A stretch of 64,000 nucleotides of DNA. It comes from Pseudomonas poae. Lineage in GTDB: Bacteria; Pseudomonadota; Gammaproteobacteria; Pseudomonadales; Pseudomonadaceae. The notes beneath the pieces were generated by a model, which was not told where the DNA came from, did not search any database, and was given only the letters and a program-made list of their open reading frames with translations. The stretch's first letter is position 1. Each line of letters starts with the position of its first letter. The DNA lies in contig CP034537.1 in assembly GCA_004000515.1 (NCBI GenBank), positions 6,717,501 through 6,781,500 of the forward strand. The letters run 5' to 3'. Shown here piece by piece: positions 1-64,000 of this stretch. The position numbers and the translations under genes are program-made.

Positions 1-549
1 GCTTATGGCAATTTCATGCCCAGCGAAGAGGTGGCGGCACTGGCGCCGTTGCAGCAACAGGCGCGACCGCTGAGCCGCAACGCGCTGTACCAGATCCTGC
101 AACGCAATTTGCGCAGCGAAGCCCAATTGATCCTCGACCCGATCCAAATGGAAGCCGCCCCGCTGGCACACCGCGCGCGGATCCTGTTGGTGGAAGACAA
201 TCCCGTCAACCAACTGGTGGCCAAGGGCATGCTCAGCAAGCTGGGGTGTGAAGTGATTGTGGCGGCTCACGGTGGCGAGGCGCTCAAACGACTTGAGGAA
301 CAACCTTTCGACATGGTGTTGATGGACTGCAACATGCCGGTGATGGATGGCTACGAAGCCAGTCGGCAGATTCGCCGCAGTGGACGCTGGCCGGACCTGC
401 CGATCGTCGCCCTGACCGCCAACGCCCTGTCCGAAGAACGCGAGCGTTGCCGGGCGGCGGGAATGAACGACTACCTGGCCAAACCGTTCCGTCGCGAAGA
501 ACTTAACGGGCTGCTGGATCTGTGGGTGCCGAAGGCGACAAATCTTTGA
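1..549 (+). CDS. sagS: Hybrid sensor kinase, C-terminal receiver domain (partial, SagS-like)
   Basis: This is the 3' end of a gene whose start lies before the window; the frame is open from base 1. The visible 182 residues hold a linker and then a complete receiver domain beginning at RILLVEDNPVNQLVAK. The acidic pocket (EDN), the phospho-acceptor Asp in MVLMDCNMPVMDG, the switch residue in ALTAN and the Lys in LAKPF are all present. This fits a hybrid histidine kinase with a C-terminal REC domain. The name SagS rests on context: in P. aeruginosa sagS sits beside ospR-gpx-msrB, the same order as here. The last 47 bases overlap the convergent MarR gene. The kinase domain cannot be seen, so the name is inferred while the receiver domain is certain. 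Confidence 0.8.
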   Translation, partial: AYGNFMPSEEVAALAPLQQQARPLSRNALYQILQRNLRSEAQLILDPIQMEAAPLAHRARILLVEDNPVNQLVAKGMLSKLGCEVIVAAHGGEALKRLEEQPFDMVLMDCNMPVMDGYEASRQIRRSGRWPDLPIVALTANALSEERERCRAAGMNDYLAKPFRREELNGLLDLWVPKATNL

Positions 550-994
550 TCTGCCGGAGCAACTGATCCAGGCCCGCGCGCAAGGCATCGGCCTGGTTCA
601 GGTCGATACCACTGTCGCACAACAAACGGGTCTTTAGGCCGTGGGTCTCGTCGCGCAGTTGCACACCGGCTTCACTCAGGCTCAGGTGCACTTCCCGCTC
701 ATCCTTGGCACTGCGGCGGCGGCGCACCCATTCGAGCTGCTCCAGGCGTTTAAGCAATGGCGTCAATGTGCCCGAGTCGAGCATCAGGCGTTCGCCCAAC
801 GCCTTGACGGTGGGTTGCGACGGGCTCGTGTCATGCCACTCCCACAGCACCAGCATCACCACGTATTGCGGGTAGGTCAGGCCCAGTTGGTCCAGCATCG
901 GCTTGTACGCACGGGTCACCGCCCGGGACGCGGCGTAGAGCTTGAAACACAGCTGGTCGTCGAGGGCCAGGGAGATGTTGGGCTGGTCGGTCAT
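503..994 (-). CDS. ospR: MarR/OhrR-family redox-sensing repressor (OspR-like)
   Basis: The 163-residue protein is a MarR-family winged-helix regulator. The N-terminal LDDQLCFKLYAASR places Cys16 where OhrR proteins carry the peroxide-sensing cysteine, and a second Cys at 126 could form the disulfide partner of a 2-Cys OhrR. The DNA-binding wing lies around residues 65-105 (LTPLLKRLEQ, then RRRRSAKDERE). The ATG at 994 was chosen because it overlaps the gpx stop (ATGA) and starts the family N-terminus; a longer frame would run back into gpx. Translational coupling to gpx suggests one operon, as for P. aeruginosa ospR with its glutathione peroxidase. Its likely operator is the palindrome at 1529-1542. 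The exact OspR name is an inference from order. Confidence 0.85.
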   Translation of the reverse strand: MTDQPNISLALDDQLCFKLYAASRAVTRAYKPMLDQLGLTYPQYVVMLVLWEWHDTSPSQPTVKALGERLMLDSGTLTPLLKRLEQLEWVRRRRSAKDEREVHLSLSEAGVQLRDETHGLKTRLLCDSGIDLNQADALRAGLDQLLRQIKDLSPSAPTDPAAR

Positions 995-1476
995 TTGAGC
1001 AGGGCTTCGATCTCTTGGGTCAGGTCCTGGGGCTTGGTGGTCGGGGCGAAGCGCTTGACGACTCGACCGTCGCGACCGATCAGGAACTTGGTGAAATTCC
1101 ACTTGATGCCCTTGGAGCCCAGCAGGCCCGGCGCCTGTTTTTTCAACTGCACAAACAGTGGGTGGGCATCGCTGCCGTTCACGTCGATCTTCTTGAACAG
1201 CGGGAAGCTGACACCGAAGTTCAGCTCACAGAATTCGGAAATCGCGCCTTCGTTACCCGGCTCCTGCTTGCCGAACTGGTTGCAGGGAAAACCCAGCACC
1301 ACCAGGCCCTGATCCTTGTACTGCTGCCAGAGCGCTTCCAGCCCCTTGTACTGCGGGGTGAAGCCGCACTTGCTGGCCGTATTGACCACCAGAATGGCCT
1401 TGCCGGAAAAGTCGGCCAAGGTCTTTTGCTCACCTTTGATGGTGGTACAAGGGATGCTCAGCAGGTTGTTGCTCAT
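991..1476 (-). CDS. gpx: Glutathione peroxidase family thiol peroxidase
   Basis: The 161-residue protein reduces hydroperoxides using a thiol, most likely thioredoxin-recycled as in most bacterial Cys-type GPx. The catalytic Cys is residue 37 in NTASKCGFT, the second conserved block is GFPCNQFGKQEPG, and the Trp-Asn pair lies in KWNFTKF. The start at 1476 is supported by a GAGG ribosome site eight bases upstream; a start 36 bases earlier adds residues atypical for the family. It is the first gene of a two-gene unit with the overlapping MarR gene. The perfect palindrome at 1529-1542 lies 53-66 bases before the start codon and is a good candidate operator. Length is normal for the family. Confidence 0.93.
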   Translation of the reverse strand: MSNNLLSIPCTTIKGEQKTLADFSGKAILVVNTASKCGFTPQYKGLEALWQQYKDQGLVVLGFPCNQFGKQEPGNEGAISEFCELNFGVSFPLFKKIDVNGSDAHPLFVQLKKQAPGLLGSKGIKWNFTKFLIGRDGRVVKRFAPTTKPQDLTQEIEALLK

Positions 1477-1528
1477 GGCAGTACCTCGGTAACAAGGGGG
1501 GAAAGAGGACAAACATAGCGCTCAATTC

Positions 1529-1542
1529 AATTGCACGCAATT
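1529..1542. promoter_or_regulatory. Perfect palindrome, candidate MarR/OhrR operator before gpx
   Basis: The sequence AATTGC-AC-GCAATT is a perfect inverted repeat lying 53-66 bases upstream of the gpx start. OhrR-type regulators bind AT-rich inverted repeats containing CAATT/AATTG half-sites, and a MarR/OhrR-type gene is the second gene of the same operon. Autoregulation is therefore likely but inferred. Confidence 0.5.
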
Positions 1543-1555
1543 TAATAACGCGCTC

Positions 1556-1686
1556 TTGTAGTGAGCGGGCTTGTCCCGCGCGGGGGCAACCGCGGTGTTT
1601 CAGAAAATACCGAGGTGCCTGGATTTAGGGCGGCTTCGCCCCCCAGCGCGGGCGGTGCGACGATTCGACAAGCCCGCTCACTACAA
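1556..1686. repeat. Long inverted-repeat element, copy 1 of 3
   Basis: A 131-base element begins TTGTAGTGAGCGGGCTTGTC and ends with its exact reverse complement, with an inner section containing GGCGGCTTCGCCCCCCAGCGCG. It fills the gap between gpx and msrB. Related copies lie at 20077-20213 and, split by an insertion sequence, at 56136-57564. It differs from the shorter REP pairs elsewhere in the window. It encodes no protein and could fold into a long hairpin. Confidence 0.85.
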
Positions 1687-2079
1687 CTAGCGTGGTACGA
1701 AGTCCAGGCAGACCGAATTGATGCAGTAACGCAGGCCGGTCGGCGGCGGGCCGTCCGGGAACACATGGCCCAGGTGCGCGTCGCACTTGGCGCAGGTGAC
1801 TTCGGTTCGGATCATGCCGTGGCTGACGTCACGGATCTCGATCATTGCACTGTCGGCAATCGGTTCGTAAAAGCTGGGCCAGCCGCAGCCAGCATCGAAT
1901 TTGGTCTTGGAGTCGAACAGCGGCTCGTTGCAGCAAATACAGTGGTAGACGCCGTCGGCAGTGGTGGCGTTGTACTTTCCGGAGAACGGGCGCTCGGTGC
2001 CTTTGAGACGGCACACCTGGTACTGCGCCGGGTCGAGCATGTCCTGCCATTCCTGAAGGGTTTTCTGCAACTTTTCCAT
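1687..2079 (-). CDS. msrB: Peptide-methionine (R)-S-oxide reductase MsrB
   Basis: The 130-residue enzyme reduces methionine-R-sulfoxide in proteins. All family marks are visible: zinc-binding Cys pairs at 47/50 and 96/99, the GCGWPSF block at 64-70, and the catalytic Cys119 in [11 protein letters not shown]. The ATG at 2079 matches the usual N-terminus ([11 protein letters not shown]) and normal length; an upstream start would add 37 unrelated residues. It lies 600 bases from gpx on the same strand, separated by a long repeat, so co-transcription is doubtful, but both genes belong to thiol-based oxidant repair. Confidence 0.96.
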
Positions 2080-2281
2080 CGGTACACCTCGGCAACTGAA
2101 AAACCCTGATCTGTATCTTTTCCGTAGATCAGGTGGCACGTATGATTGCGCCTCTTCAAAACGCCAGTCTGGCACCCGCGCTACCGGCATTCAAACGTAT
2201 TTATGGGTGCGGGCCGCGCAGGATTCACAGTACGGTAGTGTCCCTACCTTCTGGATCGTTCATTTTCAGGATCACATCGCC

Positions 2282-3493
2282 ATGCAGGTCAGCAAATCGA
2301 ACAAGCTCGCCAACGTCTGCTATGACATTCGCGGCCCAGTGCTCAAGCACGCCAAGCGCCTGGAAGAGGAAGGCCATCGCATCCTCAAGCTGAACATCGG
2401 CAATCCGGCGCCCTTTGGTTTCGAAGCGCCGGACGAAATCCTCCAGGACGTGATCCGCAACCTGCCGACCGCACAAGGCTACAGTGACTCCAAGGGCCTG
2501 TTCAGCGCTCGCAAGGCGGTGATGCAGTACTACCAGCAGAAGCAGGTCGAAGGCGTCGGCATCGAAGACATCTACCTGGGCAACGGCGTCTCCGAACTGA
2601 TCGTGATGTCGATGCAAGCCTTGCTCAACAACGGTGACGAAGTACTGGTACCGGCGCCGGACTACCCGCTGTGGACTGCCGCCGTGACCCTGGCCGGCGG
2701 CCACCCGGTGCATTACCTGTGTGACGAAGGCGCCGACTGGTTCCCGGACCTGGCCGACATCAAGGCCAAGATCACCCCAAACACAAAGGCGCTGGTGATC
2801 ATCAACCCGAACAACCCCACTGGCGCGGTCTATTCCAAGGAAGTGCTGCTGGGCATGCTCGAATTGGCGCGCCAGCACAACCTGGTGGTGTTCTCCGACG
2901 AGATCTACGACAAGATCCTCTACGATGACGCCGTGCATGTGTGCACCGCATCCCTCGCACCGGACCTGCTGTGCCTGACGTTCAACGGCCTGTCCAAGTC
3001 CTACCGCGTGGCGGGCTTCCGCTCCGGTTGGATCGCCATTTCCGGCCCCAAGCACAACGCCCAGAGCTACATCGAAGGCATCGACATGCTGGCCAACATG
3101 CGCCTGTGCGCCAACGTGCCGAGCCAACACGCGATCCAGACAGCCCTCGGGGGGTACCAAAGCATCAATGACCTGGTCTTGCCCCAAGGCCGCCTGCTGG
3201 AACAACGCAACCGTACATGGGAGCTGCTTAACGCCATTCCGGGCGTCAGCTGCGTGAAACCCATGGGCGCGCTGTACGCCTTCCCACGCATCGACCCGAA
3301 AGTCTGCCCGATCTTCAACGACGAGAAGTTCGTGCTCGACCTGCTGCTGTCGGAAAAGCTGCTGGTGGTCCAGGGCACTGCGTTCAACTGGCCGTGGCCG
3401 GATCACTTCCGCGTGGTGACTTTGCCGCGTGTGGATGACCTGGATATGGCCATTGGTCGCATCGGCAATTTCCTCAAGTCCTATCGCCAGTAA
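2282..3493 (+). CDS. alaA: Alanine/glutamate-pyruvate aminotransferase (AlaA type)
   Basis: The 403-residue PLP-dependent class I/II aminotransferase closely matches AlaA/YfbQ, which makes alanine from pyruvate and glutamate. Visible marks include the N-terminal LNIGNPAPFGFEAP substrate loop, IINPNNPTGAVYS, the Asp-Tyr pair in SDEIYDKI, and the PLP-binding Lys in GLSKSYRVAGFRSGW. The start at 2282 has an AGGA about ten bases upstream and gives the family N-terminus; an earlier in-frame codon exists but adds no conserved sequence. It is divergent from msrB. A perfect 13-bp hairpin lies just past its stop. Cytoplasmic. Confidence 0.93.
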   Translation: MQVSKSNKLANVCYDIRGPVLKHAKRLEEEGHRILKLNIGNPAPFGFEAPDEILQDVIRNLPTAQGYSDSKGLFSARKAVMQYYQQKQVEGVGIEDIYLGNGVSELIVMSMQALLNNGDEVLVPAPDYPLWTAAVTLAGGHPVHYLCDEGADWFPDLADIKAKITPNTKALVIINPNNPTGAVYSKEVLLGMLELARQHNLVVFSDEIYDKILYDDAVHVCTASLAPDLLCLTFNGLSKSYRVAGFRSGWIAISGPKHNAQSYIEGIDMLANMRLCANVPSQHAIQTALGGYQSINDLVLPQGRLLEQRNRTWELLNAIPGVSCVKPMGALYAFPRIDPKVCPIFNDEKFVLDLLLSEKLLVVQGTAFNWPWPDHFRVVTLPRVDDLDMAIGRIGNFLKSYRQ

Positions 3494-3503
3494 CGGATGT
3501 GCC

Positions 3504-3532
3504 GCTGTACGACCGACAATCGGTCGTACAGC
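3504..3532. terminator. Perfect 13-bp hairpin after alaA; rest of the gap holds the htpX promoter region
   Basis: GCTGTACGACCGA, a three-base loop and its exact complement form a strong hairpin eleven bases after the alaA stop. No T-run follows, so it may be a Rho-dependent end, an mRNA-stabilising stem or a protein site rather than a classical terminator. The remainder of 3494-3796 carries no gene; it ends in a GGAGA ribosome site before htpX. Confidence 0.4.
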
Positions 3533-3796
3533 GAGTATCTGGCAACACTTCTCTGCCCTCCCCAACTCTTTCACCTTGCTGGCTGCCGAGTACCCTCCTA
3601 CCCCCTATAATTACAGGGCTACAACGCAACCGCGTGCTGATCAACCCGTCCTTTGCGTGTCGGAAAAACCTTTCAAGGCTCTACATTCGCGCTGTAGGAC
3701 ACAGTTTGAAATAGTCGCTCAGTTGAATCACCCCATGCCGCACCTTATATACCCCGCAGTACGCGACATATTAAGCATGAGGAGAACTCTACAACC

Positions 3797-4684
3797 ATGA
3801 TGCGCATCCTGCTGTTCTTGGCCACTAACCTGGCGGTCGTGCTGATTGCCAGCATCACCCTGAGCCTTTTCGGCTTCAACGGGTTCATGGCGGCCAACGG
3901 GGTTGATCTCAACCTCAATCAGCTGCTGATTTTCTGTGCGGTCTTTGGTTTTGCCGGCTCGCTGTTTTCGCTGTTCATCTCCAAGTGGATGGCGAAGATG
4001 AGTACCAGCACCCAGATCATTACCCAACCACGCACCCGCCATGAACAATGGCTGATGCAAACCGTGGAGCAATTGTCTCGGGAAGCCGGTATCAAGATGC
4101 CCGAAGTGGGGATTTTCCCTGCCTACGAGGCCAACGCCTTCGCCACGGGCTGGAACAAGAACGACGCACTCGTTGCCGTCAGCCAGGGTCTCCTGGAGCG
4201 TTTTTCGCCCGATGAAGTCAAGGCAGTACTGGCGCACGAGATCGGCCACGTGGCCAATGGCGACATGGTCACCCTGGCACTGGTACAGGGCGTGGTGAAC
4301 ACCTTCGTGATGTTCTTCGCCCGGATCATCGGCAACTTTGTCGACAAGGTGATCTTCAAGAACGAAGAAGGCCGTGGCATCGCCTACTTCGTGGCGACCA
4401 TCTTTGCCGAAGTGATCCTGGGCTTCCTGGCCAGCGCGATCGTGATGTGGTTCTCGCGCAAACGCGAGTTCCGTGCAGACGAAGCCGGCGCACGCCTGGC
4501 GGGTACCAGCGCAATGATCGGTGCACTGCAACGCCTGCGCTCGGAGCAAGGCCTGCCGGTGCACATGCCGGACAGCCTGACCGCCTTCGGGATCAACGGC
4601 GGGATCAAACAGGGCTTGGCTCGCCTGTTCATGAGCCACCCGCCGCTGGAAGAGCGCATTGACGCACTGCGTCGTCGGGGCTGA
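3797..4684 (+). CDS. htpX: Membrane zinc metalloprotease HtpX
   Basis: The 295-residue inner-membrane M48 protease takes part in quality control of membrane proteins. The zinc motif HEIGH is at residues 147-151 with the third ligand Glu in [10 protein letters not shown] near 227. Two hydrophobic segments occupy residues 4-27 and 42-62, and two more flank the catalytic domain at about 155-180 and 195-215. A GAGGAGA ribosome site precedes the ATG at 3797, and a second ATG follows immediately. It is a single-gene unit ended by the strong hairpin at 4698-4731. Length and layout match E. coli HtpX. Confidence 0.97.
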
Positions 4685-4697
4685 TAGCCCGCCAGAA

Positions 4698-4731
4698 GCA
4701 AAAAAAGGGATCTGATCGCCCCTTTTTTTGC
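4698..4731. terminator. Bidirectional Rho-independent terminator after htpX
   Basis: GCAAAAAAAGGG pairs with a downstream CCCTTTTTTTGC around a short loop, giving a T-run on both strands. It can end htpX on the plus strand and catch transcripts from tpm on the minus strand. Confidence 0.85.
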
Positions 4732-4758
4732 CTGTATTTTGTGTAAAGGCTTCGGCGG

Positions 4759-4856
4759 CCATCGCAGGCAAGCCAGCTCCCACTTGTGGATCTGTGCTAG
4801 CCCGAGGGGATCGAGTACACCACCACCCCTCGTGGGAGCGGGCTTGCCCGCGATGG
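4759..4856. repeat. REP pair (inverted)
   Basis: Two inverted copies of a Pseudomonas REP sequence (GTGGGAGCKGGCTTGCCYGCGATGG) face each other about 50 bases apart between the convergent htpX and tpm genes. The first copy has the CTGGCTTGCCTG variant and the second the CGGGCTTGCCCG variant. Confidence 0.85.
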
Positions 4857-4867
4857 CGATGGTCTTG

Positions 4868-5524
4868 TCAGCGCTTGATCAACTGATACACACGCTCCTC
4901 AAGCCGCGTGACGCCGTCCTGCACAAACTTCCAGCTCTCGCCCAGGATATCCTGCTCTTCCAGCGCCGCCAGGGCCCACCGCTCACCCAGCAGCACGCGA
5001 ACTTCCTCATCGGTGACCGCAAACGGCGGGCCGGCTTTCTGCGTCTGGTCGTAGTCAAGGGCGATCAAGAGCCCCTGGCAGCCTGGCCGCAGGAAGCGGT
5101 TCAGATGCTCGGCGTACCGTGCACGCATCAACGGCGGTAACGCTATCAATGCAGCACGGTCATAAAGTGCCGTGCAATCGGCCAGTGCTTCGGCGTCCAA
5201 GGCGAAGAAATCGCCGCACCACACTTCGATCAAGTCCGACCGGTACACCTTGAACACGCCATGCTGGCTTATACGCGGCGTCAGGTTCTGCTCACTGAAA
5301 AACGACTCGACAGCCTGCTCCGACAACTCCACGCCCATCACCCGGTACCCCTGGCTGGCCAGCCACATCAGGTCCAGGCTCTTGCCACACAACGGCACCA
5401 ATACCTTTGCGCCTTCAGCCAGCGTCAACCGCGGCCAGTGCCGCTGCAGATAAGGGTTGACCTCAGGCAAGTGAAAGCCGATCTGATTACGCGCCCAGCG
5501 CTCCTGCCAAAACTTGGGTTCCAT
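4868..5524 (-). CDS. tpm: Thiopurine S-methyltransferase
   Basis: The 218-residue SAM-dependent methyltransferase matches the bacterial TPMT family, which methylates thiopurines and, in Pseudomonas, selenium and tellurium oxyanions. The N-terminus [18 protein letters not shown] is typical. The SAM-binding region shows [16 protein letters not shown] followed by the acidic [10 protein letters not shown]. It is convergent with htpX and divergent from the dioxygenase gene. Length is normal. Confidence 0.94.
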
Positions 5525-5628
5525 GAAACACCCCCGGAAATTCGATCAAATGGTGCTAAAACTTATATTAGATTTAGATCAATGATCTGATTGAAGATGG
5601 GCCCATGTTAACGCTCAGGACCCTACTT

Positions 5629-6396
5629 ATGCTCCCTAGCCTGTTTATCTCCCACGGCTCGCCCATGCTGGCCCTGCAACCCGGTGCCAGTGGCCCGGCG
5701 CTGCTACGCCTGGCGGCCGAAATGCCACGACCCAAAGCGATCGTGGTGGTGTCGGCGCACTGGGAAAGCCATGAATTGCTGGTCAGTGGCAACGCCGCCC
5801 CGGAAACCTGGCATGACTTCGGCGGCTTCCCCCGCGAATTGTTTGCAGTGCAATACCCGGCACCTGGCGACCCGCAACTGGCCGCCAACATTGTCGAGTT
5901 GCTGCACGCAGACGGCCTTAATGCCCGCATCGACGAACGTCGTCCCTTCGACCACGGCACTTGGGTGCCGCTGTCGCTGATGTACCCGGCAGCGGATATC
6001 CCAGTGATACAGGTGTCGTTGCCCAGCCGCATGGGCCCTGCCCTGCAGACGCGCGTCGGGCATGCGCTTGCCAGCTTGCGTGAACAAGGCGTGTTGCTGA
6101 TCGGTTCCGGCAGCATTACCCATAACCTGGGTGAGCTGGACTGGCACGCAGGCCCCGAGAGCATCGAGCCTTGGGCCCGGGATTTTCGCGATTGGGTGGT
6201 GGATAAACTGGCGACTGATGATGAATCAGCCTTGCATGACTATCGTCGCCAGGCGCCCCATGCCGTGCGTAGTCATCCTAGCGATGAACACTTGTTGCCG
6301 TTGTACTTTGCACGTGGCGCCGGCGGTGCGTTCAGCGTAGCGCACCAAGGTTTCACAATGGGCGCCCTTGGAATGGACATCTACCGCTTCGGCTGA
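5629..6396 (+). CDS. LigB-type extradiol dioxygenase (YgiD/DODA family)
   Basis: The 255-residue protein belongs to the class III extradiol ring-cleavage dioxygenase fold (YgiD/4,5-DOPA dioxygenase-like). Metal-site motifs are clear: FISHGSPM near the start, SAHWESHE, and the FDHGTWVPL block around residue 107, with a further His in SITHNLGEL. The ATG at 5629 was preferred because it starts directly at the conserved LPSLFISHGS and has AGGA nine bases upstream; the ATG at 5605 is an alternative. The natural substrate is unknown. The gene ends just before a bidirectional terminator shared with deaD. Confidence 0.85.
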   Translation: MLPSLFISHGSPMLALQPGASGPALLRLAAEMPRPKAIVVVSAHWESHELLVSGNAAPETWHDFGGFPRELFAVQYPAPGDPQLAANIVELLHADGLNARIDERRPFDHGTWVPLSLMYPAADIPVIQVSLPSRMGPALQTRVGHALASLREQGVLLIGSGSITHNLGELDWHAGPESIEPWARDFRDWVVDKLATDDESALHDYRRQAPHAVRSHPSDEHLLPLYFARGAGGAFSVAHQGFTMGALGMDIYRFG

Positions 6397-6421
6397 CACA
6401 CATCCCCCCAGAAACCCAGGC

Positions 6422-6453
6422 AAAAAAATCCCCGAACCAGTCGGGGATTTTTT
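6422..6453. terminator. Bidirectional terminator between dioxygenase gene and deaD
   Basis: AAAAAAATCCCCGA and TCGGGGATTTTTT form a hairpin with a five-base loop and T-runs in both directions, placed between two convergent genes. Confidence 0.9.
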
Positions 6454-6481
6454 ATGTGCGATCAATCAGCCCAAGGGCGGA

Positions 6482-8155
6482 TCAATCTTCGCGGTAGCGA
6501 CGCAGCTTCAACTGCTTACCGGCAACGCGAGTGTCTTTCAGCTTGGCCAGCAGTTTTTCCAGACCGTCTTCCGGCAGCTCCACCAGGGAGAAGCTGTCAC
6601 GAACCTGGATGCGACCGATGGCTTCACGTGCCAGGCCACCCTCATTGAGGATAGCGCCCAGCAGGTTCTTGGCAGCGATACCATCACGCGCGCCCAGCGC
6701 GGTACGGCAACGAGCACGGCCTTCAGCCAATGGAACCGGAGCACGACGCTCACGATCACCACGGTCTGGACGGTCACCGGAACGCTCTGGACGATCACCG
6801 CGTGGCGCGCTGTTCGGAACCAATGGACGTTCTTTCTCGATGGCTGCCAGGGTCAGGGCCTGACCGTTGGTTGCCTTGCGCAGCAGGGCGGCAGCCAGGG
6901 CACGTGGGGTGCAGCCGATATCGGCGGTCAGGCGGTCCAACAGGTCGCCGTGGGTCGACTCAGCGTCAGCCACCAGTGGCGACAGGCTGTTGGTCAGTTT
7001 CTTGATGCGAGCATCCAGAACAGCCTGGGCATCCGGCAGACGGACTTCGGCAACTTTCTGACCGGTCACACGCTCGATCACTTGCAGCATGCGGCGCTCA
7101 CGTGGAGTCACCAGCAACAGTGCACGACCTTCGCGACCGGCACGGCCGGTACGGCCGATACGGTGAACGTAGGACTCTGGATCGTAAGGCATGTCAACGT
7201 TGAACACGTGGGTGATACGTGGAACGTCAAGGCCACGAGCAGCAACGTCGGTCGCTACAACGATGTCCAGACGGCCATCCTTGAGGGAGTCGATCACGCG
7301 CTCACGTTGGTTCTGGGCGATGTCACCGTTCAGCGCAGCGGCTTTGTAGCCTTTGGCTTCCAGGGCACTGGCCAGGTCCAGGGTCGCTTGCTTGGTGCGC
7401 ACGAACATGATCAGGGCGTCGAAGTCTTCGACTTCCAGCAGGCTCAATACAGCCGAGGTCTTCTGGTCAGCGTGAACCAACAGGTGAGCCTGTTCGATCG
7501 CGGTAACGGTCTGAGTCTTGGTCTGGATCTTGACGTGCTCTGGGTCACGCAGGTGGCGCTCGGCAATGGCACGGATCGACTGTGGCAGGGTGGCCGAGAA
7601 CAGTACGGTCTGACGGGTTGGAGGCAGTGCCTTGAAGATGACTTCCAGGTCATCCATGAAGCCCAGCTTCAACATTTCGTCAGCTTCGTCCAGAACCAGG
7701 TGGTTCACGGTCGACAGGACTTTTTCGTCACGACGCAGGTGGTCGCACAGACGACCCGGAGTGGCGACAACAATTTGTGCGCCATTACGGATTGCTTTCA
7801 GTTGTGGGCCCATAGGCGCGCCGCCGTAAACGGCCACAACGGTTACACCTGGCATTTGCTTGGCGTAGGTTTCGAAAGCGGTTGCTACTTGCAGCGCCAA
7901 CTCACGGGTTGGCGCCAGGATCAGGGCTTGCGGTTCGCGCTTGGCAGGATCGATGCAGTGCAGGATAGGCAGGGCGAACGCGGCGGTTTTACCGGTACCG
8001 GTTTGCGCCTGGCCAATCATGTCCTTGCCGGCCATGATGATCGGGATCGATTGCTGCTGAATCGCCGAAGGTTCTTCGTAGCCGGTCGCTGCGACGGCTG
8101 CAAGAATGTTCGGGTTAAGATTAAAAGCGGCGAAGCCGCCGGTTTCCTGGGTCAT
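6482..8155 (-). CDS. deaD: DEAD-box RNA helicase DeaD/CsdA
   Basis: The 557-residue ATP-dependent RNA helicase acts in ribosome assembly and mRNA remodelling, especially in the cold. Motifs in order: the Q motif near PSAIQQQSIP, Walker A AQTGTGKTAAF, PTRELALQ, TPGRL, DEAD in VLDEADEML, SAT in FSATLP, and HRIGRTGRAGREG. The C-terminus carries an Arg-rich stretch (near 450-480) and a DbpA-type RNA-binding domain ending KLRRYRED. The ATG at 8155 gives the standard start MTQETGGFAAF; a longer frame adds 17 unrelated residues. The leader upstream is unusually long. Confidence 0.96.
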   Translation of the reverse strand: MTQETGGFAAFNLNPNILAAVAATGYEEPSAIQQQSIPIIMAGKDMIGQAQTGTGKTAAFALPILHCIDPAKREPQALILAPTRELALQVATAFETYAKQMPGVTVVAVYGGAPMGPQLKAIRNGAQIVVATPGRLCDHLRRDEKVLSTVNHLVLDEADEMLKLGFMDDLEVIFKALPPTRQTVLFSATLPQSIRAIAERHLRDPEHVKIQTKTQTVTAIEQAHLLVHADQKTSAVLSLLEVEDFDALIMFVRTKQATLDLASALEAKGYKAAALNGDIAQNQRERVIDSLKDGRLDIVVATDVAARGLDVPRITHVFNVDMPYDPESYVHRIGRTGRAGREGRALLLVTPRERRMLQVIERVTGQKVAEVRLPDAQAVLDARIKKLTNSLSPLVADAESTHGDLLDRLTADIGCTPRALAAALLRKATNGQALTLAAIEKERPLVPNSAPRGDRPERSGDRPDRGDRERRAPVPLAEGRARCRTALGARDGIAAKNLLGAILNEGGLAREAIGRIQVRDSFSLVELPEDGLEKLLAKLKDTRVAGKQLKLRRYRED

Positions 8156-8576
8156 GGGTCTGCCTCTAAGTGCATCCGCAAAGACCCATGCTCCAAAGCT
8201 GCGCATGCCGTGTTGAGACTCAAGAGTCGCCCTGGCTGCTTTGTCGGCGGGGATTTGCGAAAACGAATGAATGAAAAAGATTCGTCAAGGGAGAGTCCGC
8301 TGTGCGGACGTGCAGCCGAAGCTGACTTCGGGGAATTGCGCTACCTAAACGCGGCCCGGTTAAAGGCCGGCGCGCACTATACCGGAAATACCTGAAAAGG
8401 GAGCTTTTTTTATCGGAAAGCACCGATAAACCGCGCTGCATCACAGTCTTTGCAGATAGCAGCGGCAAGGTCTATTTTTCAAAGGCCCGGCCCTGTTGGT
8501 CATAACGCTTAAACGATTCACCTAACCCTTGAGACCTTTGGTCCGAAATCCTTCCCCGCGCCCGAGGGCACACCCG
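8156..8576. other. 421-base divergent gap: deaD 5' leader and crotonase promoter region
   Basis: No gene was recognised here. On the minus strand a TATAGT hexamer at 8381-8376 could be a -10 element for deaD, which would give an RNA leader of about 215 bases containing several GC-rich stems. Long structured leaders are common for cold-induced helicase mRNAs. A TTATCGG/CCGATAA stem lies at about 8410-8430. All of this is inferred. Confidence 0.35.
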
Positions 8577-9368
8577 ATGAATGAAGCCACCAGCAGTCGC
8601 GTCAGCCGTGAGTTACAGGGCCATGTCCTGCTGTTGGGCTTGGATCGGGTGGCCAAGCGCAATGCTTTCGACCTGGAATTGCTCAACGAGCTGAGCCTGG
8701 CCTATGGCGAATTTGATCGAACTGACGAGGCGCGTGTTGCCGTGGTATTTGCCCACGGAGAGCACTTTACCGCCGGCTTGGACCTGGCCAACGTCAGTGC
8801 CGTGATGGCCAGCGGCTGGCAACCTCCCTTGGGCGGGTGCGATCCATGGGGCGTGTTTGCCGGCCCTCGGGTGAGCAAGCCGGTGATCATCGCCGCCCAG
8901 GGTTACTGCCTGACCATTGGTATCGAGCTGATGCTGGCGGCGGACATCAACCTCTGCGCGAGCAATACGCGTTTTGCACAGATGGAAGTACAGCGTGGGA
9001 TCTTTCCGTTTGGCGGTGCGACATTGCGCTTTCATCAGATCGCCGGTTGGGGCAATGCGATGCGCTGGTTGCTGACCGGTGATGAGTTCGATGCACACGA
9101 GGCGTTGCGCCTGGGCCTGGTGCAGGAAGTGATGGCCAGCGAAGACTTGTTGCCTCGCGCCGTCGAGTTGGCCAACCGTATTGCGCGTCAGGCACCGCTC
9201 GGGGTGCAGGCCACATTGATGTCGGCACGGCTGGCGCGAATGGAAGGGGAAACCGTGGCGGCTGCGGCATTGCCGCCGATGGTGGATAAACTGCTGAACA
9301 GCGAGGATGCCAAGGAAGGAGTGCGGGCGATGGTCGAGAAGCGGCCCGGAGTGTTCAAAGGTATTTGA
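8577..9368 (+). CDS. Enoyl-CoA hydratase/isomerase (crotonase) family protein
   Basis: The 263-residue crotonase-fold protein acts on acyl-CoA thioesters. The oxyanion-hole region is seen in GEHFTAGLDLANV and AAQGYCLTIGIELML, and both Glu positions typical of hydratases appear to be kept (the Glu in GIELMLAAD and that in FAQMEVQRGIFPF). The start at 8577 avoids 16 unrelated upstream residues. It is a single gene, divergent from deaD, in the position of PA2841 in P. aeruginosa. The substrate cannot be told from sequence; no other fatty-acid genes are adjacent. Confidence 0.85.
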   Translation: MNEATSSRVSRELQGHVLLLGLDRVAKRNAFDLELLNELSLAYGEFDRTDEARVAVVFAHGEHFTAGLDLANVSAVMASGWQPPLGGCDPWGVFAGPRVSKPVIIAAQGYCLTIGIELMLAADINLCASNTRFAQMEVQRGIFPFGGATLRFHQIAGWGNAMRWLLTGDEFDAHEALRLGLVQEVMASEDLLPRAVELANRIARQAPLGVQATLMSARLARMEGETVAAAALPPMVDKLLNSEDAKEGVRAMVEKRPGVFKGI

Positions 9369-9378
9369 TCGACTTGAT

Positions 9379-9473
9379 GACGCCATCGCGGGCAAGCCCG
9401 CTCCCATAGGGAATGCCTTTCAACAGGGAAAATGCGGTCCAATTGTGGGAGCGGGCTTGCCCGCGATGGCGTC
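9379..9473. repeat. REP pair (inverted)
   Basis: Two near-perfect inverted REP copies (GACGCCATCGCGGGCAAGCC and its complement) face each other between the convergent crotonase and SpeE-like genes. The outermost GACGCCATCGC/GCGATGGCGTC also pair, giving a stem of nearly 30 bp. Confidence 0.88.
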
Positions 9474-9484
9474 AGATCAGGTAA

Positions 9485-10240
9485 CTAGGTCGCCGGCCGA
9501 ATCGCCTTGATCAACGACTGCAACGAATACCCCAACCGCGGCGCCAAGGCCTCGGCACGCGCCGAAAGCCCCTCCAGGTCCAGCCTCTGATCCAGTTCCG
9601 AAGGCACCAGCAAAATCACATTGCCCTCCTTCACCGGCAACTCCCAGTAATGCCGGTGGTACAACCCACGCAACAACGCCGCCCCCAACGGTTTGCCGTC
9701 GTCGGTAGCCCACTGGTTGATCACCAGCCAGCCACCGGGGTTGAGCTTTTTCTGGCAGTTTTCCAGAAAGGTCCAGGCCAAGTGCCCGACGCCCGGGCCG
9801 ACGTCCGTATACAGGTCGACGAAAATCAGGTCGGCCGACTCAGCGGTGTCCAGCAACTGCAGGGCGTCGCCAATGCGGATGTACAGCCGAGGGTCGTCAT
9901 CCAACCCCAGGTATTCGATGGCCAGGCGCGGCACATCTGGGCGCAGCTCAATAGCTTCCACATCGTCCAGCGGCAGAAACTTGAGGCACGCCTGGGTCAA
10001 CGTACCTGCACCCAGCCCGAGAAACAGCGCACTTTCGGGCTGCTCGTGGCACAGCGCACCAATCAACATGGCGCGGGTGTAGTCGTATTCCAGCCAGCTA
10101 GGGTCTGCGGTAAACACGCAGCTCTGCTCAATGGCGTCGCCGAATTCGAGAAACCGGTAATCGGCCACTTCGAGCACACGGATCATGCCGAAGTCGTCGT
10201 GGACCTCGGCCAGCAGGCGCTCGACACGCTCCTCTGTCAT
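9485..10240 (-). CDS. Spermidine-synthase-like (SpeE-fold) methyltransferase-type protein
   Basis: The 251-residue protein has the Rossmann core of spermidine synthases: FLGLGAGTLTQACLKFLP as the glycine-rich loop, VEAIELRPDV as the acidic strand end, RIGDALQLL, and LIFVDLYTD. It lacks a clear N-terminal beta-hairpin tetramerisation domain and is shorter than true SpeE (about 280-290), so polyamine synthesis should not be assumed. The ATG at 10240 was taken because upstream residues are not conserved in character. Convergent with the crotonase gene; divergent from the DAHP synthase. Confidence 0.75.
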   Translation of the reverse strand: MTEERVERLLAEVHDDFGMIRVLEVADYRFLEFGDAIEQSCVFTADPSWLEYDYTRAMLIGALCHEQPESALFLGLGAGTLTQACLKFLPLDDVEAIELRPDVPRLAIEYLGLDDDPRLYIRIGDALQLLDTAESADLIFVDLYTDVGPGVGHLAWTFLENCQKKLNPGGWLVINQWATDDGKPLGAALLRGLYHRHYWELPVKEGNVILLVPSELDQRLDLEGLSARAEALAPRLGYSLQSLIKAIRPAT

Positions 10241-10361
10241 CACTGCTCCTAACGGGGTTGCTGTATGGCAAAGCCGCGATTGTCGGCCAACCGGCAGCAG
10301 CAGGTCACGCACTAATTGCTGATAACATTGGCGCCCAACCGTCCATTACCCTATCGAGTTC

Positions 10362-11711
10362 ATGATGAGCCAACCCTGGAGCCCCGACAGCTGGCGCGCC
10401 CTGCCGATCCAGCAACAACCCCAGTACCCGGACGCTGCGCATTTGCTGCACGTGGAGCAAAGCCTGGCCAGCTACCCGCCGCTGGTGTTTGCCGGGGAAG
10501 CGCGTGAATTGCGCCGCCAGTTCGCCGAAGTGACCCAGGGTCGCGCCTTCCTGTTGCAGGGCGGTGACTGCGCCGAGAGTTTTGCCGAGTTCTCCGCCGC
10601 CAAAATCCGCGACACCTTCAAGGTGCTGCTGCAGATGGCCATCGTGATGACGTTTGCCGCCGGCTGTCCGGTGGTGAAAGTCGGGCGCATGGCCGGTCAG
10701 TTCGCCAAGCCGCGCTCGGCCAACGACGAAACCATCGACGGCATCACCCTGCCCGCCTACCGTGGCGATATCGTCAACGGTATTGGCTTCGATGAAAAAA
10801 GCCGTGTACCGGACCCGGACCGCCTGCTGCAGTCCTACCATCAGTCCACCGCCACCCTGAACCTGTTGCGCGCCTTTGCCCAGGGCGGTTTCGCCGACCT
10901 GCACCAGGTGCACAAGTGGAACCTGGACTTCATCGCCAACTCCGCCTTGGCCGAGAAATACAGCCAACTGGCCGACCGCATCGACGAAACCCTGGCGTTC
11001 ATGCGCGCCTGTGGCATGGACAGCTCGCCGCAATTGCGCGAAACCAGTTTCTTCACGGCCCACGAAGCGCTGCTGCTCAACTATGAGCAAGCGTTTGTAC
11101 GTCGTGACAGCCTGACCAACGACTACTACGACTGCTCGGCCCACATGCTGTGGATCGGCGACCGTACCCGCCAGTTGGATGGCGCCCATGTCGAGTTCCT
11201 GCGCGGGGTGAACAACCCGATCGGCGTCAAGGTCGGCCCGAGCATGAACCCCGAGGACCTGATCCGTCTGATCGACATCCTCAACCCGGACAACGATCCC
11301 GGCCGCCTCAACCTGATCGCGCGCATGGGCGCAGGCAAGGTTGGCGACCACCTGCCGGGCCTGATTCGTGCTGTTCAGCGCGAGGGCAAGCAGGTGCTAT
11401 GGAGCTCCGACCCGATGCACGGCAACACCATCAAGGCCAGCAGCGGCTACAAGACTCGCGACTTTGCGCAGATTCTTGGCGAAGTGAAGGAGTTCTTCCA
11501 GGTGCACCAGGCCGAGGGCAGCTACGCTGGCGGGATTCATATCGAGATGACCGGGCAGAATGTCACCGAATGCATCGGTGGCGCGCGACCGATCACTGAA
11601 GATGGCTTGTCGGACCGGTATCACACGCACTGTGACCCGCGGATGAATGCTGACCAATCGCTGGAATTGGCGTTTTTGATTGCCGAGACGTTGAAGCAGG
11701 TTAAACGCTGA
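10362..11711 (+). CDS. 3-deoxy-7-phosphoheptulonate synthase, class II (AroA-II type)
   Basis: The 449-residue enzyme condenses phosphoenolpyruvate and erythrose-4-phosphate, the first step of the shikimate pathway. It is the plant-like class II form: [12 protein letters not shown] near residue 62, [17 protein letters not shown]-type motif [12 protein letters not shown], and ECIGGARPI near the end. Two ATG codons open the gene (10362 and 10365). The class I isoenzyme, unrelated in sequence, is encoded at 24696-25772, so the window carries two DAHP synthases with probably different allosteric control. Its position fits PA2843. Confidence 0.94.
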
Positions 11712-11753
11712 CATTTGAGTTGCCTGTACTGACGCCTTCGCGAGCAAGTCGAA

Positions 11754-11819
11754 TCGTCGCACCGCCGCTCCCACATTTTGATTTGTGAATACGTTCAAAG
11801 GTGGGAGCGGCGGTACGAA
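11754..11819. repeat. REP-like inverted pair overlapping the end of the ycaQ-type gene
   Basis: TCGTCGCACCGCCGCTCCCAC and GTGGGAGCGGCGGTACGA form an imperfect inverted pair, a variant of the window's REP core. The second half lies inside the 3' end of the downstream minus-strand gene and encodes its last six residues. Confidence 0.7.
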
Positions 11820-13047
11820 TAGAGATCAACATCCAAATTAAGCATTGCCCCTCTCAACCGATCGGCACTCACCCTCTGGCAATTAAGCTGCACCCGCTCC
11901 AACCCCAGCCAAGCCGCCATCTGCCGCAAATTCAACGCCAACGCCACCATCCCCTCCTCATCCAGCCCCGGCTCTTCTTCATGCACCGCATGCACCGCCA
12001 AACATCCATTGGCACGTTCGGCGCGCAAGTCAACGCGGGCGGCGATTCGTTCGTTGTGCAAAAACGGCAGCACGTAGTAGCCATAGACCCGCTTGTCTTG
12101 CGGGGTGTAGATCTCCAACCGGTAACGAAAATCAAACAGACGCTCGGTGCGGCTGCGCTCCCAGACCAGCGAATCGAACGGCGACAGCAACGCGCTGGCC
12201 GGCACCTTGCGCGGCACTTTCGGCTCGGGCAGGCAATACGCCAGTTGCTTCCAACCCTGGACCTGACAGGTCAGCAACTGCCCGTCTTCTACCAGCTCAG
12301 CCAAGCGATTGCGGCTGTCGGCGGGGTCCAGGCGGAAGTAATCACGCAAGTCTTTTTCAACGGCCACACCCAATGCAGTGGCACTGTGCAGCAGTAAACC
12401 GCGCTGTGCCTGCGCCTCATCTAGAGAGGCGTGCAGAAACTCGCCGGGGATTACTCGCTCCGGCAAATCATATAGGCGCTCAAACCCACGCCGACCGGCC
12501 ACGGTCACCAAACCTGCGGCGAACAGCCATTCCAACGCGTGCTTTTCATCGCTCCAGTCCCACCACGGACCGGCGCGTTCTTCGCGGGTGGACAAGCTTC
12601 CCGCCCCGAAGCGCCTTGCTGCTCGACAGTCTTCAATACGCGCCCAATCACGGCCTGCTGCTCACGCCCAAAGCGCGCCATCTGCGAATAAATCCCCAGC
12701 CCTTGCTTGGCTCGCTCCATGCGCCAGCGCATCAGCGGGTACAGCGCCATCGGCAACAGCGAGGCCTCATGCCCCCAGTATTCGAACAACGAACGCCGTC
12801 GGCCCTGGCTCCAGGCGGCCTGTTCAAGCATCAAGGGAGAGTAATTGCCCAAGCGGGAAAACAGTGGCAAATAGTGGGAGCGCACCACCGCATTGACTGA
12901 GTCGATCTGCAACACACCGAGGCGTTCGATCAAGCGGTTAAGGTGCGCGGCTTTTATCTGTGCCGGCGCCTGGCGCCCGGAAAATCCCTGGGCCGCCAGC
13001 GCCATGCGTCGAGCTTGCTTGAGTGAGAAAGACAGATCGGCGGGCAT
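11795..13047 (-). CDS. ycaQ: YcaQ/AlkX-type interstrand-crosslink DNA glycosylase (frameshifted as sequenced)
   Basis: Two overlapping reading frames join into a protein of about 417 residues, the normal length of E. coli YcaQ (AlkX), a winged-helix DNA glycosylase that unhooks alkylated bases and crosslinks. The N-terminal part carries LGVLQIDSVNAV, which includes the Gln-x-Asp catalytic motif of the YcaQ-like clade, and FEYWGHEASLLP. The C-terminal part has REERAGPWWDWSDEKHALE, LSPFDSLVWER and RVYGYYVLPFL. The break is near 12605-12612 within a G/C run; adding one base restores the frame. The last residues (YRRSHL) are encoded by a REP half-site. An isolated gene next to a small DUF1127 gene. 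Confidence 0.8.
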
Positions 13048-13091
13048 GGAATTCTCCGGGTGGGCTCGCCGTCTACCCTACTGCATCCGAG

Positions 13092-13286
13092 TCACTTTCG
13101 CAGGGGGTCTTGCCACACGGGCAGGCGACGCTCGTGCTCCACATCGACCCGATTGAGCCCAATATCCTTGAGTGCATCGTCGCTCAAATTCACCAGCAAT
13201 TGGCGCTCATGCCAGCGGCACAGTGCATTGAGCACCCTGGAAAACGGCCGCTTGGCCACTAATACAAAACCACGTTGACCTTTCAT
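13092..13286 (-). CDS. DUF1127 (YjiS-like) small protein
   Basis: A 64-residue basic protein with the DUF1127 signature in its C-terminal half: WHERQLLVNLSDDALKDIGLNR, the 'L..L.d..L.DIGl.R' pattern of the family. Family members are small Arg-rich proteins, some linked to phosphate, RNA or carbon regulation; its own role is unknown. The ATG at 13286 is chosen since the extended frame would overlap the divergent LysR promoter. It lies just upstream of, and divergent from, that LysR gene. Confidence 0.8.
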   Translation of the reverse strand: MKGQRGFVLVAKRPFSRVLNALCRWHERQLLVNLSDDALKDIGLNRVDVEHERRLPVWQDPLRK

Positions 13287-13356
13287 CTTCTCGCCCTCCC
13301 GTGGGGATGGCACAAGTGTGTGCCGGCGCTTAAGATCAATCCAACGAATGTTTCTT

Positions 13357-14238
13357 ATGCAATACATCTCAGAGATTGATCAATTGACCAGCTTCCCGAG
13401 CATCGACACTGAAGTGCTGCGTACCTTCGTCGCCATCGCCGATCAGGGCGGTTTCACCCGCGCTGGCGAACTGGTGAACCGCACCCAATCGGCGGTGAGC
13501 ATGCAGATGAAGCGCCTGGAGGAGGACGTACTGCAGCGCAAACTGTTCGAACGTGATGGCCGCCAGGTGCGGCTGACACCCGAAGGCCAGGTGTTGTTGG
13601 GCTATGCGCGACGCATCCTGAAATTGCACAGCGAGGTGTTTAACACCCTGCGCGAGCCGCATATGGTGGGCCTGGTGCGCATCGGCACGCCGGACGACTA
13701 CGTGATGCGTTTCCTGCCGGGGATTCTCAAGCAGTTTTCCAAGGCGTATCCGCTGATCCAGATCGAAATGCACTGCGAGGCCTCCACCGTGCTGATGCAG
13801 CGACGCGACCTGGCGCTGACCGTAATCAGCCGCGAGCCCGGCAATGATATCGGCGAACTATTGCGCACCGAGCGCATGGTGTGGGCCGCCGCGCCGAGCT
13901 TCTGCGTGGACGAGCACGATGCACTGCCCCTGGCGATTTCCGGCGCCGACTGCCTCTACACCCAGTGGGCACGTACCGCACTGGAGATGGCTGGGCGCGA
14001 TTATCGCCTGGCCTATCACAGCTCCAACGGAGCGGCGATCCAGGCGGTAGTGAGCGCGGGCCTGGCAGTGATGGTCAGCATGGAAAGCCTGGTGACTCCA
14101 GACCTGCGGGTACTCGGTCGCGATGAGGGCTTCCCGCCACTGCCGTCGATGAATCTGCGCTTGCTGCGCAACCTTGGGATTGCTTCGCCAATCACCGATT
14201 GCCTGGCGGAGTACATCGTCGAAGGCTTCAAACTTTAA
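13357..14238 (+). CDS. LysR-family transcriptional regulator
   Basis: About 293 residues with an N-terminal LysR helix-turn-helix (TEVLRTFVAIADQGGFTRAG, then NRTQSAVSMQMKRLEE) followed by a periplasmic-binding-like effector domain starting near LVRIGTPDDYVMRF. The start is uncertain: ATGs occur at 13348 and 13357 with no clear ribosome site. It is divergent from the DUF1127 gene and ends convergent with, and 11 bases into, the TauE-type transporter gene. The target and inducer are unknown. Confidence 0.85.
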   Translation: MQYISEIDQLTSFPSIDTEVLRTFVAIADQGGFTRAGELVNRTQSAVSMQMKRLEEDVLQRKLFERDGRQVRLTPEGQVLLGYARRILKLHSEVFNTLREPHMVGLVRIGTPDDYVMRFLPGILKQFSKAYPLIQIEMHCEASTVLMQRRDLALTVISREPGNDIGELLRTERMVWAAAPSFCVDEHDALPLAISGADCLYTQWARTALEMAGRDYRLAYHSSNGAAIQAVVSAGLAVMVSMESLVTPDLRVLGRDEGFPPLPSMNLRLLRNLGIASPITDCLAEYIVEGFKL

Positions 14239-14977
14239 ACGTCAGCATCACCGCACACACCATCAGGAACGCGCAGAACAGGCCGCGCAAGGTCCGCTCC
14301 GGCAAAGCGTGGGCGACTTTCACACCCCAACTGATACTGAGCAGGCCGCCCACCGCCAGGGGCGCGCCGATCAACCAGTCCACCTCGTGGTGCCAGGCAT
14401 AGGTCACGAGCGTCACGCCAGTGCTCGGCAGTGCCAGCGCCAAGGACAAACCTTGGGCAACCACTTGTGTGGTACCGAACAGACTGGTCAGCACCGGCGT
14501 GGCGATCACCGCGCCGCCCACGCCAAACAAACCGCCCATGGACCCGGACGCCGCACCGAGCACACCGAGCCATGGCCAGGAGTAGCGCATTTCGGCGGTG
14601 GGCGGCGCGTTACGGGTGAACATGCGCAACAGGTTGTAAGCCGACAGCGCCATGAGGAAGGCGATAAAACCGATGCGCATCAAGCCCGCATCCAGGCCCA
14701 CCGCCCAGATCGAGCCCAACCACGCGAAGCTGAAACCCATGACGCCCAGCGGCAGTGCGTGGCGCAGGTAAATGTGATTACGCTGATGATAACGCCACAG
14801 CGCCAACATCACGTTAGGCACCACCATGACCAACGCGGTGCCCTGGGCGATCTGCTGGTCCAGGCCGAAAAATACCCCCAGCACTGGGATCGCGATCAGC
14901 CCGCCGCCAATCCCGAACAGGCCACCCACGGTGCCCAAAGCCACACCCAATACCAGGTACAACGCTAAATCCAACAC
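14228..14977 (-). CDS. TauE/SafE family membrane transporter
   Basis: A 249-residue integral membrane protein with about eight hydrophobic segments and the two Gly-rich repeats of the family: GTVGGLFGIGGGLIAIPVL near the N-terminus and SMGGLFGVGGAVIATPVL in the middle. Members export sulfite, sulfoacetate or related organic anions. The start codon is GTG at 14977 with a GGAG nine bases upstream. It is divergent from a LysR gene at 15085, which may control it, a common arrangement. The substrate is not visible. Confidence 0.88.
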   Translation of the reverse strand: MLDLALYLVLGVALGTVGGLFGIGGGLIAIPVLGVFFGLDQQIAQGTALVMVVPNVMLALWRYHQRNHIYLRHALPLGVMGFSFAWLGSIWAVGLDAGLMRIGFIAFLMALSAYNLLRMFTRNAPPTAEMRYSWPWLGVLGAASGSMGGLFGVGGAVIATPVLTSLFGTTQVVAQGLSLALALPSTGVTLVTYAWHHEVDWLIGAPLAVGGLLSISWGVKVAHALPERTLRGLFCAFLMVCAVMLTFKV

Positions 14978-15084
14978 TTTTCACTGCTCCACTCACCCAA
15001 GACCTGCATGCTACGCAGTCGGCTATAGCGTGGAAACGCACAGCAACGCACAATGGCTGTGCCAATCCCGCATAAGCGTGCGCC

Positions 15085-16035
15085 ATGAACCCCAATACCC
15101 TGACCGATCAACTGAGCCTGTTTCTCGATGTACTTGAAACGGGCAGCTTTTCCGCCGCCGCGCGTCGCCATCCGTTGACCCCTTCGGCGGTAGCACGGCG
15201 GATCGACAGCCTGGAAGGTTCGGTGGGCAGCCGGCTGTTCCAGCGCAGTACCCACGCAGTAGTCCCGACCCCGGCCGGCCTGGCGTTTGCCGAACGCGCA
15301 CGACGGATTGTCAGCGAGCTGCAACTGGCACGTGCCGAAGCCGTGTCCTTGAGCCATGCGCCGGAAGGCTTGATCCGGGTGGACGCACCAGCAGCATTTG
15401 GCCGGCGCCACCTGGCGCCGGTGATTGCGGACTTCCTCAACGTGTACCCGGGCCTGGATGTGCACTTGCACTTGATCGACAGCTTTGTGGACATGCAGGG
15501 CGCGCATCTGGGTAAAGTCGACTTGGTACTGCGTGCCGGGCATATCGTCGACACTCGGCTGATCGCCACCCCTCTGGCCAGCATCGTACGCATCGCCTGT
15601 GCCAGCCCGGCCTACCTGAAAAGCCGGGGTACTCCGACTCACCCGCGCGAACTCAGTGAGCATGACGGCCTCGACTGGGACGGCCTGGCCCCGATGTTCG
15701 CCTGGCGCTTCGAGTTGGATGGGCGCCGCGCCACCTACCGTCCGCAACGCATCCGCATGAGCGCCAACAATGCCGAAGCCTTGCTGTCTGGAGCCCTCGC
15801 CGGGCTGGGCATCGCCCACCTCCCCACCTGGCTGGCCAGTGAATACCTGGTGCGCGGCGAACTGTTGCCACTGTTTTGCGAAGACGGGCTGCCAAGTCCG
15901 GAGACCACCGGCATCTATGCGCTGCGCCTCGAGCAACAGCCGAACGCCCGTAGTCGGTTGTTACTGGAGTACCTGAAATCCCGTTTCAGCCCAATACCGC
16001 CCTGGGATCTGGCACTGCAAAGCGGCCTGGCCTGA
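15085..16035 (+). CDS. LysR-family transcriptional regulator
   Basis: A 316-residue LysR regulator. The winged helix-turn-helix covers residues 5-65 (FLDVLETGSFSAAARRHPLT, then SAVARRIDSLE), and the ligand-binding domain starts near LIRVDAPAAFGRRHLAPV. It belongs to the group resembling DsdC/CrgA-type repressors with the ending QPNARSRLLLEYLK. It is divergent from the TauE-type gene, with 107 bases between their starts, so cross-regulation is plausible. The effector is unknown. Confidence 0.88.
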   Translation: MNPNTLTDQLSLFLDVLETGSFSAAARRHPLTPSAVARRIDSLEGSVGSRLFQRSTHAVVPTPAGLAFAERARRIVSELQLARAEAVSLSHAPEGLIRVDAPAAFGRRHLAPVIADFLNVYPGLDVHLHLIDSFVDMQGAHLGKVDLVLRAGHIVDTRLIATPLASIVRIACASPAYLKSRGTPTHPRELSEHDGLDWDGLAPMFAWRFELDGRRATYRPQRIRMSANNAEALLSGALAGLGIAHLPTWLASEYLVRGELLPLFCEDGLPSPETTGIYALRLEQQPNARSRLLLEYLKSRFSPIPPWDLALQSGLA

Positions 16036-16049
16036 CAGATCGGACAGAA

Positions 16050-16073
16050 TTATCTGGCGCATTAAACATTTGC
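16050..16073. promoter_or_regulatory. Candidate OhrR operator before ohrR
   Basis: TTATCTGGCGCATTAAACAT followed by TTGC closely repeats the sequence at 16739-16762 before ohr (20 of 24 or more positions agree). It is 43-66 bases before the ohrR start. A shared site upstream of a regulator and its target is the expected pattern for autoregulated OhrR. Confidence 0.55.
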
Positions 16074-16115
16074 CCGCTAGATTCCAGCCCAGACACGCTT
16101 TCCCGAGGTACCGCC

Positions 16116-16567
16116 ATGAGCAAGAATCCCGCCCCTGCGAATCCCTGATGCTGGACAACCAGTTGTGTTTCGCCCTGCACTCCACGTCGTTGTTGATGAC
16201 CAAGGTCTACAAACCGCTGCTGCAGGCCCTTGGCCTGACCTATCCGCAGTACCTGGCCATGATGGTGCTGTGGGAAGAGGACGGGTTGACCGTCGGTGAA
16301 ATCAGCAGCCGCCTACTGACGGATCCGGGCTCACTGACCCCGCTGCTCAAGCGTTTGGAGGCTGAAGGTCTGTTGAGCCGCACCCGCAGCCGTGAGGATG
16401 AGCGGGTGGTGGTGGTGGAATTGACGGATGCCGGGCGTGCTTTGCAGGATAAGGCCATGGGGATTCCGCAGTGCATTCTGGGGGCCAGCGGTTTGGAGCT
16501 GGAGCAACTGCGCAAGCTGCAGGCTGATTTGATTGCGTTGCGCAGTAACCTGCAAGCAAGCGTCTGA
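16116..16567 (+). CDS. ohrR: Organic hydroperoxide resistance regulator OhrR (5' frameshift as sequenced)
   Basis: A MarR-family peroxide sensor. The block LMLDNQLCFALHSTSLLMTK holds the reactive Cys (18 in the restored protein) and a second Cys at 120 marks the 2-Cys type. The DNA-binding domain contains LTDPGSLTPLLKRLEAEGL and a SREDERVVVVEL wing. The ATG at 16116 has a GAGG ribosome site, but its frame meets TGA after ten codons; restoring one C in the CCC run near 16141-16145 joins it to the main frame, giving 150 residues. If the sequence is right, translation could only start at the ATG at 16148. It lies directly upstream of ohr, its known partner. Confidence 0.88.
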
Positions 16568-16597
16568 CACAGTAGCGCGGCCAGCCACTATCTCAAA

Positions 16598-16688
16598 TGT
16601 GGGAGCTGGCTTGCCTGCGATAGCGGTGTGACAGTCACCAAAGACTGTGACTGAGAAACCGCCATCGCAGGCAAGCCAGCTCCCACAT
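16598..16688. repeat. REP pair (inverted) between ohrR and ohr
   Basis: TGTGGGAGCTGGCTTGCCTGCGATAGC and its complement face each other with about 40 bases between, in the gap between ohrR and ohr. The placement leaves the ohr promoter region intact. Confidence 0.88.
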
Positions 16689-16738
16689 TGTGTTTTGTGG
16701 CGTATTAGAAACCGCGCATCGCTAAATAATGTGTAAAT

Positions 16739-16807
16739 TTATCTTGCGCACTAAACATTAGCGCTATACATTCATCTCACCAACTACTTAGCGCGCAAAC
16801 ATTTAGC
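16739..16807. promoter_or_regulatory. Two candidate OhrR sites before ohr
   Basis: The first site, 16739-16762, repeats the motif upstream of ohrR (GCGCACTAAACATTAGC). A second, 16788-16807, reads TTAGCGCGCAAACATTTAGC. The shared core is AAACATT followed by A/T and GC. They lie 26-94 bases before the ohr start, where a repressor would block transcription. Confidence 0.5.
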
Positions 16808-16832
16808 ACTACACACCCAAGAGGACCACACC

Positions 16833-17251
16833 ATGCAAACTCTCTACACAGCAGTAGCTACCGCAACCGGCGGCCGTGATGGTCGCGCCGTTTCCAGCGA
16901 CAACATCCTCGATGTCAAACTCTCTACCCCCAAGGAACTGGTGGCGCTGGTGGCCAAGCCACCAACCCGGAGCAACTGTTCGCCGCTGGTTACTCGGCCT
17001 GCTTTATCGGCGCGCTGAAATTCGTGGCCAGCCAGACCAAACGCAAGATCCCGGATGACGCTTCGATCACTGCCCACGTTGGCATCGGTCAAATCCCCGG
17101 CGGTTTCGGCCTGGATATCGACTTGCACATCAGCCTGCCCGGCCTGGATCAGGACGACGCACAGAGCCTGGTCGACGCCGCTCACCAGGTGTGCCCGTAC
17201 TCCAACGCCACCCGTGGCAACGTCGATGTACGCCTGCACGTAACCGTCTGA
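16833..17251 (+). CDS. ohr: Organic hydroperoxide reductase Ohr (frameshifted as sequenced)
   Basis: Ohr is a small Cys-based peroxidase that reduces organic and fatty-acid hydroperoxides using lipoyl partners. The first frame gives MQTLYTAVATATGGRDGR and ends wrongly after KELVALV; restoring one G in the GG run near 16941 yields GGAGGQATNPEQL and the full 139-residue protein. Both catalytic cysteines are present, in GYSACFIGALKF and VCPYSNATRGNVDV. It follows ohrR and its two candidate operators and ends at a clear terminator. Confidence 0.92.
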
Positions 17252-17267
17252 TCAAACAGACGCGCAT

Positions 17268-17296
17268 AAAAAACCCGACTCAGAGTCGGGTTTTTT
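17268..17296. terminator. Bidirectional terminator between ohr and efp
   Basis: AAAAAACCCGACT, a three-base loop and AGTCGGGTTTTTT form a compact hairpin serving both convergent genes. Confidence 0.93.
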
Positions 17297-17315
17297 CGTA
17301 TCGGCGGGGCCAGAA

Positions 17316-17888
17316 TTACTTCTTGGCGCGGCCTTTGTACGAACCACCTTCACGGGTGTCGATCTCGATCAGGTCGCCGATTTCGATGAAATCTGCAACG
17401 GCCAGTTCGGTACCGTTTTTCAGCTTGGCAGGCTTCATCACCTTGCCAGAAGTGTCGCCACGAGCCGAACCTTCGGTGTAGTCAACCTGACGCACGATAG
17501 TGGTCGGCAGCTCTACGGACACCAGGCGATCTTCAAAGAAGATAGCTTCGCAGACGTCTTCCATGCCTTCTTCAACGAACGGCAGAACGGCTTCGATATC
17601 TTCAGCGTTCAGCTCGTACATGGTGTAGTCGGTGGTGTCCATGAACGTGTAGGTGTCGCCGCTGATGAAGGACAGGGTCGCTTCTTTGCGGTCGAGGATC
17701 ACGTCGTCCAGTTTGTCGTCGGCGCTGTAAACGATCTCGGTCTTGTAACCGGTCAGCAGGTTTTTCAGCTTGGTCTTCATGATTGCGCTGTTACGACCAG
17801 ACTTGGTGAACTCAGCTTTCTGAACCAGCCAAGGGTCGTTTTCGAGACGGATCACTGTACCGGGTTTCAGTTCTTTACCAGTTTTCAT
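17316..17888 (-). CDS. efp: Translation elongation factor P
   Basis: The 190-residue protein rescues ribosomes stalled at polyproline stretches. The three EF-P domains are complete, and the tip loop of domain I reads [13 protein letters not shown] with Arg at position 32. Arg32 is the residue rhamnosylated by EarP in Pseudomonas and Neisseria, unlike the lysine-modified E. coli type. The modifying enzyme is encoded just upstream on the same strand (17938-19071), with only about 50 bases between. Confidence 0.98.
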
Positions 17889-17937
17889 TGCATATATCCG
17901 AAATTTGGATGGGATTTACAAAAATCAAGGTGGCGTA

Positions 17938-19071
17938 TCATATCCAACTTTCATAAAACTGTACCAGCGCCGTCGCAAGATCGGCCTGCAAGGCCTGTTC
18001 CAGACACCAGTTTTCAGCGTGCTGGCTCACCTCTGGCCAGTGTTCCAGGAGCATTTTCCACCCTTGTGCCATATCGCCGTCCGTATTCCAGGCTTGCCAA
18101 AGCGCGACCAGCGCTGCTCTGGCGGCTGGCGACAAGGCCGCCGTATACAACTCAAGGAATGCATCGAGCTTGTCGAGGTGGATATCCTCGTCCTGGCGAT
18201 AGATGTGCCACAACAGCGGCCGCCCGGCCCATTGGGCACGCACGAACGAGTCTTCGCCGCGCACCGCGTTGAAGTCGCAGCACCACAACACGCGGTCGTA
18301 TTGTTCCTGGCGCACAAATGGCAGCACCTGCACAGTCAGGGCGTCGCGCTGATGGATATCCCCCGCCACCAAGCCCTCGAGCCCGAGCCAACGCGCTACA
18401 TCACCGAGGACGCGCCCCTCCGGCACCAATAGATGAGTGGCACGCCCGTCCGTCGATAACACGTCCAACCAACCGGCGAGCCCGGCATTTTCGTAGGCAA
18501 ACAGCGAGATCAAGCGCGCGCCGTCGTCAGGAAACACGCCCAGGGTTTGCAGGAACTGTCGCTGCGCAGCCCCATCCTGTTGAAACGCCCTGCGCTGTTC
18601 CAACAACCCCGCCTCCCGCAACAGGCCGCCCGTGCCGGGCCGGAAACCGGGAAAAAAGAAATACTTCTGTACGCCCTTGAACTTCACCGATGGCAGGCGG
18701 TGGCAGCCCACCACCCAGTCTTCGGCACTCAGGTAATCCAGGTTCATCCACAGCGGCACGCGTTCGCGCTCGGCCATGGCTTCCATATAATCGGGCGGCA
18801 ACTGGCACGCGAAGGCGGCGATCACCACATCCGCCGCCGGCGCGCTCACCCAGTCGGCCGGCCAGTGCCGCACTTCGACACCTTCCTGCCATTGCAGATG
18901 CACCTGCACATCGATGTCGGGACACATCCGCTCGAAGGCGCGCAGGTCATCGACCCACAAGCGCACTTCACATCCATGCTCCGCCACCAATTGGCGAGCC
19001 AAACGCCAGGTCACGCCGATGTCGCCGTAATTGTCGACGACGCTGCAAAAAATATCCCAGCGGGCTTTCAT
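17938..19071 (-). CDS. earP: EF-P Arg32 rhamnosyltransferase EarP
   Basis: The 377-residue GT-B type glycosyltransferase transfers rhamnose from dTDP-rhamnose to Arg32 of EF-P. The N-terminus MKARWDIFCSVVDNYGDIGV contains the conserved Asp-Asn-x-Gly-Asp motif, and the C-terminal half has FVRQEQYDRVLWCCDFNAVRG and the donor-binding GEDSFVRAQWAGRPLLWHIY. The ATG at 19071 gives the standard start; five more residues are possible upstream. Immediate linkage to an Arg32-type efp confirms the assignment. Several polyproline substrates cannot be judged from this window. Confidence 0.96.
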   Translation of the reverse strand: MKARWDIFCSVVDNYGDIGVTWRLARQLVAEHGCEVRLWVDDLRAFERMCPDIDVQVHLQWQEGVEVRHWPADWVSAPAADVVIAAFACQLPPDYMEAMAERERVPLWMNLDYLSAEDWVVGCHRLPSVKFKGVQKYFFFPGFRPGTGGLLREAGLLEQRRAFQQDGAAQRQFLQTLGVFPDDGARLISLFAYENAGLAGWLDVLSTDGRATHLLVPEGRVLGDVARWLGLEGLVAGDIHQRDALTVQVLPFVRQEQYDRVLWCCDFNAVRGEDSFVRAQWAGRPLLWHIYRQDEDIHLDKLDAFLELYTAALSPAARAALVALWQAWNTDGDMAQGWKMLLEHWPEVSQHAENWCLEQALQADLATALVQFYESWI

Positions 19072-19203
19072 TCCGGGCTCCATCACTCAAAGGCTCGATT
19101 GTCCGCATAAATGCGCCGATGCAGAAGGCTTGATCGCGATTATTCTGCACGGTGGCTGTGCGACAATCGCCGCCACGCCGCAAATGCCTGCCAGGAGGCC
19201 TTC

Positions 19204-19572
19204 ATGTCTGATCGTCCGTTGTCGCTGCTCAAGCTCTGTATCGCCATCGCGCTGGGCGTGTGGCTGGGGTTTATCGCCATCGCGCTGACCACTTGGCTGG
19301 CGTCGCGCTATCTGTTCCCGCAAAGCCTGGCACCGGTGGCCCAAGCGGTTGAGCAACTGGGCACGCCTGCGGTGGTTGCGCCTGAACCACCCAACCGCTT
19401 GTTCGAGCAATACCAAGAGAACCTGCGTAAACAGGAACAGCAGCAAACCCTGGACCAGGCCCGCAGCAACGCGCGCAACCAGTCCAACCCAAAGTGCCAG
19501 TTCTGGCTGCAACAGGACCAGAACGCCCCCAACGAAAAGACCCGGGCCAATGTCCTGCAATTCTGCGATTGA
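19204..19572 (+). CDS. Small membrane-anchored protein of unknown function
   Basis: A 122-residue protein with one long hydrophobic segment (about residues 8-36) and a hydrophilic C-terminal part rich in Gln and Asn (EQYQENLRKQEQQQTL). Two Cys (in NPKCQFWLQQ and the final FCD) could form a disulfide if the tail is periplasmic. The ATG at 19204 has an AGGAGG-like site just upstream. Its stop overlaps the start of the Gre-like gene by one base, so they are probably co-translated. I do not recognise its function. Confidence 0.75.
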   Translation: MSDRPLSLLKLCIAIALGVWLGFIAIALTTWLASRYLFPQSLAPVAQAVEQLGTPAVVAPEPPNRLFEQYQENLRKQEQQQTLDQARSNARNQSNPKCQFWLQQDQNAPNEKTRANVLQFCD

Positions 19573-20060
19573 TGACCATGAATAAACACGCCGTCCACCA
19601 GTTGATTCTGGAAAAGCTCACCGTCGACCTCGACATCGCCCAACGCGCCGCGCAGACCGCCTACGAAACCGCGACCCACGAAGAAAACATCGCGGAAAAC
19701 AAATACGACACCCTGGGGCTGGAGGCTTCGTACCTCGCCGCCGGCCAAGCCAAGCGCGTCGAGGAAATCAAGCAAGCGCTAGCGCTGTGCCAGAACCTGC
19801 AACTGCGTGCATACGATGATCAGCGAGGGATAGAGGTCGGCGCGCTACTGGGCCTGGAGGATGAAAACGGTCGCCAGCAGTGGCTGTTCCTGGCACCGGA
19901 TGCGGCGGGTTTGAAAGTGGATGTGGTCGGGCAGCCGGTCACCGTCATCACCCCGCGCTCACCTTTGGGCAAAGGCTTGCTGGGCAAGTTCGAAGGGGAT
20001 GAGGTCGAGATTCTGGTGGCAGGCGCTCGGCAACTATTTACGGTTACCGAGGCCAAGTAA
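19572..20060 (+). CDS. GreA/GreB-family transcription elongation factor-like protein
   Basis: A 162-residue protein with the Gre layout: an N-terminal antiparallel coiled coil (about residues 5-75, with ENIAENKYDTLGLEASYLA at the tip, keeping acidic residues) and a C-terminal FKBP-like domain with SPLGKGLLGKFEGDEVEI. Gre factors stimulate RNA cleavage by backtracked RNA polymerase. It is distinct from the GreB homolog at 32375-32847 and forms an operon with the small membrane protein, whose stop codon overlaps its first ATG; a second ATG follows at 19578. Confidence 0.82.
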   Translation: MTMNKHAVHQLILEKLTVDLDIAQRAAQTAYETATHEENIAENKYDTLGLEASYLAAGQAKRVEEIKQALALCQNLQLRAYDDQRGIEVGALLGLEDENGRQQWLFLAPDAAGLKVDVVGQPVTVITPRSPLGKGLLGKFEGDEVEILVAGARQLFTVTEAK

Positions 20061-20076
20061 GCCACTGCTGACGCAC

Positions 20077-20213
20077 TTGTAGTGAGCGGGCTTGTCCCGC
20101 GCTGGGGGGCGAAGCCGCCCCGAGTCCAAATAACTTCGGTAATCCTAAAACACCGCGGTGCCTGGATTTAGGGCGGCTTCGCCCCCCAGCGCGGGGCAAG
20201 CCCGCTCACTACA
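20077..20213. repeat. Long inverted-repeat element, copy 2 of 3
   Basis: TTGTAGTGAGCGGGCTTGTC at the left and CAAGCCCGCTCACTACA at the right bracket an inner GGGGGGCGAAGCCGCCCC stem and a second stem near the right end. It lies between the convergent Gre-like and cysB genes, stopping a few bases before the cysB stop. It corresponds to the copies at 1556-1686 and 56136-57564. Confidence 0.85.
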
Positions 20214-20219
20214 CGAGCC

Positions 20220-21203
<984 letters not shown>

Positions 21204-21298
21204 TCAAAGCAGATAGACGCCACGGGTATCAGCGACGGTATATAACTATATTAAAGGTTCGACGGATAAATCTAGAACTTTTTATCGTTTTTTATCCA

Positions 21299-21799
21299 TC
21301 ACACGTCATCACTGCGTCGGCGCTGTAGCGAGGGCACCAGGTAAACCGGCACCGTAGACAGCTGCAACACCCGCGCAGCGGTGCGACCCAGCGGTGTGGC
21401 CGCCGACGTTGCATGGCTATGACTGCCTACGATCAACAGGTCTACGGAAAGTTTGCGCAATTGGTCGAGTATCACCTCGCACGGGTCCCCCTGGATCACC
21501 CGTACCGAGCGAATCAATTTCAGGTCTTGCTCCCCGTCCTCCAATTCCTCACGAAAGCTGTCCAGCACCCGTTGCTCGATCGTCGCCATGACCGTAGTCA
21601 GGCCCTGGGTTTGCCATTCACTTAACGCCTTCTCATCAAGGTAGCTCTGTAACACCGATTCGGCGAACAGCCCGATGGGCTCGACCACGTGGATCACATA
21701 CAAGTCCGCCTTGAACGTTCGCGCCAGCGCCAATGCGTGCTGCATCACATAAGGCGCATACAGACCGAGATCCGTGGCGTACAACATCGAACGAATCAT
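21299..21799 (-). CDS. Universal stress protein (UspA family)
   Basis: A 166-residue USP-fold protein. The start MIRSMLYATDLG and the nucleotide-binding segment VDLLIVGSHSHATSAATPLG, which fits the G-2x-G-9x-G(S/T) pattern of ATP-binding UspA members, are clear. The ATG at 21799 has AGGAGG directly upstream. It lies downstream of a 5'-nucleotidase gene on the same strand (53 bases), possibly co-transcribed. Its specific stress role is unknown. Confidence 0.9.
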   Translation of the reverse strand: MIRSMLYATDLGLYAPYVMQHALALARTFKADLYVIHVVEPIGLFAESVLQSYLDEKALSEWQTQGLTTVMATIEQRVLDSFREELEDGEQDLKLIRSVRVIQGDPCEVILDQLRKLSVDLLIVGSHSHATSAATPLGRTAARVLQLSTVPVYLVPSLQRRRSDDV

Positions 21800-21851
21800 A
21801 GAACCTCCTGGACTGCCAGGATGGCGGAGATGAAATGAGCTTAGCAGCGAC

Positions 21852-22769
21852 TTAGCTCTCGGACTGAACCCTAACCTCATTACTGATGCCATGGGGCACA
21901 TGCCCGGTGGCCACCACCTCCCTGGCTTTCTCACAATGACCGGCCTGGTCATCGAAAAACACATCGGCGGCGAAGGCTTCAAGGAACGCGGACTTCTCCA
22001 GGCCGCCGAGGAACAACGATTCATCCAGGCGAATATCCCATTCACGCAAGGTGCGAATCACCCGCTCGTGAGACGGCGCCGAACGGGCGGTGACCAGCGC
22101 GGTGCGGATCGGGCAGGCCTCGTCCGGAAACTCACGTTGCAACAGGTTGAGCGCCGCCAGGAACCCCTTGAAAGGACCGCCGTGCAAAGGTTGGCGTGCC
22201 GACTCGCGCTCGCTGGCCTGGAACGCTTCCAACCCGCCGGCCTGGCACACACGCTCCGATTCATCGGAGAACAGCACCGCATCACCATCAAAGGCAATTC
22301 GCAGTTCCTCACTGGAAGCCCGCCGTGCGCCGCCCGACAAAATCGTCGCAGCAGCAAAGCCGGCATCGAGGGCACTGCGTACATCCTCGGCATGGGTGGA
22401 AAGAAACAGATGACAACCAAAGGCCGCCAAATAAGGATAGGGACTACGCCCCCCAACAAAAGCGGCGCGGGAAATATCCAGGCCGTAATGCTGGATCGAA
22501 TTGAACACCCTCAGGCCCGTGTCAGCGCTGTTGCGAGACACCAACACCACTTCGACCCGCGCCCGACCGAGGCTGGCGTTAAGGCTCAGCAGCTTCTTGA
22601 CCAACGGAAAAGCATCGCCGGGCTCAAGGAATTCTTCCTCATGCTCGATCTGATATTTGCGATAGGCCTCGACGCCTTGAGCCAGATAAACCTTGTGGCT
22701 GTCGCTCAGGTCGAACAGCGCGCGCGAAGAAATCGCCAGCACCAGCTTGTCGCCCAATCCCTTTGCCAT
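21852..22769 (-). CDS. 5'-nucleotidase (cytosolic NT5C1-like family)
   Basis: The 305-residue protein matches the bacterial cousins of cytosolic 5'-nucleotidase I (HAD fold), which dephosphorylate nucleoside monophosphates. Visible marks: LVLAISSRALFDLSDSH near the N-terminus (where the HAD Asp is expected), VVLVSRNSADTGLRVFNSI, IAFDGDAVLFSDESERV with the conserved Asp run, and FFDDQAGHCEKA near the end. The ATG at 22769 begins MAKGLGDKL. It lies 16 bases downstream of the PanE-like gene, so the four genes from thioredoxin to USP may form one unit. Confidence 0.85.
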   Translation of the reverse strand: MAKGLGDKLVLAISSRALFDLSDSHKVYLAQGVEAYRKYQIEHEEEFLEPGDAFPLVKKLLSLNASLGRARVEVVLVSRNSADTGLRVFNSIQHYGLDISRAAFVGGRSPYPYLAAFGCHLFLSTHAEDVRSALDAGFAAATILSGGARRASSEELRIAFDGDAVLFSDESERVCQAGGLEAFQASERESARQPLHGGPFKGFLAALNLLQREFPDEACPIRTALVTARSAPSHERVIRTLREWDIRLDESLFLGGLEKSAFLEAFAADVFFDDQAGHCEKAREVVATGHVPHGISNEVRVQSES

Positions 22770-22785
22770 GGTGTACTCCCCCGAC

Positions 22786-23748
22786 TCAGCGGTTATGCCG
22801 ATCAATAAAACTCAAGGCCTGGTACAACGCCTGTATTCGCGGTAATTCACAACCGGCAGCTCTGGCGGCAGCTAAAGGCCGCGCGTAAATCGCCGCCAGT
22901 TCCAGCGGACGTTTGTGAATATGATCGTGGTACATGCTAGGCAGATAGTCGTCCATGGTTTCGGTCATGGCGAACATCTGTTCGGCGTAGCTGGCGGGAA
23001 TTTCATGGCCACAGGCGTGAGCGCCCTGCACCACTTCGGCCATCAACGCCTGGATCAATTCACGGCTGGACTCATCCGCCATCATCGCCGTGGTGCCGGT
23101 GCCCAATAGCACGGAAAGGCCATTGTAGGGCACGTTCCACACCAGTTTGTGCCAGCGCGCCTGATGCACGTTGGCCATGGCCTGGGACTCGATACCGGCC
23201 TTATGAAACAGCGCCGCGCCCGCCTCTACAATCGCCCTCTGTCGGTCTTCATCATTGGCCGCCGTACCGCTGTGGTACCCCAGGTTGACCCGGCCCAGGG
23301 CCTGATGCTCAACCACTCCAGGCCCCGAGCGGTGCACGCCGATGTAGCACAGGCCGCCGAGCAGGTGCAGCGATGGCGGCAGGTGTTCACGCAGGCTGTC
23401 TTCCACATCCAGACCGTTTTGCAGCAACACCACTTTGGCGTCCGGCGCGGCGACTTGGGCAATGGTTGGGGCCAGCTCCAGGTTGCCCGTGGACTTGGTG
23501 CTCACCAGCAACCAATCGCACGGTGGCATATCGGCAGCGCGGGCATAGGCTTGCACCGGGTGCAGGTGCAGGGGCCCGAACACCGTGCTGTTTACCCGCA
23601 AGCCGTGCTCGCTGACCGCTGCGTACTCGCTGCGCAACAGGAAATGTACGTCGAAGCCGGCACGTGCCAGCATCAAGCCATAGAAACCACCGATGGCACC
23701 GGTGCCGATGATGCCAATGCGTGGCGACTGGGGTGCAACTGCGGTCAT
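22786..23748 (-). CDS. 2-dehydropantoate 2-reductase-like (ketopantoate reductase family) protein
   Basis: A 320-residue NAD(P)-dependent reductase with an N-terminal Rossmann loop IGIIGTGAIGGFYGLML and the C-terminal all-helical ApbA/PanE domain (HKLVWNVPYNGLSVLLGT). Homologs reduce ketopantoate in pantothenate synthesis, but many Pseudomonas paralogs have unknown substrates, so the gene name panE is not assigned. The ATG at 23748 overlaps the thioredoxin-like stop by four bases (ATGA), indicating coupling. Confidence 0.86.
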   Translation of the reverse strand: MTAVAPQSPRIGIIGTGAIGGFYGLMLARAGFDVHFLLRSEYAAVSEHGLRVNSTVFGPLHLHPVQAYARAADMPPCDWLLVSTKSTGNLELAPTIAQVAAPDAKVVLLQNGLDVEDSLREHLPPSLHLLGGLCYIGVHRSGPGVVEHQALGRVNLGYHSGTAANDEDRQRAIVEAGAALFHKAGIESQAMANVHQARWHKLVWNVPYNGLSVLLGTGTTAMMADESSRELIQALMAEVVQGAHACGHEIPASYAEQMFAMTETMDDYLPSMYHDHIHKRPLELAAIYARPLAAARAAGCELPRIQALYQALSFIDRHNR

Positions 23749-24131
23749 GGCAATTCCTCTGGTGTACGGGCGAGTGCGTGTTTCACGGCCTCGGCAAGGT
23801 CGGCAGGTGTAAGGCGCGTCTGTAATTGCCCAAGGAATTGACCCTCGCACACCACGAACAACGCCGGCAAATGAAAGATCTGGTAGCGTTCGACCGCGCC
23901 GCCATTGTGCCCGGCATCCACCCAGCACACTCGGTCCACCGGCAATGTCCAGCCGGGTACCTGTTGGCGTGCCCAGCGGCAACTGGAACAGCCGACACTG
24001 GTGAACACCACCAGCGAAATACCTGGCAATCCCAGCAATTGCTGGTCAATATCCAGGTCGGTCAATTCCAGTTCCTTCACTATACTGCTGCCACCGCCGT
24101 CAACAGGACGGTGCTCGGAGTCCGTGTACAT
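23745..24131 (-). CDS. Thioredoxin-fold protein with CxxC motif
   Basis: A 128-residue thioredoxin-like protein. The active-site region reads VVFTSVGCSSCRWARQQVPG, a Cys-Ser-Ser-Cys variant of the thioredoxin motif, and the cis-Pro follows in IFHLPALFVVCEGQ. It has no signal peptide, so it is likely cytoplasmic. The start at 24131 uses the same CATG as the divergent PilZ-like gene; a GTG at 24080 would give a shorter protein beginning VKELELTD, closer to the fold's true start. Coupled to the PanE-like gene downstream. Confidence 0.78.
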   Translation of the reverse strand: MYTDSEHRPVDGGGSSIVKELELTDLDIDQQLLGLPGISLVVFTSVGCSSCRWARQQVPGWTLPVDRVCWVDAGHNGGAVERYQIFHLPALFVVCEGQFLGQLQTRLTPADLAEAVKHALARTPEELP

Positions 24132-24564
24132 GGGTCGTTTTTTACCTCACCCTGATGATGTCGCTGTCGAGTTAATCCAACGTCCCGCCCCTGCCATTCC
24201 CCGCCAACGCCTGCTCACTGTCGGCCTGGGCGGTATCGCCTGCCATTGGCCGCGCGCCTGGCGCCAGGGTACGGCGGTTGACCTGAACATTCCCTCGCTG
24301 GGTGCCAGCGCCCGTTATCCGGGTTATGTGGCCTGGTGCCGCAAGGTGGAACACGGCTACCGAATTGGCGTCTCGTTTACCGACGAACATGCACTGTTCG
24401 GCGCGCGAATGGGTGAGCAAGCATGCCGGATAGAGCGCTATTGCCGCCAGCACGAAGACGCTGAGCCGACACCCGAGCAATTCGAAGCCCTGGCCCGCGA
24501 GTGGGTGTCGCGCCATGCGGTCGAGTTCTCCCATGAGGCCTTTGTGGCGCCAGCACTGGATTAA
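24130..24564 (+). CDS. PilZ-like domain protein
   Basis: A 144-residue protein beginning MGRFLPHPDDVAVELIQRP. The segment RQRLLTVGLGGIACHWPRAW followed by GTAVDLNIPSLG and VAWCRKVEHGYRIGVSFTD resembles a PilZ domain, with D/N-x-S/G-x-x-G replaced by a weaker GLGGIA loop and a poor RxxxR motif. Binding to cyclic di-GMP is therefore uncertain. Its ATG shares the CATG with the thioredoxin-like gene, so the two promoters must lie inside each other's coding regions or be very short. Single gene. Confidence 0.7.
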   Translation: MGRFLPHPDDVAVELIQRPAPAIPRQRLLTVGLGGIACHWPRAWRQGTAVDLNIPSLGASARYPGYVAWCRKVEHGYRIGVSFTDEHALFGARMGEQACRIERYCRQHEDAEPTPEQFEALAREWVSRHAVEFSHEAFVAPALD

Positions 24565-24695
24565 AGCGGGCTTTGCCCATTGTCGCGGGCCCGTGTTACG
24601 CGCTAAGGTTCCTCCCCCCGGCATTCAAATCATGCTGTGCTCCGCCGCACGGGGATCGCTGGCGGCCGGCACCCGTGACCCTGACGAGTAACACG

Positions 24696-25772
24696 ATGGC
24701 TGATTTACCGATCAATGACCTAAACGTCGAATCCAACGAGACCCTGATCACGCCCGATCAGCTCAAGCGCGAAATCCCTTTGAGCGACGCTGCCCTGCAG
24801 ACCGTCACCAAAGGCCGCGAAGTCATCCGTGACATTCTCGACGGCACCGATCACCGCCTCTTCGTCGTTATCGGGCCTTGCTCGATCCACGACCTCAAGG
24901 CTGCCCACGAATATGCCGAGCGCCTCAAGGTGCTGGCAGCAGAAGTGTCGGACACCCTGTACCTGGTAATGCGCGTGTATTTCGAAAAACCGCGCACCAC
25001 CGTCGGCTGGAAAGGCTTGATCAACGACCCGTACCTGGACGACTCGTTCAAGATCCAGGACGGCTTGCACATCGGTCGCCAACTGCTGCTGGACCTGGCT
25101 GAAATGGGCTTGCCCACCGCCACCGAAGCGCTGGACCCGATCTCCCCGCAGTACCTGCAGGACCTGATCAGCTGGTCGGCCATCGGCGCGCGTACCACCG
25201 AATCCCAGACTCACCGCGAAATGGCATCCGGCCTGTCGTCGGCCGTGGGCTTCAAGAACGGCACCGACGGCGGCCTGACCGTAGCGATCAATGCGCTGCA
25301 ATCGGTCTCCAGCCCGCACCGCTTCCTGGGTATCAACCAGGAAGGTGGCGTCTCCATCGTCACCACCAAGGGCAATGCCTACGGCCATGTGGTGCTGCGT
25401 GGCGGCAACGGCAAGCCCAACTACGATTCGGTCAGCGTTGCGCTGTGCGAGCAGGCGCTGACCAAGGCCAAGATCAAGCCGAACATCATGGTTGACTGCA
25501 GCCACGCCAACTCCAACAAGGACCCGGCCCTGCAACCGCTGGTGATGGAAAACGTCGCCAACCAGATTCTGGAAGGCAACCAGTCGATCATCGGCTTGAT
25601 GGTCGAGAGTCATTTGAACTGGGGTTGCCAGGCGATTCCTAAAGACTTGGCTGACTTGCAGTACGGCGTGTCGATCACCGATGCCTGCATCGATTGGTCT
25701 GCAACCGAAAATACGTTGCGCAGCATGCATGCCAAGCTCAAGGACGTGTTGCCCAAGCGCAAACGCAGCTGA
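24696..25772 (+). CDS. 3-deoxy-7-phosphoheptulonate synthase, class I (AroG/F/H family)
   Basis: The 358-residue class I DAHP synthase starts the shikimate pathway. Family marks: FVVIGPCSIHDLKAA, MRVYFEKPRTTVGWKG, GARTTESQTHREMASGLS, GFKNGTDGG, and MVDCSHANSNKDPALQ carrying metal and phosphoenolpyruvate ligands. Which aromatic amino acid inhibits it cannot be read safely. The ATG at 24696 gives the usual N-terminus. It ends 20 bases before a strong terminator. A class II isoenzyme is encoded at 10362-11711. Confidence 0.95.
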   Translation: MADLPINDLNVESNETLITPDQLKREIPLSDAALQTVTKGREVIRDILDGTDHRLFVVIGPCSIHDLKAAHEYAERLKVLAAEVSDTLYLVMRVYFEKPRTTVGWKGLINDPYLDDSFKIQDGLHIGRQLLLDLAEMGLPTATEALDPISPQYLQDLISWSAIGARTTESQTHREMASGLSSAVGFKNGTDGGLTVAINALQSVSSPHRFLGINQEGGVSIVTTKGNAYGHVVLRGGNGKPNYDSVSVALCEQALTKAKIKPNIMVDCSHANSNKDPALQPLVMENVANQILEGNQSIIGLMVESHLNWGCQAIPKDLADLQYGVSITDACIDWSATENTLRSMHAKLKDVLPKRKRS

Positions 25773-25792
25773 GCCTGCCATATTGCGCACAC

Positions 25793-25821
25793 AAAAACGC
25801 CGGGCTAAGCCCGGCGTTTTT
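25793..25821. terminator. Bidirectional terminator after the class I DAHP synthase gene
   Basis: AAAAACGCCGGG, a short loop and its complement CCCGGCGTTTTT form a GC-rich hairpin with T-runs on both strands, between this gene and the convergent acetyltransferase gene. Confidence 0.93.
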
Positions 25822-25840
25822 CATGGTGCGGTTTGACGCG

Positions 25841-26122
25841 TTACAACTTCGCCGCATGGCGCTGATGGCGCTCCATGTAGCGTTCGACATAGGAGCAGGA
25901 CGGAATCACCGTGTAGCCCGCCTCTTCGGCAAACTTCAAGGCTTCCTCGGTCAATGCCGCCGCAATACCACGACCCCGCAGTGCGTTTGGCACGAAAGTC
26001 CGATAGATATCCAGGGTCTGTTTACCGAGGTCCATATAGGTCAGATAGGCACGATGACCGTCCACATTGGTCTCGAACTGATGACCAGCCTGGTCATGGT
26101 GGATGGACAACGCCTCGCTCAT
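25841..26122 (-). CDS. Small GNAT-like N-acetyltransferase (YidJ/Gtf2-type)
   Basis: A 93-residue single-domain GNAT protein. The acetyl-CoA loop appears as PNALRGRGIAAALTEEALKFA and the C-terminal strand as YTVIPSCSYVERYMERH, typical of the short YjdJ-type acetyltransferases. The ATG at 26122 gives MSEALSIHHDQ; 22 more residues upstream are possible but look non-conserved. Substrate unknown. Confidence 0.85.
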   Translation of the reverse strand: MSEALSIHHDQAGHQFETNVDGHRAYLTYMDLGKQTLDIYRTFVPNALRGRGIAAALTEEALKFAEEAGYTVIPSCSYVERYMERHQRHAAKL

Positions 26123-26731
26123 CACTACTCCTCGCGGGTCTTGGTTTCTGACCCCTACCTTACCGATGTTTTTCCGGCGAAGGAACATCTACGCCACCCC
26201 GTGCCGGTTTCGACCACGAGAAAACCTTTAGCGCTCATACCTGCACGTACGGAATAGTAGGCACCAATCCTGCAATTGCTCAAGGCGCGCTCGTCATCCC
26301 CGCCGCAGGTAGATATAGAAAGGGCCTCGATCAACCGATGATCGAAAGCCTGAACATTGCCGGCAGTTGAAGCTTGAGACGAACAGGCGCTCTTAAAGTC
26401 ACCTCTACATGCGCAAAAGATGCAGGATGTGGCAAACCCAAGCTGAGCATAAGTGTCAGCGTGGATATATAATTTTTCATCTACTTGCAGGGCTCGACAC
26501 ATGCAGGCTGGCCCTTTCAGCCTCTATCCATTTTTCGCCTGTTTGAAAAAAATTGGACAGTTTTTATACAAACCTTCAGAAGACTAGCCAAAATAGATAC
26601 GGCACGAGAATTTTTTTGCTTCTTGCGCTACGTCAGTTTACTTACTACAAGTAATGAGTAGTATGTACGCCGGCTATCAGCTCACTCTGAGAAAGTAGCC
26701 ATTTAATAGAAAGTCCTTGAAGGGGAACACG
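26123..26731. other. 609-base gap with no supported gene; AT-rich oprI promoter region at its end
   Basis: The left half is GC-mixed and contains a Cys-rich minus-strand frame (26155-26502) that I could not support as a gene. From about 26520 the DNA becomes AT-rich, with several A/T tracts before oprI, which suits a strong promoter with UP-type elements for an abundant lipoprotein. The ribosome site is AAGGGG at 26720-26725. Confidence 0.4.
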
Positions 26732-26983
26732 ATGAACAACGTTCTGAAATTCTCTGCTCTGGCTCTGGCCGCAGTTCTGGCTACCGGTTGCAGCAGCGTC
26801 TCCAAAGAAACCGAAGCTCGTCTGACTGCAACTGAAGACGCAGCAGCTCGCTCCCAGGCTCGTGCAGACGAAGCCTACCGTAAAGCTGATGAAGCTCTGG
26901 CTGCTGCTCAAAAAGCACAACAGACTGCTGATGAAGCTAACGAACGCGCTCTGCGTATGCTTGAAAAAGCTAGCCGCAAGTAA
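26732..26983 (+). CDS. oprI: Major outer-membrane lipoprotein OprI (Lpp-like)
   Basis: An 83-residue lipoprotein. A short signal peptide ([20 protein letters not shown]) ends in a lipobox with acylated Cys20. The mature part is a continuous Ala-rich heptad coiled coil ([18 protein letters not shown] and on) that ends in SRK with the C-terminal Lys able to crosslink to peptidoglycan. An L,D-transpeptidase gene, a possible crosslinking enzyme, follows in convergent orientation. The codon choice differs from its neighbours (GCT, CGT rich), as expected for a highly expressed gene. Short transcript ended by a strong hairpin. Confidence 0.97.
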
Positions 26984-27005
26984 TAATCCCTCGGGATTGT
27001 TATCA

Positions 27006-27035
27006 AGCCGATCCATTTATGGGTCGGCTTTTTTT
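27006..27035 (+). terminator. Rho-independent terminator of oprI
   Basis: AGCCGATCC, a six-base loop and GGGTCGGCT precede a run of seven or more T. A smaller imperfect stem (AATCCCTCGGGATT) lies between it and the stop codon. Confidence 0.93.
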
Positions 27036-27116
27036 GCCCGCGATTCGCTGCCAACCCCAGGCAATAAAAAGCCCGCAGCAGCGCAGAGCTGAGACAGGCT
27101 ATTGATCGAGGCAGGC

Positions 27117-28085
27117 TTACTGCTGCAGATCGATCGGCGTACTGCTGGCGACAGGAGCACCGCCGGGCACGCCAATTTCGGTCGGCAAGCCATCCTCCGC
27201 CGCCACTACATCACGCACCTGGTCCCAGTTCACTCGCAGGTTATTGGCCAGGTCTTCACGCTTGAGCAAAGCGTTGATCACCGCTGTGTGCTTGTCGACC
27301 ACAGACGGCGTGCCATCGTCATTCAATGGCGTATGCGCTTCAAGGTAGACCTTGCCGCCACTGCTGCCGAACTTGTAGGCATCGTTGATGATGCGCACCG
27401 ACGTACCCACCGGCACCATACTGGCCATTTCCAGCACGTTGTTGTTGAACATGCGGAAGCAACCGTGACTGGTGCGCGTACCGATGCCGAACTTCATGTT
27501 GGAGCCGTGGATCAAGTAACCCGGCGTGCCCAGGGTGAACTTGAACGGTCCCAAGGGGTTGTCCGGGCCTGCGGGCACCACGTTGGGCAGCGGATCGCCG
27601 TTGGCGGCGTGCTCGGCCTTGATCGAGGCGGGCGGAGTCCAGGTGGGGTTCGGCGTCTTCGCGATGATGCTGGTATGCGCGATGGGCGAACCCCAGCCTT
27701 CGCGACCAATCCCCAGCGGGAAGGTGTAAACCACATTCTGGCCCTTGGGGTAATAGTAGAGCCGGTATTCCGCAAGGTTGATCACAATGCCTTCCCGCGG
27801 GCCTGGCGGCAGGATAAACCGCGTCGGCAACACGATTTCAGTACCCGCCCCCGGCAACCAGGCATCGACGCCCGGGTTGGCCGCTACCATCTCGGAGTAA
27901 CCCAGGTCATAGGTGGTTCCCAGGTCGGCAAAGGTATCTTCGTACTTGGCCTTGATCACCTGGACCTGACCGACGATGTCTTCACCTGGTGGTGGCAAGG
28001 GCAACTGCAAGGCTGATGCAGTACCGGCCGCACAGAGTGCAGCGAGAGACAGGCAGCAGGTGACGACGGAAAGGCGCGACAACAT
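27117..28085 (-). CDS. Periplasmic L,D-transpeptidase with LysM-like domain
   Basis: A 322-residue exported protein. The signal peptide spans about residues 1-25 (VVTCCLSLAALCAAG). A LysM-like segment follows (TFADLGTTYDLGYSEMVAAN), then the YkuD catalytic domain with GTPGYLIHGSNMKFGIG and the catalytic SHGCFRMFN. Such enzymes form 3-3 peptidoglycan crosslinks or attach Lpp-type lipoproteins to the wall; the neighbouring oprI makes the second role attractive. The ATG at 28085 gives a proper signal sequence. Order agrees with PA2854. Confidence 0.93.
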   Translation of the reverse strand: MLSRLSVVTCCLSLAALCAAGTASALQLPLPPPGEDIVGQVQVIKAKYEDTFADLGTTYDLGYSEMVAANPGVDAWLPGAGTEIVLPTRFILPPGPREGIVINLAEYRLYYYPKGQNVVYTFPLGIGREGWGSPIAHTSIIAKTPNPTWTPPASIKAEHAANGDPLPNVVPAGPDNPLGPFKFTLGTPGYLIHGSNMKFGIGTRTSHGCFRMFNNNVLEMASMVPVGTSVRIINDAYKFGSSGGKVYLEAHTPLNDDGTPSVVDKHTAVINALLKREDLANNLRVNWDQVRDVVAAEDGLPTEIGVPGGAPVASSTPIDLQQ

Positions 28086-28171
28086 CCGGAAAATCCTTCG
28101 CAGAACGACGGGTAGGTAAAAAACGATTGTATACGTCAAGCAAGCTTCTAGCTGCAAGCTTGTAGCGGGCA

Positions 28172-28465
28172 CTACAGCTCGAACCGCAGCTCCGGCCATA
28201 TCGGCGGGGTGCCACGCTTCTGGGATTCGAGAATCGCCCGGCACAAGGGGCACAGACGTTGGTCCTGGAAAATCGAACGATCGACCCTCGACCACCGCGG
28301 TTGTGCAGGCAATAAGGTGCCGCACAACGTGCGATCGATGGAGCCGCCCAGTTCCAACTGACGCGCCACCAGATGCACCCGCACTTCCTGGCAGGCGAAC
28401 AGATCCAGCTGCTCGTCCGGCTCGATCAGTTGGTAGTTAAACAGGGACCAGGCAGGACGCGACAT
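28172..28465 (-). CDS. Conserved small protein with C-terminal CxxC
   Basis: A 97-residue protein of unknown function. It begins MSRPAWSLFNYQLIEPDEQL and carries three Cys near its C-terminal half: one in DRTLCGTLL and a pair in RLCPLCRAILES, a possible metal knuckle. It has no signal peptide. It lies between the L,D-transpeptidase and tesA on the same strand; the position matches the conserved hypothetical gene PA2855. The ATG at 28465 begins the recognisable part. Confidence 0.72.
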   Translation of the reverse strand: MSRPAWSLFNYQLIEPDEQLDLFACQEVRVHLVARQLELGGSIDRTLCGTLLPAQPRWSRVDRSIFQDQRLCPLCRAILESQKRGTPPIWPELRFEL

Positions 28466-28522
28466 CAGGGGCTCCAAATCGGGGGGCGCCACCTTAGCCG
28501 AAAGCCTGCCGGTAGAAAAGCG

Positions 28523-29128
28523 TCATAGCAGCGGTTTTAGCGTCGGCCAGACATTTTCCAGCAACTTGCCCTGGGCGCCGACCGCCGGGTGCAGCCCATC
28601 CGCTTGCATCAGTTCGGGATGACCGCCAATACCCTCGAGGAAAAACGGCACCAGCGGCACTTGTTTCTCCTCTGCCAGCGAGCCATAGACCGCGGCAAAT
28701 GCGTTGGTATAGCGCGGACCGTAGTTGGGCGGCAATTGCATACCCAGCAACAGCACCTTGGCGCCAATCGCCTTGGAGCGATCAATCATCGAAGCAAGAT
28801 TTTGTTGCAATTGCGCCGGCGGTTGTCCACGCAGGCCATCGTTGCCGCCCAGCTCGATGATCACCAACTGCGGCTTATGCTCTGCAAGCGCCGCAGGTAG
28901 CCGCGCCAGGCCTCCGGCACTGGTGTCGCCACTGATGGATGCATTGACCACTTTATCGTCGAAACCTTCGCTCTTGAGCCGTTGCTCCAGCAGCGCGACC
29001 CATCCTTTGCTGGTATCCAGGCCGAAACCGGCACTGATACTATCGCCAACGATCAGGACTGTACCCGCCGCTGCGTTCTGGGCCATGCACATCAAGGCCA
29101 GGCCAGCACTCAAAAACCACATTCGCAT
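28523..29128 (-). CDS. tesA: Multifunctional lysophospholipase/arylesterase TesA (SGNH hydrolase)
   Basis: A 201-residue periplasmic GDSL esterase. A signal peptide (WFLSAGLALMCMAQNAAAG) precedes the four SGNH blocks: VGDSISAGFGL with the nucleophile Ser, the Gly in ISGDTSAGGL, GGNDGLRG with Asn, and DGLHPAVGAQ with Asp and His. It acts on lysophospholipids, thioesters and aryl esters. The start at 29128 has GGAG six bases upstream. It is divergent from ybbA with only ten bases between start codons, as in E. coli tesA-ybbAP. Confidence 0.95.
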   Translation of the reverse strand: MRMWFLSAGLALMCMAQNAAAGTVLIVGDSISAGFGLDTSKGWVALLEQRLKSEGFDDKVVNASISGDTSAGGLARLPAALAEHKPQLVIIELGGNDGLRGQPPAQLQQNLASMIDRSKAIGAKVLLLGMQLPPNYGPRYTNAFAAVYGSLAEEKQVPLVPFFLEGIGGHPELMQADGLHPAVGAQGKLLENVWPTLKPLL

Positions 29129-29138
29129 CGGATTCTCC

Positions 29139-29821
29139 ATGGGCGCAGCATTCTCACCGCGCGGAACCTTAGCAAAGTGGTTCCCAGCGCGGAAGGTGAA
29201 CTGACTATCCTGCACGAACTGAGCCTGGAACTGAACAAGGGCGATAGCCTGGCTATCGTCGGCAGCTCCGGTTCCGGCAAATCCACCCTCCTCGGCCTGC
29301 TGGCCGGCCTCGATCTGCCCAGCAGCGGCGAAGTCACCCTCGCCGGGCAAGCCTTGAGCAGCCTCGACGAAGACCAGCGCGCTCGCATCCGGGCCGAGCA
29401 CGTAGGCTTCGTGTTCCAATCATTCCAACTGCTCGACAGCCTCAATGCATTGGAAAACGTCATGCTGCCCCTGGAACTGGACGGTCGCAAAGACGCCCGC
29501 GAACGCGCCCGGCACCTGCTGGAACGCGTGGGCCTGGGCAAACGCCTCACCCACTCACCACGCCAACTGTCGGGTGGCGAACAACAACGGGTGGCCATTG
29601 CCCGCGCCTTCGCTGCCGAGCCGGACGTGCTATTTGCCGATGAACCTACCGGCAACCTGGACAGCCACACCGGCGAGCGCATCAGCGATCTGCTGTTCGA
29701 ACTCAATAAAGAGAGCGGCACGACCCTGGTACTGGTCACCCACGACGAGCGCCTGGCCCATCGTTGCCGACGCCTGATCCGCCTTGAAGCCGGCCTGATG
29801 GTCGCGCCCCTGGAGCCTTGA
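29139..29821 (+). CDS. ybbA: ABC transporter ATP-binding protein YbbA (probable frameshift after start codon)
   Basis: An ATPase of the LolD/MacB-type exporter group. Motifs: Walker A GSSGSGKSTLLGLLAG, Q-loop in VFQSFQLLDSLNAL, signature LSGGEQQRVAIARAF, Walker B VLFADEPTGNLDS and H-loop VTHDERLA. The main frame opens upstream inside tesA without a credible start. The ATG at 29139 followed by one missing A near 29146-29148 would give the family start MGASILTARNLSK and a protein of 227 residues. It is followed, overlapping by one base, by its permease ybbP. Confidence 0.85.
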
Positions 29822-32330
29822 TGGCACGTTTGCCGCTGTTGCGCCTGTTCAGTCTTGCCATGCGCCAATTGCTGCGCGATGCCCGCGCCGGTGAGTTGCG
29901 CGTGCTGTTCTTCGCCCTGCTGGTGGCGGTGGCCGCCAGCACCGCCATTGGTACTTCGGGGCACGCCTCAACGGTGCCATGTTGTTGCGCGCCACCGAGT
30001 TCCTGGGCGCCGACCTGGTGCTCGAAGGCAGCTCGCCTGCCCGGCCCGAGCAAATCAAATCCGGCACCGAACTGGGCCTGGATCACGCCCGCGTGGTGGA
30101 GTTCTCCAGCGTCATTGCCACCGATAACGGCATCCAGCTCTCCAGCATCAAGGCGGTCAACGAGCAGTACCCGCTGCGCGGCGAGCTGAAAAGCTCCGCC
30201 GCACCTTTTGGAGATGAAACGCCAGGGGGCGGGCCAAAACCCGGCGAAGCCTGGGTAGAGGCACGGCTGCTGACGGCACTGGATCTCAAGGTAGGCGACA
30301 GCATCGACGTGGGTATGAAAACCCTGCGCCTGGCCCGCATCCTCACTTATGAGCCGGACCGCGCGGGCAACTTTTACAGCCTTACGCCCCGGGTGATGAT
30401 CAACCTGGCGGACCTGGACGCTACTGGCGTCGTCCAGCCCGGTAGCCGCGTCAGTTACCGCGAACTGTGGCGTGGCCCCCAAGGCAGTACGGTGCTGCAA
30501 ACCTACCGAGACCTGGTCAAACCCGGGCTCGCCGCCAACCAGCGCCTGCAGGACTCCCGTGATGGCAACCAGCAGATCGGCGGCGCCCTGGGCAAGGCCG
30601 AGCGCTACCTGAACATGGCCAGTCTCGTTGCGGTGCTGCTGGCTGGCGTGGCCGTGGCATTGTCCGCCAACCGCTTCGCGACCCGCCGTTTCGATGCAAG
30701 TGCACTGCTGCGATGCCTGGGGCTGTCACGACGCGAAGCCATGTTGCTGTTTAGCCTGCAATTGAGCGTACTGGGCCTGTTGGCAAGCTTGGCCGGCGCC
30801 CTACTGGGATGGCTAGCGCAATTTGGCTTGTTCTACTTCCTGCACGACCTTTTACCGGCAGACGTACCACCCGGCGGTCTGCTGCCGGCGGTTGCAGGAA
30901 TCGGCACTGGCCTGGTCGCCCTCGCCGGCTTCGCCTTGCCGCCATTGGCAGCCTTGGGCCGCGTACCGCCCCTGCGAGTACTGCGGCGCGACCTGCTGCC
31001 AATCCCTTCCAGCACCTGGATGGTCTATGGTGCGGCGCTGTTCGCCTTGGGCCTGATCATGTGGCGTCTGAGCCTCGACTTGCTGCTCACCTTCGCCCTA
31101 CTCGGCGGTGGTGTTGTAGCGGCGCTGATCCTCGGTGGCTTGCTCCTGCTATTGCTGCAAAGCTTGCGACGCCTACTGGCCCGCGCATCCCTGCCTTGGC
31201 GACTGGGGCTGGGTCAATTGCTGCGCCATCCGTTGGCGGCCGCCGGGCAGTCACTGGCGTTTGGCTTGATTCTGCTGTCCATGGGCTTGATTGCACTGCT
31301 GCGTGGCGAACTGCTCGACACCTGGCAAAACCAGCTACCCAAGGATGCACCCAACTATTTCGCCCTGAACATCCTGCCAGCCGACAAGGAAGCCTTTGGC
31401 AGCCGACTGCTGGAACTGCAGGCACAGTCCGCGCCACTGTATCCGGTGGTGCCGGGCCGGTTGATCAGCATCAATGGCGAGCCGGTGCAGGAGATTGTCA
31501 GCAAGGACTCCAGCGGCGACCGCGCGGTACAGCGTGACCTGAGCCTGACCTGGGCCGCCGACCTGCCGCCAGGCAATGTCCTGACAGCGGGCTCGTGGTG
31601 GTCACAGCAACCGGCCGATGAGGTGCCTGGCGTTTCGGTAGAGGCCAAGGTCGCGGAAAGCCTCAAGCTCAAGCTCAACGACCACCTCGTGTTTACAGTG
31701 GGAGGGGAAAACCGTGAAGCGCGGGTCACCAGCCTGCGAACTATCAACTGGGATAACTTCCAACCCAACTTCTTCATGATCTTCCAACCGGGCACGTTGA
31801 AGGACCTGCCGGCGACCTACCTGACCAGCTTCTACCTGGCTCCTGGCCATGACCAGCAGATCGTCGACCTGTCGCGCGCGTTCCCGGCGGTGACCATCCT
31901 GCAGGTCGAGGCGCTGCTGGAGCAGTTGCGCAGCATCCTCGCCCAAGTGACGCTAGCGGTGGAGTACGTGCTGTTGTTCGTGCTGGCGGCAGGGATGGCG
32001 GTGCTGTTCTCCGGGCTGCAAGCCACCTTGGATGAACGCATACGCCAAGGCGCACTGCTGCGTGCACTGGGTGCCGAACGCAAGCTGCTGGTCAAGGCCA
32101 GGCGCATCGAGTTCGGTTTGCTGGGTGCCGTCAGTGGGTTACTCGCAGCACTTGGAACAGAGCTGGTGACCTTTGTGCTTTACCGTTATGCGTTTGACTT
32201 GGCCTGGCACCCTCACCCGTGGTTGCTACTGCTGCCGATCATCGGCGCGGTGCTGATCGGTGGAGCCGGGGTGTTCGGAACGCGCCGCGCACTCAATGCC
32301 AGCCCGCTCACCGTACTACGCGAAGGCTAA
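29821..32330 (+). CDS. ybbP: ABC transporter permease YbbP, FtsX-like (frameshifted as sequenced)
   Basis: A large permease of about 836 residues when rejoined. The first frame runs MARLPLLRLFSLAMRQLL to STAIG; restoring one T near 29951 continues as YFGARLNGAMLLRATEFLG. It has an N-terminal anchor helix, a first four-helix FtsX block around residues 255-490 and a second near 690-830 (VEYVLLFVLAAGMAVLFSG), joined by periplasmic parts, the usual YbbP layout. The complex with YbbA probably extracts a hydrophobic compound from the membrane; linkage to TesA suggests acyl or ester products. Stop at 32330 is followed by a hairpin. Confidence 0.87.
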
Positions 32331-32339
32331 AACGACGCA

Positions 32340-32367
32340 GGCCCGCACTCTTCACTGGGTGCGGGCC
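32340..32367. terminator. GC-rich hairpin between ybbP and greB
   Basis: GGCCCGCAC and GTGCGGGCC form a nine-base stem with a ten-base loop in the gap between the convergent genes. No clear T-run follows, so termination efficiency is uncertain. Confidence 0.5.
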
Positions 32368-32374
32368 CGCATTA

Positions 32375-32847
32375 CTACTTCACGTACTCGATACCGGTGA
32401 TCCACCAGCACACTTCGCCACCAGGGGTCTGAACGATGGCCTCATCGTCCACTTCCTTGCGCAACAGCGCACGGGCCATCGGTGAATCGATGGAGATGTA
32501 ATCCATCCGATCATAGATCTCGTCATACCCTACGATTCGAAAACGCTTGGTCTCGCCCTGCTCGTTTTCTATGTCGACCCAGGCACCGAAAAAACTTTGC
32601 CTTCCTGCTCGGGCATGTACTCGACTACGCGCATGTCCTCTAGGCGCTTGCGCAGGTAACGCACGCGGCGGTCAATCTCACGCAACAGCTTCTTGTTGTA
32701 CTGATAGTCTGCGTTTTCGCTCCGATCACCCAGGGAGGCTGCCCATGTCACCTTGCGCGTGGTGTCCGGGCGTTTCTCTCGCCACAAGTAATCCAACTCT
32801 TTCTTCAGCGCCTCATGACCCTCTTTAGTAATCAGCTTGGTACTCAA
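32375..32847 (-). CDS. greB: Transcription elongation factor GreB (frameshifted as sequenced)
   Basis: GreB rescues backtracked RNA polymerase by stimulating transcript cleavage. The first frame gives [18 protein letters not shown] and the tip motif [14 protein letters not shown] with its acidic pair. After EQEGKVF the frame breaks at the A6 run 32589-32594; one more base restores [18 protein letters not shown] and the FKBP-like domain ending GIEYVK. The start is uncertain: the TTG at 32847 gives 157 residues and the family N-terminus ([10 protein letters not shown]) with a GGGGA site, while the ATG at 32874 adds nine residues. Confidence 0.85.
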
Positions 32848-32977
32848 ACGCGTGTATCCCCAGGAAATGCCCATTGGATCCAATACGCCAGGACCTCAAG
32901 GCCTGGCGCTGACGAACATAGAAGGATCATAAATGAACATGAGAAAGTAGCTAGGACAACGGACAGTTTGCTTCACA

Positions 32978-34122
32978 TCAAGACCCCGGGATGACGTAAT
33001 CATCACGCTTACCCAACCCCTCCAGCGCCTGGTCAAACTCAAGCAACATTGCTTGCAGGTTCTGCCGCCCCCCTGATAAAAGCGCCAACATGGCGGCCAA
33101 CTTTTCGCTTCTCTGGCGCACCATCAACTCTTGGCTGTAGGCCTGCGCTACCCGCTTTTCAAGAGCCGAGGCAAGCTCGTTCATTCGCTCTTGCTCCTGT
33201 AGCTGAGTGGTGAAAGCACCTGCCAACTGCGCTTCACGACTCTCCAAGACTTGAGCCCGCAACTGCAGGGTTGCTTCCTTTCCAGGGTTCGATTGACCAG
33301 TTCCTGGCGCTCCTGATCAAGCTGAGCCTGGCCCCGTTGCAATTGGCTCTGCCATTTGTCGAGTGCTTCCTGCTGCTCGAGCACCGCTGTTTTCTGCGCG
33401 GTCAGTTCCTGGGCGACACGTGCAAGGCTGGTCAAGGTACTGTCGACCTCAAACAATGAAGTGTGTTCGGTTGGCGCGTCCAGAATTGGCGGCTCATTCA
33501 AAGGGAACGCGAAAGGTTCCGTCTCCTCCACCGCCGAGGCTACCGGGGACAGTTTCTGCGGCTCAGCCAATTGCTCCAGTAAGGGCAGTTGGGTTTCTGC
33601 CTGGGGCTTTACCACTTTGGGTGGCGAGACCATCTGGGAAGAAAACCGAATGGACGGGACGATCAACGTTGCGCTTTCAATAGCTGCGGACGCCGGTGCC
33701 GACGCTCCCAAGGTAATAACCTTCATCACCAAGGCTTTTTTGATGATTACCGAATGATGATCCTCGGGTCTGGCTGGCGGCAATTTACAGCCTTTCAAAT
33801 CGACAAAATGGTAGGGGATCTGGGTATCAGCGGCGCTCACAGGTTTAGCGCCCGCAGCCGCCAGCATTAGTATCTGCTTGAATACCTGCATCGCTATTTG
33901 CAGTTCTTCCTGAGCCCCTACACCACTCAAAAAGTAACGTTCGAGTTTCTTACGTAACGCTGCAACATAGACTCTGGCATTTCCTGGCTCTGTCTCTTCA
34001 TCGAGACTGTATACAAGAAAATTTGAGGTTATTTGAGGAACCGCAAAGCCACAGAGCAATGCCCCGTTAAGCGGAGCATCTTCACCGGCGCGTTCAAGGA
34101 CAAGTGTACGTAACAGCATCAT
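32978..34122 (-). CDS. Orphan coiled-coil protein of unknown function (frameshifted as sequenced)
   Basis: I do not recognise this 381-residue protein. Its first 95 residues (from MMLLRTLVLERAGEDAPLNG) look globular, with RVYVAALRKKLERYFLSGVG as a basic helix. A low-complexity middle rich in Ala, Pro and Glu follows (about 150-235), then a long Gln/Glu-rich coiled coil (240-370) such as QRGQAQLDQERQELVNRTL. The frame breaks at the T3 run 33278-33280; one added base joins NRTLE to KEATLQLRAQVLESREAQ. No signal peptide or membrane segment. It lies between greB and the divergent Gld-like ABC cluster, 255 AT-rich bases away. Confidence 0.6.
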
Positions 34123-34377
34123 AGGAATCAGGCCTCGCGGCAATTAAACAACTATTAAACCAAGCTTAAACACACCCACAACCACACACACCAATCATAT
34201 ATCGATCATTTTCACGCGCTATAAACCCCTCCGTAGGACTTATCTTAATAAGCTAGCTCAGCATTTCCAAAAAACAACATTGCACGTACCATTTTTCATA
34301 TCAAAATCCCAACACATCGCCACCTAGACACTTGTTTATCCGAACATACTGACAAACTAAACTAGAAGAACAGCACA

Positions 34378-35301
34378 ATGATCGAGATAAGCAACATCAC
34401 AAAAAAATATGGTAAAAACAACGTCATTCGTGATTTTTCTTTTTCTGCAAAACGCCAAGAATGCCTTGGATTGTTTGGCGCAGACGCAACAGCTAAAACC
34501 ACGCTTTTCAAGATAATCGCTGGTTCAACAGATCCCTCTAGCGGGCATGTAAATATTTTCGGCTTCGACACTCAGAAACATGTTCGGCAAGCTTGCCAAA
34601 TCGTCGGCTATCAACCCTCTACGTTCGGCCACCCCACGCTATCAGTTAGTAGCTTGTTAAGTTTTGTTGCTGCTCTTCGCGGATTTAGCGGCGCCGATAA
34701 ACGCAAACGGTTAGATAAGGCTATCGTAAGGCTTGAACTTTCACCCTTGCTCAAATACCCGATAAGCGCACTTCCTTCTGGTTTGAAACGCAAAGTTGCA
34801 ATCGCACAGGCCATCCTGCATGACCCTGCCGTACTGCTGCTGGACGAACCCTTTGAGGGCCTGGCTTCACACCAATACAACAAGATCAACGCGCTTATCC
34901 AATCATTGACCGAAGAGATGACGGTTATTATTGCCACGCGCGATTGCGAAGCGCTGGTGCACACCTGCACTCGCGGCCTTATCGTAGGAGGAGGCCGTCT
35001 GGTGGAAGATGCCTCGATAACCGATTTATTGCGCAGTTCCAGGCACTTCCAGGCCGTCACCCTGACGTCGCAATCCCCTCTGGATCTATTGGCCCTTGCC
35101 GTACTTCCTGGTGTTGCGGGTATCGAAGAGGACCATCACCACCCAGATACGGTGACGGTACTGGCTATGCCGGGCCACAGCATTTTCCCCTCTATCAGTG
35201 CACTGATTGCCAATCGGCATTGGCAGGTTAACTCATTGAAACTGGAACCTGGCCGCCTGAACGACGTCGTTCACCAACTCAGTCAAGAGGCGCCCCTTTG
35301 A
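34378..35301 (+). CDS. ABC-2-type ATP-binding protein, GldA/NosF-like, with degenerate ATPase motifs
   Basis: A 307-residue ATP-binding subunit of the gliding/ABC-2 group. The fold is clear, but motifs are altered: Walker A reads GADATAKTT, with two of the usual glycines replaced by Ala; the signature is LPSGLKRKVAIAQ in place of LSGG; and the H-loop position reads IATRDCE, without His. Walker B LLLDEPFEGL is intact. A C-terminal domain of about 90 residues follows. The overlap TTGA couples it to the permease. Base composition is lower in GC than the flanks. Whether it hydrolyses ATP is doubtful and would need testing by comparison with homologs. Confidence 0.83.
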   Translation: MIEISNITKKYGKNNVIRDFSFSAKRQECLGLFGADATAKTTLFKIIAGSTDPSSGHVNIFGFDTQKHVRQACQIVGYQPSTFGHPTLSVSSLLSFVAALRGFSGADKRKRLDKAIVRLELSPLLKYPISALPSGLKRKVAIAQAILHDPAVLLLDEPFEGLASHQYNKINALIQSLTEEMTVIIATRDCEALVHTCTRGLIVGGGRLVEDASITDLLRSSRHFQAVTLTSQSPLDLLALAVLPGVAGIEEDHHHPDTVTVLAMPGHSIFPSISALIANRHWQVNSLKLEPGRLNDVVHQLSQEAPL

Positions 35302-36023
35302 ACGCACTGCTAGTTGTATTCAGGCGCCAACTTTCCAGTTATTTATCTGCACCGGCCACCTACGTGAGCGTTGTCATATTTCTGGTGTTGTCCGCAGTAC
35401 TCGGACTCCACGCCAGCCAGTTGTTGGAAAATAACAGTAGCGACCTGCACATTTTTTTCCAGTTACACCCATGGCTATATCTGTTATTAATCCCCACGCT
35501 TTCAACCCAGCTTTGGGCGACTGAGCACACTGATAGTTTCGTCGACTTTATGGCCACGCTACCGCTGACCCGTGGGGAACTCGTTATCGGTAAGTTCCTA
35601 GCTGCCTGGATCGTTTCTGGCGTGGCCTTATTACTGACACTCCCTCTTGTCGTTGTTATCAATGTACTCGGCACACCAGACAACATGATCATTGCCTCCC
35701 AGTTCATGGCCAGTTGGCTATTGGCCGGCAGTTATCTTTCTGTCGGATGCTTCATTTGCGCACTCGCGCACCAACGTTTAGTTGTTTTTCTATTGACGTT
35801 GAGCTTACTACTGGCAGCCAGCAGTTTAGCGACCCTTCTTGATGCCCTTGAACAACAAGCTCCGCTTTGGATCATCGACAGTTTAACGACCCTTAGCCCG
35901 TCTTTACGCTTTGCTATGATCAACCACGGCGCATTTATCCTCCACGACTGTTTGTTTTTCATCAGCATGATCATCGCTTTCCTTGCCGCGACGATCCTAT
36001 TACTCAACTACAAGTACAGCTGA
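35298..36023 (+). CDS. ABC-2-type permease, GldF-like
   Basis: A 241-residue membrane protein with six hydrophobic segments (about 15-35, 50-70, 100-125, 140-160, 165-185 and 215-235). The pattern STQLWATEHTDSFVDFMATL between the second and third segments is typical of GldF/NosY-type permeases, as is PLTRGELVIGKFLAAW. The start codon is TTG at 35298, overlapping the previous stop as TTGA. It is followed 15 bases later by the auxiliary subunit gene. Confidence 0.83.
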   Translation: MNALLVVFRRQLSSYLSAPATYVSVVIFLVLSAVLGLHASQLLENNSSDLHIFFQLHPWLYLLLIPTLSTQLWATEHTDSFVDFMATLPLTRGELVIGKFLAAWIVSGVALLLTLPLVVVINVLGTPDNMIIASQFMASWLLAGSYLSVGCFICALAHQRLVVFLLTLSLLLAASSLATLLDALEQQAPLWIIDSLTTLSPSLRFAMINHGAFILHDCLFFISMIIAFLAATILLLNYKYS

Positions 36024-36038
36024 TAAGGTCGTTCCCCG

Positions 36039-37717
36039 ATGCAATCCGCTTTGCGTACAGGCATAACGTTCATCGTCATACTCTTGCTTTTCCTGGCATT
36101 TAATCTGGTTTGGGTATTCAAACTTCCCGATCTACGCTGGGATCTCTCACAGCAAAAAAACCACACGTTGTCGCCAGCCGTACTGCAGCTGCTTTCCTCG
36201 CTCGAGGCGCCACTGGACTTTTACTACTTCCACTCACGCACTCCCCCCAAGCAGAAGCACTACGGAAAGCGTGTTGAAGAAAAACTCAAGGCATTCGAAA
36301 AATCAGCGAACGGCATGATCAATCTGCGCATCATCAATCCCGCTCACTTTTCAGAAGATGCCTATAAAGCCGGCTTATATGGTCTGGACAATAAACATGG
36401 ATTTCTGGGGCTTATAGGTACTCGCGATGGCCTGACTGCACAGCGTATAGAATCATTCAGTCCGGACAGAGAGCCCCTATTGGAATATGAAATCAGCCAC
36501 CTGATCACCCAATTGCTCCGCCCCGGTCCACCCGTTGTCGGACTGCTCTCAGGGGGGCAAGCACAGGAAGCGATCGAGCCGTTGCGTCGGGAATTACACC
36601 GACATTTCGACCTGATGGAACTAGAGCCGAGTGCGGATCACGTGCCGTCACGAATCAAAACGCTGATGCTTGTGCATCCTCGCAGGCTGTCGGAACAAAC
36701 CCTGTATGCAGTTGACCAATTCGTGCTTGGTGGAGGCAAGTTGTTGATGTTCATCGAACCGCTGAGCGAACAAACTTCAAAAAGACATCCTCCCCCTCTC
36801 CCCTGGATGGAATGCTCACTAGTTGGGGCGTCAATATGCAGAGTGACAAGGTACTCATCGACAGTACCTACGCCTTACCGGAACACCCTCTGACGACGTT
36901 AACGTTGCCACGCAGGGCAATGACCACGAACGATGTCAGCACTTGGAAACTCGATTCTGTGACGGTATCTAACAGTGGCGCCCTCACTCCCACGGTTAAG
37001 AGCCAGACTCGCTTCACCCCACTGCTGCAAAGCTCGGAGCAATCCGTACTTGTGGGAGCCGACGAACCGGACAGTGAAGTCCCCCTACGCGGCGAACGGC
37101 ATGTCATCGCCGCCCGTATTGAGGGGCCCGCCTATTCGGCGTTTCCTGACGGTGTCGGTGAACAGTTGCCAGGGTTGCAACAAGCGATGCAGATTCATGT
37201 AGTGGTCGTGGCCGACACGGATTTGCTCAGCGAAGACCCAGACAGTTCGGCCAACAACAGTAACAACCTGTTCGTACTGAATACATTGGATAACCTGGCC
37301 GCCCCCGATGAACTATCAAGCATTCGCACACGCACGGACGCCAACAGCTCACTGCAAGTGCTGGAAGCAAGGCGCAAAGCTGCTGAAAACGCCTACCAAA
37401 CCCAGGCCAATGAGCTGGTACGGCAACTGGCGCACACTGAAAAGGAATGGCAACGCTTGAACACATCAGCCACCGCTCTCGGTACTGAACCTGTCGACAC
37501 CAATACCCAATTGCAAGCGCTAAACAAGGAGCGGTTGCGCCTACCAATGGAACTGCATGCACTGAAAACCCAAGCCTACGCCTCCGTGCATCGCCTGGAG
37601 CGAAACCTGAAATTGTTGATTATCGTGCCGGTTCCAGCCCTGTTGGGCCTGGTTGCCTGGGTTTTATACCTGTGGAACCGTCGTCGCCGCGAAATACCAC
37701 ACGCTGCGTTTTATTGA
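36039..37717 (+). CDS. GldG-like auxiliary subunit of ABC transporter (frameshifted as sequenced)
   Basis: A protein of about 559 residues when rejoined. One N-terminal helix (8-30) and one near the C-terminus (LLIIVPVPALLGLVAWVLYL) anchor a long periplasmic part. Residues 160-260 match the 'ABC-type transport, auxiliary component' domain: VVGLLSGGQAQEAIEPL and AVDQFVLGGGKLLMFIEPL. A coiled coil (ARRKAAENAYQTQANELVR) precedes the last helix. The frame breaks at the A5 run 36779-36783; one added A gives SKKTSSPSPLDGMLTSWG. It completes a GldA-F-G type set; the substrate is unknown and gliding is not known in Pseudomonas. Confidence 0.8.
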
Positions 37718-37721
37718 GGCA

Positions 37722-38030
37722 TCAACGGCGCGCAATCAACCCTTGCCGGGCAATGCGCGTCAATTGGCAGATCACCTCATCAGCATTGCTTGCGCTGGGA
37801 GCCTGGATAACAGCGAGGTCGAAACTGTTGCTGGCAAATCGCGCAAGGGAGTCGCCGTCCTCAACAAACTGGATAAGGAACGCCGAAGGCCGCCCGGTAC
37901 GTCGCGGCCAACCATCAAGATAACGCAACAGCGTAGGTTGGTGCTTGCCGCCGAGGAGGATTTTAGGATTGCGTTGAGTGAGGTCCGCAGTGATCGGAGC
38001 CAGGCGAATCAGGGGGCGTAGTGCATTCAT
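37722..38030 (-). CDS. Conserved small protein of unknown function
   Basis: A 102-residue protein beginning MNALRPLIRLAPITADLTQR, with NPKILLGGKHQPTLLRYLDG and FASNSFDLAVIQAPS; it looks like a compact alpha/beta domain with coding-like composition. It is convergent with the GldG-like gene, four bases apart. I do not recognise the family. The ATG at 38030 is the most likely start; no strong ribosome site is seen. Confidence 0.55.
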   Translation of the reverse strand: MNALRPLIRLAPITADLTQRNPKILLGGKHQPTLLRYLDGWPRRTGRPSAFLIQFVEDGDSLARFASNSFDLAVIQAPSASNADEVICQLTRIARQGLIARR

Positions 38031-38232
38031 CGTGTCGAGTCTCTGCCTCAAAAGTCTGCGGGCAGGTGAGAGGCAACACCGAACCAGCGCTTTAGCGGAA
38101 TTTCGAAGCAAGGAGATCGCTTCTGTCGGGACCGGAAACGGTCACCCATGGCGCCCGCAATTAGCTGTTTAAATCGGCGCATGAGCGGCATCCTAGAGAA
38201 GCCCATAGTGCGGTGTCAAGAATCCCGAGCAG

Positions 38233-38255
38233 CAAAAAGCCCGCACATGGCGGGC
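38233..38255 (-). terminator. Rho-independent terminator of the doxX-type gene
   Basis: Read on the minus strand, GCCCGC, a five-base loop and GCGGGC are followed by five T. It lies about 22 bases beyond the stop codon. Confidence 0.85.
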
Positions 38256-38277
38256 CTCTTGAGGGTTTGCAGGCAGA

Positions 38278-38711
38278 TCAGTTGGCGATGGCGCGGTCGG
38301 CAGAGAGTTTGCCTGCGCCTTCCAGCAGTACCGCCAGCGCGCCGCCCAACAACGCCAGTGCGAATTCATAACCGTTGTTGGCCATGAACAGCCCGTTATG
38401 GATATGCACCGAGAAAATCGCCACCAGCGACAGGATGGTCAAGCCCAATGCCGCAGGACGGGCCAGCAAACCGATGATCAGTGCCAGGCCGGCAAAAACT
38501 CGGTACCACCGGACAACAACGCCATCAAGGTACCCGGAGCCAAGCCAATGCTCTCCATCCACTGGGCAGTGCCCGCCAGGCCGTAGCCGCCAAACCAGCC
38601 AAACAGTTTTTGCGAACCGTGGGCAGCAAAGATGATGCCCACCACAATGCGCAGAATGGTCAGGCCGTAACCGGCGCGGGTAGACAGGATGCTTTTGATC
38701 AGTGGGCTCAT
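38278..38711 (-). CDS. DoxX-family membrane protein (frameshifted as sequenced)
   Basis: A four-helix inner-membrane protein of about 144 residues when rejoined. The N-terminal part has GLTILRIVVGIIFAAHGSQKLFGWFG, the standard DoxX start. After LSGGTEF the frame breaks at the A5 run 38494-38498; one added base gives FAGLALIIGLLARPAALGLT and a normal end. DoxX relatives are linked to thiosulfate:quinone oxidoreductase subunits and oxidative-stress complexes, but the role of this paralog is unknown. Single gene with its own terminator. Confidence 0.85.
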
Positions 38712-38814
38712 GGTGATAATCCTTTTCAAAGTAGGGGTTGGTTGGCCGCTATATTAATCAGATTAAAGAATGATAAAAGCCGAAAAAATGCCTAATTAAC
38801 ATCGATAAAATCGA

Positions 38815-40236
38815 TTATTTGCGTGAGGCAATTTTTGGCGCTGGCGGCTCCAGGGACTCCCGCTCCCGATCGAACGCCAAGTAATACTTGTTGACGCTAT
38901 TAACATAGCTGACGCCGCCCATCCCCACCTGCTCCATGGCAATACGCTCAACCTGGAAGAACCACTGGTTGGGGTTCAGCCCCCGGCGCTTGGCCTCGGT
39001 GCGCATGCCCTGCACACGCTCCGGCCCCATGTTGTAAGCGGCCAGCACAAAGGCCATGCGCTCTCGTTCATTGAGTTTGGGACTGGCGAAGAACTTGCGG
39101 CGGATCATTGCCAAGTAACGCGCGCCGGCCTGCACGTTGCTGTCGAGCGTCTCGATGTTGTTGACGCCCACTCGCTGCGCCGCAGAGGGGGTGATCTGCA
39201 TCAGGCCCGTAGGGCCACCGCTATTGCGCGCGCCAGGGTCAAGCGCCGACTCCTTGAAGGCCAGCGCGGCCAAGTTCAGCCAGTCCATGCCCTGATCGCG
39301 AGCGTGCTTCTGCAGGATCGGCCGCAGCTTTTCCAGGCGTTGGCGGTCGACGCGAGCCAGTGGGTTGCGCACTTGATAGAGACGTCGATAGATACGCTGG
39401 AACGCCACATCCTGGTCGGATGGCGTTCGGTAGGTCTTGAGAAATCGGTCAATGCTCGCCCGCAGCATCGACGCATCCTGGCGCACAAACCAATATTCAT
39501 CACCGGGTTCGTTGATGGCCACTTGTTTGTCGAAACGCAATTTGGGCAGGATCTTCGCCCAGCGTTCGGCAATCGGCTTTTCGACAATGGTCAGGTGGAA
39601 AATGCCTGCCTGGACCATCTCCAGCACATCCTCCACCGCCAGGGTCGGGTCGACCCACTCAACCTTCACCGGCGGCTGCTTGTGCAGGGCCAGCTTTTGG
39701 TTGACTTGGCTGATGGCATCCGCTGCCGCACTGCCAGTGGTCAGCGCCAAAGTACGCCCGGAGAGTTGTTCCAGCTTGGTAAACCGCCGCTCGCCTTTTA
39801 CGCCCACCAGCCACAACGGCACATCGCTGACAATCGGGTCGCTGGTGCTGATCTTGTGCGAGGCCTTCACATCCAGCAACTCACCCGGGGCCACCAAATC
39901 GCCTTCGCCACGCGCCAACGCGCCAAGCAGTTGATCCTTGGCCTTGGGAATGATCTTGAGGTTGATCTCCTGGCCATCCCGGGCATGGCCATTGAGGTAT
40001 TGCTCGAAAGCGCGCAGGCGGTGGTATTCGACCCCGATGGCCTGGCCCTGCACTTCACCGGAACTGTTGCGGCTCTGGTTGACCAGCACACGCAGGGTGC
40101 GACTAGAGCGGATTTCCGCCAGGTCTCGGACCTTGCCGGGCTTGGTCACTTCCAGCGGCCCGTCCAGACGCGCAACCGCCGCCATGGGCAGCAGTAACGT
40201 CAGGCACAACATAAGCAACGCCGAGGGTCGGATCAT
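38815..40236 (-). CDS. mltF: Membrane-bound lytic transglycosylase, MltF type
   Basis: A 473-residue exported enzyme. A signal peptide or anchor (MIRPSALLMLCLTLLLPMAA) leads to a periplasmic solute-binding-like domain (SRTLRVLVNQSRNSSG to about residue 270), then a C-terminal SLT lysozyme-like domain with the catalytic Glu in LAALAFKESALDPGA and the blocks SGGPTGLMQITPSAA and AAYNMGPERVQGM. It cleaves peptidoglycan glycan strands with anhydro-muropeptide formation. The first residues lack a lipobox. The ATG at 40236 gives a good signal sequence. Confidence 0.93.
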   Translation of the reverse strand: MIRPSALLMLCLTLLLPMAAVARLDGPLEVTKPGKVRDLAEIRSSRTLRVLVNQSRNSSGEVQGQAIGVEYHRLRAFEQYLNGHARDGQEINLKIIPKAKDQLLGALARGEGDLVAPGELLDVKASHKISTSDPIVSDVPLWLVGVKGERRFTKLEQLSGRTLALTTGSAAADAISQVNQKLALHKQPPVKVEWVDPTLAVEDVLEMVQAGIFHLTIVEKPIAERWAKILPKLRFDKQVAINEPGDEYWFVRQDASMLRASIDRFLKTYRTPSDQDVAFQRIYRRLYQVRNPLARVDRQRLEKLRPILQKHARDQGMDWLNLAALAFKESALDPGARNSGGPTGLMQITPSAAQRVGVNNIETLDSNVQAGARYLAMIRRKFFASPKLNERERMAFVLAAYNMGPERVQGMRTEAKRRGLNPNQWFFQVERIAMEQVGMGGVSYVNSVNKYYLAFDRERESLEPPAPKIASRK

Positions 40237-40472
40237 CCGCTCTCCGGAAAGAATACTGGCCAACGCGCTCGCGAAAAACGAGGTGCTGGATGTCAGAAAC
40301 AGAGCGCTTTATGCGCTGGCAAGGCGCGCAACGGTGGCACAGGGAAAGGGATTAGACCAACCACAATGTCACTTGCGACGTTCAAAGACAGCTATAACTC
40401 GTTGTAGTTCTTAGATTTTCTTATAAATCTACAGCTCTGATATGCTTTCCGACCGCAGGCGGAGGTAGCACC

Positions 40473-41280
40473 ATGCAACTCATTGATATCGGCGTCAACC
40501 TGACCAACCCCAGTTTCGACGAGAGGCACCAAGCCGTTCTCGATCGTGCCTATGCCGCCGGCGTACAACAATTAGTGCTCACCGGCACCAGTGTCGAGGG
40601 CAGCGAACAGGCCCTGGAACTCTGCGTAACACTCGATGAAAGCGGCCAACGCCTGTTCAGCACCGCCGGTATCCACCCCCACTCTGCGAGTGACTGGAAC
40701 GGTGAGAGCGCCCTACGCTTGCGTGGTTTGCTCAATGAACGCCGCGTGCGTGCGGTAGGTGAATGCGGGCTGGATTTCAATCGGGATTTCTCGCCACGCC
40801 CCCAGCAGGAAAAAAGTCCTCGAAGAACACCTGGCCTTGGCCGTCGAACTCAAACTCCCGGTATTTCTGCATGAGCGCGACGCCAACCAGCGCTTGGTGG
40901 AGATTCTCAAGGACTATCGAGACCACCTCACCGCCGCCGTCGTGCATTGCTTCACCGGCGAGCAGCAGGCGCTGTTCAGCTATCTCGACCTCGACTTGCA
41001 CATTGGCATCACCGGTTGGATCTGCGACGAACGCCGTGGGACGCATCTGCACCCATTGGTCAGCGAAATCCCCCGAGGCCGTCTGATGCTGGAGAGCGAT
41101 GCGCCCTACCTGCTGCCGCGCACCTTACGTCCCAAGCCGAAGAATGGCCGTAACGAACCGGCGTACTTGCCCGAGGTGCTGCGCGAAGTGGCCTTGCATC
41201 GTAACGAAAGCGTGGAAGACCTAGCCCAACACAGTACCGCCTGCGCACGCGCGTTTTTCGGGTTGCCTGCGGTGGATTAA
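40473..41280 (+). CDS. tatD: TatD-family metal-dependent DNase (frameshifted as sequenced)
   Basis: A TIM-barrel nuclease of the TatD family with 3'-5' DNase activity involved in DNA repair. Metal ligands are visible: [10 protein letters not shown] at the start, [41 protein letters not shown] and [11 protein letters not shown]. The frame breaks at the A6 run 40810-40815; removing one A gives [20 protein letters not shown] and a 268-residue protein of normal length. The gene has an AGGCGGAGG ribosome site and is divergent from mltF. Confidence 0.93.
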
Positions 41281-41376
41281 TGCGGCGCATTGACCCATGT
41301 CAAAATCGTTTTTCTGAGTAGCGGCACAATAATGGCACCTTGCCAATGCTGTTTCCGCTATCAGAGAAAACCTTCC

Positions 41377-42858
41377 ATGGGTGCCTGGCTTAGCAATATC
41401 TCGCTGAAGTACAAATTCTGGGCCGTCAACGCGGTCGCTTTCATCACCACCCTGCTGCTGGTGCTGTACGCCGTGCAGCTTGAACAACAGGCGCGCAGCG
41501 ATGCGTCACAAGCCTCGGCGCAGGCCCAAGCACGTTTGCTCAGTGCCTGGCCCGCCGACAAGGCATTGCCCAAAGGCGAGCACTGGCTGACGTTCCCGCG
41601 CGGTCAAGTCCCACAACTGGCCGACCAGGATCTATCGGCGCTTAATAGCGCCAATGGCTGGGTCGAACTTAATCGCATGCCGTTATTCGGCGAAAACCCA
41701 CTGATGGGCGCCGACGTGATCGTCCGGAACGACGGCCAGCAGGTCGCCGTACTGGCCTACGCGCCCAGCCTGAGCCAGGTGTTCGGCGAGCGTTTTGCCA
41801 ATTACGCGGTGGCTGTGGCGATTCTGATGCTGGCCATGCTTGGCGCCTCACAATTGCTGATTCGCTTTCTGCTCAGCCAACTCAACACCCTCAAGGACGT
41901 GATGCTGCACGTCGAGAAAACCGGCGACCTCTCAGCCCGCGTGCCGTTGGCGTGCAAGGATGAGGTCGGCCAGATGGCCAGCGCTTTCAACGCCATGCAG
42001 GCTGGCTACCAGCGCGTGGTCAACACCGTGGCGCGTACCGCCCAGCAACTGGACGACGGCGCCGCGCGGCTGGCCAGCAGCATGAACGAGGTGCAGCACG
42101 GCATGCTTGGCCAGCAGAGTGAAACCGACCAGGCCGCCACTGCCATCAACGAGATGACCGCCACCGTCTACCACATCGCCCAACATGCAGGTGCCACCCG
42201 TGACCTGTCCCAGACCGCCGACACTCTCGCCGGCAGCGGCCAGGAAGTGGTGACCCGCGTGCAGCGCTCAATCGCCGGCCTGTCCACCGGTGTGCAGCAG
42301 ACCGCCGAGATGATCCAGAAACTCGCCGAGGACAGCCAGAAAATCAACGGCGTGGTCAGTGTGATCCACAGCATCGCCGAACAGACCAACCTGCTCGCCC
42401 TTAACGCTGCCATCGAAGCCGCCCGCGCCGGGGAAATGGGCCGTGGTTTCGCCGTGGTTGCCGACGAGGTGCGCAACCTTGCCAAGCGCGTGCAAAACTC
42501 CACCGACGAAATCACCCGCATGGTCTCGGCGCTGCAAGCCGGCACCCGCGACGCGGTGGACTTCATGCAGGAAAGCTCGTTCAAGGCTGACGACTGCGTA
42601 CAACAAGCCCAAGAGGCCGGCATCGCACTGGCAGAAATTACCGGCGCTGTGGCCCAAATGCGCGAGAGCAACACCCAAATCGCCGTCGCCGCAGAACAAC
42701 AAAGCCACGTCGCCGAAGAGATGAACCGCGCGGTAGTGAGCATTCGTGATGTGACCGAAAACACCGTGCAGCAAACGGTGGATTCGGCAACGACCAGCAA
42801 CCAACTGGCCACCTTGGCTGGGGAGTTGAGCAAAGCGATTGGGCAGTTGAAGCTGTAG
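41377..42858 (+). CDS. Methyl-accepting chemotaxis protein
   Basis: A 493-residue transducer. Membrane helix 1 lies at residues 12-32, a short periplasmic domain of about 110 residues at 33-145, helix 2 near 146-168, then a HAMP domain ([20 protein letters not shown]) and a long cytoplasmic coiled coil. The signalling tip is the conserved [19 protein letters not shown], followed by [17 protein letters not shown]. The small sensor domain has no recognised ligand motif. The ATG at 41377 begins [14 protein letters not shown]. Position corresponds to PA2867. Confidence 0.93.
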
Positions 42859-43015
42859 GACTGTTCCACATGTAATCCTGCGCCCACATCCAAACCTCGA
42901 TTTACTCGAGGTTTTGGCGAAACTTCCTAGCGTTGCTGGCGAATAACGCCGACTTCTTTTCCTTACATACCTCTCCAAAGTCTCTCGCCTGACCAACCAG
43001 CGCGAGGGACCGCCG

Positions 43016-46000
43016 ATGCACTTCTCTATCGATGCCCAGCACAACAGGGCAGCGCCTTGATCCCGGTGATTGCCAGGCTGGTCCTGGCCCCCATGGATGC
43101 CAGCAAGCCGGACGTTGAAACCGTCTTGCGCGATTTCCGCGCATGCCTGAATGACTTCGACGCGTGGGCCGAAAGTTTCTGGAGCCTTGGTGCGCTTGAA
43201 GTGGAGCAGGTATTCAAGGTCGGCGATGAAGTCTCGCTTGTAGCCCCAGCCTCCTCCCAAAGACCCAGTCGTACAGTCGCTGTTTGCAAGGCCCAGGGAT
43301 CATTGACCCTGGTGCATATGTTCGAGAGCACGCGGTTCGTGCCCATCGGCAACACTCCCGTAATGCTCCAAGGTATTGCGCCCGACGGCCGCCCCATCGG
43401 AGAACCGATCCATCACGTCATTGGTCCCAGCGGCATCCTTGAAGTCAAGGACTGCACCCGCGACCAGCGTTACCAAATCACTTTCTATCCCAACGTTTCC
43501 AAAGATCACGTCAAGGCGCTGTATGCGTCTTATCAGTCGGTGATCAATGGCCTGAATGTTCATCTGCGCGATGAATGGAGCGAAACGTTCAAGCCGCTAT
43601 GGAAGGACTTTGCCCGCGCCACGCCTTTGGCACGTAGCGCGATGCAGGGCGTCGCGTTTTCAAGCGGGATCGCCAAGGCGCTCTACAACCTCTGGGACAA
43701 CGTCACGCAGCTGTATGACCTGTTGGCGGACCTCAAGGCCAACAGCGAGAAATTGCTGCAGTACATCTCCCAGGCCGAACTTGATGCGCTATTGAAACTG
43801 GGCAAAGACGCGATCGCCAATGGCCTGTTGGTGCTCAGTGATGAGCCGCTGATGTTTATCTACCTGTCCGCCATGGTCGCCTGGTTGCGCATGCTACCGC
43901 CGCCACAGATGTACGAAGTGGTTGGTGAAATCACCGGCGAAGTGTTGATCAACCTGCTTCTGATCTGGGCGACGCGGGGCATGGGCGTGCGAATTCGCCT
44001 GGGCACGCAAGTGCTGGGCCATATCAAATCCAGTCGAGCGCGGCAACTGTTGACGTTACTGTCCGAGCAACTGGTGTCGCCGCATTTGGCCTCGCATGCC
44101 GATGCGGTAAAGCCCCTGTTGTTGAGTGGTCCGGCGAGACCGATCAAAACGATTCCGGCGGTGCCATTGAAGGCGGGAGAGCAGCTGATTTCAAACCCGG
44201 TGGCGATGGCTCGGGACAAGGGCAAACCGAAGACGACGCTGGTTCCGCACGAGCCTATGGATGACGTGCCCGTTTCTGGAAAGAACCCGAACGGGGATGC
44301 CGCTTCGAGTGCGGATAAAACAGCCACTAATGGCTGTCCGGTGTCGATGGTGACCGGGGAGGAATTGCTCACCCTGACCGATGGTGCGCTGGACGGGATT
44401 TTGCCGTTTGAGTGGACTCGGTTGTATCGCACCAGTGCGGTGGAAGTGGATTGCGGGTTGGGGTTCGGCTGGAGTCATTCACTGGCGCATCGGTTGGAAG
44501 TTGCGGGCGATTCGGTGGTGTGGACGGATCATGAGAATCGCTCCACCACCCTGCCCTTGCCCTCTTCTGCTAGGCCTGCGATCACCAATAGCTTGGCAGA
44601 GGCGGCGATTTATCTGGGCGATTTGCCGGATGAGTTGGTGCTGGCTCAATCGTCGCGTTTCTACCACTTCGTCAAGGGTTCGCTGACGGCAATCAGCGAT
44701 GCCTACGGCAATCGGCTGCGTATTTCCCGGGACTATTTGGGGCGTATCGAGCGGGTGTCTAACGGGGTCGGACGCTCGTTTTTTTGCGGTACTCGTCGGA
44801 CCGCATCGTTTCGGTGGACTACCAAATTCAACGGGCAAAGGGTTATGAACCCTACGTCTGGGTTACCGAGCAAAGTGTTGTTTCCTACACCTATGACGAA
44901 CTTGGACGATTGGTTTCGGCGACCAATGCCGTCGGCGAAAGTGAGAGTTACCGGTACGACGAGCAGCACGTCATTCTTGAACGTGGTCTGGCTGGTGGCG
45001 CGAGTTTCTTCTGGGAGTGGGAACGGTCCGGCAAGGCGGCGCGATGTGTCCGGCATTGGGCCAGTTTTTCGCAAATGGACACGCGGTATGCCTGGGATGA
45101 CAACGGGCGCGTCACGGTGTTTAACGCCGATGGCAGCCAGGAAGTTTACGTGCATGACCAGCGGGCGCGGCTGGTGCAGCGGGTAGATCCGGATGGTGCT
45201 GAGCACTTTAAGTCCTACGACGAAAAAGGCCGGTTAACGGTTGAACAGAACCCGCTGGGAGCGGTGACGGCGTATCAGTACGACGAAGCTGGACGCTTGG
45301 TGGCGTTGTTTCCCGGGGACGATGAGCCAACGACCTACGAACATGACAACGGTTTCGTACGGGTTGTGCGGCGTGGCGAAGCCGTCTGGAAATACGAGCG
45401 TAATGACCAAGGCGATGTCACCCGCAAGATTGATCCTGATGGCCATATCACCGATTACACCTACAACAAGCACGGACAACTGATTGGGGTTTGGTATCCC
45501 GATCACAGTAGCCAACGGCTGGTGTGGAATGAGCGTGGGCAGTTGCTTGAGGAGCAATTGCCGAATGGTGGCATCAAGCGTTATCGCTATGACGACGTTG
45601 GGCGGCAGGTTGCTCGGGAGGATGAGCACGGCGCGCTGACCCAGTATCAGTGGGATGGCGTTGGGCGGTTGATGCGTGTGGTGCTGCCTGGTGGGGCCTG
45701 TAGGGAATACAGCTACAACCCTTACGGAAAGATCACGGCTGAGCGGGATGAACTCGGGCGCGTGACCAGCTACGAATATGCAGATGGTTTGCACCTGATC
45801 AGCCGTCGCATTAACGCTGACGGCACCCAGGTCAAATACCGCTACGACAACGTTCGGTTATTGCTGACCGAAATTGAAAACGAAGTCGGCGAAGTCTATG
45901 CACTGCAATATCACCCTAATGGCCTGATCCAGCAGGAAACCGGCTTCGACGGCCAACGCACCGCCTACGTTTACGACCTCAACGGCAACCTGCAAGAAAA

Positions 46001-47766
46001 GACTGAATACGGCGATGACGGCAGTCAGCTCGTCACCTGCTACGAGCGTGATCACGCCGGGCGACTCGTACGAAAGACCCTTCCCAACAGCAGCGTTGTT
46101 GACTATGCCTACGACCGCCAAGGCAACCTCCTAACCGTCGACGATAGCCACTGGTTTCTGGCCTACGAATACGACACCCAAAACCGGCTCACCGCTGAGC
46201 ATCAAGGCTGGGGCACCCTGCGCTATGGATACGACGCCTGCGGCCAACTTCAAAAGCTGCGCCTACCGGACAACAACCGTCTTGTTTTTAATCATGCCAA
46301 AGGTGGTCACCTCGCTACGGTAGAACTGAACGGTGAAATCCTCACCTCTCACCTCTTCAAATCCGGCCAGGAACACCAACGCCAACAAGGCCAACTCCTT
46401 AGCCACTACCACTACGACGATCAACAGCGCCTGCACGCCCACGCCCTCACCCACCAGGACCGCTACCTCTACCAACGCCAATACGACTACGACAAATCCG
46501 GCAACCTCACCCGCCTGATCGACACCCGCAAAGGCGACCACCACTACCAGTACGATCCCCTAAACCGCCTGACTCGCGCCGACCACTCCCAGGATCTGCA
46601 AGAACGCTTCGCCCACGACCCAGCGGGCAACCTGCTGATGCAAGACCGACCGGGCCCGGATGTCGTCGCTGGCAATCGTTTGATTAGCCAAGGCGACAAC
46701 CACTACGACTACGACGCCTTCGGCAATCTGATCCGCGAACGGTGTGGCAAAGGCCATCTACTCGTCACCGAATATCGCTACGACTGTCAGCACCGGTTAA
46801 TCGGGATTACTCAACCGAACGGCCAGACCGCCAACTACCGCTATGACCCGTTTGGCCGTCGCATCAGCAAAACCGTCGACGACATCACCACGGAGTTCTT
46901 CTGGCAAGGCGACAAGCTCATCGCCGAACACCACAAAGATAAACACCGCAGCTATATCTACGAACCCGACAGCTTTCGCCCACTGGTAATGCTGGAAGGC
47001 TACGGCCCCAAAGAAACCAAGCCCTACCACTACCAACTCGACCACCTCGGTACCCCACAAGAACTCACCAACCCCGAAGGCGAAATCGTCTGGTCCGCCC
47101 ATTACCGCACCTATGGCGAAATCTCCCGCCTCGACATCGGCAAAATCGACAACCCACTGCGTTTTCAAGGCCAGTACTTCGACCAAGAAAGCGGGCTGCA
47201 CTACAACCGCCATCGCTACTACAATCCGGATATTGGTCGCTACCTCACCCCTGATCCGGTGAAGTTGGCGGGTGGGATCAACACGTACCAGTACGTGCCC
47301 AATCCTACGGGGTGGGTGGATCCACTAGGACTGACTGCTCATTGCACCGGCGCAGTAAAGAAAAATCCAACCTGCGCGATATCCGTTGACCCTGACGTAC
47401 CTGATGTATCTCGAAAAGGAGCTTTCCGCGAAGCAAAAGAGACGCCAACATACCAATGTCTCAACAACCTGACGCAGCTAGCGAATCGAAATCTGGCGCA
47501 AAAAACAATACAGCAAGGTAAAAATGACGGATATAAATGGAAAAGCAGTTTTAGATAGCTCTGAAAAAACGGTTCAAACAAGGGTCTACCAATATACGAG
47601 AGCCGATGGGTCCCAGGTACTCATCCAAGACCACTCGGCCGGGCATAAATTCGGAGCTCAGAACGGAGTGGGCGATCAAGGTGCTCACTTCAATCTGCGG
47701 CCAATCGATACACCACGCACCGGCAAAGTCCCGGGCACAAAAGATCACTACCTGTTTAAGGATTGA
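43016..47766 (+). CDS. Rhs-family polymorphic toxin with HNH/EndoVII-like C-terminal nuclease (four frameshifts as sequenced)
   Basis: When four single-base losses are restored this is one protein of about 1584 residues. The ATG at 43016 has a GAGGG site. Breaks: G3 run 43047-43049, T7 run 44779-44785, A4 run 47437-47440 and near 47512-47515. Residues 1-430 form a Rhs N-terminal domain with helical parts; a DUF6531-like entry follows (CPVSMVTGEELLTLTDGAL), then dozens of YD repeats, the core RFQGQYFDQESGLHYNRHRY and the cleavage-type end WVDPLGL. The last 145 residues restore to AFREAKRDANIPMSQQP and DHSAGHKFGAQNGVGDQGAH, signatures of HNH/EndoVII-like toxins, implying a DNase. No VgrG, EagR or PAAR gene is adjacent. 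Confidence 0.83.
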
Positions 47767-47768
47767 AA

Positions 47769-48194
47769 ATGAGACATTGGAACGATATTGAAGGAACAGT
47801 ATTCTTCAACAAACTGTTCACCCACTACATTGAGATCGGGGAAATTTACATACACTCACTGACGGTAGAGTACGATCAACCCTCTATCAGCATTGGATTT
47901 GACATACCAGAATTTCCAGATCTTTTACCCCCTAAATGGGAGGGCAAGGGATATAACACATGTAGAATTGGGCTGACCTGCAATGAAATAAGTAACTTGC
48001 AAATAGCCAATCTTCCCCGCAGAGAAATTTTCATTGCAGAAATAAAGCATGAAGATGAACATTTTATCTTTAACGCAAAATCAAAAAACGCTTCTATTGA
48101 ATTTAGAGCAAAATGGCTATCCATGGATGGCCCATCAGTTTATGTAAACTGCCCCGAACCTGGCGATCATACTTGGTCAAAACAAGGTCGATAG
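47769..48194 (+). CDS. Immunity protein for the Rhs toxin (Imm50-like)
   Basis: A 141-residue acidic protein beginning MRHWNDIEGTVFFNKLFTHY, which resembles the Imm50 family of polymorphic-toxin immunity proteins. It starts two bases after the Rhs stop, the classical toxin-immunity arrangement. Base composition is strikingly AT-rich against the Rhs core, as usual for exchangeable toxin-immunity tips. No signal peptide; it would act in the cytoplasm by binding the toxin domain. Confidence 0.78.
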   Translation: MRHWNDIEGTVFFNKLFTHYIEIGEIYIHSLTVEYDQPSISIGFDIPEFPDLLPPKWEGKGYNTCRIGLTCNEISNLQIANLPRREIFIAEIKHEDEHFIFNAKSKNASIEFRAKWLSMDGPSVYVNCPEPGDHTWSKQGR

Positions 48195-48320
48195 AGAGGG
48201 ACTGAGGTATGCCTTAAATAGCAGAAACTATGGGATCTATAGCCAGCCCCAATTCGCCGTCCAGCCCACCCCCACCTAAACTCTATCCAAGTCATTTCAA
48301 CGGACAGAGGATGCACCATC

Positions 48321-48683
48321 ATGGGCAAACGTCACCCCAATCTCCCCGCCTGGCAATGGCGTAACTACCCACAAAACCACCAGCACCCGGCCAACCTGGC
48401 GTTGCACCTGATTGCCGTGCCGCTGTTCATTATCGGGTTTCTATTGATTGTGTCGGGCGTGTTCAGCCTGAGCCTGGCCAGTTTCGCCATAGGGGTCGTG
48501 GGTATCCTCGCAGGCCTGGCATTGCAGCGTCATGGTCACAGCCTGGAAGCCCAGGCCAGCGAGCCGTTCAGTGATCGCAAAGACGCAGTGCAGCGTCTGG
48601 TGGTCGAGCAATTTGTGACCTTTCCGCGGTTTGTATTGAGCGGTGGCTGGTGGCGTGCCTGGCGGCAACGCCATCGCCACTAA
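48321..48683 (+). CDS. Small membrane protein, DUF962/Mpo1-like
   Basis: A 120-residue protein with two hydrophobic hairpin segments (about 30-52 and 55-72) after NYPQNHQHPANLALHLIAVP and before QRHGHSLEAQASEPFSDRKD. The conserved His positions resemble the DUF962/Mpo1 group, some of which are iron-dependent 2-hydroxy-fatty-acid dioxygenases; the match is approximate. Close Pseudomonas homologs are often listed under an unsupported 'terminase' name. It is convergent with the thioesterase gene, three bases apart. Confidence 0.7.
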   Translation: MGKRHPNLPAWQWRNYPQNHQHPANLALHLIAVPLFIIGFLLIVSGVFSLSLASFAIGVVGILAGLALQRHGHSLEAQASEPFSDRKDAVQRLVVEQFVTFPRFVLSGGWWRAWRQRHRH

Positions 48684-48686
48684 GGC

Positions 48687-49484
48687 TCAGCCGAACACCA
48701 CCACGGTCTGGCGGCTGATGGCGATCAACTCGCCGGTCGAGCTCCACAGTGCGGCGGCGGCGTGACCGTAACCATCGCGAGCGTGTTCGATGCTCACTTG
48801 GTACTGGCACCAGTCGAGGGTGGTGAGGTCCGGCAACGGTTGGATAAACTCGATGGTCCAGGTCAGGGTGCTACCGGGAGCAGGCTTCTTCAGATGCGGT
48901 AGTACTGAAGGTGGCCAGGCATCGACCAGTGCGAGGATGTGCGCCTCGGTCAGCGGCTCCTCTTTCACGTCGCCGCGCAGGCGAACCCAGCCGCCCATGT
49001 CGCGGGATTTATTACCGGTGAACGGCAAGCCGCCGACGCTCCAGCGCATCGCCAGGTGCCGCATGAATTCAGGGGTGACACCCTTGATGTACGGTAGCTC
49101 CTGGCATTCATCCCAATGCTTGAACACGGGCGCAGGCTGCGCTGCGACGTCGATCTCGGACTCGCGGGATGCACCGAAGCTGGCTTGCACCAGGGTTGCC
49201 ACTTCACCGTTCTGCACCACCCGACCGAGCAATTGGCTGACCGCCTTGCCTTCGCGCAGCACCTCGACTTGATAACTGGCAGGTACATCCGGCGCAACCG
49301 GGCCGACGAAGGTGATCGCCAGCGAACGCAACCCCCGATCCACCGGGACCTGGGCCCGCAGGGCTTCGTATTGCAACGCGGCCACCAGGCCACCAAAGGA
49401 GGCACGCCCCTGGGCCCATTCAGCAGGAATGGTGACATCCAGCGGGTTGCTACGGGCAGCGTCGAGCAAATCACTAAAGCGCAT
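48687..49484 (-). CDS. Acyl-CoA thioesterase-like protein (double hot-dog)
   Basis: A 265-residue protein with two hot-dog folds as in TesB-type thioesterases: WAQGRASFGGLVAALQYEAL and a 'TITFVGPVAP' strand in the first half, and a second half with DMGGWVRLRGDVKEEPLTEA, ALVDAWPPSVL and WTIEFIQPLPD. The Asp in LVDAWPPS is a plausible catalytic residue by analogy. Its substrate is unknown. A single gene, convergent with the DUF962-like gene. Confidence 0.82.
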   Translation of the reverse strand: MRFSDLLDAARSNPLDVTIPAEWAQGRASFGGLVAALQYEALRAQVPVDRGLRSLAITFVGPVAPDVPASYQVEVLREGKAVSQLLGRVVQNGEVATLVQASFGASRESEIDVAAQPAPVFKHWDECQELPYIKGVTPEFMRHLAMRWSVGGLPFTGNKSRDMGGWVRLRGDVKEEPLTEAHILALVDAWPPSVLPHLKKPAPGSTLTWTIEFIQPLPDLTTLDWCQYQVSIEHARDGYGHAAAALWSSTGELIAISRQTVVVFG

Positions 49485-49574
49485 GGCGACCTCACATCAA
49501 ACAAAACAGATGGAGGATCTTAACCATCGTAACCGTCAGGTGCAGCGCTTATTCCGGCCAAAAGCCGGACCGAT

Positions 49575-50336
49575 CTAGAAACAATCGGCGCTGAGTTTAT
49601 CCAGCACACGGTCCGCCTGCCCTTCGGCCTTGGCCATGGTGCGCCGCCATACCGCGACGCAGGGCTGCAGGTCCGGCTGTTGTTCGGCCTGGGCCAACCA
49701 CTGCCAACAGTCATGCCAATCCCCCAAGGCGCCTTGGGCTTTCTTGAGGCGCGACATGGCGTTGGCGGGGAGTTTGTCCAGTTCGGGATAAGCTTCGGCG
49801 GCATACCGCACGCGCTTGATCAACAACCGTAGGCGGTGGCGATCGTGGCCGGGGTCCTTAAGCGCCTCATCAAGTGCCCGCCATTGTTTGGCCAGACGCT
49901 TCTCGATGCGTGGGCGCAGGCCCTTGAGCAATTTTTGATGTTCAGATGCGCGGATAAACCGTGGGAACGCATCGAGGATCAGCAGCAGATGCGCCAACTC
50001 CGGGCTTTGTGCCACTTGGCGATAGGCCTCGGGTTGCAGGCGCAGGCGTCGGTTCGCCGCGTCGTGATACCCGTGCTGGTGTAAATACGCCGCAAGGACC
50101 TCACGGTCACGCAGCGGCGTAGTCAATTGGCCGACCGCACTGGCGGCCAACTCAAGCTGTTCTACCCCCGGCAAGCCGCGCAAAGGGCGTAACAGACTGC
50201 GCAGACGCCGCACGGTAGTGCGCAGGTCGTGCAAGGCTTCATCGTCGGTGACGGCTGAGAGGCGAGCTTGGCAGCTCAGTAACCCTACTTCCAGGCCAAT
50301 GACCTGAGCGACTAACTGATCGACCAAAGCTGACAT
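49575..50336 (-). CDS. CHAD-domain protein
   Basis: A 253-residue all-helical CHAD protein. Conserved His and basic residues face the helices: ALHDLRTTVRRLRSLLRPL, PLRDREVLAAYLHQHG, HRLRLLIKRVRYAAEAYPEL and ALGDWHDCWQWLAQ. CHAD proteins bind polyphosphate and often accompany CYTH triphosphatases, but no CYTH gene is adjacent. Probably cytoplasmic and associated with polyphosphate granules. Confidence 0.9.
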   Translation of the reverse strand: MSALVDQLVAQVIGLEVGLLSCQARLSAVTDDEALHDLRTTVRRLRSLLRPLRGLPGVEQLELAASAVGQLTTPLRDREVLAAYLHQHGYHDAANRRLRLQPEAYRQVAQSPELAHLLLILDAFPRFIRASEHQKLLKGLRPRIEKRLAKQWRALDEALKDPGHDRHRLRLLIKRVRYAAEAYPELDKLPANAMSRLKKAQGALGDWHDCWQWLAQAEQQPDLQPCVAVWRRTMAKAEGQADRVLDKLSADCF

Positions 50337-50380
50337 CCTGCCCTCACCTTCTGATAAAAAATCCTACCCGCTGCTACAGG

Positions 50381-50659
50381 TCAACGCCCGGCGCGAGACT
50401 CACGAATGTAGAACCGCGCTTTCTCGGCCTTGTTGGAGCAGCCTTCAAACGCTTCGAATTGTTGCTGGGTCTTGGCACCGGTCAACAGAGACAAGGCCTT
50501 GGAGTAGCTCACTGTCCCGGCAAAACCTTCGGCCTTGGCCAGGTCCAACTCATGCCAGGCGGCATCCAGTTGCGTGCCGCAGCTGTCGCGGTATGCGGTC
50601 TTCCCGGCACAACCGGCCAGGGCCAATACGATCACAGGCACACACATCCAGGCTTTCAT
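50381..50659 (-). CDS. Small lipoprotein of unknown function
   Basis: A 92-residue lipoprotein with the signal peptide MKAWMCVPVIVLALAGC and lipobox LAGC (Cys17). The mature part is helical with two Cys (DSCGTQLDAAW and EAFEGCSNKAEKA), able to form a disulfide. It resembles small Pseudomonas lipoproteins of unknown role. The ATG at 50659 is well placed for the signal sequence; a longer frame is not credible. Divergent from the patatin gene. Confidence 0.8.
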   Translation of the reverse strand: MKAWMCVPVIVLALAGCAGKTAYRDSCGTQLDAAWHELDLAKAEGFAGTVSYSKALSLLTGAKTQQQFEAFEGCSNKAEKARFYIRESRAGR

Positions 50660-50874
50660 CGATGACACCTCAAATAAAGAAAAACAGTCGTACTCGTGTA
50701 GACGTTGCCTACAACGAAAAGTGCCTTGTCGTATCCTGAAATCGAAAGCGCCTATCGCCAGAGCATACCCGAGTAGCGTGGCTATTCTGGAAAAATAGTG
50801 TAGACGCCACCGGCGATTGAAGCCGCCCCTCAATGGGTGCATTGTGGGCGTCTGCCTTGGGGAGGACATGGACC

Positions 50875-51911
50875 ATGAAAAAGCGTGTTGCCTTGGTGCT
50901 GGGCTCCGGCGGAGCCCGGGGCTACGCCCATATCGGGGTGATCGAAGAGATCGAACGACGCGGCTACGACATCGCCTGTGTCGCCGGTTGTTCCATGGGC
51001 GCCGTGGTGGGTGGGATCTATGCCGCGGGCAAACTGGAGGAGTATCGAAACTGGATCGAAAGCCTCGACTACCTCGACGTGCTCCGCCTGGTGGATGTGA
51101 GTTTTCGCCTGGGGGCGATTCGTGGCGAGAAGGTCTTCGGACAAATCCGCAAGATCGTCGGTGAACTCAACATCGAAGAGCTGCGCATTCCCTACACGGC
51201 GGTCGCCACCGACCTCACCAATCAGCAGGAGATCTGGTTTCAGGAAGGCTGCCTGCACCAGGCCATGCGCGCCTCGGCTGCCATCCCCAGCCTGTTCACG
51301 CCGGTGATGCAGGGCAACCGCATGCTGGTGGACGGCGGCTTACTGAACCCTTGCCCATCGTGCCTGTGGTGTCGAGCCACTGCGATTTGATCATCGCGGT
51401 CAACCTCAACGCCACCAACCAAAAGCACTATCACTTGCCGGTCATCCAGCGACCGCCGGCGTTCAAGAGCCGCTTCAACAGCCTGGCGAAGTCATTGGGC
51501 TCACACCTGCCGTTTCGCCGCAAACAGGCCGAGCAATTGATGAAGCTGGAGCAGGAGGCCTTGCAAGCTGAGGCGGCGGATATAAACCCCTGGCTGGAGT
51601 CGGCCGAGCCCGAATCCCAGCAACCTGCCGCCGCACCGGAAAAAGCAGGGGCGCCGAAGTCGGCGACCGGTTCATTCATCATTGATAACGTCGGGCCGGC
51701 GTCGCTGCTGGATTTGATCAACCAGAGTTTCGAGGTGATGCAGACGTCGTTGGCGCAGTACAAGATCGCCGGGTACCCGCCGGATGTGCTGATCAACGTG
51801 CCGAAGCGGGTGTGTCGGTTTTTCGAATTCTACAAGGCGCCGGAGTTGATCGCGTTGGGGCGGGAGATTGCCAGTGATACGTTGGATCGGTATGAGAGTG
51901 AGCAACGCTGA
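50875..51911 (+). CDS. Patatin-like phospholipase, RssA/NTE type (frameshifted as sequenced)
   Basis: A 345-residue patatin hydrolase when rejoined. The oxyanion loop GSGGARGYAHIG is at residues 10-21, the nucleophile Ser lies in VAGCSMGAVVGG, and the catalytic Asp is in VDGGLLNP. The frame breaks at the C3 run 51348-51350; one added C gives LPIVPVVSSHCDLIIAVN. A C-terminal extension of about 150 residues contains an Ala/Glu-rich linker and FIIDNVGPASLLDLINQSFE. Probably cytoplasmic or membrane-associated. Divergent from the small lipoprotein gene. Confidence 0.88.
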
Positions 51912-51935
51912 ATGTTGTGGTGGTGCTGAAAGCCT

Positions 51936-52020
51936 GATCGCAGGCAAGCCAGCTCCCACATTCGACCGCGTTTATTCAGAGGGTACGCGGTCAAATGTGG
52001 GAGCTGGCTTGCCTGCGATA
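51936..52020. repeat. REP pair (inverted) between the patatin gene and kdpE
   Basis: ATCGCAGGCAAGCCAGCTCCCACA and its complement face each other; the loop itself contains GACCGCG/CGCGGTC, extending the stem. It separates convergent transcripts. Confidence 0.9.
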
Positions 52021-52043
52021 GCGCCGGGCCAGGCACCACACAT

Positions 52044-52733
52044 CTAGGCACTCAACAACCGATACCCCACCCCCGCCTCCGTCACGATAAACCGTGGCTG
52101 CATCGGATCATCCGCCAACTTCTGACGCAAATGCCCCACCACAATCCGCAAGTAGTGGCTGTCTTCGGTATGAGTCGGCCCCCAGATATCCTTGAGCAAT
52201 TGCTGCTGGGTGATCACCCGTCCTGGATGCCGCGCCAGTTGCGCCAGCACCGCGTATTCCTTGCGGGTGAGCGCCACTTCGACGCCGTCCAGCAGTACGC
52301 GGCGGTAGGCCAGGTCTACCGTCAGCGGGCCAAAACGCAAGGCCGCTTCCTGAGCCTCTCCCGCCGACGCCTGGCGCAGTAACGCACGCACGCGGGCGAG
52401 AAATTCCTGGATGCCAAACGGCTTGGTCACGTAGTCGTTGGCACCGCCGTCGAGGGCTTCGACTTTCTGCCCTTCGCTGGCCCGTACCGACAGCACCAGC
52501 ACCGGCACCGTCGACCATTCGCGAAACTCGCGCAGCACTTGCTGGCCGTCCATGTCAGGGAGGCCGAGGTCGAGCACCAGCAGGTCCGGCTTGCTCAACG
52601 CCGCCTGCGCCAAGCCTTCATTGCCGGTGCCGGCCTCGATCACTTTATAGCCTTGGGAGGCCAGGCTGATGCGCAGGAATTTGCGGATCTGCGGTTCGTC
52701 ATCAATGACCAAAATCGTCGAGGTCTGGCTCAT
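52044..52733 (-). CDS. kdpE: Response regulator KdpE
   Basis: A 229-residue OmpR-family regulator. The receiver has the acidic pair in ILVIDDEPQIRKFL, the phospho-acceptor Asp in LLVLDLGLPDMDG and the Lys in YVTKPFGIQEF. The winged helix includes LTRKEYAVLAQLARHPGRVI and the end RFIVTEAGVGYRLL. With KdpD it activates kdpFABC at low potassium or high osmolarity. The ATG at 52733 gives MSQTSTILV; an in-frame ATG lies nine bases upstream. Last gene of the operon; candidate binding repeats lie at 61492-61544. Confidence 0.95.
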   Translation of the reverse strand: MSQTSTILVIDDEPQIRKFLRISLASQGYKVIEAGTGNEGLAQAALSKPDLLVLDLGLPDMDGQQVLREFREWSTVPVLVLSVRASEGQKVEALDGGANDYVTKPFGIQEFLARVRALLRQASAGEAQEAALRFGPLTVDLAYRRVLLDGVEVALTRKEYAVLAQLARHPGRVITQQQLLKDIWGPTHTEDSHYLRIVVGHLRQKLADDPMQPRFIVTEAGVGYRLLSA

Positions 52734-52770
52734 GGTGTCCAATCATAATCCGTGAAGAAAACAGGGTAGC

Positions 52771-55421
52771 TCATGCCTCGCGCTCCAGGCCAGGCTGAGT
52801 CGGCAGTGGCAGGAACAAGGTGATACAGGTGCCGCGTCCGTCGATGCCATCGGCAACGCTGATATGCCCACCGTGGGCACCGACCATGCCTTGGCAGATC
52901 GCCAGGCCCAGGCCAGTGCCCTGCCCGCCTCGATCCCCACGCGCGGCGGTGTAGAACATATCGAAAATCTTCGCGCGTTCGTCTTCGGGAATGCCCGGCC
53001 CTTCGTCGGCCACTGCGAAAAACAGTTGGTTGTCGGACACGCCAGCGCTCACGTGCAAACGCCCGTGGGCCGGTGAGAACCGCGCAGCGTTTTCCAGCAC
53101 GTTGACCAACGCTTGCTCGATCAACGCCGCGTGCACGTAAAGCAACGGCAACTCCGCCGGCACATCCGCACGCACCTGCAACGGTGCCAACACCGCACGC
53201 AATCGCCCAAGAGCACTGCCAACGATATCGCCGGGTGACACCCAATCCCGCGCCAGCTTCAAGGCGCCGTGACCCAGGCGCGTCATGTCCAGCAGGTTCT
53301 GGATATAACGATCGAGGCGTTCGGCTTCATCGCGGGTGCCTTCCAGCAACTCACGACGGTCTTCCAACGGGATGGCTTCACCCAAGGCCAGCAAGCTGTC
53401 GATGCTGCCGCGCATGGCAGTCAACGGCGTGCGCAGATCGTGGGACACCGAGGCCAGCAAGGCGCTGCGCAGTTGCTCAGTTTCGCCGTGCAACCGGGCG
53501 GACTCCAGCTCTTGCGCCAGTTGCGCCCGCGCCAGCGCCTGGGCCAACGGTTGACTCAACGCAGTGAGTAGACGTCGCCGCTGTCCGCTCAACTCCAGGC
53601 CCGGTTTGGGACTGACACCAAGCAAGCCCAACGGGCCCTCTTCACCCGACAGCGGCCACCACCACCAACGTCCAAACGGCAGCGTGCCGGTGCCCATGCC
53701 GGCTGGCTGGTCGTGTTGCCAGGCCCAGTCGGCGGCGGCGCGCTCGGCTTCGGTGAGGGTCAGTGGCGCGCCGGTTTCAACCTTCCAGCCACCTTGGCCA
53801 TCGCGATTGACCAGGCACAAATCCAGGTCGCTCCAGCCTTCCAGATGATGGGCTGCCGCACTGATCACCGCCTGGCGGTCGGTGGCGGCAGTGAGTTTGC
53901 GCGACAGGTCGAGCAGCTCGCTGGTTTCTTCCTGCGTGTCACGCAATGCCTGCAACTGCCGGCGTTGCCGCGCGGCGAGGTTGCCGGTGAGCGCGGCCAT
54001 CAGCAGGAAGAACAACAGCGTGAGCACGTCCTCTTCACGCTGGATGGCGAAGGAAAAGTTCGGCGGGATAAACAGGAAATCGTAAGTCAGGAATGACAGC
54101 GCAGCGCACACCAGGGACGGCCCGAGGCTGCTGCGCACGGCCACCAGCAATACAGCTGCGAGAAACACCAGAGAGATGTTCGGCAACGGCAACACACTGG
54201 CGACGGCCCAGGCCAACGCGGCAGCCACCACCGTCGCCACCACCGCCAGCCCGTAGTCGAACCACACCAAGCCGCGTACATCGGGCATACGCGGTGGTGC
54301 AGGAATATCGTCGCTGTCGAGGACGTTGATTTCCAAGCCACGAGCATTGCGCAACAGGCGCGCGGCAAGCCCACCCCGAACAAACGCCGACGCCAGCGCA
54401 TCCGCGACTGCCCCACCAACAGCAGGCTGGCGCGACGCTCGGCGGCGTGCTGGATCAGGGTCTTGGCCACCTCTCCCGCCCGCAACAAAACAACCTCGCC
54501 ACCCAAACGCTCAGCCAGTTGCTGGGCATTTTGCAGGCGCAGGCGCGATTGCTCATCCCGCGCGCGGCCGTTGTCGATATGCACCAGGCTCCACGGCAAA
54601 TGCCGGCGCTGCGCGACGCGACTGGCATGCCGCACCAGGCGCTCGGCCTGCGCATCGCCATCCACGCCCACCAGCAGGCGACCGCGCACCGCCGGCGCTG
54701 CCTGGCCGAGTTGGCGATAGCCTTGGGCCAAATCGTCATCAACGTGGGCGGCGGCGGTTTGCATGGCCAGCTCGCGCAGGGCCATCAGGTTGGTCTGGGT
54801 GAAGAAGGCATCGATGGCCGCGCGGGCCTGCTCGGGCACGTAGACCTTGCCGTCGCGCAGGCGCTCCAATAACTCGCGAGACGGCAGGTCGATCAGCAGC
54901 AGTTCGTCGGCCTCTTGCAGCACCCAGTCCGGCAGGGTTTCGCGGACCAGCACACCGGTGATGCCGCGCACCTGGTCGTTGAGGCTTTCCAGGTGCTGGA
55001 CGTTGACCGTGGTGAACACGTTGATACCGGCGGCGAGCAATTCCTGAATATCTTGCCAGCGCTTTTCATGACGACTGCCGGGGGCGTTGCTGTGGGCCAG
55101 TTCGTCCACCAGCACCAGCTTGGGCTTGGCGGCGAGCAGGCCGTCGAGGTCCATTTCTTCAAGCATGACGCCACGGTATTCACTGCGCAGCAATGGCTGT
55201 TGCGGCAGGCCACTGAGCAAGGCTTCGGTCTCGGCGCGGCCGTGGGTTTCGACCACACCGGCGATCAGGCGCACGCCCTGGCGTAACTGCGTGTGGGCGG
55301 CCTGCAGCATGGCGTAGGTCTTGCCCACGCCGGGTGCGGCGCCGAGGAAGACCTTGAGCCGGCCGCGGCCGTCCCGGGGCAGGTCGGCTAGGAGGGCGTC
55401 GGCGCGGCCGGAGTCGCTCAT
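52771..55421 (-). CDS. kdpD: Potassium sensor kinase KdpD (frameshifted as sequenced)
   Basis: A protein of about 883 residues when rejoined. The N-terminal KdpD domain has the Walker-type FLGAAPGVGKTYAML and GVVETHGRAETEALL; a USP-like domain follows (RGRLLVGVDGDAQAERLVRH). Four membrane helices lie near 400-500, and the kinase core holds ASVSHDLRTPLTAMRGSID and FAVADEGPGIPEDERAKIF. The frame breaks near 54367-54372 after LFGVG; one added base gives LAARLLRNARGLEINVLD. It senses potassium and ionic strength. It is followed by kdpE 37 bases later. Confidence 0.94.
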
Positions 55422-55464
55422 GCTGGGGAGTTCCTTCAGGTAGTAAAGTTCACTGAAGATCCAA

Positions 55465-55553
55465 TGTGGGAGCGGGCTTGCTCGCGAAAGCGGTCTGCCA
55501 GTGACGGAAGTACTGGCAGATATGCCGTCTTCACGAGCAAGCCCGCTCCCACA
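55465..55553. repeat. REP pair (inverted) between kdpC and kdpD
   Basis: TGTGGGAGCGGGCTTGCTCGC and GCGAGCAAGCCCGCTCCCACA-like sequence bracket a CTGCCAGT...ACTGGCAG inner stem inside the operon, between kdpC and kdpD. Such stems can stabilise the upstream message or reduce downstream expression. Confidence 0.88.
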
Positions 55554-55558
55554 GGGGT

Positions 55559-56104
55559 TCAGAGTTTTTCCAGGGCCATATTCAGCGCCAGCACGTTCAC
55601 TACCGGCGGGCCCACCAACGGGCTTTCTATGTGCTCATCCAGCAACCGTTGCAAGGTCGACACCGGTACATTCCGCGCTGCTGCCACCCGCGCCAGTTGA
55701 TAGGCAATCGCCTGCGGTGGCAAGTGTGGATCAAGACCGCTGCCAGAGGTAGTCAGCGACACCAAAGGCACTGGCCCCTGGCCAGGTACAAGTTGTTTGT
55801 TCGCGTCGTCGAAAATGCGCGTCGCCAGTGCCGGGTTGCTTGGGCCCAGGTTACTGGCGCTGCTGGAAACCGTAGCAAATGCGCCCGCCGAAGGACGCGG
55901 ATGAAACCAGTTGTCACCGGTAAAATCCTGGGCGATCAGGCTGGAACCGCGCACCTTGCCGCTGTCATCGCGCACCAGGCTGCCATTGGCCTGGTCGGGA
56001 AAGGCGACTTGGGCGACGCCGGTCACCACCAAGGGGTAGGCGACGCCGGTGACCAGGGTCATGAGGACCAGCAGGCTCAGCGCTGGACGGATTATGTTGG
56101 ACAT
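55559..56104 (-). CDS. kdpC: Potassium-transporting ATPase subunit KdpC
   Basis: A 181-residue subunit with one N-terminal membrane helix ([20 protein letters not shown]) and a periplasmic domain containing [12 protein letters not shown] and a C-terminal [13 protein letters not shown]. KdpC stabilises the KdpA-KdpB complex. The ATG at 56104 matches the family. In this strain an insertion sequence and a repeat lie between kdpB and this gene, so its expression may rely on read-through or a new promoter. Confidence 0.95.
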
Positions 56105-56158
56105 TTCAAATTCCTCTATTGCGTGGAATACGTACTTGTAGTGAGCGGGCTTGTCCCG

Positions 56159-57436
56159 GTACAGACCGGGGACATCGTTTACATTTCTAACCGGGGACAT
56201 GGTTTACAGGTTATTACGCATGATCAGGAGGTAACTGATCATGCCCTGGAACCAAGAGTCTCCCATGGATCAACGAATCAAACTGGTCATCGACTGGCTT
56301 TCTGGTGACTTCACCAAAAGCCAGTTAGCTCGGCGCTTCGGCGTCAGTCGACCGACTGTAGATAAATGGATCTCCCGTCACGTTGAAGGAGATTTAAAGT
56401 CGTTGGCAGAGCTATCTCGACGACCCCATAACAGCCCAAACAAGACTGACGATGAGATCTTGGCTCGCATAGTGGCGATGAAAGAAGCCCACTATGAATG
56501 GGGGCCGAAGAAGCTTGTCAGGCTATTAGGAATCGATGATTCGTCGGTCGCCTGGCCATCTCCAAGCACGGCAGGCCAATGGCTTGACCGTCTTGGGCTG
56601 GTCAAAAACGACGCTTCAAACGACGGCACAGTACCGGTCACAGGGAAATGCGCGAAGCCAACGAGCCCAACAATACGTGGTGCGCTGACTACAAAGGGCA
56701 GTTCAAGATGCTCAACGCCCATATGTGCTATCCCTTAACCGTTACAGACCATGCCTCTCGTATGATTTTTGGCGTGCAGAGCTCACTCCAGGATCATGAC
56801 CAAGCCTGTAAAACAAGCATTTGAGAGGCTTTTCCATGAGTACGGAATGCCTGAAGTCATTCGGTCTGACAACGGCGTTCCTTTTGCGTCTCCAGGCCTG
56901 GCAAGAATGTCCACACTGGCCGTTTGGTGGATCCGTTTGGGTATATATCCGGAGCGAACCATGCCGGGAAGACCGGACCAAAATGGCCGGCATGAACGGA
57001 TGCATCGCAGTATGAAGTTAGAGCTACCGATTGGGAAAAACCTGGTTGAGCAGCAGCTTTTTCTAGAGCACTTTCGACATGAATTCAATTACATACGCCC
57101 CCACGAGGCGCTCGGCATGAAGCGCCCAGGAGAGCTGTATGTGCCGTCTAATCGACCTTATCCAGGATGCTTGCCGGATGTGGAATATGCGGCGGAAATG
57201 AAAGTACGAAGCGTAAGGAAAAACGGCTCGATCATGTGGAAAGGAAAGTTGGTGTTTGTTAGCGAAGCACTATCAGGAGAACGGATTGCGCTCAAGGAAG
57301 TTGAAGAAGATGTTTGGGATCTTTACCTGTGTGATTATCCCTGGGGAGGCTTGGACGAGGAATGAGCCGCGTCCAAGCTTCAAATGTGTAAACGATGTCT
57401 CCGGTTTCAGATGTAAAGGATGTCTACGGTTCTACA
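56159..57436 (+). mobile_element. IS481-like insertion sequence
   Basis: An element of about 1278 bases inserted in the long repeat between kdpB and kdpC. Its ends are imperfect inverted repeats: left ACCGGGGACATCGTTTACAT, right (reverse strand) ACCGTAGACATCCTTTACAT, each with a second inner copy of the ACCGG-GACAT motif about 33 bases in. CCCG occurs at both outer borders (56155-56158 and 57437-57440), a probable 4-bp target duplication. It carries one transposase gene reading opposite to the kdp operon. Confidence 0.85.
56241..57365 (+). CDS. IS481-family-like DDE transposase (two frameshifts as sequenced)
   Basis: A protein of about 374 residues when rejoined. The N-terminal helix-turn-helix reads FTKSQLARRFGVSRPTVDKW. 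The integrase core has the first Asp in WCADYKGQFKM, the second in IRSDNGVPFASPG and the Glu in NGRHERMHRSM. The first break is in the A5 run 56604-56608 (one base missing; restored LVKKRRFKRRHSTG), the second near 56795-56799 (one base extra; restored QDHTKPVKQAFERLF). The ATG at 56241 has an AGGAGG site. If the breaks are real the element cannot move by itself. Confidence 0.85.
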
Positions 57437-57567
57437 CCCGCGCTGGGGGCAAAGCCGCCCTAAAACCAGACACCTCGGTCTTCCTGAAACACCGCGGCGT
57501 CCTGATTAGGGCGGCTTCGCCACCAGCGCGGGCGGTGCGACGATTCGACGAGCCCGCTCACTACGGG

Positions 57568-59625
57568 TTACACCAGGTGGAGTGCGGTCAGCAGCATGTC
57601 GATGGCCTTGATGCCTACGAACGGCACCAGAATCCCACCCAGCCCGTAGATCAGCAGGTTGCGACGCAGCAACGCCGCCGCACTCGCCGCCTGCACCCGT
57701 ACACCGCGCAGCGCCAGGGGAATCAGCACCACGATGATCAGGGCGTTGAACACGATGGCCGAGAGAATCGCGCTTTGCGGGCTCTGCAGGTGCATCACGT
57801 TGAGCACGCCCAGTTGCGGGTAGATCGAGGCGAACAGCGCCGGCAGGATCGCGAAGTACTTGGCCACGTCGTTGGCGATGGAGAAGGTGGTAAGTGCGCC
57901 ACGGGTCACCAGCAATTCCTTGCCGATCTGCACCACGTCCAGCAGCTTGGTCGGGTCGCTGTCGAGGTCGACCATGTTGGCGGCTTCGCGAGCGGCTTGG
58001 GTGCCGTCGTTCATCGCCATGCCAACGTCAGCTTGGGCCAAGGCCGGGGCATCGTTGGCGCCGTCGCCACACATGGCAACCAGGCGACCGTCGTTCTGCT
58101 CGTGACGAATGCGCGCGAGTTTTTTCTCCGGCGTGGCTTCGGCCAATACGTCGTCCACGCCTGCTTCAGCAGCAATTGCGGCAGCGGTCAGAGGGTTGTC
58201 GCCGGTGACCATCACGGTACGAATGCCCAGCTTGCGCAGTTCGGCGAAACGTTCGCGGATACCGGGTTTGACCACGTCCTTGAGGTGGATTGCACCGAGC
58301 AACTTACCGTCGGCGCACACCAGCAACGGGGTGCCGCCGCTTTGGGCGATCTTGTCGATCTCCCGCGACAACGCAGGTTGCAAGTCACGACGTTGTTGGC
58401 CGATGAAAGCGAGCAGCGAGTCCACCGCGCCTTTACGGAATACACGGCCCTGGTAGTCGACACCGGACAAACGGGTTTCGGCACTAAAGGGCACCGAGGT
58501 CAGTTGGTCCAGCGACGGCTCGGCTTGCGGGTGCAAGGCACGCAGGTATTCGACGATGGATTTGCCTTCTGCAGTGTCGTCCGCCAGCGACGCCAACAGG
58601 GCGCCTTCGGCCAAGTCACGGCCACTGACGCCAGGCGCTGCGATGACTGCTGCACAGCGACGATTACCAAAGGTGATGGTGCCGGTTTTATCCAACAGCA
58701 ACACATGTACGTCACCTGCTGCTTCCACGGCACGTCCGGATTTGGCGATCACGTTGAGACGCACCAGGCGGTCCATGCCAGCGATACCGATGGCCGACAA
58801 CAAGCCGCCGATGGTGGTAGGAATCAGCGTCACCAACAGTGCGACCAAGAACACCAGAGGCAGGCTGCCATTGGCAAAGTGGGCGAACGGCTGCAGGGTC
58901 ACCACCACCAGCAGGAAGATCAGCGTCAGGCCGATCAGCAGGATATCCAGCGCCACTTCGTTGGGGGTTTTCTGGCGTTTGGCGCCTTCCACCAGGGCGA
59001 TCATGCGGTCGAGCGTGGACTCACCGGGGTTGACGGTAATACGCACCAACAACCAGTCCGACACCAGACGGGTGTTGCCGGTGACAGCCGAACGATCACC
59101 GCCAGATTCACGGATGACCGGCGCGGACTCACCGGTGATCGCCGCTTCGTTGACCGCCGCGATACCTTCGATGACCTCGCCGTCACCGGGGATCATTTCC
59201 CCGGCGGCGACGCGCACCACATCACCTTTGCGCAAGCTAGTAGCTGGCACGACCTTGAAGCTGCCATCCGCCTCTTTGCGCCGTGCACTCAGGCCTTCGC
59301 TGCCAGCCTTGAGGCTGTCGGCGCGAGCCTTGCCACGCCCTTCGGCCAAGGCTTCGGCGAAGTTGGCGAACAGCACGGTGAACCACAGCCACACGGCGAT
59401 CTGCACGGCGACGTAGGTCGGTACAGTGGTTTCCGGCACAAAGCACAGCACGGTGGTGAGGATGGCGGTCAATTCGACCACCAGCATGACCGGCGAGCGT
59501 TGCAGTTGACGCGGATCCAGCTTGACGAACGCCTGGACCAGCGCAGGGCGCCACAGCGCAGAGATGGCGGTTTTGGCAGGCTCCTGGGTGTGTACGGGAG
59601 CTGCGTTTTTAGCAGGCATATTCAT
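57568..59625 (-). CDS. kdpB: Potassium-transporting ATPase ATP-binding subunit KdpB
   Basis: A 685-residue P-type ATPase (type IA). Motifs: TGES in [16 protein letters not shown], the phosphorylation site [13 protein letters not shown], the nucleotide-domain [23 protein letters not shown], and the hinge [18 protein letters not shown]. Seven membrane helices are visible. It drives uptake of K+ through KdpA. The ATG at 59625 has better ribosome spacing than the one at 59631. Its stop abuts the long repeat carrying the insertion sequence. Confidence 0.97.
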
Positions 59626-59641
59626 TTTCATATCCCTTCTT

Positions 59642-61335
59642 TTAGAAGCCCATGCTCAGGTGTTCAGCGATAGGGCCCAACGCCAGCGTTGGCAGGAAAG
59701 TCAGGCCGCCTACCAGCAGAATGGTCACGGTCAACAGGGTCACGAACAGTGGGCCATGGGTGGGGAAGCTGTTCTGGCCAATCGGCGCGGTCTTCTTCAT
59801 TGCCAGGCTGCCGGCCAGGGCCAGTACCGGAAGGATGTAGCCGAAGCGGCCGATCAACATGCCCAGGCCCAACATCAGGTTGTGGAACGCGGTGTTGGCG
59901 CTGAAACCGCCAAACGCCGAGCCGTTGTTGGCACTGGCTGAGGTGTAGGCATAGAGCAACTGGCTGAAACCATGGGGGCCGGGGTTGCTGATAGCACCCG
60001 CCGGACCCGGCAAGCTGGCGGCGATGGCACCCAGAACCAAGGTGCCCACCGGCATTACCAGCAAGGTCACCACCAGTAATTGCACTTCTTTCGCCTGGAG
60101 TTTCTTGCCCAGGTATTCCGGCGTACGGCCAATCATCAACCCGGCGAGGAACACCGCGATCAACACGTTCAGCAGCATGCCGTACATGCCGGCGCCCACA
60201 CCGCCGAAGATCACTTCGCCGACCATCATGTTGACCAGCGCCACCATGCCACTGAGGGGGTTGAGGCTGTCCTGCATGCCGTTGACCGAACCGTTGGACG
60301 CCGCCGTCGTGGTCACCGACCAGAGCACTGTGCCGGTGGTACCAAAGCGTGCCTCCTTACCTTCCAACGGTGCGGTTTGCTCGACGGCCGGGTTATTCAG
60401 CGTCGGGTTGGGCTGATACTCGGCCCACAGCGAGATCGCACCGCCGATCAGGAACAGCGCCAGCATGCAGCCGAGGATCGCGCGGCTCTGACGCAGGTCT
60501 TTAACGTAGTGGCCAAAGGTGAACACCAGTGCCACCGGGATCAGGATGATGGCCGCCAACTCAAACAGGTTGGCCCAGGCTGTCGGGTCTTCAAACGGGT
60601 GCGCCGAGTTGACGCCAAAGAAGCCGCCACCGTTGGTGCCCAATTGCTTGATCGCAATCTGGCTGGCTGCCGGGCCCAAGGGGATCACCTGATCCACACC
60701 TTGCATCGTCACGGCATCGACGTAATGCGCGAAGGTCTGTGGCACGCCCTGCCAGACCAGAAACAATGCCAGCACCAGGCACAACGGCAGCAAGCCATAG
60801 AGCGTGGCGCGGGTCATATCGACCAGAAGTTGCCCAAAGTCTTGGTGGATTTGCGACCAATCCCACGGCACAAAGCGACCAGGACCGCGAGGCCGGTGGC
60901 AGCACTGACAAAGTTCTGCACGGTCAGTCCCGCCATCTGGCTGAGGTAGCTGAGGGATGCCTCACCGCTGTAGGACTGCCAGTTGGTGTTGGTCATGAAA
61001 CTGACTGCGGTGTTGAAGGCCAGTGTCCATTCCTGTCCCGGCAATTTCTGCGGGTTGAGTGGGAGATAGTCCTGGAACAGCAGTATCGCGAACAGCAGCA
61101 CGAAACCGGCGAGGTTGAATGCCAGCAGCGCCAAGGTGTACTTCTGCCAGCTCTGCTCTTCATGCGCGTCAACACCGGACAGGCGATAACAGGCATTTTC
61201 GACAGGCCCCAGAACTGGACTCAGCCACGTGCGCTGGCCCTCCATCACCTTGTAGTAGAACCGCCCCAGGAACGGCGCGGGCACCAACACTAGGGCAAAG
61301 AAGGCAATGATCAGCCAATAGTCATAACTGTGCAT
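59642..61335 (-). CDS. kdpA: Potassium-transporting ATPase channel subunit KdpA (frameshifted as sequenced)
   Basis: The channel-like subunit of Kdp, about 564 residues when rejoined, with ten or more membrane helices. Selectivity-filter-type loops appear as [14 protein letters not shown] and [15 protein letters not shown]. The frame breaks at the CC pair 60823-60824; one added base turns NFWSI-stop into [17 protein letters not shown]. The ATG at 61335 begins [15 protein letters not shown]. It is nine bases downstream of kdpF and 17 bases upstream of the kdpB start region. Confidence 0.95.
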
Positions 61336-61344
61336 GGCCCGCTC

Positions 61345-61434
61345 CTAGTTCTGATCCGCGCGTAACAGCGCAACCAGCAGATAAATGAACAGCGCCACGG
61401 CCAATAGCAGTGACACCCCGTCCAGAACGCTCAT
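61345..61434 (-). CDS. kdpF: Small Kdp subunit KdpF
   Basis: A 29-residue single-helix membrane peptide, MSVLDGVSLLLAVALFIYL followed by LVALLRADQN, matching KdpF, which stabilises the Kdp complex. It has a GGAGAG ribosome site directly upstream and is the first gene of kdpFABCDE. It is easily missed because of its size. Confidence 0.93.
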   Translation of the reverse strand: MSVLDGVSLLLAVALFIYLLVALLRADQN

Positions 61435-61844
61435 GGAAGTCTCTCCGTTTAGCGGCGTATTGCCGCGTGTGGGGCAATTGTCCGCAGGAGTGGCGTAAAG
61501 GAACGAGAGCGAGGGAATGGCTGGGGCGTAAAGACGGCGTAAAGAGTGGGGCTGTGTGGGGGTGGACAGAAAATGCTGGCTGTGGACTAGGTAATAGTGT
61601 CATGACGCTATACAATTTATATACACCTTCCGAATGCAGAGGGACGAGCTACTGATGGCTAGGACACATCCACGCATCAGACCTAGAAGCTTTCATATTC
61701 TGTAGTACGGTGAGGCACACCACTTTTCCTATTACGACCTACTTTAATAAATACTCGAAATAGCTTAAAAGACCAAACGCCCCACATAGCTTAAATTAGC
61801 AAACCGCGCCAGAATAGCAAATCAGGAAAGTAAAAGAAGATAAC
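61435..61844. other. 410-base divergent gap between kdpF and the acyltransferase gene
   Basis: The left half is GC-normal and holds the kdp control region with the phased GGCGTAAAG repeats. From about 61600 the DNA becomes AT-rich, marking the edge of the block of unusual composition that contains the acyltransferase gene. No gene is visible. A GGAAAG-type ribosome site precedes the ATG at 61845. Confidence 0.5.
61492..61544. promoter_or_regulatory. Phased direct repeats, candidate KdpE binding sites before kdpF
   Basis: The nonamer GGCGTAAAG (CTTTACGCC on the kdp strand) occurs at 61492, 61525 and 61536. The last two are 11 bases apart and the first is 33 (three times 11) from the second, so all three fall on one face of the helix. 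OmpR/PhoB-type regulators bind 10-11-bp direct repeats, and KdpE belongs to that family. They lie 58-110 bases upstream of the kdpF start. Confidence 0.5.
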
Positions 61845-63687
61845 ATGACAATACGAAACGACATTCAAGGTTTGCGCGCAATTGCCGTTCTTGCTGTAAT
61901 AATATTTCACATTGACAAAAGCTGGCTCCCTGGAGGCTTTCTAGGCGTCGATGTGTTCTTTGTAATATCCGGCTTTATAATTTCAAACCTTATATTCATA
62001 AAACACGAAACTGAAAACTTTAGCCTCAAAGAATTCTACCTGTCGCGATTAAAAAGAATCCTCCCAGCTTATTTAGCACTACTGACTGTCGTTAGCATTC
62101 TGGCGGCAATCGTATATATACCTAGTGACTTCAGCAGCTACCTATCAAGCCTTCGGTCGGCATTAACCTTTACAAGCAACAATTATTTCTCGCACTACTA
62201 CGACTACTTTGGACCCCAAGCCTACGAACTACCCTTATTACATACATGGTCTCTGGCCATAGAAATACAATATTACCTGCTAGCACCAATAATTTTAATT
62301 AGCATGCCTCGTTCATGGAGATTACCAGCAACCCTCACACTGGTAGTGATTTTCACAATCCATGCCAGCTACCAACTGCATTACAAATGCAAACCATACA
62401 ACTTATTACTCATTACTAGCACGCATACCTGAATTTCTGATCGGCACAACCGCCGCACTACTACGTCCCCCGCTAAAAAAAACCTGGGAAAACTTTGCTT
62501 ATTTATCTGGCTTACTATTAGTAATTTCCAGCTTTTTAATAATTAATGAGTCCCTACCTTTTCCTGGACTGTTTGCACTTCCTCCATGTATCGGCACTGC
62601 ACTCATCATTTGGAGTAAAAAGACGATCTCAAAAAATTGGCTGAATAGCCCGCCACTCGTAAAAATTGGAAATCTCTCATACTCACTATATTTATGGCAC
62701 TGGCCAATTCTCGCAGGCTTTAAGTACTATTACGGAAAATACACACTGCCTGCTGGTACAATCACTGTCGCCTTGGCACTGATATTCTCCGCATCTTACT
62801 TATCCTACAGATGGATAGAAATCCCAGTACGACAGGCCAAACTTAATCGAAGCCATATACTAAGAATCTTTACATTCACGATACTAATGCTCGGAACAAT
62901 ATTGTTAGCACACTTGATAAATCTGAATATCACAAAGCCAACCCCTATAGAACTGACGCGCTATGCGGATCCAAAAACAATATGCCATTCGAAAATAGTT
63001 GGCGATTGTGTCAGAGGAGACAGAGCGGGAAAGCGAGACATTCTGATGATAGGCGATAGCCATGCGGCACAACTAAACTTATTTGCCGACGTCATTGGAA
63101 ATTTTATGCATGTTCGCATTCGAGTCATCACGGCAAGTAATTGTGTAACAATTAATGGCTTTGACTTTGATCGCATACCTGAAGACTCTCGCGCCCCTGT
63201 TTATCCCAAATAAAAGAGATCGATAAACTTTTGCCAACCACCCATGAAATAATTCTCGCAGGGAACTGGGATTATCAACTCAAAAGCCCAGCCTTCATCG
63301 CCGCCTTGCATAACTTTCTCAACGTTACGCACAAAAAAAATCAACGAGTGTACATCCTAACACAAGTCCCTAGCCTCACAAACAACTTACAGCGCGCCAT
63401 AAAGTTCAAAAGCCTTGGCCTCAACCCCATCACTCAAAAAAAATCCAAACTGGGAAAAAGCTAATCTTGAGGTAGAACAAATTAGTAAAAAATACAGCAA
63501 CGTTACCATTTTGGATTATAGCCACATCGACCTCTTTAAAAATGCACCTTTTTTTGAAGACGTACCGCTTTACTTAGACAGTGACCACATCAATGAAGTA
63601 GGCTCATTACTTTATGGGGAGGCTGTAAAGCAGAGCATATCGCAGGTACTTCTACAGCAAGAACCAACCGTCGACCGAGCACAATAA
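61845..63687 (+). CDS. OafA/YrhL-type O-acyltransferase with SGNH domain (three frameshifts as sequenced)
   Basis: A protein of about 613 residues when rejoined. The N-terminal acyltransferase-3 domain has MTIRNDIQGLRAIAVLAVII, GFLGVDVFFVISGFIISN, the RLKRILPAYL motif and about ten helices; a C-terminal SGNH domain has ILMIGDSHAAQLNLF and a late DSDHINEVGSLL with Asp and His. Breaks: near 62390-62400 (one base extra), C4 run 63189-63193 (one missing), A8 run 63436-63443 (one extra). Such enzymes acetylate LPS O-antigen or exopolysaccharide. The gene is strongly AT-rich and probably acquired by transfer. Confidence 0.85.
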
Positions 63688-63892
63688 AATAGAGAAGCTA
63701 AATCTTTAGCGCGAATCAAATACCAATGTTTGCTAGCGTCGCTTATAGAAAACTAATTGGCGTGTCGGAAAAGGGCAAACGCGTCATTGAGACCTTCCGA
63801 CGCACCGATTCAGGGCGCTAGATAAGGCAATTACTGCGTCAATTTATCTCATCGCGACGACTGATTGAGCTTTACGACATAAAACTTCATGT

Positions 63893-63908
63893 TGGCATGC
63901 CCAGTGCA
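63893..63908 (+). promoter_or_regulatory. Candidate sigma54 promoter
   Basis: TGGCATGCCCAGTGCA fits the -24/-12 pattern (GG, ten bases, GC). It lies about 40 bases before the permease start. An inverted pair GTCGGAA/TTCCGAC at 63765-63800 lies 95-130 bases upstream, where an enhancer-binding activator would bind. Confidence 0.5.
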
Positions 63909-63948
63909 GCACCTTGAATCATTCCAACCGGTTCAGGGAGAGCAACAC

Positions 63949-64000
63949 ATGAACACACAACTCAAACCCACCCTAGGCACCCTGCATCTATGGGGCATTG
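63949..64000 (+). CDS. Ethanolamine/amino-acid permease (5' end only)
   Basis: Only 17 codons are in the window: MNTQLKPTLGTLHLWGI. This start matches ethanolamine permeases of Pseudomonas (APC superfamily) as I remember them, which begin almost identically before a first membrane helix. The ribosome site is GGGAGAG, seven bases upstream. Ethanolamine catabolism in Pseudomonas is driven by a sigma54-dependent activator, in agreement with the upstream promoter candidate. The rest must be seen to confirm. Confidence 0.6.
   Translation, partial: MNTQLKPTLGTLHLWGI

What the first reader, a model, noticed from the sequence alone, without database searches (positions are those of the whole stretch)
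43016..48194. Rhs toxin with a nuclease tip hidden by four frame breaks, plus Imm50-like immunity
As sequenced, the 3' end looks like a truncated Rhs followed by an unrelated 80-residue gene. Restoring one A near 47437 and one base near 47513 converts the junction into AFREAKRDANIPMSQQP and links it to DHSAGHKFG and GDQGAHFNLRP, giving a single HNH/EndoVII-like toxin domain. The next gene starts two bases later and resembles Imm50. No VgrG, EagR or PAAR-carrying gene is adjacent, so the delivery route (type VI secretion elsewhere in the genome?) is open.
Basis: partly seen in the sequence, partly recalled or inferred. Interest (0 to 1): 0.7.

Follow-up and report, generated by a model that had tools for sequence, protein, structure and literature searches.

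The report
Rhs nuclease toxin with immunity gene
This is an ordinary bacterial weapon gene, a DNA-cutting toxin next to its antidote, that looks broken in this genome probably only because the assembly is full of small sequencing errors; comparing relatives suggests that a spike-and-adaptor gene pair elsewhere on the chromosome loads it.

Summary
The 80-residue ORF (47524-47766), alone and unmended, matches Pfam Tox-HNH-EHHH at 2.3e-25; the next gene (47769-48194) matches Imm50 at 3e-17. The breaks look like assembly errors: 7 of 34 other conserved genes in the window are split too, against 0 of 47 tests in relatives. Six relatives carry the gene unbroken, about 1570-1590 residues where the ORF was seen, in the same slot. 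Its anatomy matches Aeromonas TseI: PAAR-free N-terminus, Cys-Pro site with Glu-Glu, Rhs core, Asp pair, EHHH nuclease. It is a new member of a known kind.

The open question was delivery. This genome has a VgrG-DUF4123 pair between a sodium-solute symporter gene and RlmJ, with no effector beside it. Across 296 Pseudomonas genomes its DUF4123 family and this Rhs N-terminus co-occur: 129 both, 1 Rhs only, 4 DUF4123 only, 162 neither. Five examined genomes lacking both have that interval empty; one has the Rhs slot empty too. I infer that the pair loads at least five dispersed Rhs toxins from a distance.

The parts
43057..45186 (+). N-terminal part of the Rhs protein as it stands: PAAR-free N-terminus of about 410 aa, then DUF6531 (start of the Rhs shell) with the Cys-Pro and Glu-Glu of a TseI-type N-terminal cleavage site; TTG start as in P. 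kairouanensis; the end of this ORF is out of frame
44784..47558 (+). Rhs core as it stands: RHS repeats, RHS protein domain and Rhs-associated core ending in the self-cleavage motif (two Asp 22 residues apart, WVDPLGL); the last residues are out of frame
47524..47766 (+). Toxin tip as it stands: Tox-HNH-EHHH (PF15657) nuclease, 80-aa ORF with DH, H, H and HY residues invariant in eight aligned sequences
47769..48194 (+). Immunity gene, Imm50 (PF15594), 141 aa, starting two bases after the toxin's stop

Best explanation
The locus encodes a type VI secretion (T6SS) Rhs effector of the TseI kind with its immunity protein. The N-terminus docks the protein on the spike. The Rhs shell encloses the tip and cuts itself at both ends. 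The freed EHHH nuclease cuts DNA in the neighbouring bacterium, while Imm50 protects the producer. The reading-frame breaks are most likely assembly indels, not decay. The protein has no VgrG beside it because it is loaded in trans by the VgrG-DUF4123 pair between a symporter gene (PutP) and RlmJ (own contig C1 near 922 kb), which serves at least five dispersed Rhs effectors. Shown: domains, synteny, conserved motifs, purifying selection, indel background, co-occurrence and joint absence. Inferred: nuclease activity, protection by Imm50, self-cleavage, loading in trans.
For: Profiles: PF15657 2.3e-25, PF15594 3e-17, DUF6531, RHS. Intact relatives: 34 of 298 genomes (own included) encode the tip; 20 of 38 match rows lie in open frames of 1370-1623 aa; Pfam on five intact relatives gives the same order of domains. 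Tip residues D36, H37, H41, H55, H75 invariant in 8 of 8. Noise: 7 of 34 conserved genes split in the window versus 0 of 47 tests in six relatives' loci; 5 of 7 own VgrG genes in pieces. Selection: pN/pS 0.11-0.43 over all pieces (dS saturated for tip and Imm50). Literature: TseI has the same tip family, needs VgrG1 and the DUF4123 chaperone TecI, and tsiI overlaps its end (PMC7170923 passages and section 14). Loader: co-occurrence 129/1/4/162; within TssC-positive genomes 127/1/3/127; interval empty in 5 of 5 examined genomes that lack the Rhs N-terminus, and the Rhs slot also empty in G032; a related pair directly upstream of a related Rhs in G005 and, with Hcp, of an EHHH Rhs with Imm50 in G141.
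Against: No reads were seen, so a genuinely broken gene cannot be excluded. Co-occurrence is not corrected for phylogeny, and the 129 include genomes where the pair and an Rhs are adjacent. One genome (G206, 1150 contigs) has the Rhs N-terminus without the DUF4123, and four have the DUF4123 without the Rhs. The window's N-terminus is only about 30% identical to that of the linked Rhs in G141. In 4 of the 20 examined loader loci unidentified ORFs or gaps of 1-2.4 kb lie inside the interval and could be other effectors. The N-terminus profile found no relative in the PDB, so homology to TseI's N-terminus is not shown.
Confidence: 0.75

Rival explanations
1. The gene is a true pseudogene: the frame breaks are in the DNA, the toxin is lost and Imm50 is kept as an orphan shield.
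For: The gene is split over ORFs of different frames as sequenced. Matches in short open frames of 56-85 aa exist in G207 (with one stop inside), G214, G253 and G161, so lone or decayed tips do occur in this family.
Against: Seven of 34 unrelated conserved genes in the window are split too, including KdpA, KdpD and TatD, as are T6SS genes elsewhere. All pieces carry purifying selection, pN/pS 0.11-0.43. Catalytic residues are intact.
Confidence: 0.15
2. The Rhs is intact but loaded by another spike, for example one of the six other VgrG loci, or exported outside type VI secretion.
For: Seven VgrG loci are present. A second DUF4123 lies beside the VgrG at 6.34 Mb. PAAR motifs occur at 0.31 and 6.49 Mb.
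Against: The VgrG near 922 kb is the best own match (45-53% in two pieces) to the VgrG that sits beside an EHHH Rhs in G141; the other six match it at 30-46%. Its DUF4123 is the only own hit of the G141 DUF4123 at that threshold (48%). The DUF4123 family agrees with the Rhs N-terminus in 291 of 296 genomes.
Confidence: 0.3
3. The co-occurrence of VgrG-DUF4123 and dispersed Rhs is shared ancestry only, without a physical partnership.
For: Both sets may follow clades of one genus; no tree-based correction was made.
Against: G032, the fourth-best match to the neighbouring MCP gene among the other 56 genomes searched (83% DNA identity), lacks both at two unlinked loci, and both sites are empty. 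About half of the TssC-positive genomes (127 of 258) lack both.
Confidence: 0.25

Closest known systems
TseI-TsiI of Aeromonas dhakensis (PMC7170923; passages and section 14 read)
   Same: Rhs core flanked by a PAAR-free N-terminus and a Tox-HNH-EHHH tip; Cys-Pro N-terminal cleavage site with a Glu pair near it; Asp-protease C-terminal cleavage; immunity gene at the end of the toxin gene
   Different: TseI lies downstream of vgrG1 and the DUF4123 gene tecI; here no such genes are adjacent. TsiI was not compared with the window's Imm50 protein, nor TseI's N-terminus with the window's
PSPTO_5438-PSPTO_5439 of Pseudomonas syringae (PMC7170923 section 14)
   Same: Said there to cluster with TseI; its cleavage residues D1385 and D1407 are 22 apart, as are the two Asp in the window
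   Different: Its sequence was not compared here; its tip family was not seen
Salmonella SPI-6 RhsA-Tox-HNH-EHHH with Imm50 (PMC10469887 passages)
   Same: Several listed EHHH-tipped Rhs candidates have an Imm50 neighbour
   Different: Some carry PAAR, and others listed there have no Imm50 domain in the neighbour; all are predictions in SPI-6
Tox-EHHH and Imm50 families of polymorphic toxins (PMC3482391 table passages)
   Same: The Tox-EHHH row lists Imm8 and Imm50 as immunity partners
   Different: The Imm50 row itself lists Tox-HHH and Ntox24; general families, no delivery details for this locus

Membership tests
Tox-HNH-EHHH (PF15657) | Profile score above the curated cut-off | tested here: met
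   89.1 bits against cut-off 25, piece as it stands
[quoted passage not shown]
   D36-H37, H41, H55, H75 invariant in 8 of 8 aligned tips; motif definition from PMC7170923 and PMC3482391 passages
Tox-HNH-EHHH (PF15657) | DNA cleavage | not testable with these tools
   Reported for TseI in PMC7170923, not shown here
Imm50 (PF15594) | Profile score above the curated cut-off, directly downstream of a toxin | tested here: met
   63.3 bits against 27.1; ATG two bases after the toxin stop
Rhs effector of the TseI type | Rhs shell with N-terminal Cys-Pro/Glu-Glu and C-terminal Asp pair before the tip | tested here: met
   CPVSMVTGEE and PDPVKLAGG...WVDPLGL in the window pieces; CP[VI][SD] found in 7 of 7 intact relatives, and DPLGL before the tip in 6 of 7 (G121 reads DPTGL); the Glu pair was not checked in relatives
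Rhs effector of the TseI type | Unbroken single reading frame | tested here: inconclusive
   Split in this assembly; intact in relatives; assembly noise likely
Rhs effector of the TseI type | Homologous N-terminal (VIRN) domain | tested here: inconclusive
   Profile A2 found nothing in the PDB; I did not compare it with TseI's full sequence
Rhs effector of the TseI type | Adjacent VgrG and DUF4123 adaptor | tested here: not met
   None in the window; candidate pair lies at another locus
PAAR-Rhs effector | N-terminal PAAR motif | tested here: not met
   No PAAR in Pfam scan; own PAAR hits lie near 0.31 and 6.49 Mb only

The most novel reading that the evidence does not exclude
In many Pseudomonas a VgrG-DUF4123 pair without an Rhs of its own, fixed between PutP and RlmJ, is a dedicated loader that serves several unlinked Rhs toxins (at least five in this genome, with tips of at least three kinds). 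The toxin arsenal can then grow and swap tips at scattered chromosomal slots while one spike stays put.
Probability: 0.5. Interest if true: 0.5.

Novelty: new member of a known kind. Interest (0 to 1): 0.35.

Why it matters
As a toxin-immunity pair it adds one more EHHH/Imm50 case. The useful parts are a caution that a noisy assembly can make a normal toxin look truncated, and a testable assignment of orphan Rhs effectors to one distant VgrG-DUF4123 loader. Which spike carries which orphan effector is usually hard to tell from sequence (my general knowledge, no call).

Tried and rejected
Programmed frameshifting was considered for the breaks and rejected: unrelated genes in the window are split as well. 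PDB sequence searches for the tip, the Imm50 protein (only weak hits, E 0.037 or more, to CDGSH and MHC chains, taken as chance) and the N-terminal profile gave nothing usable; the single N-terminal piece matched Rhs chains mainly at the start of the shell. NCBIfam had no family for the tip or Imm50. The genome-contig scan with Imm50 found one locus, P. kairouanensis. Paper searches for the loader idea: one with six terms gave none; those with 'orphan Rhs' and 'encoded elsewhere' gave listings only, and I opened none of those papers for this question. I make no claim that the loader idea is unpublished. No structure prediction was run.
Full report
What is there. The window lies in a genome of 7.5 Mb in two contigs. 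I take the genus to be Pseudomonas: the same-genus genome G067 has a contig of the same length as the P. kairouanensis record found. Downstream of a methyl-accepting chemotaxis gene (41290-42858) is an Rhs gene that the assembly shows in overlapping ORFs of different frames: 43057-45186, 44784-47558 and 47524-47766. Taken singly, the first matches DUF6531, the second RHS repeats and the RHS domain, and the 80-residue third Tox-HNH-EHHH at 2.3e-25. The next gene, 47769-48194, starts two bases after the toxin stop and matches Imm50 at 3e-17. It is the only Imm50 match in the genome. The following gene is called DUF962 here by recall; Pfam gives Mpo1-like at 23.6 bits, just under its cut-off of 24.

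Why the frames are broken. G017, the best match to the chemotaxis gene among the other genomes, carries the same neighbourhood with an Rhs gene of 1570 residues in one frame. I took G017 ORFs and asked which are split between frames in the window. With pieces at 80% identity or more, 7 of 34 genes are split: KdpA, KdpD, a patatin, TatD, an FtsX-type permease, a GDSL lipase and an AlkZ-like protein. The Rhs gene is not among the split seven. The same G017 ORFs tested against six relatives' loci gave 0 split of 47 tests (the same genes recur among the 47). A looser count gave 14 of 51, the Rhs gene and some doubtful ORFs included. Elsewhere in the genome 5 of 7 VgrG genes lie in pieces. Two of three TssC genes are in pieces, and the third has an open frame of 379 against roughly 490-550 in nearly all relatives listed. 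Selection on the Rhs pieces, measured against five relatives, is purifying: pN/pS 0.11-0.28 for N-terminus and core, 0.25-0.29 for the tip and 0.29-0.43 for Imm50, against 0.03 and 0.09 for two neighbouring genes compared with G017; for tip and Imm50 the synonymous sites are saturated, so those ratios are rough. Assembly indels explain all this best. Reads would decide.

Relatives. In 298 genomes of the genus 34, the own one included, encode the tip at E 1e-5 or better; 20 of 38 match rows, in 19 genomes, lie in open frames of 1370-1623 residues. The shorter frames may be contig ends, lone tips or decay; I did not sort them. Of nine relatives whose loci I fetched and tested, six have the full slot of TatD, chemotaxis gene, Rhs, Imm50 and the DUF962 gene: P. 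kairouanensis (also fetched as G067), G099, G017, G119, G175 and G121. G122 shows its 3' half at a contig end, and G101 and G141 carry the toxin elsewhere. The tip (58-67% identical) and Imm50 (44-56%) differ more from the five relatives compared than the core does (84.5-90%), as expected of polymorphic toxins.

How it likely works. TseI of Aeromonas dhakensis (PMC7170923; passages and section 14 read) has an N-terminus of unknown function, an Rhs core and an EHHH tip. It cuts itself between Cys and Pro with help from two Glu, and before the tip by an Asp protease. Its tip is a DNA endonuclease neutralised by TsiI, and export needs VgrG1 and the DUF4123 protein TecI. The window pieces carry Cys-Pro followed by Glu-Glu, and two Asp 22 residues apart before the tip, the same spacing as D1385 and D1407 of PSPTO_5438. 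The DH, H, H and HY residues of the tip are invariant in eight sequences. I infer the same mechanism. Activity, cleavage and protection are not shown here.

Delivery. No VgrG or DUF4123 is adjacent. The genome has three TssC loci, seven VgrG loci and two DUF4123 loci. One DUF4123, near 922 kb, sits behind a VgrG between a sodium-solute symporter gene (PutP by recall; Pfam SSF) and RlmJ. There only a Cys/Met-metabolism gene on the other strand lies between it and RlmJ, so there is no room for an effector. In G141 a related pair (VgrG 45-53%, DUF4123 48% identical), with Hcp, stands directly upstream of an Rhs with EHHH tip and Imm50. I searched 296 genomes for the Rhs N-terminus (130 positive) and for the DUF4123 (133 positive): 129 both, 1 Rhs only, 4 DUF4123 only, 162 neither. 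TssC is in 258 of 296; within those the table is 127, 1, 3, 127, and within the other 38 it is 2, 0, 1, 35, so T6SS presence alone does not predict either. I then looked at the symporter-RlmJ interval in 25 genomes, chosen partly by their known status: the own genome, 12 with strong DUF4123 hits, and 12 others of the set. All 20 that are positive hold VgrG and DUF4123 beside the symporter gene. In 19 of 20 no Rhs core was found in the stretch fetched; in G005 an Rhs follows directly. In four of the 19 (G165, G016, G029, G011) unidentified ORFs or gaps of 1-2.4 kb remain inside the interval. All five negatives have the symporter next to RlmJ, 128-406 bases apart. In one of these, G032, the Rhs slot is also empty, with the chemotaxis gene and the DUF962 gene 152 bases apart.

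The own genome has four further PAAR-free Rhs loci with related N-termini. Their pieces, as they stand, show a Scabin-like ADP-ribosyltransferase tip, a bacterial RNase A tip, and two tips without a Pfam match that resemble each other mainly around the cleavage motif. One loader for at least five Rhs proteins is therefore my preferred reading, at about even odds. The weak points are that phylogeny was not corrected for, that some positives have the pair and an Rhs adjacent, and that the N-termini fall into two groups about 30% identical.

Known or new. EHHH tips on Rhs proteins and their pairing with Imm50 are in print (PMC10469887 and PMC3482391 passages). The toxin is a new member of a known kind. 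I did not establish whether the loader arrangement has been described; my searches for it were few.

Noticed in passing
window 11840-13047, 28526-29739, 29818-32327, 40473-41277, 50827-51908, 52774-55421, 59645-61335: Seven conserved genes (AlkZ-like, GDSL lipase, FtsX-type permease, TatD, patatin, KdpD, KdpA) are split between frames: signs of indel noise in the assembly.
   Followed up: yes
L072 9355-11902 (own contig C1 near 922 kb): VgrG-DUF4123 pair without an effector between a symporter gene and RlmJ; the interval is empty in five examined relatives that lack the Rhs N-terminus.
   Followed up: yes
L032, L033, L034, L035: Four more PAAR-free Rhs loci in the same genome: a Scabin-like ADP-ribosyltransferase tip, an RNase A tip with a CdiI_2 neighbour, and two tips without a Pfam match.
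   Followed up: partly
L042 6142-6528: Relative G175 seems to have a second, possibly damaged Imm50-like gene directly after the first.
   Followed up: no
L037 5289-5681 and L043 5884-6273: A small gene of about 130 residues lies between Imm50 and the DUF962 gene in G099 and G121; possibly a further immunity gene.
   Followed up: no
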